Shown here: positions 1 through 64,000 of the stretch, piece after piece
Layout: every line of letters begins with the position of its first letter
How positions within the stretch are numbered: the stretch's first letter is position 1
DNA from: an uncultured Poribacteria bacterium
Lineage (GTDB): Bacteria; Poribacteria; WGA-4E; WGA-3G
DNA length: 64,000 bases
Assembly (NCBI GenBank): GCA_951828385.1
Contig: OX639973.1
Location: forward strand, 682,001-746,000
Reading direction: 5' to 3'
Translations under genes and position numbers: made by a program
The notes under the pieces: generated by a model
What the model was told of the DNA's origin: nothing
The model's database searches: none
The model's input: only the letters and a program-made list of their open reading frames with translations

Positions 1-672
1 ATGAAAGAGCCTCGCAAAGACGCACCAGAAATTCCCGAATCAATACCGACCACCGTGACGTTGGAAGAATTTCTTGAAAACGATGTCCCAGGCTATGAAT
101 ACATTGACGGCAAATTAGTCCTAAAGACACCCCCAGAAAGGCACCTGCCGATTCCCACGACGATGACAGCGGAAGAATTCCTTGAGAACGATGTCCCAGG
201 CTATGAATACGCGAAAGGAGAATTAATACCGATGTCCCCAGCAACGAGAAGACACGGTAAGATCAGTGCAAAGGTTATATGGCATCTGTCCTCACATGTC
301 TACGAAAATGGGCTGGGGGAATTGTATACCGCAGAAACGATATTTCAGGTTGGCGACCGCATGATGAAGCCGGATGTAGCGTTCGTTTCAACCGCCCACC
401 TGGATGTCGACGAAGATAAAACGTTCCCGATCCCGCCCGATCTGGCGATTGAAGTGATCTCTCCCACAGATGTTCACTACCGTATTGTCCGCAAGGTGTT
501 CGACTATCTGGAGGCAGGAACCCGCCTCGTCTGGGTACTTGACCCTGTTGCCAAATCGGTGACCGTGTATCGTTCTGACAACGACATTGAAATACTTACG
601 CATGAAGCCACGTTGACTGGTGAAGATGTCGTGCCAGGGTTTACCTGTCCCGTGGGACAACTGTTTGAATAA
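1..672 (+). CDS. Uma2 family (DUF820) PD-(D/E)XK endonuclease-like protein
   Basis: The C-terminal 150 residues match the Uma2 fold: MKPDVAFVS (D125), PPDLAIEVISPTD (D147, E151) and K165 in the following helix form the expected PD-(D/E)XK set. Uma2 proteins are abundant in cyanobacteria and Poribacteria and are thought to be restriction-like or transposon-derived nucleases; the natural substrate is unknown. The N-terminus is odd: a block of about 27 residues (IPTTVTLEEFLENDVPGYEY and following) is repeated 36 residues later with few changes, so the usual leading segment is present twice. The first ATG is the first base of the window, so the true start could lie upstream. It is separated by 67 bp from the next operon and is probably an independent gene. 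Confidence 0.8.
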   Translation: MKEPRKDAPEIPESIPTTVTLEEFLENDVPGYEYIDGKLVLKTPPERHLPIPTTMTAEEFLENDVPGYEYAKGELIPMSPATRRHGKISAKVIWHLSSHVYENGLGELYTAETIFQVGDRMMKPDVAFVSTAHLDVDEDKTFPIPPDLAIEVISPTDVHYRIVRKVFDYLEAGTRLVWVLDPVAKSVTVYRSDNDIEILTHEATLTGEDVVPGFTCPVGQLFE

Positions 673-739
673 CGTAAGTGCGGTATAACACATCCAAAAT
701 TTATCAATATCAAACGGAGTCTATCTTACATTTTACACA

Positions 740-1627
740 ATGTTTACATCCATCGAAAATGTTCAAAACGCTTGTGAGAAACATGCGTATATCGCGGATA
801 AGGGTTTAGCGACAACGCTCTATCTCGCGCATCACCTCAAAAAGCCCATCTTTCTTGAAGGCGAACCGGGTGTCGGCAAAACAGAAGTTGCTAAAGTGCT
901 TGCGGATTCTACAGGTGCGAAGCTCATTCGATTGCAGTGCTATGAAGGATTAGACGCAAACAGCGCATTGTACGAATGGAACTACACACGGCAAATTTTG
1001 CAACTCCGTATCGACGAGGCGCGCGGTCGCGACAAAGAACATATCGGCACCGACCTCTTTAGCGAGACATTTCTCCTAAAACGCCCTCTCCTGGAGGCTA
1101 TCCAGAGCGATGGCGATGTACCACCTGTCTTGCTCATTGACGAGGTTGACAGGAGCGATAGCGAATTCGAGGCGTTCCTGCTCGAAATCCTATCCGATTT
1201 TCAGATTACTATCCCCGAAATCGGCACGATTCAAGCGAAACATATTCCTTACGTCGTGCTGACTTCAAACCGAACGCGGGACGTTCATGAAGCACTTAAA
1301 CGGCGTTGTCTCTATCAGTGGATTGACTACCCTACTATTGAAAAGGAATTGGCGATTGTTCAGACGAAGCTGCCGCAGATTGATGAACACCTCGCGCAGC
1401 AATTATGCCGGATCATGCAACTCTGGCGGCAGGGAGATTACTATAAAAAACCGGGAGTTGCTGAAACACTGGATTGGGCATTGGCACTCATCGCACTCGG
1501 CAAAGCGCAATTGGATGCAGATGTCGTTGCAGAGACCCTTGGGTGTGTTTTCAAATATCAGGATGATATCCAACGGGCGCGCGCCGTAGAACTCTCTGAG
1601 TTGGGATTACAGGATGAACCAGCGTAG
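740..1627 (+). CDS. MoxR-family AAA+ ATPase
   Basis: A 295-residue AAA+ ATPase. Walker A is GEPGVGKTE (residues 41-49), Walker B is VLLIDEVDR (about 130-138), and a sensor-like TSNRTRDVHEAL follows, with arginine-rich KRRCLYQWIDYP typical of MoxR/CoxD proteins. MoxR ATPases usually act as chaperones loading metals or cofactors with a von Willebrand A partner; no VWA gene is in this window. It opens a four-gene operon: its last 14 bp overlap the start of the ABC permease, which is followed immediately by Rieske and TlpA-like genes. That redox context would fit a cofactor-insertion role, but this is inference. Confidence 0.88.
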   Translation: MFTSIENVQNACEKHAYIADKGLATTLYLAHHLKKPIFLEGEPGVGKTEVAKVLADSTGAKLIRLQCYEGLDANSALYEWNYTRQILQLRIDEARGRDKEHIGTDLFSETFLLKRPLLEAIQSDGDVPPVLLIDEVDRSDSEFEAFLLEILSDFQITIPEIGTIQAKHIPYVVLTSNRTRDVHEALKRRCLYQWIDYPTIEKELAIVQTKLPQIDEHLAQQLCRIMQLWRQGDYYKKPGVAETLDWALALIALGKAQLDADVVAETLGCVFKYQDDIQRARAVELSELGLQDEPA

Positions 1628-3320
1628 GAAAGGCCAACGTGTTGAAACGAAAATCTTTAGAGGTACGGGTTACCTCCTTTTAGTGGCTGCAGCCTTCTGC
1701 ACGATGGTACCCTTGCTGTGGCTGCTAACATCTTCTTTTAAAACCGCAAATGAGATTTTCGCAGTTCCGATTCAGTGGTTTCCGAGCTTCCCCCCGCGCG
1801 TCGCATCATCGCCTTATGTTGTTGAAGATGCGTATCCCAAGATTGAGAAACCGATGGTGGTAGATGAAACAGTGTGGGAAGGACTACAGACTGAACTTAC
1901 GCAGGCAATCTGGACAAAAGCAGAAACGCACATCGCAGCAAATACACAACTTTCCAATTACGTTCCATCCGAGCAATTACAGATGGAAATCATAGAGGGT
2001 TTATGGCAGCAATTGGTAACGACTTTGCCAGATGAGGTATGGCGTGGCACAACAGCATCTGTGGTTACAGCAGTGCAGAATGCTGCCATTCCAGAAATGG
2101 TTGACACAACCTGGGGTTCTGTGTACCGTGAAGTTGCGATTGGAACACTCCAGATAGAAGATATAGACTTCAATCGGACGCAGATTGCGTCTGTGGATTG
2201 GGAAGCAAAAGCCGGCACTCGCATTCGCCCATCAGAGGACACCCAGACAGCTGCAAGTCTATCCTACGATTTTGAAGACGGTAACACCACCAACATGACG
2301 GCTACGGTTGCCTCACCTATTCCAATTGATCAGATACGACGCATCACGCTGCCTGTACGTGGAGATGCTTCGTATCACCGTCTCTCTTTAGCCGTGTCTG
2401 TCCTGAACACGTCTAGCAACGGAGGCACGTATCAACCGACACGCCCTTTCGTTTTAGAGAGTGCGTTATGGAAAGACGTTGTATGGCGACTTCACGGCAT
2501 CCCCGGTGAGTTAGAATCATCACATATCACGATGCATCCAGTTGAAACAGACGACGCAGCCCGGTCTATAGTAAAAGCAGGAACAGAGAATCAATTGTTC
2601 CTACAATTATCAATACATCAACCCTCCTATCCATCAATCGTCTGGGATAAATTAACCTCAAACTATCGGAACCTCTGGAAGACGGTGCCGTATAATCGCT
2701 ACTTTATCAATAGTGTTTTCATCGCCACCGCGTCAACGCTTCTTACGCTGTTTTTCTGCTCCCTTGGGGGTTATGCGTTTGCGAAGTATCAATTCCGTGG
2801 TCAGAAAATCCTATTCGGCATTCTCCTCGCCTCGATGATGGTACCTTTTCAGGTGTTGCTTGTTCCGTTGTTTGGATTGATGTACGACATCGGATGGCTG
2901 AATAGTTATAAGGCGATTATCATCCCATTTTCAGTTGGCGCGTTCGGCGTGTTTTTGATGCGTCAATTTATCGTCACGATTCCGTCGGAGCTGCTGGATG
3001 CGGCGCGTATTGATGGGTGCTCCGAGTTTGGGATCTATTATCGGATAGTGCTGCCTATTATCAAACCGGCACTCGGTGCGCTAACGATCTATTCGTTTTT
3101 AGGGTCATGGAACGGTTATCTCTGGCCTCTCATCATTTTGCGAGATGAAGCGAAATACACACTGCCAATCGGTTTAGCAAATCTCGTCGGTATCTATCGC
3201 CAAGATTACGGTATGCTGATGGCTGGCACATTGCTGTCACTGATGCCGATTGTTATCCTCTTTTTAGCGATGCAGCGCGAGTTTGTACAAGGGATTACTT
3301 TAGGCGGCGTCAAGGAGTAA
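1614..3320 (+). CDS. MalG-type sugar ABC transporter permease with large periplasmic insertion
   Basis: Inner-membrane permease of the carbohydrate ABC transporter class. TM1 (about residues 19-40, ending LLTSSFKTANEIF) and the five C-terminal helices are typical; the EAA loop reads ELLDAARIDGCSEFGIYYRI and couples to the ATPase. The protein is 568 residues instead of about 280. Between FPSFPPR (about residue 60) and NYRNLWKTVPYNRYFINS (about 348), where relatives have a short loop, lie some 285 extra residues predicted to be periplasmic, polar and beta-rich, with no recognised motif. The reading frame is intact. It overlaps the MoxR gene by 14 bp and is 3 bp from the Rieske gene. No MalF-like partner, solute-binding protein or dedicated ATPase is nearby. 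Confidence 0.85.
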   Translation: MNQRRKGQRVETKIFRGTGYLLLVAAAFCTMVPLLWLLTSSFKTANEIFAVPIQWFPSFPPRVASSPYVVEDAYPKIEKPMVVDETVWEGLQTELTQAIWTKAETHIAANTQLSNYVPSEQLQMEIIEGLWQQLVTTLPDEVWRGTTASVVTAVQNAAIPEMVDTTWGSVYREVAIGTLQIEDIDFNRTQIASVDWEAKAGTRIRPSEDTQTAASLSYDFEDGNTTNMTATVASPIPIDQIRRITLPVRGDASYHRLSLAVSVLNTSSNGGTYQPTRPFVLESALWKDVVWRLHGIPGELESSHITMHPVETDDAARSIVKAGTENQLFLQLSIHQPSYPSIVWDKLTSNYRNLWKTVPYNRYFINSVFIATASTLLTLFFCSLGGYAFAKYQFRGQKILFGILLASMMVPFQVLLVPLFGLMYDIGWLNSYKAIIIPFSVGAFGVFLMRQFIVTIPSELLDAARIDGCSEFGIYYRIVLPIIKPALGALTIYSFLGSWNGYLWPLIILRDEAKYTLPIGLANLVGIYRQDYGMLMAGTLLSLMPIVILFLAMQREFVQGITLGGVKE

Positions 3321-3323
3321 AAA

Positions 3324-3635
3324 ATGTCTGATTACACTACAGTCACAAAAACGAAAGCGATACGAGAAGGTCGCGGAAAGGCTTTTACCGTCAATGGAAG
3401 GCGCGTCGCGATCTTCAATGAAAATGGTAAATTCTGCGCTGTGGACAACACCTGTCCGCACGCCATGGGCTCACTCGGTAGAGGTAGAATTCGGAACGGT
3501 ATTGCTGTGTGCCCCGTCCACGGCTACGCCTATAATACAGAAACTGGAGAATGCCAAACTGACCCTCGCCTCCGTATCAGGACTTATCCGTTGATTGTTG
3601 AGGACGAGGAGATCAAAATTGAGGTGAAACCGTGA
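3324..3635 (+). CDS. Rieske [2Fe-2S] ferredoxin-like protein (NirD type)
   Basis: Small soluble Rieske protein of 103 residues. The cluster ligands are visible as C44-P-H46 and C63-P-V-H66, with the usual intervening glycine-rich turn (GSLGRGRIRNG). The length matches nitrite reductase small subunit-like or dioxygenase ferredoxins, which pass electrons to a partner oxygenase or reductase; none is adjacent. It has no signal peptide, so it should be cytoplasmic. It follows the permease stop by 3 bp and its stop codon overlaps the GTG start of the TlpA-like gene (GTGA), so translation is probably coupled through the whole operon. Confidence 0.9.
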   Translation: MSDYTTVTKTKAIREGRGKAFTVNGRRVAIFNENGKFCAVDNTCPHAMGSLGRGRIRNGIAVCPVHGYAYNTETGECQTDPRLRIRTYPLIVEDEEIKIEVKP

Positions 3636-5047
3636 AGCGAACTCATGTATATTGCTTGCTTTTAGTCATTGTATTTTGTTTAACAGCAATTGTCCAAAAC
3701 CGCGTATTTTCCCAACAAGCAGAGGGTTTGGGAAAATCCTTGAAACAGGACTCTGTAGATGTTTGGGAGGATTTTCTCAATACGCTTGACAGGCGCGGGT
3801 TGTCAGACCCGCATTGGGAGATTGAACCGGTGGTTCAGGAAAAGTTAATCGCTGACTTCAAAGCGAAAATTGACGCAAGTGTTTCTGAAGGCCTAACGTC
3901 GCTGCCAGTACGTCTGCCGAGTTATGTTCACCGTTTTCCTGAAGAGATGCTACGGGCGATCAAATCACACGCTGAAAATGTTCTGGAAGCGGATCCTAAC
4001 AACGGTGCAGCGGCGAAGTTTTTGGCAGTTGATGCGTTCCATAAGGTAAATGCGCAAATTTCTTCTGAAGCGTATCCACTTTTGGAAAAAGCGATGGTGT
4101 TAGCACCTAAGGATTTTGAAATTTGTTTTTTCGCATACACCGCATGCACACGGCTCGGCGATCTGATGAAGGAAGAAGCACTTGTTGCCCTTGAAAGGCT
4201 ATTTGAGCGGTTAAGGGGAGGGGATCATCGTGTCTCATATCTATGGACGATGCGGCTTTATACCACTGAGGCGGGGGCTACACCGGTCCAGATTTACCAG
4301 CGGATTCATAAAAGACATCCGGTGATTGATCGTTGGGAAGCAGTTCTAAATGAAAATCTCGCGGTATTTGAAAATGAGTTGAGCCGGACCCCCGACTCAG
4401 GTGTTTTTAACATAATCGCCCATATTCATGAAGCGATGGGGGATATTGCGGCGGCGCAAGCGGTTTTCAAGGACGTGCAGCCGTTTTATGAGAAACGCTT
4501 GGCGGAAAATCCAAACGATAGAACCGCTTTAACTTCATTGGCTAATATCCATGGCAAATTGGGGAACACCGATCTCGCCCACGAATATCGCGTGAAAGTA
4601 AATCCAACGCTTGCTTGGGAAGGGCAGGTGTTACCTGAATTCTCGCCGGTTGTGGACTTGGAGGGCAAACCCGTTTCACTTGCCGACTACCGTGGCAAAC
4701 TTGTTTTGCTTGACTTTTGGGCAACGTGGTGTGGTCCATGTATTGCGGAGCTACCGAATGTCAAAGAAGTCTACGAGAAATACCACGACAAAGGTTTTGA
4801 GATCATCGGGATAAGCCTTGACACTGACGAGGCAGCGTTGCGCAAGTTTATCAGAGAGAATCAGTTACCGTGGCGACAAGTTTTTGATGGGAAGCGGTGG
4901 GAAACTCCATTAGTTCAACAATATGGCGTGCGGGGTATTCCGGCACAATTTCTGATGGATCGAGAGGGCAGGGTTATTTCGGTTCAAGCGAGAGGTGAAC
5001 GCTTAGGTGACCTCGTTGAAGCGGAGATAGGAGACGCTACGGATTGA
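3632..5047 (+). CDS. TPR and TlpA-like thioredoxin-domain secreted protein
   Basis: A 471-residue exported thiol-disulphide protein. It starts at a GTG overlapping the preceding stop (GTGA). Residues 1-28 are a signal peptide (LLLVIVFCLTAIVQNRVFS). The middle (about 100-320) is helical with TPR-like units. The last 145 residues form a TlpA/ResA thioredoxin fold with the WATWCGPC active site near residue 365 and the cis-proline region RGIPAQFL. Such proteins reduce periplasmic disulphides or serve cytochrome maturation. It is the last gene of the MoxR-permease-Rieske operon. A long inverted repeat overlaps its stop codon. Confidence 0.88.
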   Translation: MKRTHVYCLLLVIVFCLTAIVQNRVFSQQAEGLGKSLKQDSVDVWEDFLNTLDRRGLSDPHWEIEPVVQEKLIADFKAKIDASVSEGLTSLPVRLPSYVHRFPEEMLRAIKSHAENVLEADPNNGAAAKFLAVDAFHKVNAQISSEAYPLLEKAMVLAPKDFEICFFAYTACTRLGDLMKEEALVALERLFERLRGGDHRVSYLWTMRLYTTEAGATPVQIYQRIHKRHPVIDRWEAVLNENLAVFENELSRTPDSGVFNIIAHIHEAMGDIAAAQAVFKDVQPFYEKRLAENPNDRTALTSLANIHGKLGNTDLAHEYRVKVNPTLAWEGQVLPEFSPVVDLEGKPVSLADYRGKLVLLDFWATWCGPCIAELPNVKEVYEKYHDKGFEIIGISLDTDEAALRKFIRENQLPWRQVFDGKRWETPLVQQYGVRGIPAQFLMDREGRVISVQARGERLGDLVEAEIGDATD

Positions 5048-5062
5048 TGTGTCTCCTATCTC
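5024..5062. terminator. Inverted repeat at convergent gene ends
   Basis: A perfect 12-bp inverted repeat, GAGATAGGAGAC and its complement, spans the stop codon of the TlpA-like gene and lies before the end of the convergent outer-membrane protein gene. There is no clear T-tract, so a bidirectional terminator or mRNA-end hairpin is likely but not proven. Confidence 0.5.
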
Positions 5063-5074
5063 TTGGGGATAGCA

Positions 5075-6604
5075 CTAAAAATCTGTCCTGATACCTACCA
5101 TGAATGAAGTTTTATGAATCGGTTCAAATTGCGAAACCCCTTCGGCTGTTTCTACACGGCGGAACCGGTACTCACGGGTAACAATCGTCTCAACCGGCGG
5201 ATAGACTGCATAGCCAATCTCTAAACGGAATGCGGACTTTTCATCGAGATTAAACAGATCTGCGAAGAAATTCGTCTCGTCTCGCTCACCGATGTCACGT
5301 TTGGTATAGAGTGCCCGAACCCTGAGACGCGGCACTAATCCCGATTCTGACACCACCATATAGAGTTTGGGTGAGCTATTGTTATAGTCTTCAAATGTCC
5401 CAAAGAAGTGGAGATGTTCCCCTGGCTTCCAGATGAATTGTGAAAAGAAGCCTCGTCTCTGTTCAGTGCTCGTTTTGAGATTCAGGAAATCGGGCATATC
5501 CGGTTCTGGTACGAGCCATTTTGCCGACTCATACGTATAATCAAAAACAGATGGGATATATCCTTTGGCAAGGACACGGTACTCAAATTTGAAGATGGCT
5601 CTGGGAAAAGTAAATCCAACGCCAACGGCGTTACCCCATGCGAACTCTTTTGCTGGCGTAGCATCTTCTCCGCCTATCGGAGCACTTTCTAATCGTCTTG
5701 TGGGTTCCTGCTCAGTTGATTCAGTCTCTAATTGTTCTTCGGGTTCTTCGGGCATCTCCTCCGGTTTCGGGGTTAAAGTGTTGAGCACGGCAAAATCATT
5801 ATAGAGGTCAAGCCGAAACGTGCTTCTCTCAATAAGTGGAAATCCTGCGTCCACACCTAAGGCAATCAACGGCTCTTCCGTATCTTCTTGTGGGTTTGGA
5901 TCGATATCGGTGAGATAGGTACCCCCGAGTTCAAATCGTGTGAGAAAATTATTATTTTCTGAACGTGGAGACGGTTGACCTTCAAATTGTGTGAGAGCAT
6001 TATTATTTTTTGGACGTAGAAACGGTCGATAAAACAGTCGCCCCCCGAAGATTAAAGGATTCCCAAGATCATTCACCATCGTTTCAACGCCGTATCTGTT
6101 ATTGGATTTTCTGAGGTTCACTCTTAATCCGCGCCGGTCATAGTTAGAATACCCGGACATAATTGAACCGTGTCCAATTGTCAGATAGTCCAACTCTCCC
6201 AAACGGAAGTAGAACGGGTCATAAGGTTGTGCGTAACTGACGTAACGGATGAGTCTTAGCCATGTGCTTGGGCTATCCCATGATTCACCGTCTTCGGCGA
6301 GGAATTGAAAACCGGTATCCGTTGCATAAGGGTTATAGAGTACAACAAGGTCTAACCCGATACCGATCTTTCCGAGTGGAATATCCGGTTGTGCCTGAAG
6401 TTGAATATAAGGGTTTGTGCCAATGAAGGTTAGACCCCCTCCATACAATCCGCTTGTCAAGAAGTCAGGGTGTTGTAATGCGGTTAATCCAGGATTTTCT
6501 TCGGCTGGGGTAGAAGACGGCGGGGTGAGGAGAAAAATTAAAATCCCAATTGTTAAAGTTAGGACGACTCTTCTATAGTCTGTAAAAATCTTATCTCTGT
6601 TCAT
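5075..6604 (-). CDS. Putative outer-membrane beta-barrel protein of an ABC export cassette
   Basis: I do not recognise the family by name. The 509-residue product has an N-terminal signal or anchor (LTLTIGILIFLLTPPSSTPA) followed by alternating aromatic/polar stretches, many GxDxxxLYN-like strands and a C-terminal phenylalanine (VGIRTDF), as in outer-membrane barrels. A low-complexity acidic segment (about residues 285-310, EEPEEQLETESTEQEP) probably forms an external loop. Its start overlaps the stop of the ABC ATPase by 4 bp (ATGA), so it belongs to the permease-ATPase operon read from 8412 downward. A role in export or envelope lipid/protein traffic with those two genes is inferred. Confidence 0.65.
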   Translation of the reverse strand: MNRDKIFTDYRRVVLTLTIGILIFLLTPPSSTPAEENPGLTALQHPDFLTSGLYGGGLTFIGTNPYIQLQAQPDIPLGKIGIGLDLVVLYNPYATDTGFQFLAEDGESWDSPSTWLRLIRYVSYAQPYDPFYFRLGELDYLTIGHGSIMSGYSNYDRRGLRVNLRKSNNRYGVETMVNDLGNPLIFGGRLFYRPFLRPKNNNALTQFEGQPSPRSENNNFLTRFELGGTYLTDIDPNPQEDTEEPLIALGVDAGFPLIERSTFRLDLYNDFAVLNTLTPKPEEMPEEPEEQLETESTEQEPTRRLESAPIGGEDATPAKEFAWGNAVGVGFTFPRAIFKFEYRVLAKGYIPSVFDYTYESAKWLVPEPDMPDFLNLKTSTEQRRGFFSQFIWKPGEHLHFFGTFEDYNNSSPKLYMVVSESGLVPRLRVRALYTKRDIGERDETNFFADLFNLDEKSAFRLEIGYAVYPPVETIVTREYRFRRVETAEGVSQFEPIHKTSFMVGIRTDF

Positions 6605-7275
6605 GCAGGAACAATCCTTCCATCTTTCATCTGGATAACGCGATCGGCGTTCTCTTTTAAGCCTTCGTGATGCGTCACAATCGCTATAGTGGTTTGGTAT
6701 TCCCGGCGTAGTTCTTGAATCAAGTTCATTAAATTGTCGCTTTGGCGACTATCAAGATTGGCAGTCGGTTCATCAGCAAAGATAATTTTCGGGCGGTTGG
6801 CAAGGGCGCGTGCGAATGAGACGCGCTGTTTTTCACCGCCTGATAGTTGGGCGGGACGATGATGCAGCCGGTCAATTAAACCGACTTGTGTCAGGAGTTC
6901 CGTCGCGCGGCTTTCGGCTTCATCGGTCTTTGTTCTGGCGATGTCCATGGCGACCATCACGTTTTCAAGGGCAGTGAGGTAGGGTAACAGATGAAACAAC
7001 TGGAAGACAAACCCGATTTTTTCGTGGCGAACCACGCTCAGGTCTTGATTCACCGGATCAATCGGTTCGCCATCAATTCGGAGTTCCCCGTCATCCGGCG
7101 TTAAAATACAACCGAGCAGACTAATGAGCGTTGTTTTCCCACAACCACTGTCGCCCATGAGCATTACCAGTTCACTCTCTTCGATTCTGATATCGACTGC
7201 GTCAACTGCGACGACGGTTGCATCACCTGTGCCGAATCGCTTCGTTAAACCGATTCCTTCTACTATGGCTGCCAT
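6601..7275 (-). CDS. ABC transporter ATP-binding protein (LolD/MacB type)
   Basis: A 224-residue ABC ATPase: Walker [10 protein letters not shown] (about residues 41-49), Q-loop in [12 protein letters not shown], signature LSGGEKQRV, Walker [13 protein letters not shown], switch histidine in VTHHEG. Size and motifs match the LolD/MacB/FtsE group that works with FtsX-like permeases to move lipoproteins, lipids or small molecules without spanning-channel transport. It lies directly after the FtsX-like permease (adjacent bases) and overlaps the outer-membrane protein gene by 4 bp, forming a compact export cassette. Confidence 0.92.
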
Positions 7276-8412
7276 TTAAATTTCTCCCCGGAACGCGATC
7301 ATCGGATCAACAGTAATAGCTTTGCGCGCAGCCAGATAACCGCTGCCACAGCAGACAACAAAACTGATGCATGCGACGATAATTGATTCAACGAAATGAA
7401 TTGCGACAAAGATCGGTGCCGCCGCCGCAAATACGTAAGACAGAATGAGTCCAAGGATTACACCGACAGCAGAGATGAGGACCACCTGTTTTAGTATAAG
7501 TCCCATCACATAGTTGTTGGAACCACCGATAGCTTTCAACACCCCGATCTCCTGTGTCTTTTCAAGCATCGTCACATAAGTAATCATTCCGATGAGAGTA
7601 CCTGCTACTAACCACAACATTACTCGTAGGAATTGCACGGCTTTCATAGGTTCGTCAACGTAGTAGGCAATAATGTCTCCGAGCGTCTGTTTTAAGGTGC
7701 GGGCTTCAATTGTTTCTAAGGCATCTAAACCCGCGGAGACCTGTCCGGGTTGTTCATTCTTATCCGTTTTGGCGATCATCATATTGACGTGTGGCGTATT
7801 GCCAAGCAGTAACTTCTGGGCAATGCGGACATCCATGAACAGGAGCGGCGTATCCAAGACAAACATTCGGCTTTCTGCCTTTCCAACGACCTTGACTTTC
7901 TCATTGCCCAAGGTAATTTGTTCCCCGATTTCTAATCCCATTTTCTCATCAACGACCACCTCGTACGGAACCGGATCCTCGGGTCTATAGTCTTCAAAAT
8001 TGCTTGGTGTAAACATTTTCCCTTCACCTGCAATAACCTGCTTAGGTCCGCCAAGTTGCCCCAATTTATATCCGACGACGATTGCCTTAGTAGATTTTCC
8101 ACGGACAGTTGGACGCGCTTGCGCAAAAACCAAAGGAGAAGCGGAATTAGGGGTTAAGCCGCGTGCTGAATTCAGAAACGCCATGTATTCCTCAACGACC
8201 ATGGAAAACCCAATAAATGCGCCGCCAGACCCTTCAGCAGATATCCAGATGTCCGCCCCAGTGGATTCGACGTATTGTCGCGCTTGGATGCGCATCCCGT
8301 TCATGATACCGCCTAATAACAAGATAAGGGAAATCAGCACTGTGATACTGAGTGCCGTTAGCACAACTCTCGTTTGGCGATAACGCATGTCTTTAAGGAA
8401 TAATGTCTTCAT
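7276..8412 (-). CDS. FtsX-like ABC transporter permease
   Basis: A 378-residue membrane protein with the MacB/FtsX layout: one N-terminal helix (about 16-38, VVLTALSITVLISLILLLGG), a periplasmic domain of about 220 residues, and three C-terminal helices (about 260-360) containing TQEIGVLKAIGGSN, the coupling motif facing the ATPase. The end ARKAITVDPMIAFRGE is also typical of this superfamily. It is the first gene of the cassette permease-ATPase-outer-membrane protein. There is no obvious Shine-Dalgarno before the ATG; the 214-bp upstream gap contains the palindrome AAAACCGGTTTT near 8460-8476. Confidence 0.9.
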   Translation of the reverse strand: MKTLFLKDMRYRQTRVVLTALSITVLISLILLLGGIMNGMRIQARQYVESTGADIWISAEGSGGAFIGFSMVVEEYMAFLNSARGLTPNSASPLVFAQARPTVRGKSTKAIVVGYKLGQLGGPKQVIAGEGKMFTPSNFEDYRPEDPVPYEVVVDEKMGLEIGEQITLGNEKVKVVGKAESRMFVLDTPLLFMDVRIAQKLLLGNTPHVNMMIAKTDKNEQPGQVSAGLDALETIEARTLKQTLGDIIAYYVDEPMKAVQFLRVMLWLVAGTLIGMITYVTMLEKTQEIGVLKAIGGSNNYVMGLILKQVVLISAVGVILGLILSYVFAAAAPIFVAIHFVESIIVACISFVVCCGSGYLAARKAITVDPMIAFRGEI

Positions 8413-8626
8413 AATTTTATTTTTAACAATCGAGTTTCTGCTCGGTTTTGTCCGTTGTCCAAAACCGGTTTTTGGTGAATATGTCCATTCCCTCTGCCAA
8501 TTATGGTAAAATATGAAAATACGTTGGCATGTCGGTAAACAAGATACCCTTCCTTTACCATCCGGTATTCCGAATCCTACCTACCACAATCTCCAAGTAA
8601 TTGTGGTTTTACTATAAGGGTTAAAA

Positions 8627-9523
8627 TTAAAAGGAAGCAAGTCTTTCGGGCATTGTCTGTCGTTTGCGGCGATGTAATTGGACGTGTTCCAGATACGTAC
8701 CTTCATCCGTTTCAATGCCTGAATCACGTTCAAGGAAGAGTGGGAAATCGGACGCAGGTGGTTTGGCGTTGTGATACGCATTGCTGTAGCTGCGCATGAT
8801 AATACGCTGTTCGCGGTTAAGCGTCTCTAACCACTCTGGTGAGGAGTGAAAACGGTCAGCAGGCGTGAGCCATGACGGGCAATAAGCGACAAAAATATTG
8901 TAACGCACCACGTCGCTCTCGTTCGGTTCAACGCGATGCCAGATGCTCGAATGCATCACCGTCATTGTGCCTTTACGCGGGCAGACGATCATTTCCCCGG
9001 GAATACTTTTGTGTGTGTCGTAGCCGTCCATATACTGCTGACGGTGGCTCCCCGGTAACACGACGAGGTTCCCCATCTTCTCGTGTGGCAGATCGGTCAG
9101 CCAATACCCTATTTTGATTTGCAACGGTAGTTTGGGTGAAAAGACACCATACGGGAGTGCCCGTGCACCGTCCGGGTGCCATTGGTTATATTGTTTGCCA
9201 CCTGGAGGTCTCAGGAAAAACTGGCTCTGATGGAGTTTGAGGAGTTCCGCGAACAGATCGTAGGCATAACCGACATGCCGCTCGTTATCAATCAAGTTAG
9301 TGAACACTGGGTCGCGTTCAACGATGTTCTGCATGCCGAGATAGCCGCCAGGGGTATATTTAGGATTGGCGGCTGCGGTGCGGTCTATAGCGTCAATGTA
9401 GGTCTGCGAATCTTCATCGGAGATAGCATCTTCAATGAAGATAATACCGTCTTCGTTAAAGGTTTGCCACTGTTCTGTTGTAAATCCCGGTGGTGCAACG
9501 CGATACTTTTGTTTAGCTTCCAT
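8627..9523 (-). CDS. Phytanoyl-CoA dioxygenase (PhyH) family protein
   Basis: Fe(II)/2-oxoglutarate-dependent oxygenase of 298 residues. The iron-binding facial triad is visible: H and D in QWHPDGARAL, and the distal H in MHSSIWHRVEPN; the arginine that binds 2-oxoglutarate is likely in DVVRYNIFV. The N-terminus (YRVAPPGFTTEQWQTFNEDGIIFIEDAIS) is standard for the family. PhyH proteins hydroxylate varied lipid or secondary-metabolite substrates; the substrate here cannot be told. A GGAG-like site (AAAGGAGTTGCC) precedes the ATG. It is transcribed in the same direction as the desaturase upstream, with two hairpins in the 246-bp gap between them. Confidence 0.9.
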   Translation of the reverse strand: MEAKQKYRVAPPGFTTEQWQTFNEDGIIFIEDAISDEDSQTYIDAIDRTAAANPKYTPGGYLGMQNIVERDPVFTNLIDNERHVGYAYDLFAELLKLHQSQFFLRPPGGKQYNQWHPDGARALPYGVFSPKLPLQIKIGYWLTDLPHEKMGNLVVLPGSHRQQYMDGYDTHKSIPGEMIVCPRKGTMTVMHSSIWHRVEPNESDVVRYNIFVAYCPSWLTPADRFHSSPEWLETLNREQRIIMRSYSNAYHNAKPPASDFPLFLERDSGIETDEGTYLEHVQLHRRKRQTMPERLASF

Positions 9524-9600
9524 TAGGCAACTCCTTTCGTCTGACTATCCATCAATAACCATTCATTGCAAATTACATGCCAGTTTGGGAACCACCTGTT

Positions 9601-9672
9601 GCCCTATTCTTTAGGAGATGTGCATAAATAACTGCACAGAATAGGGCAGATTTTGTGTCTATTAGCACAAAA
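9601..9672. repeat. Two nested inverted repeats between desaturase and PhyH genes
   Basis: GCCCTATTCT (9601-9610) pairs perfectly with 9638-9647, and an inner TGTGCA/TGCACA stem sits inside it. A second hairpin, TTTTGTG with CACAAAA, occupies 9651-9672. On the minus strand these lie at the 3' end of the desaturase transcript and could end or stabilise it; neither has a strong T-tract. Confidence 0.45.
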
Positions 9673-9769
9673 TGGGGCAATTAACCGATTTCTTGGTAAT
9701 AGAAAAGTTCCGGTTATTTTCAAATTTCCGGTAGATGCTTACATCAAACTTACATTGAACATTAAGCAG

Positions 9770-10954
9770 TTACACACTGATCGATGCCTCACACACATCG
9801 CTCTGAAGCAGCCATACCGAAACTGCCTGAACGATGATTTGGTTTGCCCGTTCAACAATCGGATTTAACGATGGGAGATGGTCAAACATTTTTTGTGCTT
9901 GATCTTTCAGATTTGCCACTGATGACGACTCAAGGATCTTCATCTCTTTGAGAAAAGCTTCAACCTCTGATTGACCAATACGTGCACGGTTACGGAGTTC
10001 TTCTAATTTTGGTGTCTGCTCCCATGCTTTCAAAACCGCTGTGCCGATGTGTTCAATTGAAAAACTTGCAGCGAGCTGTTGGGCTGCTTTTTCTATGGCA
10101 ACTAACGGCAACTTACGTTTCCCCTCGACCACATGTGCTGGCGGTAAGCGGAGGTCCCAGACGATTCTAAAGATCGATAAAGCTTTCAAGATATAATATG
10201 TAATATCAATTTGCCACCAATGAAAGCCTTGGGGCGTAGCACTTGGAAAGTGATGGTGATTGTTATGCCATCCTTCACCTAACGTAATAATAGCCAGAAA
10301 CAGGTTGTTGCGAGAATCATCACCGGTAACATAAGGCTGTTTGCCGAACACGTGTGAAAGCGAATTAATCGTAAATGTGCCGTGAAAAAGCAGCACTGTA
10401 CTCACGAAGAAACCTACGACGAGGCCTGACCAGCCTGCGACTGCCCAAACGAGTACACCTAATACGAATGGCGGTACCCTTTCCCATTTCTCTAACCAAA
10501 CGAGTTCTGGATATTTCTGAAAATCCTTAATTGTACTGTAATCAACGGTACGCCCGCGTTTCGAGAAAATCCACAGCACATGAGAAAACCAGAATCCGTG
10601 TTGGGCCGGGGAGTGTACATCTTGTTCTGTGTCAGAGTGCTTATGATGATAACGATGTTTCGCGGCCCACCAGAGTACACCGCGTTGTGCGGAACTCTGT
10701 CCGAGAAAAGCTAAAACGAACTGGAATACACGACTTGTTTTAAAAGATCGGTGCGAAAAGTAGCGATGGAACCCCGCCGTAATTCCAAACATGCGAATAA
10801 CGTACAATGCGCCACATATAATCCAGTCGATAGGTTGAACATCTACCCAGAAAATTGCGAGACATGCGAGGTGAACAGCTATAAACGGTAAAACACGAGG
10901 GTGAATAATGTCCGCCTCATCGGCTGGACTTGAAGAACACGGTTCTTTTGACAA
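9770..10954 (-). CDS. Acyl-CoA / fatty acid delta-9-type desaturase
   Basis: Integral-membrane di-iron desaturase. All three histidine boxes are present: HRYFSHR, HRYHHKH and HNNHHHFP, with hydrophobic helices between. It would introduce a double bond into acyl chains for membrane fluidity. At 394 residues it is longer than the usual 270-300: about 100 C-terminal residues (after LRLPPAHVVEGKRK) form a helical, coiled-coil-like tail unlike the family core. The start is uncertain. A TAA stop sits immediately before the TTG at 10954, and no in-frame ATG or GTG occurs before the first histidine box apart from one inside the second helix, so TTG is the likely start. A structured non-coding region lies just upstream. 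Confidence 0.85.
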   Translation of the reverse strand: MSKEPCSSSPADEADIIHPRVLPFIAVHLACLAIFWVDVQPIDWIICGALYVIRMFGITAGFHRYFSHRSFKTSRVFQFVLAFLGQSSAQRGVLWWAAKHRYHHKHSDTEQDVHSPAQHGFWFSHVLWIFSKRGRTVDYSTIKDFQKYPELVWLEKWERVPPFVLGVLVWAVAGWSGLVVGFFVSTVLLFHGTFTINSLSHVFGKQPYVTGDDSRNNLFLAIITLGEGWHNNHHHFPSATPQGFHWWQIDITYYILKALSIFRIVWDLRLPPAHVVEGKRKLPLVAIEKAAQQLAASFSIEHIGTAVLKAWEQTPKLEELRNRARIGQSEVEAFLKEMKILESSSVANLKDQAQKMFDHLPSLNPIVERANQIIVQAVSVWLLQSDVCEASISV

Positions 10955-10989
10955 TTATATTCTGTTAGTAAAAAACTATGTCCATCTAT

Positions 10990-11436
10990 GTAAACAGAGT
11001 TTTTTACGGGATTCCTTAAGTCCCTGTTACGGACACCGTCGTGTCCTAAGCCTGTCTCTAACCCTATGGTGAACTCTGCGACGTGGCAGGAGTTAGAGAC
11101 GGCAGGCACGTAGCAAAGAAAACACGCTACGTGGAGTAACCCTCAAAGTTAGCACCGAAATGCTAACGCTTTTTTACTTTCCGAGTGTCCTCACAGTGTC
11201 AGGGTTCGTCTCACTCGTGTGTGAACCCCTCACAGTAGAACCGACGTGGTTTTTGTCGGGTATGCTTGGTTTTTGCACAAGGCTACTGGATACGGCAGCG
11301 GGGAATCGAACCCCGCAAAATGCCTACATTTACCGTTAAACATAAATTTGTCAAGAAAAACATAGGAAAAGAACTATTTAGGATTTACTCCTTACATCAA
11401 GACGCGCGCCAAGCGTGCTAATCAAATATTGGAATT
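10990..11436 (-). ncRNA. Candidate structured non-coding RNA upstream of the desaturase
   Basis: About 450 bp with no convincing gene but many perfect inverted repeats: GCGGGG-TTCGATT-CCCCGC (11298-11316, a T-arm-like hairpin on the minus strand), CAGTAG/CTACTG (11283-11238), GGGTTC/GAACCC (11202-11228), GTTAGCA/TGCTAAC (11148-11167), CACGTAGC/GCTACGTG (11107-11133), GTCTCTAAC/GTTAGAGAC (11054-11100) and GGACAC/GTGTCC (11031-11046). A near-consensus promoter on the minus strand lies just upstream, so a minus-strand transcript is favoured. The 3' half of the T-arm motif recalls a tRNA or tmRNA end, but no complete tRNA or tmRNA could be built. Near 11005-11025 AAGGAATCCCG resembles TnpB guide-RNA ends. 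On the plus strand the 11148 hairpin is followed by GCTTTTTT and could be a terminator. Confidence 0.45.
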
Positions 11437-11442
11437 GTATTA

Positions 11443-11471
11443 AGTATACTACATTTTATGAGAGTAGTCAA
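11443..11471 (-). promoter_or_regulatory. Sigma-70-type promoter
   Basis: On the minus strand TTGACT (11471-11466) and TATACT (11448-11443) are separated by exactly 17 bp. It points into the structured region and, beyond it, the desaturase. It lies just downstream of the terminator of the Rpn gene, so it is an independent start. Confidence 0.65.
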
Positions 11472-11495
11472 GCATTTCCATTTTCCCAGTAAGTT

Positions 11496-11538
11496 AAAAA
11501 ACGCCTCAAACCCAAAGCATAAACATTGGATTCGAGGC
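11496..11538 (-). terminator. Rho-independent terminator of the Rpn nuclease gene
   Basis: On the minus strand a 13-bp stem (GCCTCGAATCCAA with its near-complement, two G-T pairs) has a short loop and is followed by GTTTTTT. It is about 95 bp after the stop of the minus-strand Rpn gene. Confidence 0.75.
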
Positions 11539-11632
11539 AACAAGATCGCGATGGCTTAGGTGGTGCACCCTAAATATTACTTTAGAATAACCCTTGTAGA
11601 ATTCCTCTGCTCACAGGTATAGACTTGGGTAT

Positions 11633-12571
11633 TTATGAACCGCCCTCATGAAGTATCCGTGCAAAGGCTTCAAGGCTTTGTGCCTCAACAGCCGCAGGCA
11701 GCAACTGCTCCAGTCGTTCTACATCACTTACATTCTGAATTGCGGGCGTTAAAACATTCACGATATCTACGGAGAACTTCGTTCTGAGTACTACTAAGAT
11801 GTGTCTAATAGTACTCTCTCGCCTTTCTTGTTCGCGTCCTTGTTCAATACCTTGTTCGCGTCCTTGCTCAAGTGCTTCTTGTGTGACGCGTTGCGTTGCC
11901 TTTTCAAGATGTTCTTGGAAAAAAGTAGATTTTTGCACAATTTCCTCCTTTATCAATTGATTTACGAGTTCATTATCGTAAGCCAAAGCACTCAAGATAC
12001 CCAGTGTTGCCACAAGGTCATCTCGCACGGTTTTCTCAACGGGTGCTGTCTCAGCGGCTGCAACACACTTTTCCAACCACTGCTCGGCGCTTATATCCGC
12101 AGGCGATTTCATCAGCGGCGTGAAAGGGAGTAGCGCGGGTGCCTGCGTCTCTAATACAGACTGCCCGTCTATCTCCGCAAGCCTTATGACTTTATATTCG
12201 ATCAGATAGCGAAACTCTGCTGTCTCATAAGCATAATATCCAGGATCATTCTGCCCTGCGGAGGGGCCGAGATACAAAACGATGCAATAAACGGGCTTCT
12301 GGAATTCGCTGATTAGAAAGCCACAATAAGCAGACAGTCGTGCCCACATCGGTTTCGGGCTGTTGCCGGATTGCACTTCCAGATGGACTATCACCTCTTC
12401 ACCATCTATACGAATTCTTGTTGTGCTATCCCCGCGATGTGCTTTGAACGTTGGTTGATCAGTATTCAAATGTTCTATGATTTCTACGTTTTGCCTGTCA
12501 AGGAAGTATTCAATAAGTGCTTTGGGATGTTCAAGCAATAGGTATTTTGCGCTAATATCATATTGTGCCAT
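11633..12571 (-). CDS. Rpn-family PD-(D/E)XK nuclease / putative transposase
   Basis: The frame opens at 12658, but the family start is most likely the ATG at 12571 (MAQYDISAKYLLLEHPKALIEYFL). The N-terminal domain carries nuclease-like features (VIVHLEVQSGNSPKPMWAR, with the E-x-Q motif of Rpn proteins). The C-terminal part is helical with a repetitive EQGREQGIEQGREQER stretch, then RHILVVLRTKF. Rpn proteins promote RecA-independent recombination and are related to transposases. A second, frameshifted copy lies at 15725-16408 in the same orientation, and the last 180 bp of the two are very similar. A good terminator follows at 11496-11538. Confidence 0.8.
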   Translation of the reverse strand: MAQYDISAKYLLLEHPKALIEYFLDRQNVEIIEHLNTDQPTFKAHRGDSTTRIRIDGEEVIVHLEVQSGNSPKPMWARLSAYCGFLISEFQKPVYCIVLYLGPSAGQNDPGYYAYETAEFRYLIEYKVIRLAEIDGQSVLETQAPALLPFTPLMKSPADISAEQWLEKCVAAAETAPVEKTVRDDLVATLGILSALAYDNELVNQLIKEEIVQKSTFFQEHLEKATQRVTQEALEQGREQGIEQGREQERRESTIRHILVVLRTKFSVDIVNVLTPAIQNVSDVERLEQLLPAAVEAQSLEAFARILHEGGS

Positions 12572-12691
12572 GTAGGTATTATACCCAATTTTGTCCTGTG
12601 ATGTCCACTTTTTTGTTGATGCTTTAGATAACGAAATAGCATCGCACGGAGACAACACTGTATAGTTAGTCCGGATGCAATCCCTTAAGCT

Positions 12692-15667
12692 CTACTTAAG
12701 GATAACCATTTTGCGCATAGGTGAAATTTCACCTGCTTGAAGTTGGTAGAAATAGACACCACTCGCGACATTTTCACCTAAACCGTTGCGTCCGTCCCAA
12801 TAGGCTGCGCGGCTTCTATGCGTGTAATACCCTGCAGCCTGATGTCCGAGTGCCAACGTGCGAACGACGATGCCTTTTGTGTCATAAATCGTAATCTGGA
12901 CATCGCTATTATTTCCAAGTTGGTAGGGTATCCACGTTTCTGGGTTAAATGGATTGGGGTAGTTAGGCAATAATACAGTCGTTTCTGGAAGAACCGCGCG
13001 TAGCAGTGCTTCTAACATACTAATAGCACGGCGAAAGTCTGGACTGCCATCGTCAGCTGCTTTGACCTGTGCCAACCAACTTTTAACCTGTTCGGCAGTC
13101 GGACTGTGAATCGCAGGAGCAGCTGCCGATCCCTCCGCGATAGCATTAGCGACCAGTACTAAGTCAATAATGTCAACAGCACCATCGGCATTAACATCGG
13201 CGTTAAGTTCTCCGTCCGCAGCAGCACCCACAACCCCAATTTGATTCGCAACCAACACCAAATCCTGAATGTTAACGGAGCCGTCTTTATTGACATCCGA
13301 TTTGGCATAAATGGGGGCATCATTTACTTCAAAACGAACGGTTTCAGTGAAATCTGTCCGAAGAGTGTTACCCGCTTTATCAAATACAGTCATTTCAGCT
13401 AAACCCCATGTGCCTGGAGCACTGCCTACAGGTAAAACTATCGTCTGCTCGTATTCCTTAAAAATCGTCGGGTCACCAGTAAAATACATCCCTCCATATC
13501 CCTCCGGATAGTGATAAAAATGGTGCGTAATGCCCTGAGGATCTCTTAAATGCATACTACCTACTTCATAGCCGCTGATGTTGTCTTTAATCCTAAAAGT
13601 AATATCAACTATTGTTTCACCATTTGGTGCCTCTGGTATGGTGGGTTCGGCTTTGATTGTGATGTTGTTAACATCCAAAACCGGTGGCTCGATGTCCGGG
13701 GTACTTGTTTTTATCTCAATAGTTTTTGGCGGTTCGTCTGTAGTTTCATCTGTGAAATAAACACTTGAACTATTCAATGCAATATCTAACATCGAAATAC
13801 TATTGAGGCTATAAACACCACTTGGCATATATTCAGGGAAATTAAAGTTTACAACTACCCTATCTGATTCACTATCATAACTACCATATTCAAATTGTCT
13901 ATATATTGAATGTGTTTCCCTCAAATCGTCATTTAAAGCCGCAGTAACGTGTTTTATACCTGATTCTTCTATCACTTGCCAACTTGCAGTAACAATCTGG
14001 TAAGGTTGACCGTCAGGTGTCGTAGCTTTCGACAATGAAAGTGTCATTGAGTTTCGAACGTATTCCGGAGGTTCACAATCCGCAAGTGGATTGTCAATAT
14101 AAAGTTTCCAACCGTAGTCAACTTGAGATTCGTGCCGCTCATTACCGTGTATGTCCCAGATTTGGATGGCATCAGGCTGCCAATAACCGTTTGCGGCATA
14201 GCGTGAGAGTTTTGCCTGCCCGCGTAAAATGTGTCCAGAATCAATGTACCTGCCATTAGTGTCAACTGGAGACATCCATGCCAGATCAAAAAAAGTGCCT
14301 TTTTCACTAAGAACTCTGATATACGCTGAGTGTGCAGCATCCAAGTGGCTTTCACCATGGATTTCAATTTCCACTGTTATGAGTTTATCTTCCTCAGGTT
14401 CACCCTCAACCTGTATGTCAATCCGTATGATCCGTCCTGGATACACATAGTCAGGATAAAGGTTGTAAACTTGGAAGGTCAAGTCTTCGCGTATCTGTGA
14501 GATGTAGCGCGTACCATGCATAACTCGGTTTTGGATAAATTCATACTTGGCAGGTGACCGTGAACGCAACTTGTCAGGATTGATGATGTAGTAACTGATA
14601 CTCTCCGCCATATCTTCATTTGGGTTTTTACCATGGGCATAGGCAGAGACAAATTCTGTCTGTTTGGTAGTTGACCAACCGTCTTTATCGTCAGGGTTTT
14701 CATACCAACCCCCAAGTTCAATCCAATCCTGTCTAAGCTGCTCATCGAAAAGGTGTGCCCATAGGAAGTGTGCCTTTTCATGAAGAATCAAACGATGGAT
14801 ATAGTCAAATCCTTGTCCCTGAAACGCAGACTCCATAAATTCGATGTAGCCTGACTCTGGCCATGCGACAGCAGGCGCGGTTGGATAGAGCGGATGTGGT
14901 GTTCCATCTAAACGCCGGACGAGATATTTCAGTCCGGGTGTTTTGAGCATGCCTGATGGGAACTCTTCAAGCATTGAGACGAGCGCGATAAGTTCTTCAT
15001 TTTTGAATTGAGAAAAACGCCCGGCGTGCTCACCCGTTGTGTGCCGCGTGAGTTCAGCATAATCTGGAACATTTATGCTGACAGCATAGCGTTCCTGCAA
15101 TATCCGTTCAAGCGCGTATCTATCTACACCGTCATCGGTTACAAACCTGACCGCAGCATGATGGAGACGTTTTGAGAAGTACCTACCCCGCACGCCTTCA
15201 ATTTCCGCTAACAGCGGTGTTGCATGTACGAATGCTGCTTCGGTAATAGTGACGATGCGCTGCCCGTCTCGATATTCCACCGAAATGTCATCTTGGATAT
15301 GACGGTCACTTAACCGCCAAACAGAGGGTGCCACCCCAGGGGTATCCGCGTATAAGTTATTTGTTTCCTGAGGTATAGATTCAAAGGTCTGAAGCAACCT
15401 ATAGGCATATCCCGGATCCCATTCGGGTCCAAGATGAACAGAATACTTCCGCATCAACGCTAAAGATGCACTATGAGACGGCACTTGTATCTGTTCATCA
15501 AGCAGAGTTACTTCTACAGGTTCAACGACAGTTGCACTCTCGCTGCCTTCGGGTGTTTCATCTATCTCCCAATGGTAGGTGAAAGCCTCACATTGAGAGT
15601 CAGGATTGCAAATCCCTCCTATAAGCAGCATAATGAAAATTAACGCGAATTTGGTTGCTTTCATCAT
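12692..15667 (-). CDS. Large secreted metallopeptidase-like protein with dockerin-like repeats and FlgD-like tail
   Basis: A 991-residue exported protein: signal peptide (FALIFIMLLIGGICNPDSQCEA), an N-terminal region of about 400 residues, Ig-like segments, two calcium-loop dockerin-like repeats (DVNKDGSVNIQDLVLVANQI near 790 and DVNADGAVDIIDLVLVANAI near 828), and a C-terminal FlgD-like sorting domain beginning NYPNPFNPETWIPYQL. Residues near 290-300 read LHEKAHFLWAHLF, an HExxH zinc motif, and about 60 residues later NPNEDMAESISYYI supplies a plausible third ligand, as in several zincin families. It is therefore probably a cell-surface zinc peptidase; substrate unknown. It is flanked by two Rpn copies. 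Confidence 0.75.
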   Translation of the reverse strand: MMKATKFALIFIMLLIGGICNPDSQCEAFTYHWEIDETPEGSESATVVEPVEVTLLDEQIQVPSHSASLALMRKYSVHLGPEWDPGYAYRLLQTFESIPQETNNLYADTPGVAPSVWRLSDRHIQDDISVEYRDGQRIVTITEAAFVHATPLLAEIEGVRGRYFSKRLHHAAVRFVTDDGVDRYALERILQERYAVSINVPDYAELTRHTTGEHAGRFSQFKNEELIALVSMLEEFPSGMLKTPGLKYLVRRLDGTPHPLYPTAPAVAWPESGYIEFMESAFQGQGFDYIHRLILHEKAHFLWAHLFDEQLRQDWIELGGWYENPDDKDGWSTTKQTEFVSAYAHGKNPNEDMAESISYYIINPDKLRSRSPAKYEFIQNRVMHGTRYISQIREDLTFQVYNLYPDYVYPGRIIRIDIQVEGEPEEDKLITVEIEIHGESHLDAAHSAYIRVLSEKGTFFDLAWMSPVDTNGRYIDSGHILRGQAKLSRYAANGYWQPDAIQIWDIHGNERHESQVDYGWKLYIDNPLADCEPPEYVRNSMTLSLSKATTPDGQPYQIVTASWQVIEESGIKHVTAALNDDLRETHSIYRQFEYGSYDSESDRVVVNFNFPEYMPSGVYSLNSISMLDIALNSSSVYFTDETTDEPPKTIEIKTSTPDIEPPVLDVNNITIKAEPTIPEAPNGETIVDITFRIKDNISGYEVGSMHLRDPQGITHHFYHYPEGYGGMYFTGDPTIFKEYEQTIVLPVGSAPGTWGLAEMTVFDKAGNTLRTDFTETVRFEVNDAPIYAKSDVNKDGSVNIQDLVLVANQIGVVGAAADGELNADVNADGAVDIIDLVLVANAIAEGSAAAPAIHSPTAEQVKSWLAQVKAADDGSPDFRRAISMLEALLRAVLPETTVLLPNYPNPFNPETWIPYQLGNNSDVQITIYDTKGIVVRTLALGHQAAGYYTHRSRAAYWDGRNGLGENVASGVYFYQLQAGEISPMRKMVILK

Positions 15668-15724
15668 TTTTTTACGAAATCGTGTAAAAAGCGGACATTA
15701 TCTGTTCTGTCCTCTCGTGTGCTT

Positions 15725-16408
15725 CTATTCGTGAAGCGTTCGCGCGAAGGCTTCAAGACTTTGTGCCTCAACAGCTGCAGGCAGCAACTGCTCCAGTCGT
15801 TCCACATCGCTTATATTCTCAATCGCGGGCGTTAAGACATTGACAATATCTGCGGCGAACTTCGTTTTGAGTACGACTAAGATATGTCTGATAGCACTCT
15901 CTCGTCTTTCTTGTTCAATGCCTTGTTCAATGCCTTGTACTTTCCCTTCTTCAAAGAGAACTTCAGCCATGGATTGTGCCATGTTCCTACCTCCATTTCA
16001 TCTGTATGCCGGTCTACAAGGGTTATCAGATCTTCGTGTTCTACTGCTGGACGGCGATGCAGTATCAATAACAACAGATAGATGAGTGCCTGCTGCTTTG
16101 CTCTGCTTCTAACGCATCAAGCATGTTGAGATGCGACATCGCTCGTTCCAACGCACGCTGCATCGCCTCTTTGTCAGCGTTTTCCTTTTGAAGAACGGTA
16201 AGCAGCCATCCGAGCGGATGGTCTGTTTGCGTGAGTGTTGCCTCATCGGTTTCCTTGACATTGAGAAACAGCGTGTCAAACGTCGGCACAAACCTCGGAC
16301 GTTGTACGTGTATTGGAACAACCATTTGGCACTTCTATCGGGGAAATGTTCAATGGTGAAATCGGGCAGTTTTTGTATTTCTGTTTTTTCGGTTTGCATA
16401 GGGCTCAA
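15725..16408 (-). pseudogene. Frameshifted Rpn-family nuclease/transposase remnant
   Basis: Consecutive pieces of one protein lie in different minus-strand frames: an N-terminal piece (MQTEKTEIQKLPDFTIEHF, from about 16396), a central piece (FVPTFDTLFLNVKETDEATL, to 16065), a short piece (LLLILHRRPAVEHEDLITLV, around 16000) and a C-terminal piece (MAQSMAEVLFEEGKVQGIEQ, 15982-15725). At least two, probably three, frameshifts separate them. The C-terminal 85 residues closely match the end of the intact Rpn gene at 11633. The C-terminal piece could still be translated alone, but as a whole this is a decayed copy. Confidence 0.75.
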
Positions 16409-16477
16409 TTTAGCAAACGTATTCGTGTTGTAGGGTGAGGTATAGAGACCCGGCCCTACAACACTTATTACGTTATC

Positions 16478-18271
16478 CTATTGACTTTCACGTAAGCGGG
16501 CTTCTAATGCTGCTAACTCATCGGATAGTGCTTGGGGCAGTGTTTCCTCAAAGCGTGCGTAATGTTCCCGAATGGATTCAATTTCGTTGAGCCACTCTTC
16601 AACATCTACATGCAGGAGTTCTTCCATCTGCTCGTCGGTTACATCCAAGCCGCTAATATCAACCGTATCTGGTGCTGGCACATAACCGATCGGCGTTTTA
16701 ACAGCATCGCCTTTCCCAGAAACACGTTCCACGATCCACTTGAGGACGCGGCTATTTTCACCGAAACCGGGCCAGAGCCATCCGCCATCGGCATCTTTGC
16801 GGAACCAATTGACGTAGAAAATTTTCGGGAGTTTGCTGGCATCCGTGCTTTCACCCATTTTCAGCCAGTGTGTAAAATAGTCGCCCATGTTGTACCCACA
16901 GAAGGGAAGCATCGCCATCGGGTCGCGTCGGAGTTCGCCGACTGTTCCGGCAGCGGCTGCTGTGCGTTCGGAAGATGCGATAGAACCGATAAAGGTACCG
17001 TGCTGCCAATTGAAAGACTCGAACACGAGCGGTACTGTCGTGGCGCGTCGTCCACCAAAAAGAATCGCTGAGATTGGAACACCGTTCGGATTCTCCCAAT
17101 TCGGGTCAATGATCGGGCACTGCGAAGCGGGTGTTGTATAGCGTGCATTCGGGTGTGATGCTGTCTTTTCATCACCGGGGTGCCACTTTTCACCGAGCCA
17201 ACTCGTCACTTTTTCAGGTACATCTTCGCTCTTCTCTTCCCACCAGACATCGTTATCGTCTGTGAGTCCAGCGTTCGTAAAGATTGAATTGGATGCAAGC
17301 GTGTGCATCGCGTTCGGGTTGGTATCCATTGAGGTGCCGGGCGCGACCCCGAAGAATCCTGCTTCGGGGTTAATCGCGTAGAGCCGTCCGTCTTCACCGA
17401 ATTTCATCCATGCGATGTCGTCGCCGATAGTCTCCGCTTTCCAACCGGGTATCGTTGGTGTAAGCATAGCGAGGTTCGTTTTGCCACATGCACTTGGGAA
17501 CGCTGCGGCAATATAGGTCTTCTCGCCTTCGGGACTCGTCAAGCCCAGAATAAGCATGTGTTCTGCCATCCATCCGTCGTTTTTCGCCATGATAGATGCG
17601 ATGCGGAGGGCATAACATTTTTTACCGAGTAGAGCGTTGCCACCATAACCACTACCATAAGACCAGATCGAACGTTCTTCTGGGAAGTGTACGATGTATT
17701 TATTATCTGGATTGCAGGGCCATGAAACATCTTCCTGTCCGGGTTCAAGTGGCATACCAACAGAGTGTAAGCACGGCACGAAATCGCCATCTTCACCCAA
17801 GATATCCAACACATCACTCCCCATCCGTGTCATAATCCGCATATTAACAACAACATAAGGGGAATCGCTGATCTCAACGCCGATATGTGAGATGGGCGAA
17901 CCCAAGGGACCCATGCTGAAAGGGACAACGTACATCGTTCTGCCTTTCATACAACCTTTGAAAAGTCCTTTGAGGGTCTTCTTCATATCGTCTGGGTCGT
18001 GCCAATTGTTCGTCGGTCCTGCTTCAAGGGGTGTTTTTGAACAGATAAACGTTCTGTCTTCAACGCGCGCGACATCCGCAGGGCTCGAGCGCGCGACATA
18101 ACTCCCAGGACGCTTTTCCGGGTCCAAGCGGAAGAAAGTCCCTTGCTGGACTAATTCTTCGCACAACCGGTCATTTTCTTCCTGCGAACCGTTACACCAA
18201 TAGATAGAATCGGGTTGACAAAGTTCAGCCGCTTCTTTGACCCAATCCTGTAACTTCTTGTTTTTCGTCAT
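16478..18271 (-). CDS. pckG: Phosphoenolpyruvate carboxykinase (GTP)
   Basis: GTP-dependent PEP carboxykinase, 597 residues, the full length of the family. It converts oxaloacetate and GTP to PEP, CO2 and GDP, the entry step of gluconeogenesis. Diagnostic segments are present: the P-loop with reactive cysteine [13 protein letters not shown] (about 258-270), the metal-binding kinase-2 motif [29 protein letters not shown] for PEP binding, and [12 protein letters not shown] near the C-terminus. It is a single gene with its own AT-rich upstream region, facing the same way as the Omp85 gene behind it. Confidence 0.97.
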
Positions 18272-18393
18272 CTAAATCTCCTATTGCTGATACTGTTACT
18301 AAATACTCATATTATATCTCGTATATATTTTATAACAAATTTTCACACTTGGCAAATTAAATGGAAAATGTAAATATTTTGTAATACGTGGTG

Positions 18394-20307
18394 TTAAAAC
18401 GATGCGCCTAAGTTAACGTGGATTTTGCCGCGTAATGGAGAATCCCCTGCAGCCAGTCCATAGTTGATTCGCAAAATGCCGCCCTTAGATTCGAGCCTTG
18501 CCCCAACGCCGTAACCGACTCGGAGTCTGTCAAAGACAGAAGGCGTTTCAATCAAAGTTACGGCACCTAAATCGGTAAAGACAAAAATCTGCGAATCGGG
18601 TCCGACGAGGAAACGGTATTCAAGGTTAGCATACACCCGACGCGGTCCCGAAAACCAATCTTCATCGTAACCACGCAAAGTGGTCGCACCGCCGAGATAA
18701 AAAAGTTCAGTTGGGGGGATATTAACACCCCATGCAGCAGCACCGTGGAGTTCAACAGCGATTGTCTGTTTTCGCCAAGTCGGGAAGTATTGTTGTAACG
18801 AGAGCCATACTTTCCGCAGCTGAAAATCGCTCCGTGATACCTCAATAGCGACACTATCACGCCGTCCGCGCGTTGGGTTCAGGAAATAGTCGCGGGTGTC
18901 CCGTGTTAAGCGAAACGTGACACTGTATTTTGTCCCACTGTACGGTGTGGGTTGTGTTGACGTAACAGCATTTGGATTGGAAAAGACTGGGGTTTGGGCA
19001 TCAAACGAAGGGGTTGGCGTTGCAGGTAACCCTGTGTTTGGCACATTAATCCGCTTGTAGCCTAATGTCATGCTCCCTTCAAAGACACGACCAAAGTTAG
19101 TCGTAGCACTTACGCTACCTGATTGTTCTTCGGAGACTACTTCTGTATCGTTATTTGAAATACCAGAGAGTTGTGTCCTATTTGGATTCTGCTGTTTGAA
19201 TTGTCCATACTCTATACCGATATTTACCGGTTTGCCGAATATCCACGGTTCCGCATAACCGAGCCGGAAGATTTTGAGCAGCCCAGATTTCCAATAGAAG
19301 TTGACCTGCCTACCCGTTCCCAGTAGATTGGTTTCACGGGCTTCCAGTACACCGGTGAGTTGTGGGGCTGCATCTGCTTCGGAATCAGGTGGAGCATATC
19401 CGATAACGCCGCTCAATCGTCCTGTTTTCGCTTCGGTTACGCGTGCGTGAAAATTAATCTTGTCGTCTGTGGCTCCAGCTTCCAACACATTCGGATTAAT
19501 CTGATAGAAATACCCTAAATTTCGTAAACGACGATAACTTGCGTCAATGTCACGCTGATCGAAACGTTGGTTCGGTTTCACTGGAATTTCCCGAAGGGCC
19601 ACATCCGTTTTCGTTTTCTTCAGTCCACTGACTTTGACTTCACCCATCTGGACCTGCGCGCCTTCTCGGATATTCAGATGAAAATCAACAGTGCCTGTTT
19701 CTGCCGAAAATTGGAAGTTCTCAGGTGTAATCTCAATTTTTGGATACCCATATTCGCTGTAAAGCGTCTGGATGCGTTCTAATCCCTGTTCCAGGTTGAC
19801 CGTTGTAAAGCGTTTCCCCTGCCGTAAATTGAGTTGATCTCGGATTTCAACTTCTGAGAAGTGTTCGTTGCCTGTAAGTGTAACTTCACCTATACGAACC
19901 CGTTTCCCTTCAACAACTTTTACAGTAATAGTTACATGTGTTTCGTTGCTGGTTTCTGTATTTTCTGACATCACTTCAATGTTAGGAGACGTTTCTGCGA
20001 ACACGAAACCTGCTTCCCGATACGCAGCGACGATACGTTCAAACCCATCTATTATTTCCGGACGAGCATATATTTTTTCTTTGTCCCATCCAAATAGTTT
20101 TATCAATCTATTCTGGTTAAAATGCACATTTCCATCAAAACGGAGTTGGTGGATACGGTAGTAGGGTTGCGTTTTATCCGTTGTATCTTTGTCAGGTAGC
20201 GAATCATGTGCTGTCGGGTCAGCACCATGCCCTGTTTCGGAAATGCTCGTGAAACAGAAGAGTAAGCAACTGAAAAAAAGCACCTGTGGCAGTCGGTATC
20301 TGGACAT
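18394..20307 (-). CDS. Omp85-family outer-membrane assembly protein (BamA/TamA-like)
   Basis: A 637-residue outer-membrane protein: signal peptide (VLFFSCLLFCFTSISETGHG), about three POTRA domains (for example IHQLRFDGNVHFNQNRL, RIGEVTLTGNEHFSEVEIRD, QMGEVKVSGLKKTKTDVAL), and a C-terminal 16-strand-type barrel ending IHVNLGASF. The motif FYLGGATTLRGYDEDWFSGP is the conserved VRGF/Y-like strand of loop 6 in Omp85 proteins. It is shorter than canonical BamA (about 800 residues, five POTRAs), so it could be the BamA of this lineage or a TamA-like paralogue. No Skp, LpxD or other Bam genes are adjacent. Confidence 0.85.
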   Translation of the reverse strand: MSRYRLPQVLFFSCLLFCFTSISETGHGADPTAHDSLPDKDTTDKTQPYYRIHQLRFDGNVHFNQNRLIKLFGWDKEKIYARPEIIDGFERIVAAYREAGFVFAETSPNIEVMSENTETSNETHVTITVKVVEGKRVRIGEVTLTGNEHFSEVEIRDQLNLRQGKRFTTVNLEQGLERIQTLYSEYGYPKIEITPENFQFSAETGTVDFHLNIREGAQVQMGEVKVSGLKKTKTDVALREIPVKPNQRFDQRDIDASYRRLRNLGYFYQINPNVLEAGATDDKINFHARVTEAKTGRLSGVIGYAPPDSEADAAPQLTGVLEARETNLLGTGRQVNFYWKSGLLKIFRLGYAEPWIFGKPVNIGIEYGQFKQQNPNRTQLSGISNNDTEVVSEEQSGSVSATTNFGRVFEGSMTLGYKRINVPNTGLPATPTPSFDAQTPVFSNPNAVTSTQPTPYSGTKYSVTFRLTRDTRDYFLNPTRGRRDSVAIEVSRSDFQLRKVWLSLQQYFPTWRKQTIAVELHGAAAWGVNIPPTELFYLGGATTLRGYDEDWFSGPRRVYANLEYRFLVGPDSQIFVFTDLGAVTLIETPSVFDRLRVGYGVGARLESKGGILRINYGLAAGDSPLRGKIHVNLGASF

Positions 20308-20497
20308 CTATCGTCTCCATTGACAATACGGAAAACCTATCAATCAAATCATTTCATGGTAATATTTTAGCATGCGCGTTGCCTTAGAAGCAACCAAACG
20401 CTATTAGTGGCGTTGATAGCCATATCCTGATTCTTGTGTGGAAACACCCCGATAAGCGATGCTAAAGTTGAGTATGGTTAAAGCGACAAGAAAAAAT

Positions 20498-20526
20498 TTG
20501 ATAAAAACGGAAAAATATGGTATAAT
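20498..20526 (+). promoter_or_regulatory. Sigma-70 promoter of the radical SAM gene
   Basis: TTGATA, 17 bp, TATAAT; the -10 is perfect. It lies about 95 bp before the ATG at 20620, in the 312-bp divergent gap between the Omp85 and radical SAM genes. AAGGAGTTAGGG before the ATG is a good ribosome-binding site. Nothing else was recognised in this gap. Confidence 0.75.
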
Positions 20527-20619
20527 ATTAGTTGGAGTTTTAACATTCATGATTCATTCAAAAAATTTTGGCAACACGGTTTGAAATGCATGCACTTTGT
20601 AAGGAGTTAGGGATCTATT

Positions 20620-22623
20620 ATGCCAAATGCACTATTTGTTTACCCGAAGTTTCCGCCCTCTTATTGGGGCTTTAAGTACGCCTTAGAATTTCTTGGAAAA
20701 AAGTCATCAATGCCCCCACTTGGACTTTTAACGATCGCCGGAATGTTCCCAGATAATTATGCGATGAAAGTCGTTGATATGAACATTGAGTTGCTCACGG
20801 ATGCGCATCTCCAGTGGGCGGATGTTGTTTTTACCTCAACAATGATTGTTCAGAAAGCATCGCTCTATGAAGTCGCTGAACGGTGTAATCGCGCAGGCGT
20901 ACCGATTATCGCTGGCGGTCCACACCCGACTTCCTACTACGATAACATCAAGGCAGAAACTGATGCCACGATTAACCATTTCCTCTTTGGCGAGGTTGAA
21001 GAGATTTTTGAAGATTTCTTAACCGATTTTGAGAGTGGTGCTGCGAAGGAGATCTATCGGGAAACTCGAAAACCGGATATTACGAAAACGCCGCCGCCGC
21101 GTTACGATCTTATTAACATTAACGAGTATGGCTCGATGGCGCTCCAATTTTCGCGTGGCTGTCCCTTTAACTGCGAATTTTGTGATATTACAAAATTGTT
21201 TGGACGCGTCCCGCGCACCAAAAGCAATGAGCAGATGCTCGCTGAGTTTGAGATGCTCTACAAACTCGGTTGGGACGGTGCAATGTTCGTCGTTGATGAC
21301 AACTTCATCGGCAACAAACGCGATGCGATGCGTTTGCTCCCTGCTGTCAAGGAATGGCAGGAAAAACGGCAATTCCCATTTTCACTTTTCACTGAAGCCA
21401 GCGTAAACCTCGTTGAAATCCCTGAGATGCTTGACGCGATGACTGAAGCAGGATTTAACATGGTGTTCCTTGGTATTGAAAGCCCGAATGATGAGGCGCT
21501 CCTCGGCACTTCCAAAGGACAGAACACGAGCAAAGAAGAAGAAGCGGGTAGTTACCTCATGCGCGCTATAAGAAAAATACAGAGCAGAGGGATAGAAGTA
21601 ACAGGTGGTTTTATCATCGGACTTGATGGTGATACTGAATTTGATTCACACATCAATTTTATTCAAGACGCCGGTATCCCGATGGCGATGGCAGGGCTGC
21701 TGACTGCTTTAAAGGAGACGGACCTCTGGCACCGATTAAAACAGGAAGATCGGTTGCTTGTAGAATCCAGCGGAAATAACACCGATATGAGCCTCAATTT
21801 CGTTCCTGAAATGCCGCGCGAGGAGCTGATCGCTGAGTATCGGCGGGTTATTTCAACGCTCTATGATCCGACCTTGAAGAACTATTTTTCTCGGTGTTTG
21901 ACGTTGCTTGAGCATATGCCTAAGACGCACAATAACGTAAGGCCGATTCGCAAAGAGGAAATAATAGCATTTGCCCGTTCCATTCAGCGGCAATTTTTTT
22001 CCAGACAAGGGTTGGAATACGCTCGCTATTTGGTGAAAGTCATCAAAAACCATCGTCAGATGTTTCCTGAGGCTGTCCGATTGGCTGTTATGGGATACCA
22101 CCTCGAGAAAACAACGCGCTACACGCTCGCTGTTGAGGATTTCAGGAATTTCTTGGATCAAGAGATGGATACGTTTAAAGAGAAGGTTCCACAATTTGTG
22201 GATGCTCAAGGCGGCCGGACAAGTGAGATACAGAACTATTCGCGCCAGCTTTTTGCACGCATTAAGACAAAGTACAATGCCATCCATAAGGATTTTCAAT
22301 ACGCTGCACACGGTGCTTTGACAGGTTTTCAGCAGTCGATGTTCAAGACGTACTTAGAGGCGGAATTAGCTGCTTTCAAAGACGCAGTCGGTACTTTCGC
22401 AAAAGCACAGACTGAACGGCTCGGTGAACTCCAAGCATACGTCCATAGCCTCTTTGCCCGTGTCCATGCCCAGCAGGCGCAACTCCACAAGGTTTTCAAG
22501 CATCATACCGACGATTTTAAGCAGAACGCCCAAGAAACTTTTGATGCTTTCCATGAGTCGGTCACGCGACATTTAGAGCAACTCTTCGGTTCTGTCCCTG
22601 TCCAAATTGAAGGTCTGAGTTAG
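20620..22623 (+). CDS. B12-binding domain radical SAM protein (DUF4070 type) with helical tail
   Basis: The N-terminal 150 residues are a cobalamin-binding Rossmann-like domain (PPLGLLTIAGMFPDNYAMKV and IIAGGPHPTSYYDNI). The radical SAM core follows with C181-x3-C185-x2-C188 in SRGCPFNCEFC holding the 4Fe-4S cluster, then the EASVNLVEIPEMLDAMTEAGF and FLGIESPN strands. The segment around residues 400-510 matches DUF4070. Such enzymes make methyl or other radical-based changes on lipids, cofactors or natural products. Beyond about residue 500 there is an added 160-residue helical, coiled-coil-like tail with internal similarity (SRQLFARIKTKYNAIHKDF versus HSLFARVHAQQAQLHKVF). An ECF-type ATPase gene follows after 7 bp, so the two are probably co-transcribed. 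Confidence 0.85.
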   Translation: MPNALFVYPKFPPSYWGFKYALEFLGKKSSMPPLGLLTIAGMFPDNYAMKVVDMNIELLTDAHLQWADVVFTSTMIVQKASLYEVAERCNRAGVPIIAGGPHPTSYYDNIKAETDATINHFLFGEVEEIFEDFLTDFESGAAKEIYRETRKPDITKTPPPRYDLININEYGSMALQFSRGCPFNCEFCDITKLFGRVPRTKSNEQMLAEFEMLYKLGWDGAMFVVDDNFIGNKRDAMRLLPAVKEWQEKRQFPFSLFTEASVNLVEIPEMLDAMTEAGFNMVFLGIESPNDEALLGTSKGQNTSKEEEAGSYLMRAIRKIQSRGIEVTGGFIIGLDGDTEFDSHINFIQDAGIPMAMAGLLTALKETDLWHRLKQEDRLLVESSGNNTDMSLNFVPEMPREELIAEYRRVISTLYDPTLKNYFSRCLTLLEHMPKTHNNVRPIRKEEIIAFARSIQRQFFSRQGLEYARYLVKVIKNHRQMFPEAVRLAVMGYHLEKTTRYTLAVEDFRNFLDQEMDTFKEKVPQFVDAQGGRTSEIQNYSRQLFARIKTKYNAIHKDFQYAAHGALTGFQQSMFKTYLEAELAAFKDAVGTFAKAQTERLGELQAYVHSLFARVHAQQAQLHKVFKHHTDDFKQNAQETFDAFHESVTRHLEQLFGSVPVQIEGLS

Positions 22624-22630
22624 CGGGACC

Positions 22631-24148
22631 ATGGTATGTATTGAAATAGAAAATCTCCGCTTTACTTACCCGAGTCGAGAGATCCCGACACTTCATAGCA
22701 TCACGACTCGTGTGCCGCGTGGCGTATTTGTCTTATTGACAGGTCCGACGGGGTGTGGTAAATCCACTTTGCTGCGCACGCTGAATGGCTTAATTCCGCA
22801 TGCATCGGCGGGAACGCTTACGGGGACGGTACATCTCAACGGGAAAGATATTGCCACACAACCGCTCGCTACCACCTGTCAACAGGTCTCCCTTCTCTTC
22901 CAAAACCCAGACGATCAACTTTTTTGCACACTGGTCGAAGATGAAATTGCCTTTGGACTCGAGAACCTCGGTTTTCCGCCCGAAGAGATTCAGGAACGAA
23001 TCACTATCGCCTTGGAACAGGTAGGGTTATCCGGCTTTGAACCCCGTAAGATTCCATCACTTTCAGGTGGTGAAAGACAGCGCGTTGCGCTTGCCGCTAT
23101 TTGCGCCATGCAACCGCAAGTTCTACTCCTTGATGAACCCACCAGTCATCTTGACCCACAAGGGACACGGGATATTCTCCGTATTGTCAAAAAATTAAAT
23201 AGCGAAACAGGTATAACAGTTGTTTTGGCAACCCATCGCACCAAAGAAGTTGCACCGTTGTGCAATCATGTCTGGTTGATGGAGGATGGACGCATCTGTC
23301 TGGATCTGCCGAAGGCAGATGCATTTCAAGATGTCACGCCATATCAACGTTTAGGCGTACAAGTACCAGTAGACGCACCCTCGAACGCCCCAACATCACC
23401 TCTCAAACCTGCTGCCAATGTAGAACGACAAGAGGCTCTCCTGAACATCCAAAATCTCCATTTTCGTTATCCGAACACCCATAAAGATGCTGTTTGTGAC
23501 ATCTCTTGCGAGGTGCCGCGTGGAGAAGTGCTTGCTATCATGGGAGCAAACGGGTCAGGAAAAACAACACTGATACATCTCATCTCGGGTTTGCTGCGTT
23601 CTTCAGCAGGTGAGATCACTATTGATGGAAAGCCGTGTAGCCGTGTGAAACTCCATCAGTTGGCAGGTAAAGTTGGTATCGTTTTTCAGGATCCAGACCT
23701 ATTATTACAGGCGGAGACTGTTCGTGATGAAGTAGCGTTCGGTCCCAAGAATCTTAAATTCCCTAAAAAAGACCTTGAGAAACGGGTTGACAGGACACTC
23801 ACACGATTTGACTTACAAAATCTCGGCTCAGAAGCACCATACGCGTTGTCTCGGGGGCAACGCCAGCGCACTGCTGTTGCTGCTACCTTTTCACTCTATC
23901 CCGACCTTTTCCTACTCGATGAACCCACCACTGGTCAAGACGCGCAGCACCTCTATCAGTTAATGGATGAACTCTGCAATGAAATCCGACAAGCGCACAA
24001 GACCCTCATTTTTGCTACGCATGACGCGGATCTCACCTTGAAATATGCTGATCGCATTCTCCTATTACGCGATGGTACAGTGATTTATGATGGCGATCCT
24101 GAGAGTGCTTTTGCGGACCGAGAACTCCTACAGCAGGCTTCGCTATAA
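22631..24148 (+). CDS. Fused two-domain energy-coupling (ECF) ABC ATPase
   Basis: A 505-residue protein with two complete ABC ATPase domains: Walker A GPTGCGKST (38-46) with LSGGERQRVALA and VLLLDEPTSHLDP, and Walker A GANGSGKTT (about 305-313) with LSRGQRQRTAVA and LFLLDEPTTGQD. The second signature has R in place of the second G. The arrangement corresponds to EcfA1-EcfA2 (CbiO type) fused in one chain, which powers vitamin or metal-ion uptake. No EcfT or substrate-binding S protein lies in this window, so the substrate is unknown; pairing with the B12-dependent enzyme 7 bp upstream hints at cobalamin or a precursor, but this is a guess. Confidence 0.9.
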   Translation: MVCIEIENLRFTYPSREIPTLHSITTRVPRGVFVLLTGPTGCGKSTLLRTLNGLIPHASAGTLTGTVHLNGKDIATQPLATTCQQVSLLFQNPDDQLFCTLVEDEIAFGLENLGFPPEEIQERITIALEQVGLSGFEPRKIPSLSGGERQRVALAAICAMQPQVLLLDEPTSHLDPQGTRDILRIVKKLNSETGITVVLATHRTKEVAPLCNHVWLMEDGRICLDLPKADAFQDVTPYQRLGVQVPVDAPSNAPTSPLKPAANVERQEALLNIQNLHFRYPNTHKDAVCDISCEVPRGEVLAIMGANGSGKTTLIHLISGLLRSSAGEITIDGKPCSRVKLHQLAGKVGIVFQDPDLLLQAETVRDEVAFGPKNLKFPKKDLEKRVDRTLTRFDLQNLGSEAPYALSRGQRQRTAVAATFSLYPDLFLLDEPTTGQDAQHLYQLMDELCNEIRQAHKTLIFATHDADLTLKYADRILLLRDGTVIYDGDPESAFADRELLQQASL

Positions 24149-24284
24149 TTACTGCCTTGTCATGTCATGTAAACAGAATCTCTTGGAGAAACGTTGTAAC
24201 AAATTACTTTCCTTGATCTGAGTGCCAACCTATGGGTGTGCTCACAACCGTGTTATATTTTCACCGAAAATCACGGATTGGAAG

Positions 24285-24304
24285 CCTCGCGCTTTAGCGC
24301 GGGG
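24285..24304. other. GC-rich hairpin resembling a TnpB-element right end
   Basis: CCTCGCGC-TTTA-GCGCGGGG followed by AGGAAAATCCGCC. Hairpins of this form end many TnpB guide RNAs and IS200/IS605-type elements. Here it lies upstream of the TnpB pieces, so it may be left from another copy. The rest of the 24149-24350 gap shows nothing I can name. Confidence 0.4.
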
Positions 24305-24350
24305 AGGAAAATCCGCCCTCGTGAATTAGACCGAACCTTTGAAAATAGAT

Positions 24351-24380
24351 TTGACCTTCAGTCTAAAAATGTAGTATAAT
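24351..24380 (+). promoter_or_regulatory. Promoter before the pseudoknot leader
   Basis: TTGACC, 18 bp, TATAAT (24375-24380). The inferred transcript start falls at the beginning of the structured leader 24384-24467. Confidence 0.6.
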
Positions 24381-24383
24381 GAT

Positions 24384-24467
24384 AGTATCAAGTTGGCAAG
24401 CATTCTCAGCATTACCGCTTGGTAATGTGCTTGCCTCCCACTGAGAAGGGGATAAACGCTTGATACT
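24384..24467 (+). promoter_or_regulatory. Compact pseudoknot-like RNA leader upstream of the TnpB fragment
   Basis: All pairings are perfect: outer stem AGTATCAAG (24384-24392) with CTTGATACT (24459-24467); inner stem GGCAAGCA (24395-24402) with TGCTTGCC (24428-24435); apical hairpin CATTACC-GCTT-GGTAATG (24410-24427); and TTCTCAG (24403-24409) complementary to CTGAGAA (24441-24447), which would close a pseudoknot. It begins right after a promoter and ends 9 nt before the ATG at 24477. It could be a riboswitch-like control element or the subterminal structure of a transposon left end. Confidence 0.5.
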
Positions 24468-24476
24468 TGATATACC

Positions 24477-25067
24477 ATGAGATTAACCTTTAAGTATCCT
24501 GTATATCCAACACAAGATCAGGAAACAACATTACTCCGATGGCTTGAGCATCTGTGTGAACTTCAAAACTCTGCGCGCCATGATCGGATCGTTGCCTTAG
24601 AAACTGAAGATCGTTTTGTGTCGCTCAATAAGCAAGAAAAACTTCTCACCATAGCCCGTAAGAAATATGACGATTTTCGTGAAGTTTCCCAAGACATGCA
24701 GTGCCATGTCTTGAAAAGAAACGATAAAGCATTTGCGAACTTTCGTAGACGTTGCGAGAACGGAGCTAGTAAAAAAGGTTACCTCCGCTACAAAAAGCGT
24801 GTGCGTTCTTTGACGTGGAGTCTTCGCAAATATCCGAAAGTGGTTCATCGAAAGACGAAAGATGCTGCGAAACAGACAATTGAGGAAGAACTCACAAGTG
24901 ATGTCCTGGAAATCATGACTGTATTTTGTGCGAAACTCTACGGACGCCGTTCTCATAAGTCAAAGAAAATGGCTCAAGAAATAGAGAAGATCGTCTCCGA
25001 AGAAAAACAGCAATTGGAACTACATTTTGGCACTCCGCACACAGAAAATAGCCCTGAATCCGAATAA
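24477..25067 (+). pseudogene. Chimeric ORF: TnpB N-terminal part joined to the C-terminus of an IS607-type TnpA
   Basis: Residues 1 to about 120 (MRLTFKYPVYPTQDQETTLL, QNSARHDRIVALE, FANFRRRCENGASKKGYLRY) are the N-terminal helix-turn-helix part of a TnpB protein. From about residue 140 the sequence switches to EELTSDVLEIMTVFCAKLYG and GRRSHKSKKMAQEIE, which is the C-terminal tail of IS607-family serine recombinases. The serine catalytic domain and the RuvC domain are both missing, so neither activity can be present. Its end overlaps the intact TnpB frame by 41 bp, the normal IS607 TnpA-TnpB arrangement. A deletion or recombination fused an old tnpB to the tail of tnpA. Confidence 0.65.
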
Positions 25068-26118
25068 CAAGCAATCTACGCTTATGTCTCAGCACGCGGG
25101 TTATGCGCGTGTTGCCTTCAACTTTGGTTTGTCGTCTTTTAAAGTCGGCTTAGACCAAGACAAATGGCGAAGTCATATTGACATAAAGCGTGAGTTCAAC
25201 GCTGTCAAATACGATAAGTTCGACTGGTGCAAGGACCTCTCACAGAATGCGTCGAAGAATGCTATCCACAATCTTGGAGACGCTGTTACACGCTGGAAAA
25301 AAGGACAAAACAAGTTTCCCGTCTATAAGCACCGATCTGGTAAATGCTCTTACCAAGCAGACAATGGCTACGGAACTGTTGAAGTCCATAAGAAACGTAT
25401 CAACCTTCCGAAAATAGGGTGGATACGCATGCGTGAGGAACTGCGCTGGACAGGTGAAATCACCAAGGTCGTTGTGTCAAAGCACAATGAAAAATGGTAT
25501 GCTTCTATCACGGTGAGACACCTCGATAGCAACAACTACAAGCACCAGCCTGTCCTATTTGACGACAGACACCCTATCGGCATAGACGTAGGAATCAATA
25601 CGCTTGCGACCTGTTCTAATGGCGATATTTACGACAACCCACGCCCGCTTCAGCACTATGAGCGGAAGTTAGCACGCGAAAATCGGAAGTTCGCACGTCA
25701 GCAGAAAGGCAGTCAGCAGTGGCATAAGCAGAAAAAACGCTTATCCGCTGTCTATGCGCGTATCGCGAATATCCGTGAAGACGCTCACCACCAAGCGACA
25801 ATCCGGATTGTCCGCAAAGCGAGTGCTATCGGTATTGAGACACTGAACATTTCGGGTATGCTCAAGAACCCAAAGATAGCCAAAGCCTTATCGGATTCAG
25901 CACTTGCCGGATTTCTGTCTAAACTCAAATACAAAGCAGATAGACGCGGGATACCCGTAGACGAAGCCGATAGGTTCTTTGCGAGTTCTAAAACCTGTAG
26001 CCACTGCGGACAGAAAAAAGCAGATTTGCTGCTTTCTCAACGCACCTATCACTGCTCCGAATGTGGCTTTGAATGCGACAGAGACCTAAACGCGGCTATC
26101 AATCTATGTCCCGCTTGA
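25027..26118 (+). CDS. tnpB: TnpB RNA-guided nuclease (IS607-type element)
   Basis: Full-length TnpB of 363 residues. RuvC residues are present: D187 in IGIDVGINTLATC, E271 in IGIETLNISGM, and D351/D353 in ECDRDLNAAIN. The zinc ribbon has CSHC and CSEC. TnpB is the guide-RNA-dependent nuclease of IS200/IS605 and IS607 transposons and the ancestor of Cas12; it helps keep the element at its donor site. The frame begins inside the end of the recombinase-like ORF, as in IS607 elements. The transposase is truncated, so the element cannot move by itself. Confidence 0.92.
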   Translation: MALRTQKIALNPNNKQSTLMSQHAGYARVAFNFGLSSFKVGLDQDKWRSHIDIKREFNAVKYDKFDWCKDLSQNASKNAIHNLGDAVTRWKKGQNKFPVYKHRSGKCSYQADNGYGTVEVHKKRINLPKIGWIRMREELRWTGEITKVVVSKHNEKWYASITVRHLDSNNYKHQPVLFDDRHPIGIDVGINTLATCSNGDIYDNPRPLQHYERKLARENRKFARQQKGSQQWHKQKKRLSAVYARIANIREDAHHQATIRIVRKASAIGIETLNISGMLKNPKIAKALSDSALAGFLSKLKYKADRRGIPVDEADRFFASSKTCSHCGQKKADLLLSQRTYHCSECGFECDRDLNAAINLCPA

Positions 26119-26280
26119 CCTTCAAACCGTCGCCACGAGTTGCGAGGAGACGTAAAACGCCTGTGGAGTTTCTCTAAGACCTCACTTGAGAGGCACGAAA
26201 CGCTGAAGCAGGAAGTATGGCAGAAATCAAAGAACAGTGTAGAGTTTTATAGGTTTTTATAGGTTCTATCACATTCTTGA
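26119..26280 (+). ncRNA. Probable TnpB guide-RNA (omega RNA) scaffold and element right end
   Basis: TnpB guide RNAs overlap the 3' end of tnpB and extend past its stop. This stretch continues directly from the stop codon and contains GAAACGCTGAAGCAGGAAG, similar to the scaffold of related elements. The exact right end could not be fixed, because IS607 elements lack terminal repeats. After it, 26281-26399 carries an open run ending GGVSFEDFDGSFSIGLNLH and a stop, which may be the tail of a gene interrupted by the element. Confidence 0.35.
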
Positions 26281-26450
26281 GGTTTTGTTAAGTCCTACAC
26301 AACGGTTGTACGGATTACGACAAGGAGAAATGGCTGCCGGCGGAGTCTCTTTTGAAGATTTCGATGGGAGTTTTAGCATCGGGTTGAATTTGCATTGAAG
26401 ATGATGCCAAGAGTTAAGCGAGAGTTCCTACAGTCATTCGAGAACTAAAC

Positions 26451-26479
26451 TTGATAGCCATCGCGAAATATGTTATACT
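26451..26479 (+). promoter_or_regulatory. Promoter of the MNT-HEPN gene
   Basis: TTGATA, 17 bp, TATACT, followed by AAAAGGAAGG as ribosome-binding site just before the ATG at 26501. Confidence 0.7.
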
Positions 26480-26500
26480 TCAGTTAAAAGGAAGGCGCGT

Positions 26501-27271
26501 ATGGTTACCCGACAGGAAATTCAAGCTACATGTGATGACATCGTGCGCGAATTTGCGCCACTACAAGTTATCCTCTTTGGTTCCCATGCTTATGGCACGC
26601 CGACAGAGGATTCGGATGTCGATCTGCTCGTCGTGATGGATATTCCGAAGTCGGAATTTCTCAACAAGACTATAGAGATTCGGCAACGCATTTCATACCG
26701 ATTCGGTCTGGACCTGTTGGTGCGTTCTCCGGAAGAGATCGCGTATCGTGTCTCATATAACGATTGGTTTCTTCGCGAGATTACTGAAAAAGGCGAGTTG
26801 CTCCATGGTTCCCGCGGACACTACAATATAGAAAACGCGTTAGGTGCGCCGAGCCGTGTCAAAAAGGAGAAGGACTGCATGAACCCGTTGACGCTGGAGT
26901 GGATAGAGAAGGCTGAAGGTGATTATAGAACAGCAAAGTGGCTTCAGCAAGCCCCGGATCCCGTGCATGATTCTATCTGCTTCCACGCACAACAGTGTAT
27001 TGAAAAATATCTTAAGGCGTGGCTGCAAGAGGCGAACCTTCCTGTTCAACGGACGCATAACCTTGAAGAATTGCTGGCGTTAATTGTACCTACGCTACCT
27101 GCCTGGGCCGATTGGCAACCCGATTTTAAGATAATAACCGCATACGCGGTGGATCCTCGCTATCCGGGAGATTCAGCAACATCTGATAATACACAGCATG
27201 CAATGCATATCTGCGATGAAGTGCGTCAAGGCGTTCGCACGCAGCTAAAACTCGCGATGCCTGTTGATTGA
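26501..27271 (+). CDS. Single-chain MNT nucleotidyltransferase-HEPN protein
   Basis: Residues 1-100 form a minimal nucleotidyltransferase: GSHAYGTPTEDSDVDL (27-42) gives the GS and D-x-D signature (D38, D40), with a third acid near D71. From about residue 125 a HEPN domain of the PF05168 type follows (WIEKAEGDYRTAKWL, CFHAQQCIEKYLKAWL, RTHNLEELL, DPRYPGD). MntA-HepT is normally a two-gene toxin-antitoxin pair in which MNT adenylylates the HEPN RNase; here both are in one 256-residue chain joined by a linker at about 102-124. A clear RX4-6H RNase motif was not found in the HEPN part, so this may be a non-toxic relative. It has its own promoter. Confidence 0.82.
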   Translation: MVTRQEIQATCDDIVREFAPLQVILFGSHAYGTPTEDSDVDLLVVMDIPKSEFLNKTIEIRQRISYRFGLDLLVRSPEEIAYRVSYNDWFLREITEKGELLHGSRGHYNIENALGAPSRVKKEKDCMNPLTLEWIEKAEGDYRTAKWLQQAPDPVHDSICFHAQQCIEKYLKAWLQEANLPVQRTHNLEELLALIVPTLPAWADWQPDFKIITAYAVDPRYPGDSATSDNTQHAMHICDEVRQGVRTQLKLAMPVD

Positions 27272-27378
27272 CCTAAAATAGGTAGTGGGAGCGGAGCAGA
27301 AGGTGCAATGCAGTAAATTGGAAAATCAATGTAGTGGTAAGTGCCAGAAGCTTACCCTTAAATGACTCACAGAGAGAT

Positions 27379-28098
27379 ATGCTTAAAAACTCCCTATTCT
27401 TCATCATACTATTGCTTATATTCCTTCTCGTTGATGTTCTCTATGCTGCACCGCTGAAGACGCTTTCGTTAGAATTTACGCGCGAATTAACAGAAAACGG
27501 CAAAACGGAGAAGATTGCAGGTACACTCCACTACGATGCAAAGACTGCGCGGGTTGTTGTTGAGGTCACCAAACCGGTCAAGCAGATAATGGTCGTGAAG
27601 GATAATGTCCTTGAAATCTACTATCCTGTGGAAAAACAGGCGTTCCGTTTTATCTCCGAAGGACGTGTTCCGCTCCCGTTTGTCGAATCCATTATCCAAA
27701 CCACACAAGCGGAATACGGGTTGACTGCGATCGGATATACTTTAGACAAGCACGATGTTGTGGAGGAAGTACTCTATACCTATTGGAAACCGCCTGAAAA
27801 AGCGAAGGATACACTCGGCAGTGTCATCTTAGGCATGCACAATGATCGGCTCATCTCAGCGGAAATCAAAAATCCGGAAGGATATATTATCGGTAGATCG
27901 CGTTACCAGAACCACAGCAAAATCGGTATTAACTATATCCCTATGGCGGTTACCTCCAGTACGTACAATGCAAAATCTGAAGTTATCCAGCACGAACAGA
28001 TTGTCTATAGCAACCCAGAGGTGAACACGAAAACGTCAAATCCGATGCTGAATTTCACAATTCCTGAATCCGTGGAGGTTAAAGAGAGCAAATGGTAA
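27379..28098 (+). CDS. LolA-like outer-membrane lipoprotein carrier family protein
   Basis: The start is placed at the ATG at 27379, after AGAGAG, giving a signal peptide (LFFIILLLIFLLVDVLYA) and about 239 residues. The mature part resembles LolA/DUF2092-type half-barrels: repeated beta segments IAGTLHYDAKTARVVVEV, QIMVVKDNVLEIYYPVEKQA, VILGMHNDRLISAEIKNPEG. LolA proteins carry lipoproteins or lipids across the periplasm. Its stop overlaps the YidD-like start by 7 bp, and a TPR membrane protein follows, so it is part of a three-gene envelope unit. Confidence 0.65.
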   Translation: MLKNSLFFIILLLIFLLVDVLYAAPLKTLSLEFTRELTENGKTEKIAGTLHYDAKTARVVVEVTKPVKQIMVVKDNVLEIYYPVEKQAFRFISEGRVPLPFVESIIQTTQAEYGLTAIGYTLDKHDVVEEVLYTYWKPPEKAKDTLGSVILGMHNDRLISAEIKNPEGYIIGRSRYQNHSKIGINYIPMAVTSSTYNAKSEVIQHEQIVYSNPEVNTKTSNPMLNFTIPESVEVKESKW

Positions 28099-28541
28099 AT
28101 CAGCCTGTTTATCGTTCATTAGCGTCTTTCTGTGTATTCTGTTTATCTGTTGTCATTTTTGTATCGCCTGTGTTTGCGAGTGAAGCGACTGATCTGGCAT
28201 TCATTCGCAAAGTCAACCCGATGACAACGCCGAAACCTCAGCCTCAGGAAGTTGTCCGTTTTAATCCTCAGGAAACCTCGGAGTTAAAACTCGCAGCGAC
28301 AGGATTGATACGGTTGTATCAAAAATTCATCTCAAGCCAAGATGCTCCGACTTGCAGCTTCTCTCCGAGTTGCTCGCGTTTCGGTATGGCATGTATACAA
28401 AAATATGGTGTGTTCCGGGGAGTGCTACTGACTGCTGATAGATTGCTCCGGTGCAACGGTTCGCAATCAAGGCATTATCATAAAGATAACGTGACGGGTA
28501 AATACATCGATCCAGTTTCAGACTATGCAGTGCTGAAGTAA
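28092..28541 (+). CDS. yidD: YidD-like membrane protein insertion efficiency factor
   Basis: The C-terminal 85 residues are a YidD domain: GLIRLYQKFIS, the cysteine-rich TCSFSPSCSRFG, and GVFRGVLLTADRLLRCN. YidD is an inner-membrane-associated factor that assists YidC-dependent insertion. This copy is unusual in having a 60-residue N-terminal extension with a hydrophobic stretch (SLASFCVFCLSVVIFVSPVFA) that looks like a signal peptide, and it is not next to rnpA or yidC as in most genomes. It sits between a LolA-like protein and a TPR membrane protein. Confidence 0.82.
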   Translation: MVNQPVYRSLASFCVFCLSVVIFVSPVFASEATDLAFIRKVNPMTTPKPQPQEVVRFNPQETSELKLAATGLIRLYQKFISSQDAPTCSFSPSCSRFGMACIQKYGVFRGVLLTADRLLRCNGSQSRHYHKDNVTGKYIDPVSDYAVLK

Positions 28542-28583
28542 AGAAGTTGGGTTTCACTCCGTTCAATCGAATCAACGAACTCT

Positions 28584-29471
28584 ATGAACATTACACGAAT
28601 CCACAAATTCCTACTCCTAATTTGGCTGAGTGCTACTCCACTGCTTTCCTTTGCATCCGCTGAAGAACCCGTTGACTATTATGCGCCGGAAAACGTTCGT
28701 AAATTTGCCGACTTTCTATATGAGCAAGGCGATTACCTCCGTGCTGCCGATGAGTACCAGCGTTATCTATTTTACAAGCCACAAGACACCGAGCAGATTC
28801 ACTATAAGATTGCAGTCTCTTACCGCTTCGGTGGTAAGACGGAGCAAGCGATTCAAGGTTTCGAGACACTTTTGCGAACGTATCCCGAAAGTCAGTTTGC
28901 AAGCCGCGCCTACTACCAGATCGGTGCCACCTATTTTCTGATGGATCAATTTGATCAGTCTACACGATTTCTTCATGAAGCACTGCCGCGCATAACAGAT
29001 ACACGCCAACACGCCGAAGCAGAGCAGCTGATTGGACTCTCTTATCTGAAGCAGAAACGGTGGTCCGAGGCAAGCGGGGTATTCAAGACGTTGCAGGCAT
29101 CAGATATGATGTCAATTAGAGAAAAAGCGGTGGTGTATCGCGATTATGCTGAGCAAGGGGCACATCTATCCACGCGTAGCCCATTTTTAGCGGGAACTCT
29201 CTCTACGATTGTCCCCGGGGCTGGAAGGCTCTATACGGGTCGCCTCGGTGATGCCTTGAATTCTCTGTTCACCGTAGGATTCACAGGTTGGCAAGCATAC
29301 GACGGTTTCCGTAGAGATGGGATTTCATCGGTAAAAGGATGGACACTCGGCACGCTCTGCGGTATCTTCTACGTGGGGAATATCTACGGGTCGGTAGTTT
29401 CAGCCCATGTTTACAATCGCCACGTGACGGACGAATTCTTGGCGACATTGACCGTAGCATTGCCGTATTAA
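28584..29471 (+). CDS. TPR protein with C-terminal membrane helices
   Basis: A 295-residue envelope protein: signal peptide (FLLLIWLSATPLLSFASA), TPR units over about 30-190 (FADFLYEQGDYLRAADEYQR, AIQGFETLLRTYPESQFASR), then a hydrophobic region with the motif LSTIVPGAGRLYTGRLGDALNS and a second helix pair. A paralogue of the same layout is at 47459-48316 (LSTIFPGAGHIYAGDWRDGLNA). The PGAGxxY(T/A)G motif is shared with TM2/DUF5683-like membrane proteins. It is the last gene of the LolA-like/YidD unit; the function is unknown but the context suggests envelope protein assembly. Confidence 0.7.
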   Translation: MNITRIHKFLLLIWLSATPLLSFASAEEPVDYYAPENVRKFADFLYEQGDYLRAADEYQRYLFYKPQDTEQIHYKIAVSYRFGGKTEQAIQGFETLLRTYPESQFASRAYYQIGATYFLMDQFDQSTRFLHEALPRITDTRQHAEAEQLIGLSYLKQKRWSEASGVFKTLQASDMMSIREKAVVYRDYAEQGAHLSTRSPFLAGTLSTIVPGAGRLYTGRLGDALNSLFTVGFTGWQAYDGFRRDGISSVKGWTLGTLCGIFYVGNIYGSVVSAHVYNRHVTDEFLATLTVALPY

Positions 29472-29500
29472 CCGCTTTTAACATCGCCTACCCTCTTTTT

Positions 29501-30868
29501 TCAATCTTTATCAGTTTTCAGGAAAATTGCGCCATCAAAGTCAGGAATCACATGACGTGAATTGCGCATGCCGTTGTTGACTTCTATGACGGATGCATCA
29601 AAAGTGACAGTTCTCGTGGCCCCGCTCCGGTTATACACGACCCACCCATTTTCATATTCGCGGATAAAAAGTCCTGCTACATCTCGGTATTGAACCGCCT
29701 TCCCTTGCGTCGGTTGTCCGAGGTCAGCATCCCAAAAATCATACCAGTTGTGGAGATGATCGGGGACCGGTATAGCATTGTCATCGCCAAACAGCACATA
29801 ACCGTCAGAATGCGTTAAACTAAGCGTGGTAATCATACGCATCCATCGCCGATTTTCCTCGCTATTTCGTTCTGCAACCCGTGTATTTAAATCTCCCATA
29901 TAATTCGTTACCACGCGCCACCCTTCTAAGCAGTTGATTCGTGGCTCTCTCAGATGTTGTTCTGCCCATAGCAACGTCTGTTCCATCTGTAAAATCTGCT
30001 TGAGGTTATATCCTTTGGCGTGTTCCGGTTTATAACACTCCATGAAGATGCCGTTCACGTACGGCGCGGATTTTGGAATCTGACGCATATTCGCGTTGAC
30101 AAGGATTAAGAAATCGTCTCCGACCTGTTCCCGTATTTTTCGCAGTATAGTTAACCGTGCCTCTAATTCAGACTCTGGTGTAAGAATTGTCGCCGACCAA
30201 TCATCAACACTGATTGAACTGGTGGCATAATCTTCATTCCACCAATCCAGCAGGATACCATCAAAGAGAGCAGATTCGTATAAGGCAACCGCTTGGTTAA
30301 CTATCAGATCCTGCATATCTGGATTCGTGAAGTCTATGAGATAACCGAGCACTTCGTCGTTTTCGTCAATCTTGCCATCCGCGTTGGTATCTTCACCCCA
30401 CCCGATAACCGGTTTGTCGTTACTACCTCTGAGCCAATATGGAGAATCCGGTGGATAATAACCGACCTCCCACCAGTTTTCCACGTCTGCTTCATTTTGA
30501 CGCGACACATATTTTGCGTCTCTGTATCGGAGTTCGACAAGCAGTAAAAGGTTGGGATTTAAGGATAGAAGTTCCTGTTTTCTTTCGCGTGCGGTATCCA
30601 GTTGGCTCGGCAGCAGATCTGTTGCCAGTCCTGAATACGGCTGTGCTTCCGATATATTCCAAGCAATTTTTAAAAGCGCGTAAGGGTGGGCAAAAGCGAG
30701 ATCGTGTTCAGCGAGTCGGTGAAGTTCATCGGTATCAGGTCTATTTTCAATGCCGTTCCATGCTTGAAAAATGGAGGGATAGCTCCTCCGCGCATCGGCT
30801 ATATTTGCCTTGATAACACCGAAGACGAGGAGGAGCGTCAGAGATTGAACTGTAATTATTTTTAGCAT
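29501..30868 (-). CDS. Putative secreted TIM-barrel glycoside hydrolase
   Basis: The start is placed at the ATG at 30868, which yields a clean signal peptide (LKIITVQSLTLLLVFGVIKA) and leaves 14 bp after the LamG gene. The product resembles putative glycoside-hydrolase barrels: LFDGILLDWWNEDY with an acidic pair, LILVNANMRQI, GIFMECYKPEHA, and a C-terminal small beta domain (GLFIREYENGWVVYNRSGA). A calcium-like loop DTNADGKIDENDE lies near residue 150. I cannot assign a CAZy family with certainty; a GH15-like unclassified group is my best guess. It is co-oriented with the LamG protein just upstream. Confidence 0.55.
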   Translation of the reverse strand: MLKIITVQSLTLLLVFGVIKANIADARRSYPSIFQAWNGIENRPDTDELHRLAEHDLAFAHPYALLKIAWNISEAQPYSGLATDLLPSQLDTARERKQELLSLNPNLLLLVELRYRDAKYVSRQNEADVENWWEVGYYPPDSPYWLRGSNDKPVIGWGEDTNADGKIDENDEVLGYLIDFTNPDMQDLIVNQAVALYESALFDGILLDWWNEDYATSSISVDDWSATILTPESELEARLTILRKIREQVGDDFLILVNANMRQIPKSAPYVNGIFMECYKPEHAKGYNLKQILQMEQTLLWAEQHLREPRINCLEGWRVVTNYMGDLNTRVAERNSEENRRWMRMITTLSLTHSDGYVLFGDDNAIPVPDHLHNWYDFWDADLGQPTQGKAVQYRDVAGLFIREYENGWVVYNRSGATRTVTFDASVIEVNNGMRNSRHVIPDFDGAIFLKTDKD

Positions 30869-30882
30869 TGTGGCATTTCTTT

Positions 30883-31665
30883 CTATCGTGCAAAGTCTGC
30901 TTTCAGTTTTCCCCACGTTGTTGCTAATTTATCCTGAGGTTGCACTGCCAACACACCTTCAATGCCTTTGTTCATCAGTTCCTGAATTTCCTGTTCGGAA
31001 CGTGCGATGTTGGAGATTCGCACTTCGTCCATCCGTCCTTGTAGAAATGGACCGGCACCGCGCCCGAGCCACAAGACATCGTCATTCGGCGTGATATTAC
31101 CGCCGATTTTGCCTTCGCCGTCTAAGACCCCGTCGATGTAAATCTTGGCATCACCGGACTTGGCATCGTAAGTTCCAGCGATATGCGTCCATTTCTTCAG
31201 TGGCATATCCGTTTTACCGGCAGCAACTGCAGCACCCCAAGCATGTTTATCCGTGGTCATCCGGATGAGCACCTTCTTATCGCTCCGAGGTCCCACTTTG
31301 TAGGTTGTCTCTTTCGTAGCACCTGTGCCGCCAGCGGTTGACCATGCCTCAAGATAGAGCCACATTTCCACTGTAAGCCCTTCAATTAGGTCTAAACTCT
31401 CACTATCAGGAATTTCCACAAAATCCCTGGGACCATTTCCGCCAAAGGTGAGTCCACCACCAGGGTTGCCTTCACCCCATTTCGTCCCCATGAGTTCACC
31501 ATCGTTCTTGTTACCTGAGAGATCTTTGACGGTTTTCCCGGCACCTGACTCAAAAGTGTAAAGGAGGACGGTGTGTTCATCTTGTGCAAAACCGAATAAA
31601 CTTCCGCCGGATATTAACAGGAGAATCATCATTAGCCAACGCGTAACATTTATAATGCTGAACAT
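30883..31665 (-). CDS. Secreted LamG (concanavalin A-like) domain protein
   Basis: 260 residues: signal peptide (LMMILLLISGGSLFGFA) and one LamG-type jelly roll (LYTFESGAGKTVKDLSGNKN, LTVEMWLYLEAWS, WTHIAGTYDAKSGDAKIYID, MDEVRISNIARSEQEIQELM). This domain binds glycans or proteins on cell surfaces. The C-terminal tail ATTWGKLKADF is a short helix also present at the end of the LamG protein at 34055 (LTTAWAKLKTG) and the Kelch protein at 38739 (LDKLITFWGKIKRVD), suggesting a shared end signal. It lies just upstream of the putative hydrolase. Confidence 0.85.
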   Translation of the reverse strand: MFSIINVTRWLMMILLLISGGSLFGFAQDEHTVLLYTFESGAGKTVKDLSGNKNDGELMGTKWGEGNPGGGLTFGGNGPRDFVEIPDSESLDLIEGLTVEMWLYLEAWSTAGGTGATKETTYKVGPRSDKKVLIRMTTDKHAWGAAVAAGKTDMPLKKWTHIAGTYDAKSGDAKIYIDGVLDGEGKIGGNITPNDDVLWLGRGAGPFLQGRMDEVRISNIARSEQEIQELMNKGIEGVLAVQPQDKLATTWGKLKADFAR

Positions 31666-31772
31666 GACAAAATCTGCTCCTTTCGCGTGTGTTATCGTTA
31701 GTTTGACATTTTATCATAGAAGCACCCAATGTGCAATCTAAAAATCCCAACGCTGAATTAACACAATTGTTC

Positions 31773-31800
31773 TTGCGTTATTTTTTTCAAGTGTTATACT
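31773..31800 (+). promoter_or_regulatory. Promoter of the GH-D-like hydrolase gene
   Basis: TTGCGT, 16 bp, TATACT, about 40 bp before the start at 31840, in the divergent gap after the LamG gene. Confidence 0.5.
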
Positions 31801-31839
31801 GAAGCCATACTTTGAAACCCAACGGAGTTGAGACTTGAC

Positions 31840-33891
31840 ATGCAGTACACATCACAGCAAAATGATTGGTTAGTTCAGCCCTTTTGCCAACCTGCTTCGG
31901 TAGAAGAAAGGGGCAATCAGCTGATTCTCGATAATGGCCTCATTCAGCGGATATTCGTCACTTCACCGAATTTCGCAACGGTTGATTATACCAATCAAAT
32001 TACCGGTAGTAGTTTTCTCCGGGGCATCAAACCAGAGATGGTACTTACGATTGACGGGCACCGATTTGAGGTGGGCGGCTTGAAAGGGCAACCCGACTAT
32101 GCCTATCTTGATTCAGATTGGATTGCGGACTTGACGCGTGACGAGAACGCATTTCAATTTCGCGAATACCGAGTCGGTGAACCTGAACCCCGCTATCCGT
32201 GGGTACAGAGGCGTTCTACGACATCGTCAGTCTATCCCCCAGAGGGTGTGACACTGACGGTTGCGTTCTCACCGCCGCCATCCGTTGAGTCGCTTCAGGT
32301 TTGTGTGCATTATGAACTCTACCGAGGCATTCCGGGCCTGTCGAAGTGGGTCACGATTCATAATGAGAGTCAAAAACCGATTCAATTGGATGCCTTAAGC
32401 TGTGAAATCCTTGCGGTCAATGAACAAGAGAAGCATCGGCTCCATGTTGAGAGCGATTATGCCTTCAGTGGCATGGAAACGACAGAGTGGGGACCCGATG
32501 CGGATTACAAAACGCAAGTCGATTATCACTATCAGATGCCATTGCTGATGACCAGCCATTATCCGCTCGGTCCGGGGGTACGGCTTCAACCGGGAGAGAT
32601 CTTTAAGAGTTTTCGCACCTTCGAGATTCTGCATGATAGTGATGACCGTGAGCGAAAAGGACTCGCACGCCGCAAGATGTATCGCACGGTCGCGCCACAG
32701 GTTACGGAGAATCCAATTCTCATGCACGTTCGGAGTGCTGAGCCAGACGCAGTCCGTTTAGCGATTGATCAGTGTGCCGAAGTCGGATTTGAGATGGTGA
32801 TTATGACTTTTGGGAGCGGATTCAATATTGAAAGCGAGGACCCGGAATACATCTCCACAATGAAAGGGTTAGCTGACTATGCACATAGTAAAAGTATTCA
32901 ACTCGGTGGTTATACGCTGATGTGTGCTTCGCGAGGTGTGGGTGAAGCGTTTAACTGTATTGACCCAGACACCGGGCAACCGGGAAGCAGGTTTGGACAG
33001 AGTGCTTGTCTGGCAAGCAGATGGGCGGATGGCTATTTCCAACGCGTACTGAATTTCATGGATAAAACCGGAATGGATATCATAGAGACAGACGGTCCTT
33101 ACCATGGTGATGTCTGTGCTGCAACGACGCACGCACACCATAACAGTTTAGCGGATTCGCAGTTGCGTCAGTGGGAAGCCTGCGCTAATTTTTACCACGA
33201 ATGCCGAGCGCGCGGCATCTATATCAATTCGCCAGATCAGTATTATCTCAACGGTTCAAATAAATGTGGTATGGGGTATCGTGAAACGAATTTTAGCTTG
33301 CCCCGCGAGCGGCAAATTCTCATTGCTCGGCAGAATATCTACGATGCCACTTTTGAAAAGACACCGAGTATGGGCTGGATGTTCGTTCCGTTGGTAGAAT
33401 ATCACGGGGGTGGGCAAGCCGCGACATTTGAGCCGTTGTGTGAACATCTTGATGACTACGAAGCACACCTATCACAGAATTTCGGCAGCGGTGTGATTGC
33501 GTGCTATCGCGGTCCCAGGTTATATGATACAGAACAGACGAAAGCAGTTGTTAAGAAATGGGTTGACTTCTTCAAAAAATATCGTCCAATATTGGAGTCT
33601 GACCTGATTCACGTGCGCCGTCCAGATGGACGCTCCATTGATTGTATGCTCCACGCTAACGTACAACTCAATCCGTGTGGACTCGCGATGCTCTATAATC
33701 CTACGCGGACGGTGCAAGAGATGACTTTGAAATTACCGCTCTACTATACTGGATTGTCTGAAATTGCCAAGATTCGCAAAGAAGAGGGAAAACCCAAACG
33801 GTACACAATTGACCGAGATTACAATGTTGAGATTCCAATTAAGATGGAAGCAAAGAGCGTTAGCTACCTCGTTATTGAATCTGAAATTTGA
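31840..33891 (+). CDS. Alpha-galactosidase-like (clan GH-D) hydrolase
   Basis: The start is set at the ATG at 31840, 12 nt after AACGGAG; an in-frame TTG 12 bp earlier is less likely. The roughly 683-residue protein has an N-terminal beta-sandwich (to about 280) and a TIM barrel with GFEMVIMTFGSGFNIES, IQLGGYTLMCASR, MDIIETDGPYHGDVC and YHECRARGIYINSPDQYY, then a C-terminal beta domain. The D in IIETDGPYHGD is placed like the nucleophile of alpha-galactosidases, but family membership is uncertain. There is no signal peptide, so it is probably cytoplasmic and acts on imported glycans. It is flanked on both sides by secreted LamG proteins. Confidence 0.6.
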   Translation: MQYTSQQNDWLVQPFCQPASVEERGNQLILDNGLIQRIFVTSPNFATVDYTNQITGSSFLRGIKPEMVLTIDGHRFEVGGLKGQPDYAYLDSDWIADLTRDENAFQFREYRVGEPEPRYPWVQRRSTTSSVYPPEGVTLTVAFSPPPSVESLQVCVHYELYRGIPGLSKWVTIHNESQKPIQLDALSCEILAVNEQEKHRLHVESDYAFSGMETTEWGPDADYKTQVDYHYQMPLLMTSHYPLGPGVRLQPGEIFKSFRTFEILHDSDDRERKGLARRKMYRTVAPQVTENPILMHVRSAEPDAVRLAIDQCAEVGFEMVIMTFGSGFNIESEDPEYISTMKGLADYAHSKSIQLGGYTLMCASRGVGEAFNCIDPDTGQPGSRFGQSACLASRWADGYFQRVLNFMDKTGMDIIETDGPYHGDVCAATTHAHHNSLADSQLRQWEACANFYHECRARGIYINSPDQYYLNGSNKCGMGYRETNFSLPRERQILIARQNIYDATFEKTPSMGWMFVPLVEYHGGGQAATFEPLCEHLDDYEAHLSQNFGSGVIACYRGPRLYDTEQTKAVVKKWVDFFKKYRPILESDLIHVRRPDGRSIDCMLHANVQLNPCGLAMLYNPTRTVQEMTLKLPLYYTGLSEIAKIRKEEGKPKRYTIDRDYNVEIPIKMEAKSVSYLVIESEI

Positions 33892-34054
33892 ATCCTCCGT
33901 GACAGAAACCCCCTAAATCCCTTTATCAGGGACTTTGAGAAGCGTCCTTAAGCACGATTTTTCTACCTTGAACGCAAGAGTCTGTGAGAAAAAATAGCAG
34001 AATCAACGATGGCATTGGCGTATTTAAAACGTGCATGCACAAATGGAGGTCAAA

Positions 34055-34834
34055 ATGAGAGTCATCGAATTAAAAAAAGCAATTTGGGTATACGGAACGC
34101 TGATCTGCATCATGAGTTTGATGAGTCCAGATATAGGTTCTGCCAAGCTCGATCCGGAATCGGTTTTGGGAATATGGTTCTTTGATGAAGGTAAAGGTGG
34201 TAGGGCAAAAGATTCTTCCGAAAATGGCAATGACGGCGAGATTGTTGATGCCCAATGGGTCGATGGTGAATTCGGCAAAGCCCTAAAGTTTGAGGGTGGC
34301 GCTCATGTGGCTGTCGGCGATTTTTCTGATTATGAGGACCAAGTGTCGATTGTCGCTTTGATTAAAACGCCTGCAGCTCCCGCGTGGTCTGACATCATCG
34401 TGGGTCCCTGCGGTGACGTTATCTTGACATTGCAGAACCACAAGTTAAATTTCGCTGGCCAGTGTGCACAACCGATTCCGCATAATACGTGGTCTGAAAC
34501 CTTGTTGAACGATGATAAGTGGCATCAGATTGCAGGCACTTATGATGGTAAAAAAGTGAATGTCTATGTCGATGGTGAGTTAGAAGCATCGAATGCTGCG
34601 GCAGGTCCGTTTATAGCAGGGGCGAAGTATATAGGCTCCAGAGATGACAAACAGGAGGCTTTCACAGGTCTCATTGATGAGATCGCATTTTTCAATGTCG
34701 CACTCTCAGAAGCTGATGTGAAAACGATTGCCGACAGCGGATTATCTGTTGCACTCGGTTTTGCCTCGGTTTCTGCTCAAGCGAAACTGACTACGGCTTG
34801 GGCGAAATTGAAAACTGGAATAGGAACCCGGTAA
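34055..34834 (+). CDS. Secreted LamG domain protein
   Basis: The start is the ATG at 34055, 5 nt after a strong GGAGGT; an upstream in-frame start is unnecessary. It has a signal peptide (AIWVYGTLICIMSLMSPDIG) and one LamG jelly roll (GIWFFDEGKGGRAKDSSENG, VSIVALIKTPAAPAWSDIIV, WHQIAGTYDGKKVNVYVDGE, GLIDEIAFFNVALSEADVKT). It is a distant paralogue of the LamG protein at 30883, with the same short C-terminal helix (LTTAWAKLKTG). The upstream gap 33892-34054 carries a CCCTAAATCCC...CAGGGA palindromic repeat. Confidence 0.85.
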   Translation: MRVIELKKAIWVYGTLICIMSLMSPDIGSAKLDPESVLGIWFFDEGKGGRAKDSSENGNDGEIVDAQWVDGEFGKALKFEGGAHVAVGDFSDYEDQVSIVALIKTPAAPAWSDIIVGPCGDVILTLQNHKLNFAGQCAQPIPHNTWSETLLNDDKWHQIAGTYDGKKVNVYVDGELEASNAAAGPFIAGAKYIGSRDDKQEAFTGLIDEIAFFNVALSEADVKTIADSGLSVALGFASVSAQAKLTTAWAKLKTGIGTR

Positions 34835-34878
34835 AGGTGTGAGTTTCGTTGTAAATCATAGGTGTCAATTTAGGGTTT

Positions 34879-35121
34879 CCGTAGGTTGGGTTGAACGGTG
34901 TTGAGAAGGTTAATATGGGTGTTACAAATACCCCTCAAATCCAATAAACATCGTATACACTCAAGAACATAGTGAAACCTAACGTCGTGCTGTCAGCGTC
35001 TCGAGAACCGCAAAACCGTTGGGTTTCACTCGATTTTTGTTTGATGTAACACTTATGGAGAAGATTCGTTTTTCTATGGCTTTTCAGGATTTTGATAATA
35101 TCCGTTCAACCCAACCTACGG
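34879..35121. repeat. MITE-like element, copy A
   Basis: About 243 bp bounded by perfect inverted repeats GTAGGTTGGGTTGAACGG, with no coding content. Its reverse complement aligns along its length with 54707-54952; shared internal blocks include ATCGAGTGAAACCCAACG and CACTATGTTCTTG/CACTGTGTTCTTG. The length, terminal repeats and dispersed copies fit a miniature inverted-repeat transposable element. Confidence 0.7.
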
Positions 35122-35265
35122 TGCTGTCCCACCAACACTTGAAAGATTTTTGGATGCGAAAGATAGCCTGTCTTTTCCGAACAAATTCGGTATTCATTTG
35201 CCTAATCTAAATAAAGAAGGTGTACTTCCTACAGAAACTTCCAACGTTTAGAGAGGGAAAATAGG

Positions 35266-35471
35266 TCAGTGACCCCTCACTAAAGTAAGGGGCTTGTGCG
35301 AAGCCTATGCTAAAGGTTCACTCCACAAGTTAAACCGCTTTCTACACACAATATCGCGGTATCTTGGCGTGGCAGCCATCACAATGTTTCGGATGCTCCC
35401 AAAGTCTGATTCACTTTTGGATACTCTGATGTGGAAGGGGCAATACACACTCCATAGGAGACTTACAAACT
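35266..35471 (+). ncRNA. Probable omega RNA (HEARO-type) of the IsrB/IscB element
   Basis: IscB and IsrB guide RNAs are encoded directly upstream of the protein gene. Here 200 bp without an ORF begin GTGACCCCTC, then the hairpins CCCCT/AGGGG (35273-35292) and GGCTT-GTGCG-AAGCC (35291-35305), typical of the start of HEARO RNAs, and run without a break into the ATG at 35472. The guide would lie at the 5' side, across the element's left end near 35260. Confidence 0.65.
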
Positions 35472-36503
35472 ATGTTTGTTCCCGTCGTAGATAAGAACCA
35501 AAGACCACTTATGCCCACAAAGCCTTCACGGGCAAGGAAGTGGATAAGAGATAAGAAGGCAACACCGTTTTGGAAAAATGGCGTGTTTTGTGTGCGTTTA
35601 AATATAGACCCATCCGACAGGTATTTTCAAGAAGTTGTTGTCGGTGTTGACCCGGGTAGCAAGAAAGAAGGCTTTAGCGTTAAATCCGAAGCACACACCT
35701 ATTTGAATGTGCAGGCAGACGCTCATAGTGGCGTTGGTAAGAAAGTCGCCAAACGTCGTGAGTTGCGGAGAAGCCGGCGTTCCCGAAAGTGTCCGAACCG
35801 CAAGAATAGGACGAACCGTCTTGCGAACACAGAACGTGTCCCCGCAGGCACGCGTGCGAGGTGGGACTGGAAACTTCGGATACTCAATTGGCTGTCGAAA
35901 CTGTATCCCGTCACATACGTCTGTGTTGAAGATATTAAGGCACGCACCATAGAATGTGCCAAGAAATGGAATACCTCTTTTAGTCCACTTGAAGTCGGTA
36001 AGCAGTGGTTTTATACCGAAATCCGTAAACGCTGGCAGTTGCGAACCCTTCAAGGATGGCAGACCCAAGAGATACGCGATCGGTTAGGTCTCAAGAAATC
36101 CTCAAAGAAGTTCGCAGAAACCTTTGATGCTCATTGTGTAGATTCTTGGTGTCTGGCGTATCAGACGGTTGGGGGTTCGGGTGTCCCGGATAACATGGAC
36201 TTACTGTGTGTCTCACCGATACCGATAAAGCGGAGAGAGTTGCATAGGCAGCAGGAAGCGAAGGGGGGTAAACGCTCACGGGTGGGTGGCACTGTATTAG
36301 GTCCAGGTCTAATCAAAAACACATTGATTAGGCATGTCAAATACGGTTTAACCCGACTCGCTGGCGTTAACGCAAAGGGTTTGTTTTCAATATACAGCAT
36401 GGAAACCCACAAGCGATTAACCACAGGTGCGAAGCGGTCTGATTTCAGAGTGCTAACACGCCTCAATTTTTACTACAGGAGCGGGCATTCCTCCCCTGCC
36501 TAA
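35472..36503 (+). CDS. isrB: IsrB-type (HNH-less IscB-like) RNA-guided RuvC protein
   Basis: 343 residues in the order: PLMP motif (12-15, in QRPLMPTKPSRARKWIRD), RuvC-I with D60 (VVGVDPGSKKEGFSV), arginine-rich bridge helix with the RRxRR signature (KRRELRRSRRSRK, 94-106), RuvC-II with E153 (VCVEDIKART), and RuvC-III with H221 and D224 (DAHCVDSWCLAY). No HNH domain lies between bridge helix and RuvC-III; total length and layout match IsrB, the nickase relative of IscB and Cas9 ancestors. The C-terminal basic tail (QQEAKGGKRSRVGGTVLGPG) matches the guide-RNA/target-binding region. The catalytic set is complete, so it may be active. No TnpA gene is nearby. Confidence 0.88.
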   Translation: MFVPVVDKNQRPLMPTKPSRARKWIRDKKATPFWKNGVFCVRLNIDPSDRYFQEVVVGVDPGSKKEGFSVKSEAHTYLNVQADAHSGVGKKVAKRRELRRSRRSRKCPNRKNRTNRLANTERVPAGTRARWDWKLRILNWLSKLYPVTYVCVEDIKARTIECAKKWNTSFSPLEVGKQWFYTEIRKRWQLRTLQGWQTQEIRDRLGLKKSSKKFAETFDAHCVDSWCLAYQTVGGSGVPDNMDLLCVSPIPIKRRELHRQQEAKGGKRSRVGGTVLGPGLIKNTLIRHVKYGLTRLAGVNAKGLFSIYSMETHKRLTTGAKRSDFRVLTRLNFYYRSGHSSPA

Positions 36504-36523
36504 AGACAGGGGTCTCCTGCCCG
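36482..36523. other. Right-end hairpin of the IsrB element
   Basis: Nested stems CGGGCA/TGCCCG (36482-36487, 36518-36523) and CCCCTG/CAGGGG, with CATTCCTCC and TCTCCTGCCC flanks that are standard at the right ends of IscB-carrying IS200/IS605-like elements. It overlaps the isrB stop and stops 8 bp before the next gene. Confidence 0.7.
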
Positions 36524-36531
36524 AAGATTAG

Positions 36532-38682
36532 ATGAAAAGAAGACATGTTACTATAATCCTTATCGCCTGTGTGCTGATGTTTTCGACGGTGGTAGTACTG
36601 ACTACTTGGACCCAGAGTAAGTTGTCAGCGGACGAAAAACGTTTCGATCTTGACCAGAACGATGAACTGAGTGAAGCTGAAAAGCAGCTGATGTTCAGAG
36701 TGATGAGGACTGAAGCGGCGAGGGGAAATAAGTTCAGTGCGCAAGAGATCCGTGAAATGCAAGGCGGGGAACGAGACAGATCACGTGGCAGAGGTGGATT
36801 CGGTAGAAGACGAGGTTCCAGAGAACCTTCAGGTCCACGTCTCGATCCAGAGCAGGTCGCATTTAAAGATGGTGCGGCGACTATTCCTGACCGCGAGACA
36901 TTTAAAAAATTGTCTTATCAAGGTACAGAAGTACGTATTGATACCCAATTGATCGGAATAGAATTTGTAAAATTTCAGATTGAAAACACGCATACACAGA
37001 ACCCACAGCTTTATTTCATGAATACGGAGACACATCGCTCTCATGGAAGTTTCATGGGTGCTGCAGGTTTGGGGCGTGGTCAAGGGCAGATGCGGGGTGT
37101 GCTGAGTTATCGTCCACTTTTCACATCGCCAAATGGTGAACCCGGGGTTTATACTTTTGAGTTTAACCCAAACGATGCCTTCCCGTTTGAAGAAATTAAG
37201 CTTGCACACAATCTACTTGTGTCGAAAATGCCTGTCCTGAAAAATCGGCTTGGCTATTGTCCGTTATGGGGAGCGATCGGTATTTATAATAGCGAAAAGG
37301 CACTCTATGACGCGGCAGAATTCCCCGTCTATTTTGAAGATGATCTTTATGCCAATATCGGATACCTTCCATTGAATCAGGCAGCATCATTCGGTCGTCT
37401 GCGTGTGCTGGAAACGGATGAGCGTCCTGCGGTTCGAGATATTGTTATCTGCAAAGTTTTGCCGAACGAGATGCCGCGGGTTGCCGGTGTTATCACTGGT
37501 GTTCGGCAAACGCCGCTTTCGCATGTTAACCTTCGTGCTATCCAAGATAAGGTTCCCAATGCTTTCATCGCTGAAGCATGGAAAAGCGAAAGGATCGCAC
37601 CGCTTATCGGCAAGTACGTCTATTATAAGGTGAACGCTGACGGTTTTGAGATTCGGGAGGCGACACTTAAAGAGGTGGAAACCCATTTTGCCGATGTGCG
37701 TCCGTCGAAGATGCAGGAACCTGAACGCGACCTCTCTGTTACGAAGATTCTGTCCGTTGACAATATTGGGTTTGCAGACTCGTCACGCTTCGGTGTAAAG
37801 ACGGCGAATGTGGCAACGCTGCGTACCCTCGGGTTCCCTGATGGCACTGTTCCAAACGGATTTGGAGTCCCGTTTCACTTTTACGACGCATTCATGAAAC
37901 ACAACGGCTTCTATGACAAAGTTGAGGCGATGCTCAAAGATCCGGAGTTTCTCAACGACCAGGACACGAAAGCAGCTGAGTTGAAAAAGTTTAGGGCAGA
38001 GATAAAGAACGGAGAAATGCCCGCATGGATGATGGACGCGCTTTCGGAATTACACAGTGCATTTCCCGAAGGTACATCTCTCCGGTGTCGCTCCAGCACG
38101 AATAACGAGGATCTGCCCGGTTTCAGCGGCGCAGGTTTATACGACTCTTATACGCATCACCCGAACGAAGGGCACTTATCAAAGTCAATTAAGCAGGTGT
38201 TTGCGAGCCTCTGGAATTTCCGGGCATTCGAGGCACGGGACTTCTATCGCATTAACCATTTTGTTGCTGCTATGGGGGTGCTTGTCCATCCCAATTTTGG
38301 AAATGAACAGGCGAACGGTGTCGCTGTCAGCGATGATGTCGTCTATCAAACGACAGGAAATTATTACCTCAACACCCAAGTTGGCGAGGACCTCGTCACG
38401 AACCCTGAAGAGCAATCTATTCCAGAAGAAATCTTGTTGGATTGGTGGGATAGTAACAATTACAGAGTGGTGACGACTTCCAATCGGACAACGGATGGCG
38501 GCCGGATCCTGACAGATGCCTATTTGCGTGAGCTCAACGGTTACCTCGGTATGATACACAACAAGTTCAGTCAACTCTACGGTCCCGTTGGCCGAACGAA
38601 GGATTTCGCTATGGAGATTGAATTCAAGATTAAAAGCGATGGTAAAATTTCAATCAAACAGGCAAGACCGTGGGGGCAGTGA
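36532..38682 (+). CDS. Exported PEP-synthase/PPDK-like protein with EF-hand
   Basis: A 716-residue protein with an N-terminal signal or anchor ([18 protein letters not shown]), then an EF-hand-like loop ([12 protein letters not shown]) and an arginine/glycine-rich linker (about 75-105). Around residue 330 the phosphohistidine-like motif [10 protein letters not shown] appears, and near 520 [20 protein letters not shown], the ATP-grasp motif of PEP synthase and pyruvate phosphate dikinase; the end reads [11 protein letters not shown] as in that family. The two domains are in the order His domain then ATP-grasp, opposite to PpsA. A cytosolic-type phosphotransfer fold with an export signal is unusual, since ATP is not expected in the periplasm. 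It begins 8 bp after the IsrB element. Confidence 0.7.
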
Positions 38683-38702
38683 GTTAGTTTCCGTAATTCT
38701 TG

Positions 38703-38728
38703 TAGGTGCGGTTCTCCAACCGCACCTA
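38703..38728. terminator. Perfect 11-bp hairpin between convergent genes
   Basis: TAGGTGCGGTT-CTCC-AACCGCACCTA lies between the convergent PEP-synthase-like and Kelch genes and could end both. The same AGGTGCGGTT word recurs near 46549-46585, so it is also a dispersed REP-like sequence. Confidence 0.55.
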
Positions 38729-38738
38729 TTATAAGGTT

Positions 38739-39764
38739 CTAATCCACTCGTTTTATTTTTCCCCAGAACGTGATCAATTTATCCAGGGCTGCTACGCTCA
38801 GACTCGGTGCGAATTCCTCAACGGTCGGCAGAATCGCGGGCCCCAAGCCTTCAGCCACCCCACCCACAGCATAGACTTTATCGTTCACAGTGCCAACGCC
38901 TAAGAAAACTCTCGCCGTTGGCATCTCTGGACTTTCCATCCATGTATCGGTGGCGGGTTCATATACTTCGACAGTTGCCAACCCGGGGCCTTGCACAACA
39001 GATGTCCCACCGATGGCGTAAATTCTTGAATCTACAACACCGACAGCCAAAGCGGTTCGAGGTGTCGCCATATCTGTTTTCTCCGTCCATGTATCTGAAC
39101 TTGGATCGTATTCTTCAACTGTTTCAAGAACAGGCCCTTGCACGGTGGGTGTTCCGCCAATGAGGTATATTTTTCGATTAATACTCGTAGCTGCCATTCC
39201 TGAACGGGGGGCTGGCATATCAGCTTTTTGGGTCCACGTGTCAGTTGCCGGATCATATTCTTCAACAGCCCCCAACACTGGACCGACATTTTGGGCGACA
39301 CCACCGATCGCGTATATTTTATCAGATACAACAGCCGCCGCAAAAAACGAGCGCGGTGTTGGCATATCTGCTTTCTGCGTCCATGTGTCAGTTGCGGGGT
39401 CATATTCTTCGACCGTTCCGAGTGCTGGGGATTGTCCGCTCCATCCGCCGATCGCGTAAATTTTTCCGCCGACGACACACGTTACAACCCCCGCGCGTGC
39501 TGCTGGTAGACTCGCCTTCTGGGTCCACTCGTCTTTATCCGGGTCGTAAGCGTCAACAAAGTCAACGGGTTCAGCAAGCATTCCCCCGATCGTGTAAAGC
39601 TGCCCCTCAACGGCAGTTGTAGAAAAAAAGAGCCTCGGAATCGGCATGTCCGATTTCTGTACCCAGTCTTCGGCACTGGCACCGGAGATTAAGATGAAGG
39701 TGAATAGCCAACCGGCATAAAAAAATAAAGGTTTGTTTGATTTTGTTGTAAATTCTTTTTTCAT
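38739..39764 (-). CDS. Secreted Kelch-repeat protein
   Basis: The start is the ATG at 39764, preceded by GAGG. There is a signal peptide (FFYAGWLFTFILISGASA) and about six Kelch repeats, each with the form YAIGG...VEEYDPATDTWTQKADMP, predicted to fold as a beta-propeller. Repeats 2 to 5 are nearly identical, indicating recent internal duplication. Kelch propellers bind proteins or sugars; some relatives are sialic acid mutarotases, but no catalytic residues can be claimed. The end LDKLITFWGKIKRVD resembles the tail helix of the two LamG proteins. Confidence 0.9.
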   Translation of the reverse strand: MKKEFTTKSNKPLFFYAGWLFTFILISGASAEDWVQKSDMPIPRLFFSTTAVEGQLYTIGGMLAEPVDFVDAYDPDKDEWTQKASLPAARAGVVTCVVGGKIYAIGGWSGQSPALGTVEEYDPATDTWTQKADMPTPRSFFAAAVVSDKIYAIGGVAQNVGPVLGAVEEYDPATDTWTQKADMPAPRSGMAATSINRKIYLIGGTPTVQGPVLETVEEYDPSSDTWTEKTDMATPRTALAVGVVDSRIYAIGGTSVVQGPGLATVEVYEPATDTWMESPEMPTARVFLGVGTVNDKVYAVGGVAEGLGPAILPTVEEFAPSLSVAALDKLITFWGKIKRVD

Positions 39765-39905
39765 TAAAATCCTCAAAAGTTACGAATTCCTGAATGGAAT
39801 TCCTTTAGTATAGTTGATTAGGTGCGATGTCCACTAAGCGCATTATCGTATGTGCGCCTATGGATACCGCGATTTATTGAAAACTTATCTGCCCAAGGAT
39901 AGCCT

Positions 39906-42152
39906 TTACGGATTCCACCAGTAGGTTATTTTTCCGACAACCGTCCAACCGAGCAGTTTGATACCGCCATCACGGGTGTCGTAATTTTGGTCAAAGACGA
40001 GGTAGAAATCGCTGCCTGGACGATAGATGTAATTCACCAAAAAGTTGGTGGCAAGCACATCCGTATCGGTGCTCCACTGCGTGAACAACTTCGTGAAAAG
40101 CGTTGTCGAGAAGGAATAACCGATCCGTCCACCGACAACGTTGGCATCGAATTCTGTCTCAGGGAACGTGATACGATTAAATTCGATGAACGGTTCTATG
40201 CTGAATTTCGCGCTCGGTCTGAAGGTTGCGTCTAACAGCAACCCGCGTCTACTCCCATGATAAAATTGTCCGAGTTCCAAGCGGACCTCCCCGAAAATCA
40301 TCCGACTGCTGCTGCTTTGAATGGATGCTTGAAATGAAGTAAAGTTATACGCATCGCTTGGAATTTCCTCACCTTCAAGTATGAATTCGTTTTGGAGATT
40401 TTCCATTGTATTCTTGAGTTGGAACCCGATACTATCCCCCGCTTCAAGTGAGAATTCCGTGTCAAAAGTTATATCTTGGGTTTCCAATTCGTTCTCTTGT
40501 GTCAGAACGAGGTCAATCTCCGGTCCGATCTGAATCTCGCGAATACCGAATTTTCGTGGCCAGGGTGTGTATTGTGCCAAACCTTGGAGTCGTCGGACAC
40601 CTTTCCGTAGAACGAACCCGACTTCTGGGTTGAAATCCTCACCGATGTCTGTGTATGAACCATCAAGTTGGAACAGGTTCGTTCGCCAATTTGTTCCGAA
40701 GTAGAAAGCGTTGCTATTTCCTGAAACATCTGCTTCAAAGGTACGGGACCAGAAACCTCTGACATCAATCTCTCGCGTCGGACGATATGAAAAGTCGAGT
40801 CCTGCTGTTCGATTGTAGGCATCGGCATCTTGTTTGTTGATAAAGATACCTCCGACGGTTGATCCGGCTAAGATATCTCGATTCACGCGCACTACAGAAT
40901 AATTCGTGCGGGGTTCCGTAAACATATCCTCTTCGGGTATCCCGGTCTCGTCATCCTCAAATTTGTTTGTCACCACATTGAGGATGCCTATCCCGTAGGG
41001 TCCGATTTTTCCGGTCATTTTGCCGCCGCCAAGAATTGGGATGGCGCGTCCTTCTGCCAATCCGATTTGACGACTATAAAATAGTAGTATCGGTGGCGGT
41101 CTGCCAGGCCCCGCACGTGGGATTCCAACATCAAAGATACTGGCACCCTCCAAAAAGAAGGGCCGCTGCTCTGGGAAAAATAGGCTGAAACGGGTCAGGT
41201 TTACCTGTTCTTGGTCTGCTTCAACCTGTGCGAAGTCGGTGTTAAAGGTTAAATCAGCGGTTAGATTCGGTGTTACGCCATATTTCAAGTCTAATCCGGC
41301 ATCAAAAACGTGTTCGGTGCCGTTCTCCGTTTCAGAGGTATAGCTTGCTCCCGGCAACATGTATGGTAGTAATTCAAGATTTCTTGAGGGTGATATTCCC
41401 TCTAAACCTTCAAGCGTTCCGAAGTATTCCGTGCGATATTTTCCAAGGGGTCCGTAAGTCTTCGGTGCAGCATGCCATGCTCCGATCTCATTTTTCCGTG
41501 CGATTTCTCGCCCGAAGTTTATTCCCCAATTCATCACGTCACTGCGCTCAAAGCGGAGTTGACTGAACGGAATCGCTATTTCTACTGTCCAGTTGTCTTC
41601 GTTGATTCTACAACGGCACTCCCAGACGATATCCCAACTTCCGTTGCGAGTGCCACCGCTGTTTGAGACTGCAGCATCTTCCATTCCACCCATCGCGGTG
41701 AAGCGGAAGAAAACGGCGTTTCGTCTGTCGTTGTAGGTATCCAATAGGAGGAATCCGTAGTCGTTAGACCGTAAACCGGTCGAGTCGCGACGCATATCGT
41801 TGGCGACGATTTTATCCATTTCTGAATCGTAGAATATAAATCCGAAGTACAGTTTCTTATCGTCATACATAATCCGCACTTCAGATTTTTCTGTTACAGG
41901 TTCACCTTCATCCGGTTGAATTTGGTACAACTGACGGATCGGTTCTACGTTTTGCCAAATAGGTTCGTCAAGCACCCCATCAACCTTGATTTCCTCAGAA
42001 ATACGATGCGCTGACATACGTGGTAACGCTCGTTCTGTCTGTGCATCGACCCTGATAGGAATGGACAGCATGCTCACCCACAGTAGCGTTAAAATTCCGA
42101 CCTTTCGCCAACATTGTTGAAACTTAAAACCAATGGTAAAGTGTGACATCAT
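39906..42152 (-). CDS. DUF5916 outer-membrane protein with CBM9-like N-terminus
   Basis: The start is placed at the ATG at 42152, 9 nt after AAAAGGAGG; the frame opens at 42230. After a signal peptide (VGILTLLWVSMLSIPIRVDA) comes a carbohydrate-binding family 9-like sandwich (IKVDGVLDEPIWQNVEPI, VRIMYDDKKLYFGFIFYD) and then the long DUF5916 region, a predicted outer-membrane barrel (RPFFLEGASIFDVG, GGGKMTGKIGPYGIGILN). Such proteins occur widely in Bacteroidetes and related groups beside glycan or peptide degradation genes; the role is not established. Stop-to-start spacing puts it 75 bp after the O-methyltransferase gene on the same strand. Confidence 0.85.
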   Translation of the reverse strand: MMSHFTIGFKFQQCWRKVGILTLLWVSMLSIPIRVDAQTERALPRMSAHRISEEIKVDGVLDEPIWQNVEPIRQLYQIQPDEGEPVTEKSEVRIMYDDKKLYFGFIFYDSEMDKIVANDMRRDSTGLRSNDYGFLLLDTYNDRRNAVFFRFTAMGGMEDAAVSNSGGTRNGSWDIVWECRCRINEDNWTVEIAIPFSQLRFERSDVMNWGINFGREIARKNEIGAWHAAPKTYGPLGKYRTEYFGTLEGLEGISPSRNLELLPYMLPGASYTSETENGTEHVFDAGLDLKYGVTPNLTADLTFNTDFAQVEADQEQVNLTRFSLFFPEQRPFFLEGASIFDVGIPRAGPGRPPPILLFYSRQIGLAEGRAIPILGGGKMTGKIGPYGIGILNVVTNKFEDDETGIPEEDMFTEPRTNYSVVRVNRDILAGSTVGGIFINKQDADAYNRTAGLDFSYRPTREIDVRGFWSRTFEADVSGNSNAFYFGTNWRTNLFQLDGSYTDIGEDFNPEVGFVLRKGVRRLQGLAQYTPWPRKFGIREIQIGPEIDLVLTQENELETQDITFDTEFSLEAGDSIGFQLKNTMENLQNEFILEGEEIPSDAYNFTSFQASIQSSSSRMIFGEVRLELGQFYHGSRRGLLLDATFRPSAKFSIEPFIEFNRITFPETEFDANVVGGRIGYSFSTTLFTKLFTQWSTDTDVLATNFLVNYIYRPGSDFYLVFDQNYDTRDGGIKLLGWTVVGKITYWWNP

Positions 42153-42226
42153 AGATAAGTGCCTCCTTTTTAGCAGCTTCTGTGAAGCTGGACCATAAAC
42201 GCCGCCATCAATTCCTTCCTTGGACA

Positions 42227-42793
42227 TCATCGACGATAGATGCTGACTTCCATCCCGTCACGTCTTCCAGGGCGCCGCCGACTCTCAAACCAGTGTGTCT
42301 CGGATTCAAAGTTTGAACGGACGTGTTCGAGATAATCAGCCATCTGGTCTGCTCTGCCGACGTTGTCAGCGACAATTGTCGCTGGATCGGTTAACCGAGA
42401 TTCAATGGCTTGGAAACAGGCGAAATAGCCATCTTTGTTGTTGTCGAGAAACAGAAAATCGACAGGTTCTTGGATGGTTTTGAGTACTTCCGCCGCGTCC
42501 CCAATCCGGGAATTTACAAGGTCGGACACACCAGCCTCTTCAAAATGTGTACGTGCCCGCTGTGCGTTTGCAGGCTCAATTTCTACCGTTATCAAACGTC
42601 CCGCGCCTAAATTTTTCAGCACGCGTAATATCCACAATCCTGAATAGCCGATTGCGGTTCCGCATTCTACAATCAGAGACGGTTTTGCCTTTTCAACGCA
42701 ACTGGCGAGCAATTTCGCCTTGTCAGGTCCGAGCATCGGCACGCGTTCTTCACGGCACTGTTCTTCGACTTCTGCTAAAACCTTGTCAAACAT
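42227..42793 (-). CDS. SAM-dependent O-methyltransferase (catechol-OMT-like)
   Basis: 188 residues with a class I methyltransferase fold: motif I VECGTAIGYSGLW, RLITVEIEPANAQRARTHFE, DFLFLDNNKDGYFACF with the acidic loop, and TIVADNVGRADQMADYLEH. These match small cation-dependent O-methyltransferases related to catechol and caffeoyl-CoA methyltransferases. Its substrate is unknown. It is co-oriented with DUF3500 upstream (15 bp from that gene's stop) and the DUF5916 gene downstream. Confidence 0.88.
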   Translation of the reverse strand: MFDKVLAEVEEQCREERVPMLGPDKAKLLASCVEKAKPSLIVECGTAIGYSGLWILRVLKNLGAGRLITVEIEPANAQRARTHFEEAGVSDLVNSRIGDAAEVLKTIQEPVDFLFLDNNKDGYFACFQAIESRLTDPATIVADNVGRADQMADYLEHVRSNFESETHWFESRRRPGRRDGMEVSIYRR

Positions 42794-42808
42794 TATAGAT
42801 CTCCATTT

Positions 42809-43957
42809 TTATTCTTCATCATGATAATCAAACAATCCATCAATCACATTATGATGATCGGCGGAAGTGTAATGTTCCGGAAGGGGCTTGGGTACACGGT
42901 TCAAGGCGAAAATGCCGTAGTCGTTCCCATTGGGTGCGCGGGTAATCGTATGGATATGGTCTAAACCGCTCTCATTGTTAAATTCAATCCAAACGGCAGG
43001 ATTGAAAACACGATAGTAAATTGGATCATTGATGGTGGTGCCGCCGATCCAAACGAAATAGGTATCGTCGAGTCCGGCATCAATATCAGTCATCCAGATG
43101 TCGGCAAACTCGGTTTCAAGATTGTAGACGTAAGTCTTGATAAGATTCCGAAGGTGCTCTTTTTGGGACGCGTTCATCTCTGATGCCTTCAAGCCGCCCC
43201 CCACAAATTCGGAATAATCGTGATTCAGGAATGGATCGGTTGACCTGCCAGGACCGACTTGGAGTCGACGACGGCCGGTTTGAATTGCTTTCGTTCTCTG
43301 GTTCTCGTCGAGACTGTTGAGTAAAGCGAAGGCGTTTCCTCTTTCATTTTCGAGCACTTCGGTTCCGTTGACAGTTGCGAGTCGAGTGCCGATGAAGGCG
43401 GGGACAATAAAGACGGCATCGCCGTGTACCAAAAAATTGAGTGCCAAGTGATGGCCATCCAACTGGAAGCCCCATGAACCATCAGTCTCTGGGTTTCCAA
43501 ATAGAGCGATGTAATAAAGGTTTGATGCCCAGAAACTGGGGTTGATGTTGCTGATATGCGTTTCAGTTCCTTTTGTAATGAGAGAGACTTTGGTATAGCC
43601 ATCGTCACTCAAGAATACGTTCAAAACTTCATAGAAGCGCGTCAACTGATCTATGGATAACGCATCGAAGCGAATGCCACCGCGATCATCGTTCCGACCG
43701 GGTGGTGTATTCGTCCACGAATAAGATTCTTTGTGTCCGAGTGGGAAAGAAGCATCGGCAAGGAGTTCACTGCTCAACGATGCCCGGAAGTTTTTCATGG
43801 CAGACGTCAGAGCAACAATTGACGGTTTCGTAGAGATATCGGCGACACCTTTTGTTTTTTCTATTTCAACGGTCTGAGCATCGAAGATGGTGATTGTCAG
43901 TGCTATGATACATGCCATTAACATCACAATAAAAATGATTAAAATTTTACGTAACAT
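42809..43957 (-). CDS. DUF3500 family secreted protein
   Basis: The start is the ATG at 43957, giving a signal or anchor (MLRKILIIFIVMLMACIIALTITI) and 382 residues. The DUF3500 hallmark GFQLDGHHLALNFLVHGD is present, with FYEVLNVFLSDDGY, RGNAFALLNSLDENQR and a C-terminal FALNRVPKPLPEHYTSADHH. The histidines GHH and HH near the end suggest metal binding, but the biochemical role of the family is not known. It lies 15 bp upstream of the methyltransferase and is probably co-transcribed with it. Confidence 0.85.
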   Translation of the reverse strand: MLRKILIIFIVMLMACIIALTITIFDAQTVEIEKTKGVADISTKPSIVALTSAMKNFRASLSSELLADASFPLGHKESYSWTNTPPGRNDDRGGIRFDALSIDQLTRFYEVLNVFLSDDGYTKVSLITKGTETHISNINPSFWASNLYYIALFGNPETDGSWGFQLDGHHLALNFLVHGDAVFIVPAFIGTRLATVNGTEVLENERGNAFALLNSLDENQRTKAIQTGRRRLQVGPGRSTDPFLNHDYSEFVGGGLKASEMNASQKEHLRNLIKTYVYNLETEFADIWMTDIDAGLDDTYFVWIGGTTINDPIYYRVFNPAVWIEFNNESGLDHIHTITRAPNGNDYGIFALNRVPKPLPEHYTSADHHNVIDGLFDYHDEE

Positions 43958-44142
43958 GAAGTTATTCCCAATTTTGTTATACAGTCTGAATTTTAGGGTT
44001 GGTTCGTAGTAGTGCGATTTTGCGGCGCACTTGAAGAAATCCCCAGAAATACCCAAGCAAACCCCCCAGCAATACGCAGAAATACGCAAGCAAAAACACC
44101 CCAAATGCGACGGGCATTATCGCACGTCCCACGCTCAACAAC

Positions 44143-44158
44143 GGGCAATGAATTGCCC
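44143..44158. repeat. Short palindrome in the DUF3500 upstream gap
   Basis: GGGCAATGAATTGCCC, followed by TACTACGA. The 244-bp gap 43958-44201 otherwise holds a run of short direct repeats (AATACGCAGAAATACGCAAG and similar, 44070-44095) and no supportable gene. Confidence 0.4.
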
Positions 44159-44201
44159 TACTACGAACAGAGTGTATCTCTAATAAAACGTCCACCCTGA
44201 A

Positions 44202-45533
44202 TTATTCAAGCGAAAGTTCTACTTCGATCTGCTCTCCATTTCTGAGGAGTTTTATGGGTAAAACCTTTGCGTGAGGCTGTTCCTGTAGCACGTAACCGAT
44301 GATGCCGCTTTCTGATAACCGATCGGTGCGTTCACCATAAGCGATAATAATGTCGCCTCGACGGATGCCAGCCCTTTCAGCATTGGTCTGTCCGCCTGAA
44401 CGTCGATCACCCCGTCTGATATTCCCGACTCTCAGTGCCATTTCGGTTTCACCGATACTGTTGCGTTGACGTTCAGCATCAGATAGATCTTCAAGCACCA
44501 TACCACCGAGTGCGACGAGACGGAGTTCGCCTGTCGTCGTGCGCCAAGAGATGTCGCTCCCTTTGCGCCAGCCCGGTTTGAGCGTCAGCGTGAGGTTAAC
44601 TTCTTCGCCGTGGCGGTCTACTGTAGCAGGCAGTGTAGCGTTTTCCGATGCGCGGTGTAACACCCACTGCACGTCCGCGATGGAAATCATCGGCTGCCCG
44701 TCAAGCGTTAGGATCTCGTCTGCGCGACGAAAACCGTCTTTCTCGGCGGCGGAGCCTGAGTCGATTTTGCTAATCTTCGCGCGATGCTTGGGTGAAAAAT
44801 GTAATCCCAAGACATCTGGCATCGGGAACGGATAGAGAACTGCATCTGGTACGGGTTTTCGGTCGTACCAGTGGATCTCGCGCTGCGCCTCGCCAATCTG
44901 GTGGCAGTGGATGCACTGATCACCAACCCGTCCATTAAGGTTCAAGTTTGACGCGTAGCGCAACAGTGCGGGGAACGCTTCTGGTGTTTTCTTTATCGGT
45001 TCGGGTCCGGTTTTCGCGGCTAAAGTTGTTTTGTTCTCCGGGTATCCTTTGTGTAATTCAAGAGCGGCTTCGAGTGCACCCTTGAAACTTTCAATTGAGA
45101 TGTCTTTCGTTGCGTCTTCAAAATCAGCGCGTGTGCCGAAGCGACCGTAGATCGTTTTGTCAGCATTCATGAAGAAGGCAGCGAAGGTGAGGTCGTAATC
45201 GAATTGGAACAGTGATAGATTCATCCCGTTGCCTTGGACCATACGGACGCGTACGAACTGCTCCATCAGATTCTTAATTTCTTTATCGTGACGAACAACC
45301 TGTTCGTCAAAGCCTTGGCAGGACTCTCACGGCACTCAGCGAAAAACGACGAGCAGGGGGTGTCCTGTCTCTTCTGCTTGGGCATACCCTTTATCAAGGT
45401 CGTTGTAGATCCAGTAACCGGTGGAATTCACTGTTATCTGGTCCTCCGCGACCTCTCTATCACCGTGCCCGAAGCAGAATGATGAGGCTAATAGCAGTAT
45501 TCCGAGGATTATGATCGGAATCCGAAATTTCAT
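44202..45533 (-). CDS. Probable selenoprotein: UxxU thioredoxin-like / CxxCH / double-PDZ exported protein
   Basis: One frame from the ATG at 45533 (after AGGAGGATATTTCTA) to 44202 is interrupted only by TGA at 45338-45336 and TGA at 45329-45327. Reading both as selenocysteine gives 443 residues: signal peptide (IPIIILGILLLASSFCFG), a thioredoxin-like domain with HPLLVVFR-U66-V-P-U69-ESC72-QGFDE, a haem-type C207-IH-C210-H211, and two PDZ domains (about 240-330 and 380-443). Both stops fall exactly on the two cysteine positions of a CxxC site, the downstream frame stays open and keeps family-like sequence, and a SECIS-like hairpin follows. Alternatives: a gene broken by two nonsense changes, or separate ORFs (ATG at 45266). 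No selA, selB or selC is in the window. Confidence 0.72.
45290..45308 (-). promoter_or_regulatory. Candidate bacterial SECIS hairpin
   Basis: On the minus strand GACGAACAGGTTGTTCGTC forms a perfect 8-bp stem with GGU in the apical loop. The loop is about 26 nt after the second in-frame UGA and 35 nt after the first, within the spacing usually allowed for bacterial SECIS elements, whose loops carry a conserved G. Confidence 0.55.
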
Positions 45534-45618
45534 TAGAAATATCCTCCTATTTGTTTGAATTAAAATTTCTTCAGGATTGGCGTTTGCCTCTCTTCCTAAA
45601 ATTTGTTGTTCTATGGAA

Positions 45619-46221
45619 TCATAACGGGAACTTTTCATTAATCAACATTAATGGTTCTTGATTCGCGAACACCAAGTAAGCACGACTGATAAAGGTTTCA
45701 CCTTCAAGGTGTGCGATAGCAGGTGGTAAATCGATTAAAGTCTCAATACCACACCAGAGCAGCTCACGCCGAGTTTCCAAACCGCTGTGCTGCAAAAGTC
45801 TCCCTAACCCTTGGGTGTTGGCTGCTAAGCCATCCAAAATGGATTTTGGCAGGCGTTTCGGTACAATTAGCGAGTCTGCGTAGGTATAAATTATCGGCGA
45901 TGCTGTTTTCTCTTGGGGCGATTGGAGGGTTATTTGTCGTGAGATAATTTCTTCTCCAGCAGGCAATTGCAGCCAGTCATGCTTACTGGATAAGGTCTGT
46001 TTTTTTTGCTGGAGCAGCACGACCTCTACCGGCGCAAATGTATACGCTTCGATGAATCGCGTGACGGTTCCATCGGTAACGACCAACCCGCGTTGAAAGG
46101 GTGTAAGATGTGCGAAACTGATTTCTCTTAATGTGGAGGGTTTCTCATCTTGTGCGATGAAGAGTGATTTCATGCATGTGTTAACGAAGGTTCCTGATTG
46201 TTTAGTTGTGTCTGTTTTCAT
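45619..46221 (-). CDS. DUF98 / chorismate pyruvate-lyase-like protein
   Basis: The start is the ATG at 46221, giving 200 residues. The sequence follows the DUF98 (UbiC-like) fold: LTPFQRGLVVTDGTVTRFIE, PVEVVLLQQ, IISRQITLQ, YTYADSLIVPKRLPKSI, LLQHSGLETRRELLWCG and FISRAYLVFANQEPLMLI. Relatives include chorismate lyases that release 4-hydroxybenzoate, but the family also contains proteins of unknown role; no aromatic-pathway gene is adjacent. It is 85 bp upstream of the selenoprotein candidate on the same strand and could be co-transcribed. Confidence 0.7.
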   Translation of the reverse strand: MKTDTTKQSGTFVNTCMKSLFIAQDEKPSTLREISFAHLTPFQRGLVVTDGTVTRFIEAYTFAPVEVVLLQQKKQTLSSKHDWLQLPAGEEIISRQITLQSPQEKTASPIIYTYADSLIVPKRLPKSILDGLAANTQGLGRLLQHSGLETRRELLWCGIETLIDLPPAIAHLEGETFISRAYLVFANQEPLMLINEKFPL

Positions 46222-46481
46222 GATCGAAGTTCTCTTTCTTTGTGGAGGCAGCACATTCACTCAAAAGCGACATGTGCTATTTAGGTTTGTTATATAATAA
46301 GACATGTAAATCTTAAAAAGGTTCATAGTTCGTGAATATGCATTTGACAAATCAATCGTGAGAGTATATACTATCAACAACATTATACCAATTCCTATTG
46401 ATAATTCCTCTTAAAAGAATCTACTGTTTTGGGTTATGCCCGGTGCCCCTTCCCAGTAACGGGTGGGGACCCCGGTTCGGA

Positions 46482-46542
46482 ATGCAGGTCGCATTTGGGC
46501 GAGTACGCCGCGATGCACGTCGCATCTGGGCGAGTACGCCGC
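46482..46542. repeat. Two tandem 31-bp repeats
   Basis: ATGCAGGTCGCATTTGGGCG and following is repeated immediately as ATGCACGTCGCATCTGGGCG with the same GAGTACGCCGC end. It sits within the 413-bp gap 46222-46634, which also holds AGGTGCGGTT repeat words near 46549-46585; no gene was recognised elsewhere in the gap. Confidence 0.6.
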
Positions 46543-46634
46543 AAAAACCGCACCTACCGGGGTTTGGGTGAAAGGTGCGGTTAATGCAGTATAAACTTTT
46601 AGACATGGTATTACATATCAACGAGGTAAACGTT

Positions 46635-46745
46635 ATGATTCCTGATGATGTTTACGTCCGGAAAACAGTAGCGGGAGATGCCGAAGCGTTCGATGAACTG
46701 ATTAAACGCCATCGTCCGAAGATTTATGGAGACATCAGAAAATGA
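46635..46745 (+). pseudogene. Truncated ECF sigma factor N-terminus (36 aa)
   Basis: A short frame with a good ribosome-binding site (AACGAGG) reads VRKTVAGDAEAFDELIKRHR and PKIYG, the beginning of region 2 of an ECF sigma-70 factor, then stops at DIRK. Everything after region 2.1 is missing. Its stop overlaps the ATG of the lipoprotein gene (ATGA), so it may now serve only as a leader for that gene. It is too short for function as a sigma factor. Confidence 0.6.
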
Positions 46746-47410
46746 AGTGGCTTGTTTTGTTTTTCAGTGTCGTTTGTTTCACGGGGTGTCAGCAGCGGCA
46801 AGAACCACCGCCGCAGATACCTTTTCGCTCAGACATCGTTGAGCAGATGGATGATGTCATAGCAGATTTTATTTTACCACCGCTACACGATGTTTTCAAT
46901 CCCGAACAACTCGCATGGCTGCAGGTGCACCGACACCAGCTCTTGGATGCTGTCAATGCCGAGATTCGAGGGCATTCAACGCTTGCGATTCAAATGGCGG
47001 TGTATTTACGCCTTGAAACGGCGATCCCGGTGTTGCGTGAGAAGTTGCTGACCTTGAGAAGTATCTACGGTTGGGAGGGCCCCGATTATAGTACCGAGGA
47101 GGCGTGGATGTTGGATACCCAGTATCCATACCATAGCATCTATATTTGGGCGATACAGGGCATCGCACAGGCACCCGTGGCGGAGGTTGTCAAACTCACA
47201 GATGTAGAACGCGCCGCACTCGAAGAAAAAGCCGCTGGCGCGAGACCCGATAAATCCTTCCGCGATCCCACAGCTGACGATTATCTCGAAGAAAAAACCG
47301 CTGGCGCGAGACCCGATAATACCGAAAACGACGATCCGGTAGACCGTGATGCGTGGTGTGCGAAATGGCTTCTCAGGCAACTGGAGCCTGATAGAAAAGC
47401 CGTTGAGTGA
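46742..47410 (+). CDS. Putative lipoprotein with tandem internal duplication
   Basis: 222 residues with a signal peptide and lipobox FTGC (LVLFFSVVCFTGCQQRQ). The middle is helical and HEAT-like (LAIQMAVYLRLETAIPVLRE). A 22-residue unit containing LEEKAAGARPDKS is repeated as LEEKTAGARPDNT, from an almost exact duplication of 35 bp at 47219 and 47285, so a recent in-frame duplication. I do not recognise a family. It overlaps the sigma-factor remnant by 4 bp and is followed by the TPR membrane protein, which suggests one transcript. Confidence 0.6.
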   Translation: MKWLVLFFSVVCFTGCQQRQEPPPQIPFRSDIVEQMDDVIADFILPPLHDVFNPEQLAWLQVHRHQLLDAVNAEIRGHSTLAIQMAVYLRLETAIPVLREKLLTLRSIYGWEGPDYSTEEAWMLDTQYPYHSIYIWAIQGIAQAPVAEVVKLTDVERAALEEKAAGARPDKSFRDPTADDYLEEKTAGARPDNTENDDPVDRDAWCAKWLLRQLEPDRKAVE

Positions 47411-47458
47411 AAAAGCGTTTGCGTTTTTGAACCTCACCTTTTTAGAGGTCTGTTCTGA

Positions 47459-48316
47459 ATGACCAAGTTTTTAAAAAACACTATCCTGTTCTTGTTAATC
47501 GGTGTCTCTTTGCTTTTCGGGGGTATCGCTGCAGTTGCAGAAGAACTCCCTTTATCTCTTGGCAGCCATCTCGCAGCACAAGGCAACTATGATGCTGCCA
47601 TCACCGAATACAAACGCTTCCTCTTTTTTCATCCAGATGATGCCCGTGTCGGTGAAGTATATTACAACATCGGGCTTGCCTACAAAGCACAAGGTTTATG
47701 GACGGAAGCAGTTACTGCCCTACGGACCGCAACATATCTCGCCATAGATAGCGAGACGAAATCAGCGTACCAATTAGCACTCGCTGTGACACTAATTGCC
47801 ACTCAGAATTACGATCTCGCTCAGTTAGAATTGATTAAAGTGGTGCTGCGAAAACCTTCTGTTCCACTCTTCCAACGCGCACTTTTCTTGCAAGGGGTTG
47901 CCTATATTTATCAATTTCGATGGGAAGAGGCGCGTAGCGTTCTAAAGGACTATACCACTGATGAAAGCCTTGATGCGCTCTTTGAGGCTGCTCTTAATAT
48001 ACCTCAGAAATCTATCAAAGTCGCGAAAGTATTGTCAACGATCTTCCCCGGTGCAGGACACATCTACGCAGGCGATTGGCGGGACGGCTTAAATGCATTC
48101 CTGTTGAACGGTGCTCTCGGTTTCCTTACCATTGATGCGGTATTAGCTGAACACTATACGAACGCTGTCTTGTGGGGTGGCACTATTTTCTTGCGCTACT
48201 ACCGAGGAAACACCTTCCGCGCCAAAGAGGCGGTGAGTCAATTCAATCTACGAGAATCTCGTCGAGCCGCTGAGGCACTCCTCCAACGCCTCCAAGAGAT
48301 TGCCAATACCCAGTGA
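47459..48316 (+). CDS. TPR protein with C-terminal membrane helices (paralogue of 28584)
   Basis: 285 residues: signal peptide (TILFLLIGVSLLFGGIAAVA), TPR units (HLAAQGNYDAAITEYKRFLF, YYNIGLAYKAQGLWTEAVTA), then LSTIFPGAGHIYAGDWRDGL and hydrophobic segments. Layout and motif match the protein at 28584-29471. Here the neighbours are a lipoprotein rather than LolA-like and YidD proteins. Function unknown; the pair implies an envelope role shared by both loci. Confidence 0.7.
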   Translation: MTKFLKNTILFLLIGVSLLFGGIAAVAEELPLSLGSHLAAQGNYDAAITEYKRFLFFHPDDARVGEVYYNIGLAYKAQGLWTEAVTALRTATYLAIDSETKSAYQLALAVTLIATQNYDLAQLELIKVVLRKPSVPLFQRALFLQGVAYIYQFRWEEARSVLKDYTTDESLDALFEAALNIPQKSIKVAKVLSTIFPGAGHIYAGDWRDGLNAFLLNGALGFLTIDAVLAEHYTNAVLWGGTIFLRYYRGNTFRAKEAVSQFNLRESRRAAEALLQRLQEIANTQ

Positions 48317-48327
48317 AAGATGCTCTG

Positions 48328-50226
48328 CTACACTTCTGACCGTTTCTGGATGATGTAGACGATGACGACCAAAACGATTGCAACGATGAACGTCCAGATA
48401 TTGTAAATGTAAGCAAGGAACGCAGCAAACGCGAGCAGTATCCACTCATACCAGTGTGTCTTTCGGACAAAGTAGCCCATCGTCACAATCGAGAAAATGA
48501 TAGTGCCGACGACAGCCGATACCACAGAGAGTACGTATTGCTCCGGCGTGCCTTCCGTAAATAGGATGTGTGTGTAGGCAAACAATAACGGCATAATATA
48601 GAGGAGTTTTGCGAACTTAAAACAAGCCCAGCCCGTCTTCCACGGATCGGCACGTGCGATCGCAGCCCCGGCATAAGCCCCTAATGCAACTGGTGGTGTG
48701 ATATTAGAGTCTTGGCTGAGCCAGAAGATAATCAGATGCGCAGCGATGATCGGGATACCCATCTCAGGCGTTGTCAGGATTGGCACAGCGAGTTCAGAAG
48801 TAATCAGGTAGGCGGCGGTGACAGGAATCCCCATTCCGAGTATTAAAGACGCAGCAGCGAGAAGTAGTATCGCTATCGCTCGATTACTCCCCGCGACCGT
48901 CAGCACTAATTCTGGGAAGATTCGTCCTAAACCTGTCAGGTCTATAACGGCAACGATGATACCAATAGTGCCAACAGCACCACCGATCGCAAGCGAATTC
49001 TTTGCACCGCTTACCATCGCTTCCCAGATACGCTTCGGCGTTAGCCGTGTCTCTGGCCGGAAATAACTCACTCCGATTGTGACAAGAATTGAGAAAAACG
49101 CTGCTTTATAGGCGGTGTAACCCGCGATCAAGATTCCGATAAGCGTCAACAACGGCAGTAGGTAATACCAACCGCTTTTGAGAAGCGGAATGAATTTCGG
49201 GATCTCTGCCGCTGATATTCGTTCAAGTCCCTGTTTTTTTGCTTCAAAATGCACCATCACCCAAACAGATAAAAAATAGAGAAACGCTGGCACAATAGAT
49301 AAAAGTGCTATTTGGCTGTACGGCAAGCCTGTTCGTTCCGCCATTAGGAACGCACCGGCACCCATCACAGGTGGCAAGAATTGCCCACCTACGGAGGCAG
49401 AAGCCTCAACTGCTCCGGCGACGTGTGGACGGAAACCCGTGCGTTTCATCAACGGTATCGTGAATGTCCCAGTGGCGACTGTATTTGCGATCGCGCTTCC
49501 GGCGACAGACCCGAAAAAACCGGATGTCATTACTGAGACTTTCGCGGCACCACCAATCGAGCGACCTGCTAAAGCCATCGGTAGATTGATAAAGAATTGC
49601 CCAACACCAGATTTCTCCAAAAATGCGCCGAAAAAAATAAACAGAATCACGTAGGTCGCCATCACGTTCGCCATGATACCGAAGACACCCGCTTGACTGA
49701 AAAAGCAGTATTCGATAATCCGACGGAGTGGAAAACCTTTGTGTGCGATAGCGTCCGGCATAGCTCTGCCAAAGAGTGCGTATAAGATACCGATAATAGC
49801 GATGATAGGCAATGCCCACCCGACTGTCCGACGACTCACCTCGAAACTGATGATAATTGCAACTGCCCCGACAAAAATATCGAGTGGGTTATAATTACCG
49901 GCACGGTTCGCGAGGTTCGGATACTCCACAATCCAGTAGCCGATGGTAAAAATGCTGCCTGCAATGAGTAGAAAATCGAGTACGGATGGTCGAGATACTG
50001 GGGAGCTTTTCCGAAATCGGTAGAGGATACCGATGAGTGCGAAGGTCAGGAGGAGGTAAAGACCGAGATGGTACTGCTCGCTGGCACTGCCGAAGCCTGC
50101 ACTATAGATATAATAAAGGACGAGAGCGACTGCCCCGAGTTCAAAAATCCATTTACATACTTTTTCTAATTCGGGCCGCTGTAGGGTTTCAAAGCCAGCA
50201 GTGTCTTTCGTTTCAGTTTGTGTCAT
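48328..50226 (-). CDS. Fused TRAP transporter permease (DctQ-DctM type)
   Basis: 632 residues and many predicted helices. The DctM-like core shows GGAAKVSVMTSGFFGSVAGS, IANTVATGTFTIPLMKRTGF, SASVGGQFLPPVMGAGAFLM and LGMGIPVTAAYLIT, as in fused 4TM/12TM permeases of the TAXI type. These take up dicarboxylates or other organic anions driven by Na+ or H+ with a periplasmic binding protein. No binding-protein gene is adjacent, so the partner must be elsewhere. The gene ends 11 bp from the convergent TPR gene. Confidence 0.93.
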   Translation of the reverse strand: MTQTETKDTAGFETLQRPELEKVCKWIFELGAVALVLYYIYSAGFGSASEQYHLGLYLLLTFALIGILYRFRKSSPVSRPSVLDFLLIAGSIFTIGYWIVEYPNLANRAGNYNPLDIFVGAVAIIISFEVSRRTVGWALPIIAIIGILYALFGRAMPDAIAHKGFPLRRIIEYCFFSQAGVFGIMANVMATYVILFIFFGAFLEKSGVGQFFINLPMALAGRSIGGAAKVSVMTSGFFGSVAGSAIANTVATGTFTIPLMKRTGFRPHVAGAVEASASVGGQFLPPVMGAGAFLMAERTGLPYSQIALLSIVPAFLYFLSVWVMVHFEAKKQGLERISAAEIPKFIPLLKSGWYYLLPLLTLIGILIAGYTAYKAAFFSILVTIGVSYFRPETRLTPKRIWEAMVSGAKNSLAIGGAVGTIGIIVAVIDLTGLGRIFPELVLTVAGSNRAIAILLLAAASLILGMGIPVTAAYLITSELAVPILTTPEMGIPIIAAHLIIFWLSQDSNITPPVALGAYAGAAIARADPWKTGWACFKFAKLLYIMPLLFAYTHILFTEGTPEQYVLSVVSAVVGTIIFSIVTMGYFVRKTHWYEWILLAFAAFLAYIYNIWTFIVAIVLVVIVYIIQKRSEV

Positions 50227-50411
50227 TGTTCCTCCGCTATGGGGTTTCCGTTAATAATACTACATCAAATTGGCACAGAAAGCAAGCGGTTTTCAGAGGG
50301 GTGAACTTTTTTCAAGGAAACTGGGGGAATTTGCAACTAACATGATATTAGAAAACAATCGGCAATCCCTAATTTTGAAACTAAAATTTAACACTCGATA
50401 GGAGTACACTT

Positions 50412-52025
50412 GTGAAACGCATCAGTAAATTGTGTCTCGGTTTCCTCGTTTTTGGGTTCATTCTTTCATGTGCGCGAACCCCGCAGCGTATTGAATTGCA
50501 TCCGGTATATGCTATACCGCGAGGCACTCCAGAAGGACCTGGACTGCCTCTTGGTGTAGCTGAAGGTTTAGATACGGAAGAAGTAAAATCGTCTACGGTA
50601 CGTGTGGTTTATGGAGAAGGGGATTCAACGATGATTAGTAGCAGTTTTTTCGTGGCAGATGACAAGATCGTTACGAACATTCACGTTGTTGCAACTGCTG
50701 ATCTTGCGTCGTTACACGTGAGAACCGATAACGCGGACTATACAATTCAAGGTGTCACGGCGTATGATGTCCAAAATGATCTCGTCATTCTACAAATATC
50801 TGGTACCGGCGCACCACTTGTCCTCGGCAATAGTGACACAGTTAGCAGTGGTGAAACTGTTTTCTGTGTAGGCTATGTAGGTTATCCTGCTGATAGGTTT
50901 AATATCATGGAGACCACCGTCCTTTCAGAGCGGCTTAGTGGTGTGTGGCTTCGTGTAACACCCAATAGTCCGGGAGGTAACAGCGGAGGCCCTGTGCTGA
51001 ATACCGAGGGCGAAGTTATCGGAATTAATGTTGCCGGTAACGGTCCTATCGGTTATGCCGTTGAGTCAAACGTACTCAAAAAACTGCTCGACCGATCGGG
51101 AACAATTGAACCTTTGGCAGAATGGCAGACGAGAGATACCATACGCGCCTTTAGTTACCTCGGCCAAGCATCCAGTGCCTTCTATAATGCTGACTATGCC
51201 GGTGCAATAGAGGCAATTGATAAATTTTTTACGATAAACCCTACACACACACCAATAAGCATGAGATATGGCAATCGTGGGTATGCGAAAACCCTCCTTG
51301 GGCACTCTAAATTTGACAAAGATGCTCCAGATATAGCACAGCAGTACTATCGTGAAGCAATTCAAGATCTTGATAGAAGTATCAGCATTACTCCGACGGA
51401 TACTCCCGCGTATTTCAAGCGCGGATATGCGAAAACCCTCCTTGGGCACGCTGAAATTATCACGGGGCACACAGCAGTAGCACAACAGCACTATCGTGCA
51501 GCGATTGAAGACTTTGATAAAGCCATCGGTATCTATCCAAAGTTTCCCGCATACGCGGAGCGCGGAACGGTGAAGGTCGCCTTAGGTATCTCTGAAACCA
51601 ACCGAGGGCGGACCATGGAAGCACAGCAATACTATCACGCGGCAATTGAAGACTTTGATGAGGCGATCCTTTACGATCGATATGATACTTATGCTTACAT
51701 TGTTCGAGGGTATACGAAAATTTGCTTGGCGGATTTTGAAGCCGATAATGGGAATATGGAAGATGCCCGAAGCCTATACGAATCAGCAATAACAGATACA
51801 GACACGAAAAATCCTTACGCCTATCACACGCTCGGTGTTGCGAAGGCAAAACTTGAGGACTACACTGCAGCGATTGATGATTTCAGTAAGGCTATCAGTC
51901 TCAAACCTGATTTTGCCGAAGCTTACTACAATCGCGCCGTTGCGAAAAAGATGCTTGGGCAAAAAGATGCGGCGAAGGTGGATTTCAAAAAGGCGAAGGA
52001 ACTTGATCCAGACGCCGGAAAATAA
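50412..52025 (+). CDS. Secreted lipoprotein: S1C trypsin-like protease plus TPR repeats
   Basis: 537 residues starting at GTG after ATAGGAG. The lipobox is LSCA in the signal peptide (LGFLVFGFILSCA). The HtrA-like protease domain has the triad H in VTNIHVVA, D in YDVQNDLVIL and S in GGNSGGPVLN; there is no PDZ. Residues 240-537 hold about six TPR units (AIEDFDKAIGIYPKFPAYAE, AIDDFSKAISLKPDFAEAYY), several sharing a linker GYAKTLLGH, a sign of recent duplication. It probably acts on envelope proteins. An ISKra4 element sits immediately after its stop codon, with the stop included in the target duplication. Confidence 0.9.
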   Translation: MKRISKLCLGFLVFGFILSCARTPQRIELHPVYAIPRGTPEGPGLPLGVAEGLDTEEVKSSTVRVVYGEGDSTMISSSFFVADDKIVTNIHVVATADLASLHVRTDNADYTIQGVTAYDVQNDLVILQISGTGAPLVLGNSDTVSSGETVFCVGYVGYPADRFNIMETTVLSERLSGVWLRVTPNSPGGNSGGPVLNTEGEVIGINVAGNGPIGYAVESNVLKKLLDRSGTIEPLAEWQTRDTIRAFSYLGQASSAFYNADYAGAIEAIDKFFTINPTHTPISMRYGNRGYAKTLLGHSKFDKDAPDIAQQYYREAIQDLDRSISITPTDTPAYFKRGYAKTLLGHAEIITGHTAVAQQHYRAAIEDFDKAIGIYPKFPAYAERGTVKVALGISETNRGRTMEAQQYYHAAIEDFDEAILYDRYDTYAYIVRGYTKICLADFEADNGNMEDARSLYESAITDTDTKNPYAYHTLGVAKAKLEDYTAAIDDFSKAISLKPDFAEAYYNRAVAKKMLGQKDAAKVDFKKAKELDPDAGK

Positions 52026-52027
52026 AC

Positions 52028-53462
52028 GGGTGTGTAAAGTTTTTGGCAGCACATTTAGGCAGCCTGCTTTTCTTGTGTGTCCCAATAAGTATCCCAAGTA
52101 TCATTCTTTAGCAAACATCTCCAAAAGAGTATCGCATTGATGCCGGGTTTGCTCCATCGCATGCCTGCTTGTTTACAGCGTTCAGCGACAACATGCTTAC
52201 AAGCCGACTCAATGACCCCACTGCCGATCTGATACCCCTTTTCGTTGAACGTCTCATATTGCATGCGATCAGAATGTTTTTGAAAATAGCCGACTTCTCT
52301 TTCGAGGACATCTCCTATCGTTGGGTTTTGTGTTTCCAAATCTCGTATACGTGCGATGACTTGGGCAGTCTCTCCATTGTAAAGAGGTGTCTCGGTCGCA
52401 TTGACCCAAGTTTCGACGGTATCCCGGGCATCTTCTCCGAGGGCTTGCTTAGCAACATCATATAAATGCCTCTTGGCATGCATATAGTCAACGATTTCGG
52501 TGGCACCCGGAAAGTGTTCATCCGCCAAGTTCCATATCCACGCCGCCCCATCCCCTATGACGACGACTTCTTCGGTGTCCATCGTTTTTTCGTCTTGATA
52601 AATGCCGGTCTGTGTCGCTAAATCAGACAGGTGTTTACCAAAATCTGCCGCAGGGGTCACAGAGGCGACATATCTCGGGCTCCCGGGGCGGACTTTTAGC
52701 ACAGATGTAGCATGCGTATACGGATAATCTTTAGAAACGCTCCCGACTTTGACTTCTTTCCAACCCGCCGGCGAGTTGGTGTGGCAACCATCACAAGAAA
52801 CATACCACCGAGAGCCTGTATCAAGCGGTTCTTCATCTGCATAGGTAGAGACTTCTTCACCTTCTGACCACGCCAGCACTTTCTGATGCAGCGTCGTGTG
52901 GCTGACCTGAATCCCGTGATGTTTCAACTCTGAAGCTGCCGCACGATAGTTCAGTTGTGCAGCTAAACGCATCATCGTTGCCGATACGCGCCGTGTATAC
53001 TGACCCCTCAGGTCTTGACGGGCCTCCCATGGCACATGAATATGACCGCACCGGCATTTATACGCCCATCTCGACACACGCACAACACCACAAGCCGTCG
53101 TAAAGTTGCGCGCTCTGAACCGATACCGATGGCTATGCCCTTGACAAGATGGACACGGAACACTCAGAGGCGATGCTGCCTCAGAACTCGCTGCTTCTGA
53201 TAGAACTGCCTCGGATAACCTTTGCGCCCAAGAACCAGCAGCCGCAGACACACGCGCTTCTACTGTTGAGACCCCAACGGCCTCGATATCACTGAGTTCT
53301 TGAAAAATAACTTCCATTTCTTCCTTGATTTCTGCTACAATGTTAGACATGGTATCTTCTCCTTAGGATAGACTTTTGGAACTAGCTTTTGGAGAAGATA
53401 CCATTTTTCTTTACAAACTTCAACTCATTTCTAAAAAACGCTACCAAAAACTTTACACACCC
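52028..53462. mobile_element. ISKra4-family insertion sequence (1435 bp)
   Basis: The ends are inverted repeats GGGTGTGTAAAGTTTTTGG(C/T)AGC. A perfect 9-bp target duplication AAAATAAAC flanks it (52019-52027 and 53463-53471). It contains one transposase gene reading from right to left. The duplicated 9 bp include the TAA stop of the upstream protease gene, so that gene was restored intact; the AACCGC...GCGGTT hairpin now at 53469-53497 is probably its original terminator. Confidence 0.93.
52055..53350 (-). CDS. ISKra4-family transposase
   Basis: 431 residues, uninterrupted. The N-terminal zinc-finger-like part has CPSCQG and CRCGHIH; the catalytic DDE-type core includes YVSCDGCHT, VVIGDGAAWIWNL and IVDYMHAKRHLYD, with IGSGVIESACKHVVAERCK near the C-terminus. 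This matches ISKra4 transposases. With intact ends and a perfect target duplication, the copy looks recent and possibly active. Confidence 0.93.
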   Translation of the reverse strand: MSNIVAEIKEEMEVIFQELSDIEAVGVSTVEARVSAAAGSWAQRLSEAVLSEAASSEAASPLSVPCPSCQGHSHRYRFRARNFTTACGVVRVSRWAYKCRCGHIHVPWEARQDLRGQYTRRVSATMMRLAAQLNYRAAASELKHHGIQVSHTTLHQKVLAWSEGEEVSTYADEEPLDTGSRWYVSCDGCHTNSPAGWKEVKVGSVSKDYPYTHATSVLKVRPGSPRYVASVTPAADFGKHLSDLATQTGIYQDEKTMDTEEVVVIGDGAAWIWNLADEHFPGATEIVDYMHAKRHLYDVAKQALGEDARDTVETWVNATETPLYNGETAQVIARIRDLETQNPTIGDVLEREVGYFQKHSDRMQYETFNEKGYQIGSGVIESACKHVVAERCKQAGMRWSKPGINAILFWRCLLKNDTWDTYWDTQEKQAA

Positions 53463-53542
53463 AAAATAAACCGCCTGCTTGCGAAGAAAAAGCGGTTGTG
53501 ATAGAATGGCGGCACGTCAACTGATTCAGGGAGGAACACGAA

Positions 53543-54595
53543 ATGGCAATAGGATTGGGCGTTATTGGGATGAATCCCACGAATATGGGTTCGACTGCGA
53601 CCCTGTTAAAAGATGTACCGGATTTGAAATACGAACTCCGCGGTATCTGTGCGAAGCGGGCAGATGTGCTTGAGAACTACGCCAACCAAATTGGCGTAGA
53701 TTTCTGGACGACGGATTATCGGGAATTGGTGCAGCGTGACGATATTTCTGTCATCGCGATCTATTCTCCAGACCATCTACACGCCGAACATTGTGTCGCT
53801 GCGATTGAAGCCGGTAAACACGTCATCTGCACAAAACCGATGGTGACCAAATTAGCCGATGCGCAACAATTGGTGGATCTGGTCCGCGAACATAAAGTCA
53901 AATTCCTTGTGGGGCAGTCGATGCGGTTTGACCTTCAGTTTTTGACCATGAAACGGTTCCTTGACGACGGTGATTTAGGCGACATTATGCTGGCGGATGC
54001 CTATTATGTCCACGACATGCGCGAGGTCTACGATTTCACACCGTGGCGGCTCCATGAACCCCAAGATTTGATGTTCGGTGGTATTGTGCATCCTGTTGAC
54101 CTATTGCGCTGTCTCCTCGGTGATGTAGATGAGGTGCACGCCTATGGGACGAAAGGTTTACTCACACCTGAATATCCAATAAAGAATAATTTCTTTCTCA
54201 ACCTGAAGTTTAAGAGCGGGCAGATTGCGAGAGCGATGGGGCTTTACGATATCGTCCATCCTCCGATGCCGATGCAGCAGATCTCCGTTTTCGGAAGTAA
54301 AGGGACGGTCATTGGGGACTTTACGGATAACAAAGAGGGACACGTCAAGTTGATGCTTGATAAAATGGCCACCAGAGAACCCTTTGAAGTGATCTGTCCC
54401 CCTGAAATAGATACAAGCGTTTACGGACACGGGCAAACGGTTATCCGATATATGCGGCATTTTCAGCAGTGTCTTGAGGAAGATTTGGAACCGTCACCGA
54501 ATGTGATTGATGGGGCGAAGTCTATTGCTGTAGGTGTGTCGGCGTGGGAATCTATTGAAACAGGGCAACCTATAAAGGTATTTAACGAGTTTTAA
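53543..54595 (+). CDS. Gfo/Idh/MocA family oxidoreductase
   Basis: 350 residues with an N-terminal Rossmann fold (GLGVIGMNPTNMGSTAT), the nucleotide-binding IYSPDHLHAEHCVAAIEAGK, the catalytic-region CTKPMVTKLADAQ (K of the EKP-like motif) and a C-terminal alpha/beta domain (MFGGIVHPVDLLRCLLGD with the conserved histidine). These NAD(P)-dependent enzymes oxidise or reduce sugars, inositols and related compounds; the substrate is not predictable. GGGAGG before the ATG is a strong ribosome-binding site. It lies just right of the IS and its gene end is followed by a MITE. Confidence 0.9.
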   Translation: MAIGLGVIGMNPTNMGSTATLLKDVPDLKYELRGICAKRADVLENYANQIGVDFWTTDYRELVQRDDISVIAIYSPDHLHAEHCVAAIEAGKHVICTKPMVTKLADAQQLVDLVREHKVKFLVGQSMRFDLQFLTMKRFLDDGDLGDIMLADAYYVHDMREVYDFTPWRLHEPQDLMFGGIVHPVDLLRCLLGDVDEVHAYGTKGLLTPEYPIKNNFFLNLKFKSGQIARAMGLYDIVHPPMPMQQISVFGSKGTVIGDFTDNKEGHVKLMLDKMATREPFEVICPPEIDTSVYGHGQTVIRYMRHFQQCLEEDLEPSPNVIDGAKSIAVGVSAWESIETGQPIKVFNEF

Positions 54596-54706
54596 TAGTT
54601 GTCAGTTATCAGTCGTCAGTTAAAGAGGTCCCTGTGGCGGTTACTGTTCCTGTTACTGCCACAAAGTCTTAACCGATGACCGAAAAACCACTAAATAGTT
54701 AACATT

Positions 54707-54952
54707 GTAGGTTGGGTTGAACGGATTCCATCCAAAACCGTGAAAATCACAGAAAGGTGAAGTTTTCTTCATGCGCGATGCATCAACAGAAATCGAGTGA
54801 AACCCAACGCTTTTATTGTGGGGTATCCGTGCATTTGGCGGTGTGAAGTTGGGTTTCACTGTGTTCTTGTGTGTATCGGATGCTTTGTTGCATTCAGTAG
54901 TATTTGGAATACCGACATGGATCTTTTCAACGCCGTTCAACCCAACCTACGG
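54707..54952. repeat. MITE-like element, copy B
   Basis: About 246 bp between inverted GTAGGTTGGGTTGAACGG repeats, homologous to copy A at 34879-35121 in opposite orientation. It lies in the 596-bp gap between the oxidoreductase and the DtxR-type gene; the remainder of that gap holds the regulator's promoter and operators. Confidence 0.7.
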
Positions 54953-55021
54953 AAATCCTGTTCAGAATCTTTAAATTGATACTTACCGGACCGGGGATCA
55001 TGAGGGAAAATAATTTTTTTA

Positions 55022-55050
55022 TTGACAATTTTCTTTGCATAACCTATAAT
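55022..55050 (+). promoter_or_regulatory. Consensus sigma-70 promoter of the metal regulon
   Basis: TTGACA, 17 bp, TATAAT: both hexamers are perfect. The -10 overlaps the palindromic operator, so a bound repressor would block RNA polymerase. Confidence 0.85.
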
Positions 55051-55068
55051 TTAGGCATGCCTAAATTA
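55047..55068. promoter_or_regulatory. DtxR/MntR-type operator (perfect 22-bp palindrome)
   Basis: TAATTTAGGCA followed by its exact complement. The core TTTAGGCATGCCTAAA resembles MntR/DtxR-family boxes. Its position over the -10 and start site, 120 bp before a DtxR-family gene, indicates metal-dependent autoregulation. Confidence 0.75.
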
Positions 55069-55089
55069 GTTTCTTGGCATTTCTAATAA

Positions 55090-55111
55090 TTTTGGCACAT
55101 AGTGCCTAAAA
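55090..55111. promoter_or_regulatory. Second, imperfect operator-like inverted repeat
   Basis: TTTTGGCAC-ATA-GTGCCTAAAA shares the GCCTAAA half-site with the main operator and lies 43 bp downstream of it, within the leader of the regulator. Confidence 0.5.
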
Positions 55112-55191
55112 CTAAGTAGGAGACACCTACATATAACCGCATTTTGATGACTATATGCTTTGTGTATTTCACATGCGGATTGGAAAAATCA

Positions 55192-55863
55192 ATGCTTACA
55201 CATGCAGCAGAGGATTATCTCAAGTCGATTTACAAGTTGCAAGAGAAAGGCGGTAAGGTTTCGACGGGTATATTAGCAGAATATCTTGAAGTGAAACCCG
55301 CTTCCGCCACTGGGATGATCAAAAAGTTGAAGACGATGAAACTGGTGCGTTACGAACGCTATCGCGGTGTGACGTTGACAGCTACTGGAAGGGCGATCGC
55401 CCTCGAAATTATCCGGCACCATCGCTTATTGGAACTTTACCTATTCAAAGCCCTCGGTGTTCCGTGGGACGGCGTTCACGAAGAAGCCGAAAAATTGGAG
55501 CACGTGATTTCGGAAGATGTAGAGGCACGGATGGACGAGTTTCTCGGCTACCCGACTGCCGATCCGCATGGCGCGCCGATCCCTGATAAAAATGGCGTTG
55601 TGGTGAAAACAGCGTCCATTCCGATGACAGATCTGCAGGACGGACAATCTTGTGTCGTTGCTGAAGTGAGTGACAACGATTCGGCATTGCTCCGACATCT
55701 CGGCAGTTTTAACCTTTACCCCGGCACAGCGTTCCGGGTGATTGAGGTCGCTCCGTTTGAAGGTCCATTTACCATTGACATAGCGGGACAACAAGTAGTA
55801 ATTGGGCGGGAAGTCGCGAAACATGTTTTCGTTGATCAGGTACAAGACCCAGATAATGTATAG
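55192..55863 (+). CDS. DtxR/MntR-family metal-dependent transcriptional regulator
   Basis: The start is put at the ATG at 55192 (MLTHAAEDYLKSIYKL), the usual family start; the frame opens 48 bp earlier. Residues 1-65 are the winged helix (VSTGILAEYLEVKPASATGM), then the dimerisation/metal-binding domain (VTLTATGRAIALEIIRHHRL, HEEAEKLEHVISEDVE, which carries the H and E ligands), and a C-terminal FeoA/SH3-like domain (GTAFRVIEVAPFEGPFTIDI). Such proteins repress uptake genes when Mn(II) or Fe(II) is high. A perfect palindrome at its own promoter and a metal importer downstream fit this. Confidence 0.92.
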   Translation: MLTHAAEDYLKSIYKLQEKGGKVSTGILAEYLEVKPASATGMIKKLKTMKLVRYERYRGVTLTATGRAIALEIIRHHRLLELYLFKALGVPWDGVHEEAEKLEHVISEDVEARMDEFLGYPTADPHGAPIPDKNGVVVKTASIPMTDLQDGQSCVVAEVSDNDSALLRHLGSFNLYPGTAFRVIEVAPFEGPFTIDIAGQQVVIGREVAKHVFVDQVQDPDNV

Positions 55864-55908
55864 GCGCGCTCTGAAGGCGCGATTATTACCTCTGAAAGGA
55901 ATCGAAAA

Positions 55909-57048
55909 ATGGAACAGCAAAAAGAGATCGGACCGGATAACAAAACGATCAAGATATGGAAACACCATTTGCAAGATGAAATTGATGCGAGTTTTCTTTA
56001 TGATGTTTTCGCGAGCCTTGAATCAGATGACAGGCGAAAAGAGATATTGAGCAACCTTGCCGAGGTAGAAAATCAGCACGTAGTCCGTTGGCAGGAGATG
56101 CTCACGGCATACGACATAAAGTTCAAAATCCAGAAACCGACTTTAAAAGCACGGTTGATGGCATGGTATGCTCGTCAATTTAGGAGTGCGTTCCCACTTT
56201 CGCAGATGTTGGCGGAGGAGGCAAGTGAAGTCAAAGACTATCTAACGCTTCATAGGAACAGTACACTTGAAGATGCGAAGGAAACCGCCCTTGTTTTAGC
56301 CAAGGAATCCGCACAGCACACAGAAAGTTTGCAGGAACTTACTGGAACGATTGGCGAGCCGTGGCACAAAACCGAATCAGGAGGGATGGTCGGCAACATT
56401 GTTTACGGATTTAACGACGGTTTAACAGCGAACTTTGGATTAGTCGCGGGGGTTATCGCTGCGACATCGGATATCTCCACGATCCTTGTCACAGGTATCG
56501 TTGGGACGGTCGCGGACTCGCTCTCTATGGGTGCTTCGGGGTACCTTGCAGCAAAGAGCGAACAAGAGGTCTATGAACACGAGATTGAGGTTGAAAGAGA
56601 GGAAATTCGCCTCATGCCCGACATTGAGGAAAATGAACTTGCGCTTATCTACGAGGCGCGCGGTGTACCTAAGGAACAGGCGCGGGCACTTGCGCAAGAG
56701 GTAATGGAGGACCCGGAGAGAGCATTGGCGGAGAAAATCCAAACTGAGCTTAAAATCGGGGAAGTCTATGCGACACCGACCAAAGAGGGATGGATTACAG
56801 GACTCGCGACGGCTATTGGGGCTTTCATTCCTGTAGCACCATTTCTCTTTACTGAGGGTATGCCCGCAATTTGGATTTCGTTCACACTTGCCATGATGTC
56901 TCACTTTGCTGTCGGTGCTGCACGGAGTTTTTTCACGGGGCGCGGGCTGTTTCGGAGTGGTATCGATATGTTTGTTGTAGGCCTCGGTGTTGCCGGCGTT
57001 GGGTACCTCGTTGGCAAATTATTAGAACACTTTTTCTTTGGGAATTAA
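55909..57048 (+). CDS. Ferritin-like/VIT1 membrane metal exporter (MbfA / Er-VIT type)
   Basis: 379 residues. The N-terminal 150 are a rubrerythrin-like four-helix domain with E and H ligands (LQDEIDASFLYDVF, LAEVENQHVVRWQEM, AKESAQHTESL). The C-terminal part is a VIT1/CCC1 transporter (VGNIVYGFNDGLTANFGLVA, VADSLSMGASGYLAAKSEQE, then three or more helices). Proteins of this architecture, such as MbfA, export iron or manganese and protect against oxidative stress. It follows the regulator by 45 bp and precedes the metal importer, so one regulator may control both directions of metal flux. The ribosome-binding site is GAAAGGAA. Confidence 0.88.
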   Translation: MEQQKEIGPDNKTIKIWKHHLQDEIDASFLYDVFASLESDDRRKEILSNLAEVENQHVVRWQEMLTAYDIKFKIQKPTLKARLMAWYARQFRSAFPLSQMLAEEASEVKDYLTLHRNSTLEDAKETALVLAKESAQHTESLQELTGTIGEPWHKTESGGMVGNIVYGFNDGLTANFGLVAGVIAATSDISTILVTGIVGTVADSLSMGASGYLAAKSEQEVYEHEIEVEREEIRLMPDIEENELALIYEARGVPKEQARALAQEVMEDPERALAEKIQTELKIGEVYATPTKEGWITGLATAIGAFIPVAPFLFTEGMPAIWISFTLAMMSHFAVGAARSFFTGRGLFRSGIDMFVVGLGVAGVGYLVGKLLEHFFFGN

Positions 57049-57052
57049 AATT

Positions 57053-58051
57053 ATGCACAGAATATCTATAGCATTATGTCTAATAGTCATACTTGCTGTG
57101 AGTCCTGGATGTGATCCAAAAGCACCGCCTGATGCTCCTGCGGGCGCAAAGTTTCGCGTCGTCACGACGATAGGAATGATTACCGATATTGTTAAGAACG
57201 TTGGTGGAAATCGCGTTGAAGTCATCGGATTGATGGGACCTGGTGTAGATCCGCACCTTTATAGGGCGAGTGCCGGTGATGTTCAGAAACTCAATTCAGC
57301 AAGTCTCATTTTCTATAACGGGCTGCACCTTGAATCGAAAATAGGTGATCTCCTTGCTAAAATGTCAGGGGATATCAAGACTGTTGCCGTGACAGATGCT
57401 GTTGACCGAAGTCTACTATTAACCCCGCCAGAATATGAGGGGCAATATGATCCACATTTGTGGTTTAACGTAACACTTTGGATGAAAGCGGTGGTAAAGG
57501 TTCGCGATGCGCTGAGTGAATTTGATCCAGAGAGTACAGTCATGTATTGGAGCAATGCCGAACGCTATCTTGCGAAACTCACAGAACTGCACGCGTATGT
57601 AAAATCGCAAGTGAACCGTGTACCGTCTCAGCAGCGGGTGCTTGTGACAGCACACGATGCTTTTAACTACTTTGGGAAGGGTTATGGATTTGAGGTTCGC
57701 GGGTTACAAGGGATCAGTACCGCGACGGAGGCGGGCATCGCCGATGTGCAAGAACTGGCTACCTTTATCGCGGAACGACGTATTCCGGCAATTTTTGTGG
57801 AATCGTCTGTCTCTTCAAAGAGCCTTGAAGCGGTGAAAGCGGCTGTAAAAGCAAAAGGGTTTGATGTGGAAATTGGCGGAGAACTTTTCTCTGATGCGAT
57901 GGGAAACGCGGGAACACCGGAGGGCACCTATATCGGGATGGTGCGCCATAATATTGATACGATTGTGCAGGCATTAATAAAAGAATTGGGGGTAGAAACC
58001 CGTCCTACAGAGGAATTGGGGTTACAAACCCCTCCTACGGGAGAGAATTAG
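57053..58051 (+). CDS. Metal (Mn/Zn/Fe) ABC transporter solute-binding lipoprotein
   Basis: The start is at the ATG at 57053, 4 bp after the previous stop. Signal peptide with lipobox SPGC ([13 protein letters not shown]). Cluster A-I/TroA fold: metal ligands H in [13 protein letters not shown] in [10 protein letters not shown] in [16 protein letters not shown] and D in [10 protein letters not shown], plus [13 protein letters not shown]. The ligand set and lack of a long His-rich loop favour Mn(II)/Fe over zinc. The C-terminus ends in a tandem peptide repeat [19 protein letters not shown] derived from a duplicated 28-bp sequence. It is the first gene of the importer operon. Confidence 0.92.
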
Positions 58052-58053
58052 GC

Positions 58054-58791
58054 ATGCAACCGTCTGAGCCGAAAGCCATTGAGGTGACCGATCTAACGGT
58101 TGCCTATCAGGATAAACCCGTCCTGTGGGATATCGACCTTGATGTTCCGCCCGGTGTGCTCTTATCAATCGTCGGTCCGAACGGTGCCGGTAAAACGACG
58201 TTGATCAAGGCGATTTTAGGATTAGTACGCCCTGCAGCAGGCAATGTCTTGATTTACGACAAACCTTATGATGCGCAACGGCGGATTGTGGGTTATGTTC
58301 CCCAGCGGGGCAGCGTGGATTGGGATTTTCCGACAAACGTCTTGGATGTTGTGATGATGGGACGTTATGGTGCGCTCGGATGGGTCCGGCGCCCCGGAAA
58401 GAAAGAACGCGAACTGGCGATGCATGCACTGGAGAAGGTCAGTATGGAAGGGTATACCACCCGACAAATCAGTCAACTCTCTGGTGGACAACAACAACGC
58501 GTTTTTCTTGCACGCGCACTCGTTCAAGATGCCACAGTCTATTTGATGGATGAACCCTTCCAAGGCGTAGATGCGACTACGGAGCGCGCAATCGTCACAT
58601 TACTTCAAGAACTTCGAGCGAATGGGAAAACAGTCGTTGTGGTGCATCACGACCTACAGACTGTAACTGATTATTTCGACTGGGTGATGCTATTGAACAT
58701 TCGTCGTATTGCCAGTGGTCCCGTTGACGAAACGTTCACACCTGATAATTTGCGAGAGACTTACGGCGGACGCATCGCGTTCATGAAATAG
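58054..58791 (+). CDS. Metal ABC transporter ATP-binding protein (TroB/MntB type)
   Basis: 245 residues: Walker [10 protein letters not shown] (41-49), Q-loop in [13 protein letters not shown], signature LSGGQQQRV, Walker [13 protein letters not shown], switch H in VVHHDL. The [10 protein letters not shown] segment is typical of manganese/zinc importer ATPases. It starts 2 bp after the binding-protein stop and ends 7 bp before the first permease. Confidence 0.95.
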
Positions 58792-58798
58792 TATCCCA

Positions 58799-59710
58799 AT
58801 GGAAAATTTAAGCATTCTAACCCATCTTGATTATACGCTCATGACTGTTGCCATCGGTGCAGCGTTACTCGGTACTGTGAGTGGTGCGCTCGGCACTTAT
58901 GCTGTCTTGCGCAGACAGAGCCTCCTTGGTGATGCTATTTCGCACGCGGCACTGCCCGGTATCGCGATCGCATTTCTGCTGACGGGTAGCAAGACACCGC
59001 TAATTCTGGTACTCGGCGCAGCGATTGCCGGGTGGTTAGGAACACTCCTCATTTTGAGTATCGTCCGGCTCACGCGAATTAAATACGATAGCGCGCTCGC
59101 TATTGTGCTATCCACCTTTTTCGGTTTCGGGTTGGTTCTGCACACGCTTATTCAGCGCACCGGCAATGCGAATCAGGCGGGGTTAGATACGTTCCTCTTT
59201 GGACAAGCCGCGACAATTCTGGAGCGCGATGTCCTAACAATCGGTATACTCGGTGGTGTTGCCCTCATCATTATGTTGATCTTTTGGAAAGAGTTGAAAC
59301 TACTTGTGTTCGATGAAGGTTTCGCTGCATCTATCGGGCTACCGACGCGTACACTTGATATTTTGCTGACGAGTCTCCTCGTTATAGCGATCGTCCTCGG
59401 CTTGCAAGCGGTTGGCGCGGTGCTGATGAGCGCGATGCTTGTGGCACCGGCAGTAGCGGCGCGACAGTGGACTAACCGACTCCGGCTGATGGTGTTTCTC
59501 GCTGCATGCTTTGGTGCTCTTGCAGGTGTCATCGGGACTATTATTAGTAGCACCGCCTCTCGTATCCCGACAGGTCCGACGATTGTGCTATGTGCGACGG
59601 TTATCGTGGGAATCTCAATCACTTTTGCTCCGAATCGTGGGCTTGTGTGGGATTGGTTGCGCCAGCAACGCAACAGACGTAATCTGAAGATAGAAACGAG
59701 CCGTAATTAA
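58799..59710 (+). CDS. Metal ABC transporter permease 1 (TroC type)
   Basis: 303 residues with eight or nine predicted helices of the ABC-3 permease family: TVSGALGTYAVLRRQSLLGD with the conserved cytoplasmic loop, AISHAALPGIAIAFLLTG, and GLQAVGAVLMSAMLVAPAVA. It transports Mn/Zn/Fe with the ATPase and binding protein just upstream. It is paired functionally with the second permease at 61789, from which it is separated by an unrelated secreted-protein gene. Confidence 0.93.
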   Translation: MENLSILTHLDYTLMTVAIGAALLGTVSGALGTYAVLRRQSLLGDAISHAALPGIAIAFLLTGSKTPLILVLGAAIAGWLGTLLILSIVRLTRIKYDSALAIVLSTFFGFGLVLHTLIQRTGNANQAGLDTFLFGQAATILERDVLTIGILGGVALIIMLIFWKELKLLVFDEGFAASIGLPTRTLDILLTSLLVIAIVLGLQAVGAVLMSAMLVAPAVAARQWTNRLRLMVFLAACFGALAGVIGTIISSTASRIPTGPTIVLCATVIVGISITFAPNRGLVWDWLRQQRNRRNLKIETSRN

Positions 59711-59810
59711 AGCAGCCTCGTCGAACTGTAATCCCACTTCAATAGAATAATGGTGCAGGAATAGGCAAAAGTCTACAAAACTTTTTGAAAGGTTACATAA
59801 GGAGAGAAAA

Positions 59811-61670
59811 ATGAAAACGACACAATTTTCCTTGTTAGCAATTATTTTTGTGATCATTTCTTTATTTCCGCGTTACGGTTTAGCGCAAGAGCCAGCACCG
59901 ATGGTCAGGCTAATCTATTTCCTTGCTAACGGCCGCTCGCCTCAAGTAGATATAGACGCACAGTTCGATATATTGATAAAGGACGTACAAGAATATTTTG
60001 CTGATGAGATGGAACGCCATGGGCTTGGTAGAAAAACCTTTCATGTTGAAACCGATGCCACCGGAAAGGCTGTGATTCATCATGTTATTTCGGAGCACAA
60101 TGAGGAATATTACCGTTCTCCTCATTCAGTTGTTGGCAGCATTTTAGATGAATTAAGAAAACAGGTTGTAAATCCAAAGGATGTCTATATCGCTATCGTT
60201 GATGTAAACAGTGACGTACAAGTTGGTGGAATTACATCTGGCAGATTCGGTTTAATCTCTAAATTTAATGGAAGGTTTGATACTATTATGGTATCTAACG
60301 TACTCGGACGGACCTTTGGATTGAGAGCTGTTTGGTCTCGCGCCTATCTCATGGGAGGTTTTGTTCTTCCAGGAGACAAACGCGAATTGTCCGAGTGTTC
60401 TGCTAAATTTTTGGATGCGATTCTACATTTCAACCCCGACAAAACAATTATTAGCAACCAAAATACAATTATACAAGCACCAATGCTCTCGGCATCTCCG
60501 CCTTATGCAATCCGCCTGCGATTCGAGGTAAGTGACCCTGATGGTCTTCGGCATTCGCAGTTAATCATCCCAACGGTTGAGCGTCAATATTTATCAATCA
60601 TTATGGATAGTTGTGTGACTTTAGAAGGTCAAAATGCCATTGCTGAATTTGTCACAACCGGCGTATCCTTGAGAAATAATAGGGTGCAACTTATGGTTAT
60701 CGATTCACTCGGCAATATAACAGAACGGGTTTTTTGGGTTGATATAACTTCGGTACTCCCAACCAAGGTTGTGGAGATTCCGGATATACACCTTGCCTCT
60801 GCGATCAAGGCGGTACTCGGAATCAATCCGAGCGATAGTATTACTTTCCATGACATGCGAGATATAACATTCCTTGATGTCAACAATCGACAGATATCAG
60901 ATATTACGGGGCTTGAACATGCGGTGAATATGAGTAAACTATATGCTTCTAATAATTTTATTTCTGATGTGTCAGCACTTGCGGATCTCTCAAAACTGAA
61001 TGAAATCAATCTGAATAATAACATTGTCTCTGATGTGTTTCCACTTGTAGATATGACAGATTTGAGACATCTATCCCTTCGCGGAAATCCGCTGAGTTAT
61101 CCATCGGTGCGCGTGCACATCCCTACTATTCAGGCAAAACGGAGCGAGGTGTTTTTTGACTATCGTTCGTATCCGGCACTCGTCAAAATCTCAGGTGACG
61201 TGCAAACAGCTAAAGGCGGTGAGATATTAGAAAATCCGTTTGTTGTTGAAGCGATAGATTCGATTGGTCAACCGATACCGGGTATATTTGTTACATTTGC
61301 TGTCACTGCAGGTGGTGGACAACTCAACACTACGACTTCCATAACAGACGCTAACGGTGAGGCACAAACGACACTTACGCTTGGAGCCAACCCTGGCAGG
61401 CATACAGTCACCGCAACTGCGGCAGACATAACACCATCGGTGCTTACTTTTACCGCCACCGTTCTTGAAGAAGCGCCACATATCGCTGAGGACATCAATG
61501 GTGATGGAATCGTGAATATTCAGGATATTGTTTTGGTATCGTCGCTTTTCGGTCAAGTAGGAGAAAGTAGAGCTGATGTCAACGGTGACGGTGTTGTCAA
61601 TATCCAAGATATTGTTTTAGTAGCTGGCGCATTCGGAGAAGGTACAGCCCCTGCTCCTGCCTTAGATTGA
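59811..61670 (+). CDS. Secreted protein with leucine-rich repeats, Ig-like domain and dockerin-like repeats
   Basis: 619 residues: signal peptide (LLAIIFVIISLFPRYGLAQ), an N-terminal domain of about 190 residues I do not recognise, a short leucine-rich block (ISDITGLEHAVNMSKLYASN, LSKLNEINLNNNIVSDVFPL), a bacterial Ig-like (Big1) domain (IPGIFVTFAVTAGGGQL, TATAADITPSVLTFTATV), and two dockerin-like calcium repeats (DINGDGIVNIQDIVLVSSLF, DVNGDGVVNIQDIVLVAGAF). The repeats match those of the protein at 12692. It has its own ribosome-binding site (AAGGAGAG) and interrupts the importer operon between the two permeases; no metal-related motif was found. Confidence 0.8.
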   Translation: MKTTQFSLLAIIFVIISLFPRYGLAQEPAPMVRLIYFLANGRSPQVDIDAQFDILIKDVQEYFADEMERHGLGRKTFHVETDATGKAVIHHVISEHNEEYYRSPHSVVGSILDELRKQVVNPKDVYIAIVDVNSDVQVGGITSGRFGLISKFNGRFDTIMVSNVLGRTFGLRAVWSRAYLMGGFVLPGDKRELSECSAKFLDAILHFNPDKTIISNQNTIIQAPMLSASPPYAIRLRFEVSDPDGLRHSQLIIPTVERQYLSIIMDSCVTLEGQNAIAEFVTTGVSLRNNRVQLMVIDSLGNITERVFWVDITSVLPTKVVEIPDIHLASAIKAVLGINPSDSITFHDMRDITFLDVNNRQISDITGLEHAVNMSKLYASNNFISDVSALADLSKLNEINLNNNIVSDVFPLVDMTDLRHLSLRGNPLSYPSVRVHIPTIQAKRSEVFFDYRSYPALVKISGDVQTAKGGEILENPFVVEAIDSIGQPIPGIFVTFAVTAGGGQLNTTTSITDANGEAQTTLTLGANPGRHTVTATAADITPSVLTFTATVLEEAPHIAEDINGDGIVNIQDIVLVSSLFGQVGESRADVNGDGVVNIQDIVLVAGAFGEGTAPAPALD

Positions 61671-61788
61671 TCAGATATTGAACGGCTCACCGTAAAGGAG
61701 AGGCATTTTGTTCTCTAAAGAGTTAACCTGTTTTCGGTTTCACGATAATCTCTGTGGGAAAGATTCATAATCCCAATTTTTCACGAAA

Positions 61789-62901
61789 ATGATGGAAACT
61801 GCTCAGATCGAAATCCAACTCATTGCGATTGTCACGGCGGTGGCGTGTGCCTTGCCGGGTGTGTTCTTGGTCCTGCGGCGGATGACCTTGATGAGCGACG
61901 CGATTAGCCACGCTATTCTTCCGGGTATTGTGCTCGCTTTTTTTCTCACAGAGAGTCTATCGTCGCCGCTCCTGATCCTTGCTGCTGCAGGCACCGGTGT
62001 ACTGACTGTTGTTTTCGTTGAATTGCTACAACGGACGAAACTCGTGAAAGAGGATGCGGCAATCGGGTTGACGTTCCCAGCACTTTTCAGCATCGGTGTA
62101 ATCTTAATTTCTCGGTTCGCAGAGAATGTGCATCTTGATATGGATGCTGTCCTCCTTGGTGAACTCGCTTATGCATCGTTCAACCGATTAGAGATTTTCG
62201 GTTATAATCTCGGTCCAGTTTCCCTGTATGTGATGGGTACAATTCTTGTACTGAACCTCGCCTTTATTCTCGTATTTTACAAAGAATTGAAGTTGGTGAC
62301 ATTTGATGCCAGTTTAGCCACCGCGTTAGGATTTACACCGACACTTATCCACTACGGATTGATGACACTGGTATCTGTAACGACAGTCGGAGCATTTGAA
62401 GCAGTGGGATCTATCTTAGTCGTTGCGCTCATCGCTGGACCGCCTGCTACGGCTTATCTCATGACAGATAAACTCTCGCGCATGCTTATCCTCAGCGCGA
62501 TCATCGGGAGTGTAAACGCTGTCAGTGGCTATTGGCTCGCGTCCATTTTTGATGTCTCTATTGCAGGCGCGATTGCAACGACGATGCTCCTCATTTTCGG
62601 GTTGGTCTTTCTGACAGTCCCGAACCGGGGACTCATCGCTATTGCGCGTCGGCACGCCCGCCAAAAATGGGAGTTTGCGCAGACGATGTTGGTTATCCAC
62701 CTCTTTAATCACGAAGGGCTCCCTGAAGCAGAAGCGGAGTCCGCGGTCGCACACCTTCATGAACATCTGAGTTGGAACCCCGATTTTACAACCCAAGTCG
62801 TGAAATACGCGCTGAATAACCGATGTGTCTCCCAAGATGAAACGCTACTGACCTTAACGGAACACGGACGTACTATCGCACAGCAGGCACTTGTGCAATA
62901 G
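61789..62901 (+). CDS. Metal ABC transporter permease 2 (TroD type) with C-terminal winged-helix-like tail
   Basis: 370 residues. The first 285 are an ABC-3 permease (VACALPGVFLVLRRMTLMSD, AISHAILPGIVLAFFLTESL, GAFEAVGSILVVALIAGPPA). A cytoplasmic tail of about 85 residues follows (AVAHLHEHLSWNPDFTTQVV, TLTEHGRTIAQQAL), resembling the winged-helix part of DtxR-like regulators, as in some TroD/MntD proteins. It completes the importer begun at 57053. The 115-bp gap after the preceding gene may hold a separate promoter. Confidence 0.92.
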   Translation: MMETAQIEIQLIAIVTAVACALPGVFLVLRRMTLMSDAISHAILPGIVLAFFLTESLSSPLLILAAAGTGVLTVVFVELLQRTKLVKEDAAIGLTFPALFSIGVILISRFAENVHLDMDAVLLGELAYASFNRLEIFGYNLGPVSLYVMGTILVLNLAFILVFYKELKLVTFDASLATALGFTPTLIHYGLMTLVSVTTVGAFEAVGSILVVALIAGPPATAYLMTDKLSRMLILSAIIGSVNAVSGYWLASIFDVSIAGAIATTMLLIFGLVFLTVPNRGLIAIARRHARQKWEFAQTMLVIHLFNHEGLPEAEAESAVAHLHEHLSWNPDFTTQVVKYALNNRCVSQDETLLTLTEHGRTIAQQALVQ

Positions 62902-63078
62902 TGGTGGATCAGCGTTCCAAATCAGGAATCGTTTTCTTTAGGCCTCTTATATCCGACTGAAAATAAACCTGACAAATATCCTCTCTTTGTGGTATTCTAT
63001 ATAAGTGTCGGATTTGTAATTTCAGACGCACCTTACCTCATGAAAAAGATTTGACAACTCCAAGAATTCGGGCATTCT

Positions 63079-63333
63079 GTGAACAAACGACATCAAAGAA
63101 CATTGCGCGCCATTTTTAACACACCGGTGCCCACTAATTTAGAGTGGAGACGTATTGAAACTCTTTTCATATCACTTGGTGCCAAAGTTAGCGAGAGAGG
63201 TGGGTCGCGAGTGCGCTTTGAATTACGAGGCGTTATTACTACTTTTCACAGACCACACCCTCAAAAGGAAGCAAAACCATACCAAGTACGGCGGGCACGG
63301 CGTTTTCTACAAGAGGCAGGAGTAACACCATGA
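63079..63333 (+). CDS. hicA: HicA family mRNA interferase toxin
   Basis: 84 residues from GTG. HicA is a small dsRBD-like RNase that cuts mRNA when not bound by HicB. Family features: WRRIETLFISLGAKVSERGG, SRVRFELRG and the histidine of TFHRPHPQKEAKPYQVRRAR; the catalytic histidine is the second in FHRPHP. It overlaps the hicB start by 4 bp (ATGA), the usual order with the toxin first. Confidence 0.9.
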   Translation: MNKRHQRTLRAIFNTPVPTNLEWRRIETLFISLGAKVSERGGSRVRFELRGVITTFHRPHPQKEAKPYQVRRARRFLQEAGVTP

Positions 63334-63563
63334 TTACAATGACGTATAAAGAATACACCGCTCAAATTGTCTATAGCGAAGAAGATAGTTGTTTCATCGG
63401 GGATCTTGTCGGTATTCGTGATATAGTCAGTTTTCACGGTGATTCTTTGGAAGAGATTCGTGTAGCTTTTGAAGAATCTGTTGATGACTATCTCCTAACC
63501 TGTCAAGAATTCAACCGCTTGCCGCAAAAGCCTGTTGCTTCAAAAGAAGCAGTAGCAAGCTGA
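63330..63563 (+). CDS. hicB: HicB family antitoxin
   Basis: 77 residues: a HicB partial RNase H-like fold (YKEYTAQIVYSEEDSCFIGD, VGIRDIVSFHGDSLEEIRVA, FEESVDDYLLTCQEF). The usual C-terminal DNA-binding domain is absent or very short (PQKPVASKEAVAS), as in minimal HicB types. It neutralises HicA; the pair may stabilise this region or respond to stress. It overlaps hicA by 4 bp. Confidence 0.9.
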   Translation: MITMTYKEYTAQIVYSEEDSCFIGDLVGIRDIVSFHGDSLEEIRVAFEESVDDYLLTCQEFNRLPQKPVASKEAVAS

Positions 63564-63612
63564 TAGAGAAATTAGAATATCCGCCTTCATACTGGGCGTG
63601 AAATGAGACACC

Positions 63613-64000
63613 ATGAAACAAATTAGTCGGCAATTGTTTTTAGGATGTATTCTCCTGCTTAATATGGGGTGGATAGCAGGTGCTGATGAAGCAACACTTA
63701 AAAACCCAGACGGTTCATGGAAGTGGACGAATCGGCTTGTCCATGAAACGAGTCCGTATCTGCTTCTGCATGCACACAATCCGGTAGATTGGTATCCGTG
63801 GAACGATGAGGCGTTGGCACTCGCGAAAAAAGAGAACAAGATAATTTTTCTCTCTGTCGGTTATTCCACGTGCTATTGGTGCCATGTGATGGAGCGGGAG
63901 GTATTCTCGAATCCTGAAATTGCCAAAATGATGAACGCGAACTTTATCAACATCAAGATTGATAGAGAAGAACGCCCAGACCTTGACGAAATCTATATGA
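63613..64000 (+). CDS. DUF255 thioredoxin-domain protein (YyaL type), 5' part only
   Basis: The gene runs off the right edge; 129 residues are visible. It has a signal peptide ([18 protein letters not shown]), then the DUF255 hallmark [40 protein letters not shown] and the active site STC87YWC90HVMEREVF. Full-length relatives (about 650-700 residues) join this thioredoxin-like domain to a six-hairpin barrel; their role is not established. The signal peptide suggests an exported version. The ribosome-binding site is weak (GAAATGAGACACC). Confidence 0.88.

Follow-up and report, generated by a model that had tools for sequence, protein, structure and literature searches.

A gene interrupted by two in-frame UGA codons, in the 64,000-nucleotide stretch of sponge-associated Poribacteria DNA analysed here (the window), very probably encodes a periplasmic thiol/selenol oxidoreductase that represents a double-selenocysteine form of the Trx7/PDZ selenoprotein family (Table 1). 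The frame runs on the minus strand from an ATG at 45533-45531 to a TAA terminator at 44204-44202 and is broken by only two internal stops, both TGA, which fall on both active-site residues of a Thioredoxin_7 domain (codons 66-69 read TGA GTG CCG TGA, with 6 nt between the two UGAs). On the 3' side of the UGA pair the same frame continues with ESCQGFDEQVV. An earlier note had described a two-TGA frame from 45533 to 44202 with an AGGAGG, a CxxCH motif and two PDZ domains, and our reading of the sequence and the Pfam matches show both its coordinates and its description to be exact. Standard ORF calling splits this gene, and the called ORF begins past the active site.

Table 1. Features of the selenoprotein gene and its neighbours, in window positions.
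Feature	Position	Strand	Basis or remark
Selenoprotein frame (exported Trx7/PDZ protein, 443 aa, two UGA-encoded residues)	44202..45533	-	Sequence reading; NF041199 match
AGGAGG ribosome-binding site	45543..45548	-	9 nt 5' of ATG
Putative N-terminal hydrophobic export signal MKFRIPIIILGILLLASSFCFG	45468..45533	-	Inferred from sequence reading
Thioredoxin_7 domain, residues 41-124	45162..45413	-	Pfam PF13899, 6.5e-15; fold matches
UGA1 = Sec66, N-terminal position of UVPU	45336..45338	-	Cys TGC/TGT in CxxU and CxxC relatives
UGA2 = Sec69, C-terminal position of UVPU	45327..45329	-	Sequence; homologue alignment
Cys72 (TGC), third cysteine	45318..45320	-	Alignment of relatives
bSECIS hairpin	45290..45308	-	Fold, covariation and codon-shuffle tests
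Hairpin 5' arm GACGAACA	45308-45301	-	8-bp stem
Hairpin loop GGU	45300-45298	-	Between arms
Hairpin 3' arm UGUUCGUC	45297-45290	-	8-bp stem
CIHCH (CxHCH), codons 207-211, possible c-type haem site	44901..44915	-	Conservation
PDZ domain 1, residues 242-318	44580..44810	-	Pfam PDZ_2; fold matches
PDZ domain 2, model residues 337-443	44205..44525	-	Second PDZ_6 stretch; AlgW/DegS PDZ Z 10-13
DUF3500 protein, 3' neighbour, start uncertain	42809..44104	-	Adjoins gene in Poribacteria loci checked
O-methyltransferase-like protein, after DUF3500	42227..42793	-	Same order in Poribacteria loci checked

The protein matches the NCBIfam model NF041199 (Trx7/PDZ (seleno)protein) with 390.2 bits against a cut-off of 300, residues 40-441 covering profile positions 1-389 of 390. 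Two reviews list this family as CxxU (PMC9312934; PMC13188914), one of which (2026) gives it a single Sec (PMC13188914), and a 2021 survey described it as CxxC/U, fused to PDZ (PMC9402790). The U-V-P-U of the window protein departs from the review description of CxxU with one Sec, and its score lies above the curated cut-off, which, rather than any published motif, defines membership of NF041199. The family probably made its first appearance in the GOS survey, where a CxxU protein was named 'putative secreted serine protease MucD' (PMC2398784); the two are connected by a reference in the table of the 2026 review (PMC13188914). The MucD/HtrA serine protease label itself was rejected for the window protein, in which the Pfam and PDB HtrA matches span the PDZ region only and no trypsin-like domain is present.

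Alignment of homologues puts cysteine exactly at both UGA columns, in keeping with the earlier proposal that a C-V-P-C site has become U-V-P-U. Both TGAs occupy the same codons in every retrieved Poribacteria orthologue that spans the site (pattern TGA-NNN-CCG-TGA), and a search of contigs returned 13 of 13 Poribacteria orthologues as UU, two Verrucomicrobia as C-x-P-TGA and Rhodopirellula europaea as CLPC. The same TGA codons kept in the Poribacteria orthologues, and Cys in distant relatives, bear out the argument of the earlier note that two chance nonsense mutations were unlikely; non-TGA stops in other strains, which it held would speak against selenocysteine, were found at neither active-site column in any relative examined. 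The family has a match in 38 of 85 genomes of the window's phylum, many of them full-length with two TGAs, and deeper members from the same class read UxxU, CxxU or CxxC, occasionally as paralogues within a single genome. It was found in 124 of 392 genomes from the phylum of R. europaea, with two TGAs in many members, and in just 9 of 388 genomes from the phylum of Verrucomicrobiales, as CxxU or CxxC. The 155 distinct aligned family sequences comprise 89 UU, 37 CU and 29 CC, in a sample enriched for TGA-bearing sequences whose proportions are not population frequencies, and UU was read in 62 distinct planctomycete sequences. On this reading of the codons, the CxxU motif of the reviews is narrower than the family, and the predicted UxxU form is frequent among both Poribacteria and Planctomycetota. 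UxxC occurs in none of the 155 sequences. Where position 1 is cysteine, its codon is TGC or TGT, either of which differs from TGA by a single base. The column of the third cysteine, Cys72, is Cys in all Cys-only relatives, is lost in 13 of 126 Sec forms and is never TGA.

Several individual sequences deviate from these patterns. One Poribacteria orthologue (match 1501-2829) has an extra in-frame TAA at codon 152, through decay or sequencing error, and one CxxC member (match 1033-2193) carries a TGA away from the active site (QPGR-TGA-ALHAE), which may reflect error, decay or something else. In two genomes (10714-10809; 15502-15597) only the first 32 residues, the signal region, match at 91% identity and sit in a different 420-codon open frame, perhaps as a swapped or fused export signal. 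Two genomes carry four matches each, mixing UxxU and CxxU paralogues, to which one of them adds CxxC; such genomes allow active-site states to be compared within one cell.

A bacterial SECIS lies within the coding sequence and is usually thought to serve one UGA. The earlier note had named prediction of such an element as a check, and a covarying hairpin that fits the published model was found 3' of both UGAs. That model describes a stem of 4-16 bp and a loop of 3-9 nt with G in the first two loop positions, spaced 16-37 nt from the UGA (PMC13188914); the window hairpin, 26 nt past UGA2 and 35 nt past UGA1, agrees with it in stem, loop, G and spacing to both codons. Among relatives, the mean number of the eight pairs that can form is 7.2 in UU, 5.6 in CU and 2.2 in CC sequences, and the folding energy relative to synonymous-codon shuffles gives mean z values of -2.3, -2.05 and -0.2 respectively. 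Covariation across the 126 Sec-type relatives is strong, with 86 double-change cells against 13.5 +/- 4.0 after shuffling (0 of 500 shuffles reach the observed value) and 10-29 when the pairing partners are slid; the facing codons change together (GAA/GTT, GGG/GTC or GCC, GCG/GCG, GTG/GCA). Synonymous-codon identity among 17 Poribacteria orthologues is 0.915 in the hairpin, the highest of 19 scorable stretches, against 0.559 elsewhere. The hairpin is absent from Cys-only relatives. Some members, chiefly CxxU, have other registers or weaker hairpins, and a scan for simple ungapped hairpins of at least 5 bp obeying the loop rule found none in 5 of the 126 Sec forms (four UU, one CU). A phylogenetically independent comparison of hairpin with Sec could use 4-5 pairs, each of which either agreed with the expectation or was tied; they are too few for significance.

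We found no separate signal for UGA1, and the hairpin is alike in CxxU and UxxU members; because of this, a single SECIS most likely serves both UGAs. SelB and tRNA-Sec would bind the one hairpin and recode UGA1 with the loop 35 nt away, and three codons later the same hairpin, now 26 nt off, would recode UGA2. A quick maximum-likelihood tree was built from 152 rows with the active-site columns removed, and it requires at least 22 changes of state at position 1 and at least 5 at position 2. Being unrooted, and weak in many of its branches, it fixes neither the direction nor the exact number of changes. These counts and the absence of UxxC suggest that Sec at position 2 arose first, together with the SECIS, and that position 1 followed by a single-base change. 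CxxC would have given CxxU along with acquisition of the SECIS, after which TGY would have mutated to TGA at position 1, repeatedly yielding UxxU; with a SECIS already within range, that switch takes just one base change. We think it rather probable that one bSECIS recodes two UGAs 6 nt apart, that position 1 is an easy TGY/TGA switch and that UxxC is barred, the SECIS being set for position 2.

The same observations can be read as efficient decoding of UGA2 only, with UGA1 acting mostly as a stop (a selenium-dependent or attenuating switch) and the full-length UxxU protein a minor product. The hairpin lies 21-26 nt from UGA2 against 30-35 nt from UGA1, the latter near the 37-nt limit, and the frequent switching of position 1 beside the rare switching of position 2 would fit such a reading; but UGA1 is kept across the Poribacteria orthologues and the 62 planctomycete sequences, and a useless or harmful stop before the active site should vanish when one base restores Cys, and we consider this reading unlikely. 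It is also doubtful that each UGA has a SECIS of its own, that of UGA1 being unrecognised or overlapping. Competing pairings do appear when the 73-nt segment of the window directly 3' of UGA1 is folded in isolation, where another structure is favoured, but the ribosome would cover the upstream part of this segment, which tempers the rival fold; the UGAs are merely 6 nt apart, and the one hairpin, shared by CxxU and UxxU members, is the sole strongly codon-constrained, covarying element found.

Turning to the decoding apparatus, the earlier note had named selA, selB, selC and selD as genes whose absence would count against selenocysteine, and the genome containing the window (6.66 Mb, a single contig) encodes SelA (523.8 bits), SelB (355 bits, above cut-off), a tRNA-Sec with a UCA (TCA) anticodon (76.4 bits) and SelD (362.6 bits, at 1330118-1331041 of the contig). 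SelD has an in-frame TGA at its own catalytic position (CAGUASK) and is a candidate selenoprotein itself. About 40 bp separate selB from the tRNA-Sec gene (592461-594485 of the contig), with selA and selD far off. Within the 64-kb window ARAGORN found no tRNA and no Rfam family reached its gathering threshold, the Sec machinery lying elsewhere in the genome. Among relatives whose genomes have Sec forms, 48 of 52 (31/34 UU, 17/18 CU) have a selA scoring above its curated cut-off, against 2 of 28 with Cys-only forms (Fisher p ~1e-14, a statistic that ignores shared ancestry), and this co-occurrence runs in the direction that Sec decoding requires. UGA has been reassigned in a few bacteria, and there are variant tRNA-Sec molecules charged with Cys, which provides precedents for decoding of the two UGAs as another residue, either Trp or Cys via a suppressor tRNA, by an altered code or odd tRNA. 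Genome-wide reassignment is ruled out by the window itself, where TGA still serves as an ordinary terminator and closes 8 of 38 long frames; the relatives have Cys and not Trp at the UGA columns, the SelA/SelB/SelD/tRNA-Sec set is complete, the SECIS is local to the site and Cys-only genomes mostly lack selA, all of which makes another residue very improbable. A pseudogene or sequencing error, as two stops and a split ORF call might suggest, has a negligible probability and is ruled out by conservation of the TGA pair in relatives, since identical TGA codons recur across several families and phyla in genomes independent of one another, solely as TGA and solely at catalytic positions, with a conserved full-length downstream region, Sec machinery and a covarying SECIS.

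With both UGAs read as selenocysteine, the protein most likely works in the envelope as a thiol/selenol reductase, with a UxxU site that would cycle as a diselenide. A structure predicted from 66 family sequences (mean pLDDT 92.5, pTM 0.90) has a thioredoxin domain that matches the DsbD-C-terminal-like 3f9u (Z 11.9) and AGR2/AGR3/ERp19 (Z ~9.5); elsewhere the model matches HtrA tandem PDZ domains and the MamP PDZ, and PDZ dominates the whole-model search. The U-V-P-U of the product would cycle between diselenol and diselenide, and glutaredoxin-type enzymes with UxxU are more reducing than their CxxC versions; its task in the envelope may be to reduce disulfides or peroxides, as an enzyme that is strongly reducing or resists oxidation. 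The two PDZ domains would then hold peptides of substrates or partners, and electrons would pass through the CxHCH site, perhaps via haem c. In CxHCH the two Cys and the final His are present in all aligned members covering the motif, in any active-site state. As in c-type cytochromes, CxxCH occurs in a protein whose N-terminus predicts export, and the genome has cytochrome c assembly genes (three Cytochrom_C_asm matches); haem c at this site is plausible, with a metal site or a structural role remaining as alternatives. It is possible that the DUF3500 and O-methyltransferase-like genes that follow are functionally linked to the selenoprotein.

The earlier note had considered a double-selenocysteine site combined with a haem c motif and PDZ domains to be novel. 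The Trx7, PDZ and CxHCH architecture is already that of NF041199, and novelty rests with the double-Sec UxxU form, which is not described for this family in the literature that our search found; coverage of that search was incomplete, and NCBI curators may know of the form. New are the wide occurrence of the predicted UxxU form (89 of 155 sequences in two phyla, in the TGA-enriched sample), what appears to be one SECIS for two UGAs, and the frequent Cys/Sec switching predicted at position 1 (at least 22 changes against at least 5 at position 2). A natural set of CxxC, CxxU and UxxU proteins with one covarying hairpin makes serial recoding by a single bSECIS directly testable, and the same family does so for diselenide versus selenylsulfide chemistry in an envelope oxidoreductase. 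Standard ORF calling truncates such genes, so that their active site goes unseen in Poribacteria and Planctomycetota.

UxxU occurs in other prokaryotic families (PMC9312934; PMC2398784). Prx-like 2/SelL resembles the window protein in its thioredoxin fold, two Sec in UxxU and proposed diselenide (PMC2398784), the UxxU of SelL being attributed to Shchedrina et al. (2007, cited in PMC2398784). It is peroxiredoxin-like, whereas the window protein is a Thioredoxin_7 protein, in which Pfam gave no AhpC-TSA match at E up to 0.1. In eukaryotic SelL the SECIS sits in the 3' UTR. Two Sec are likewise present in ferredoxin-thioredoxin reductase, NF041115 (metal-binding/mercuric reductase-like, UxxU), MbdU and TsoB, which are set apart by their domain names, the Trx7/PDZ/CxHCH architecture being unlisted for them. 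The magnetochrome proteins MamP and MamE combine PDZ with a CxxCH haem c in an exported protein, and the MamP PDZ matches the window model (Z 10.8); the likeness is limited to PDZ, and unlike the window protein they have neither a thioredoxin domain nor Sec. The DsbD C-terminal-like and AGR2-ERp19 proteins share the fold of the thioredoxin domain but, unlike the window protein, have Cys active sites and no PDZ.
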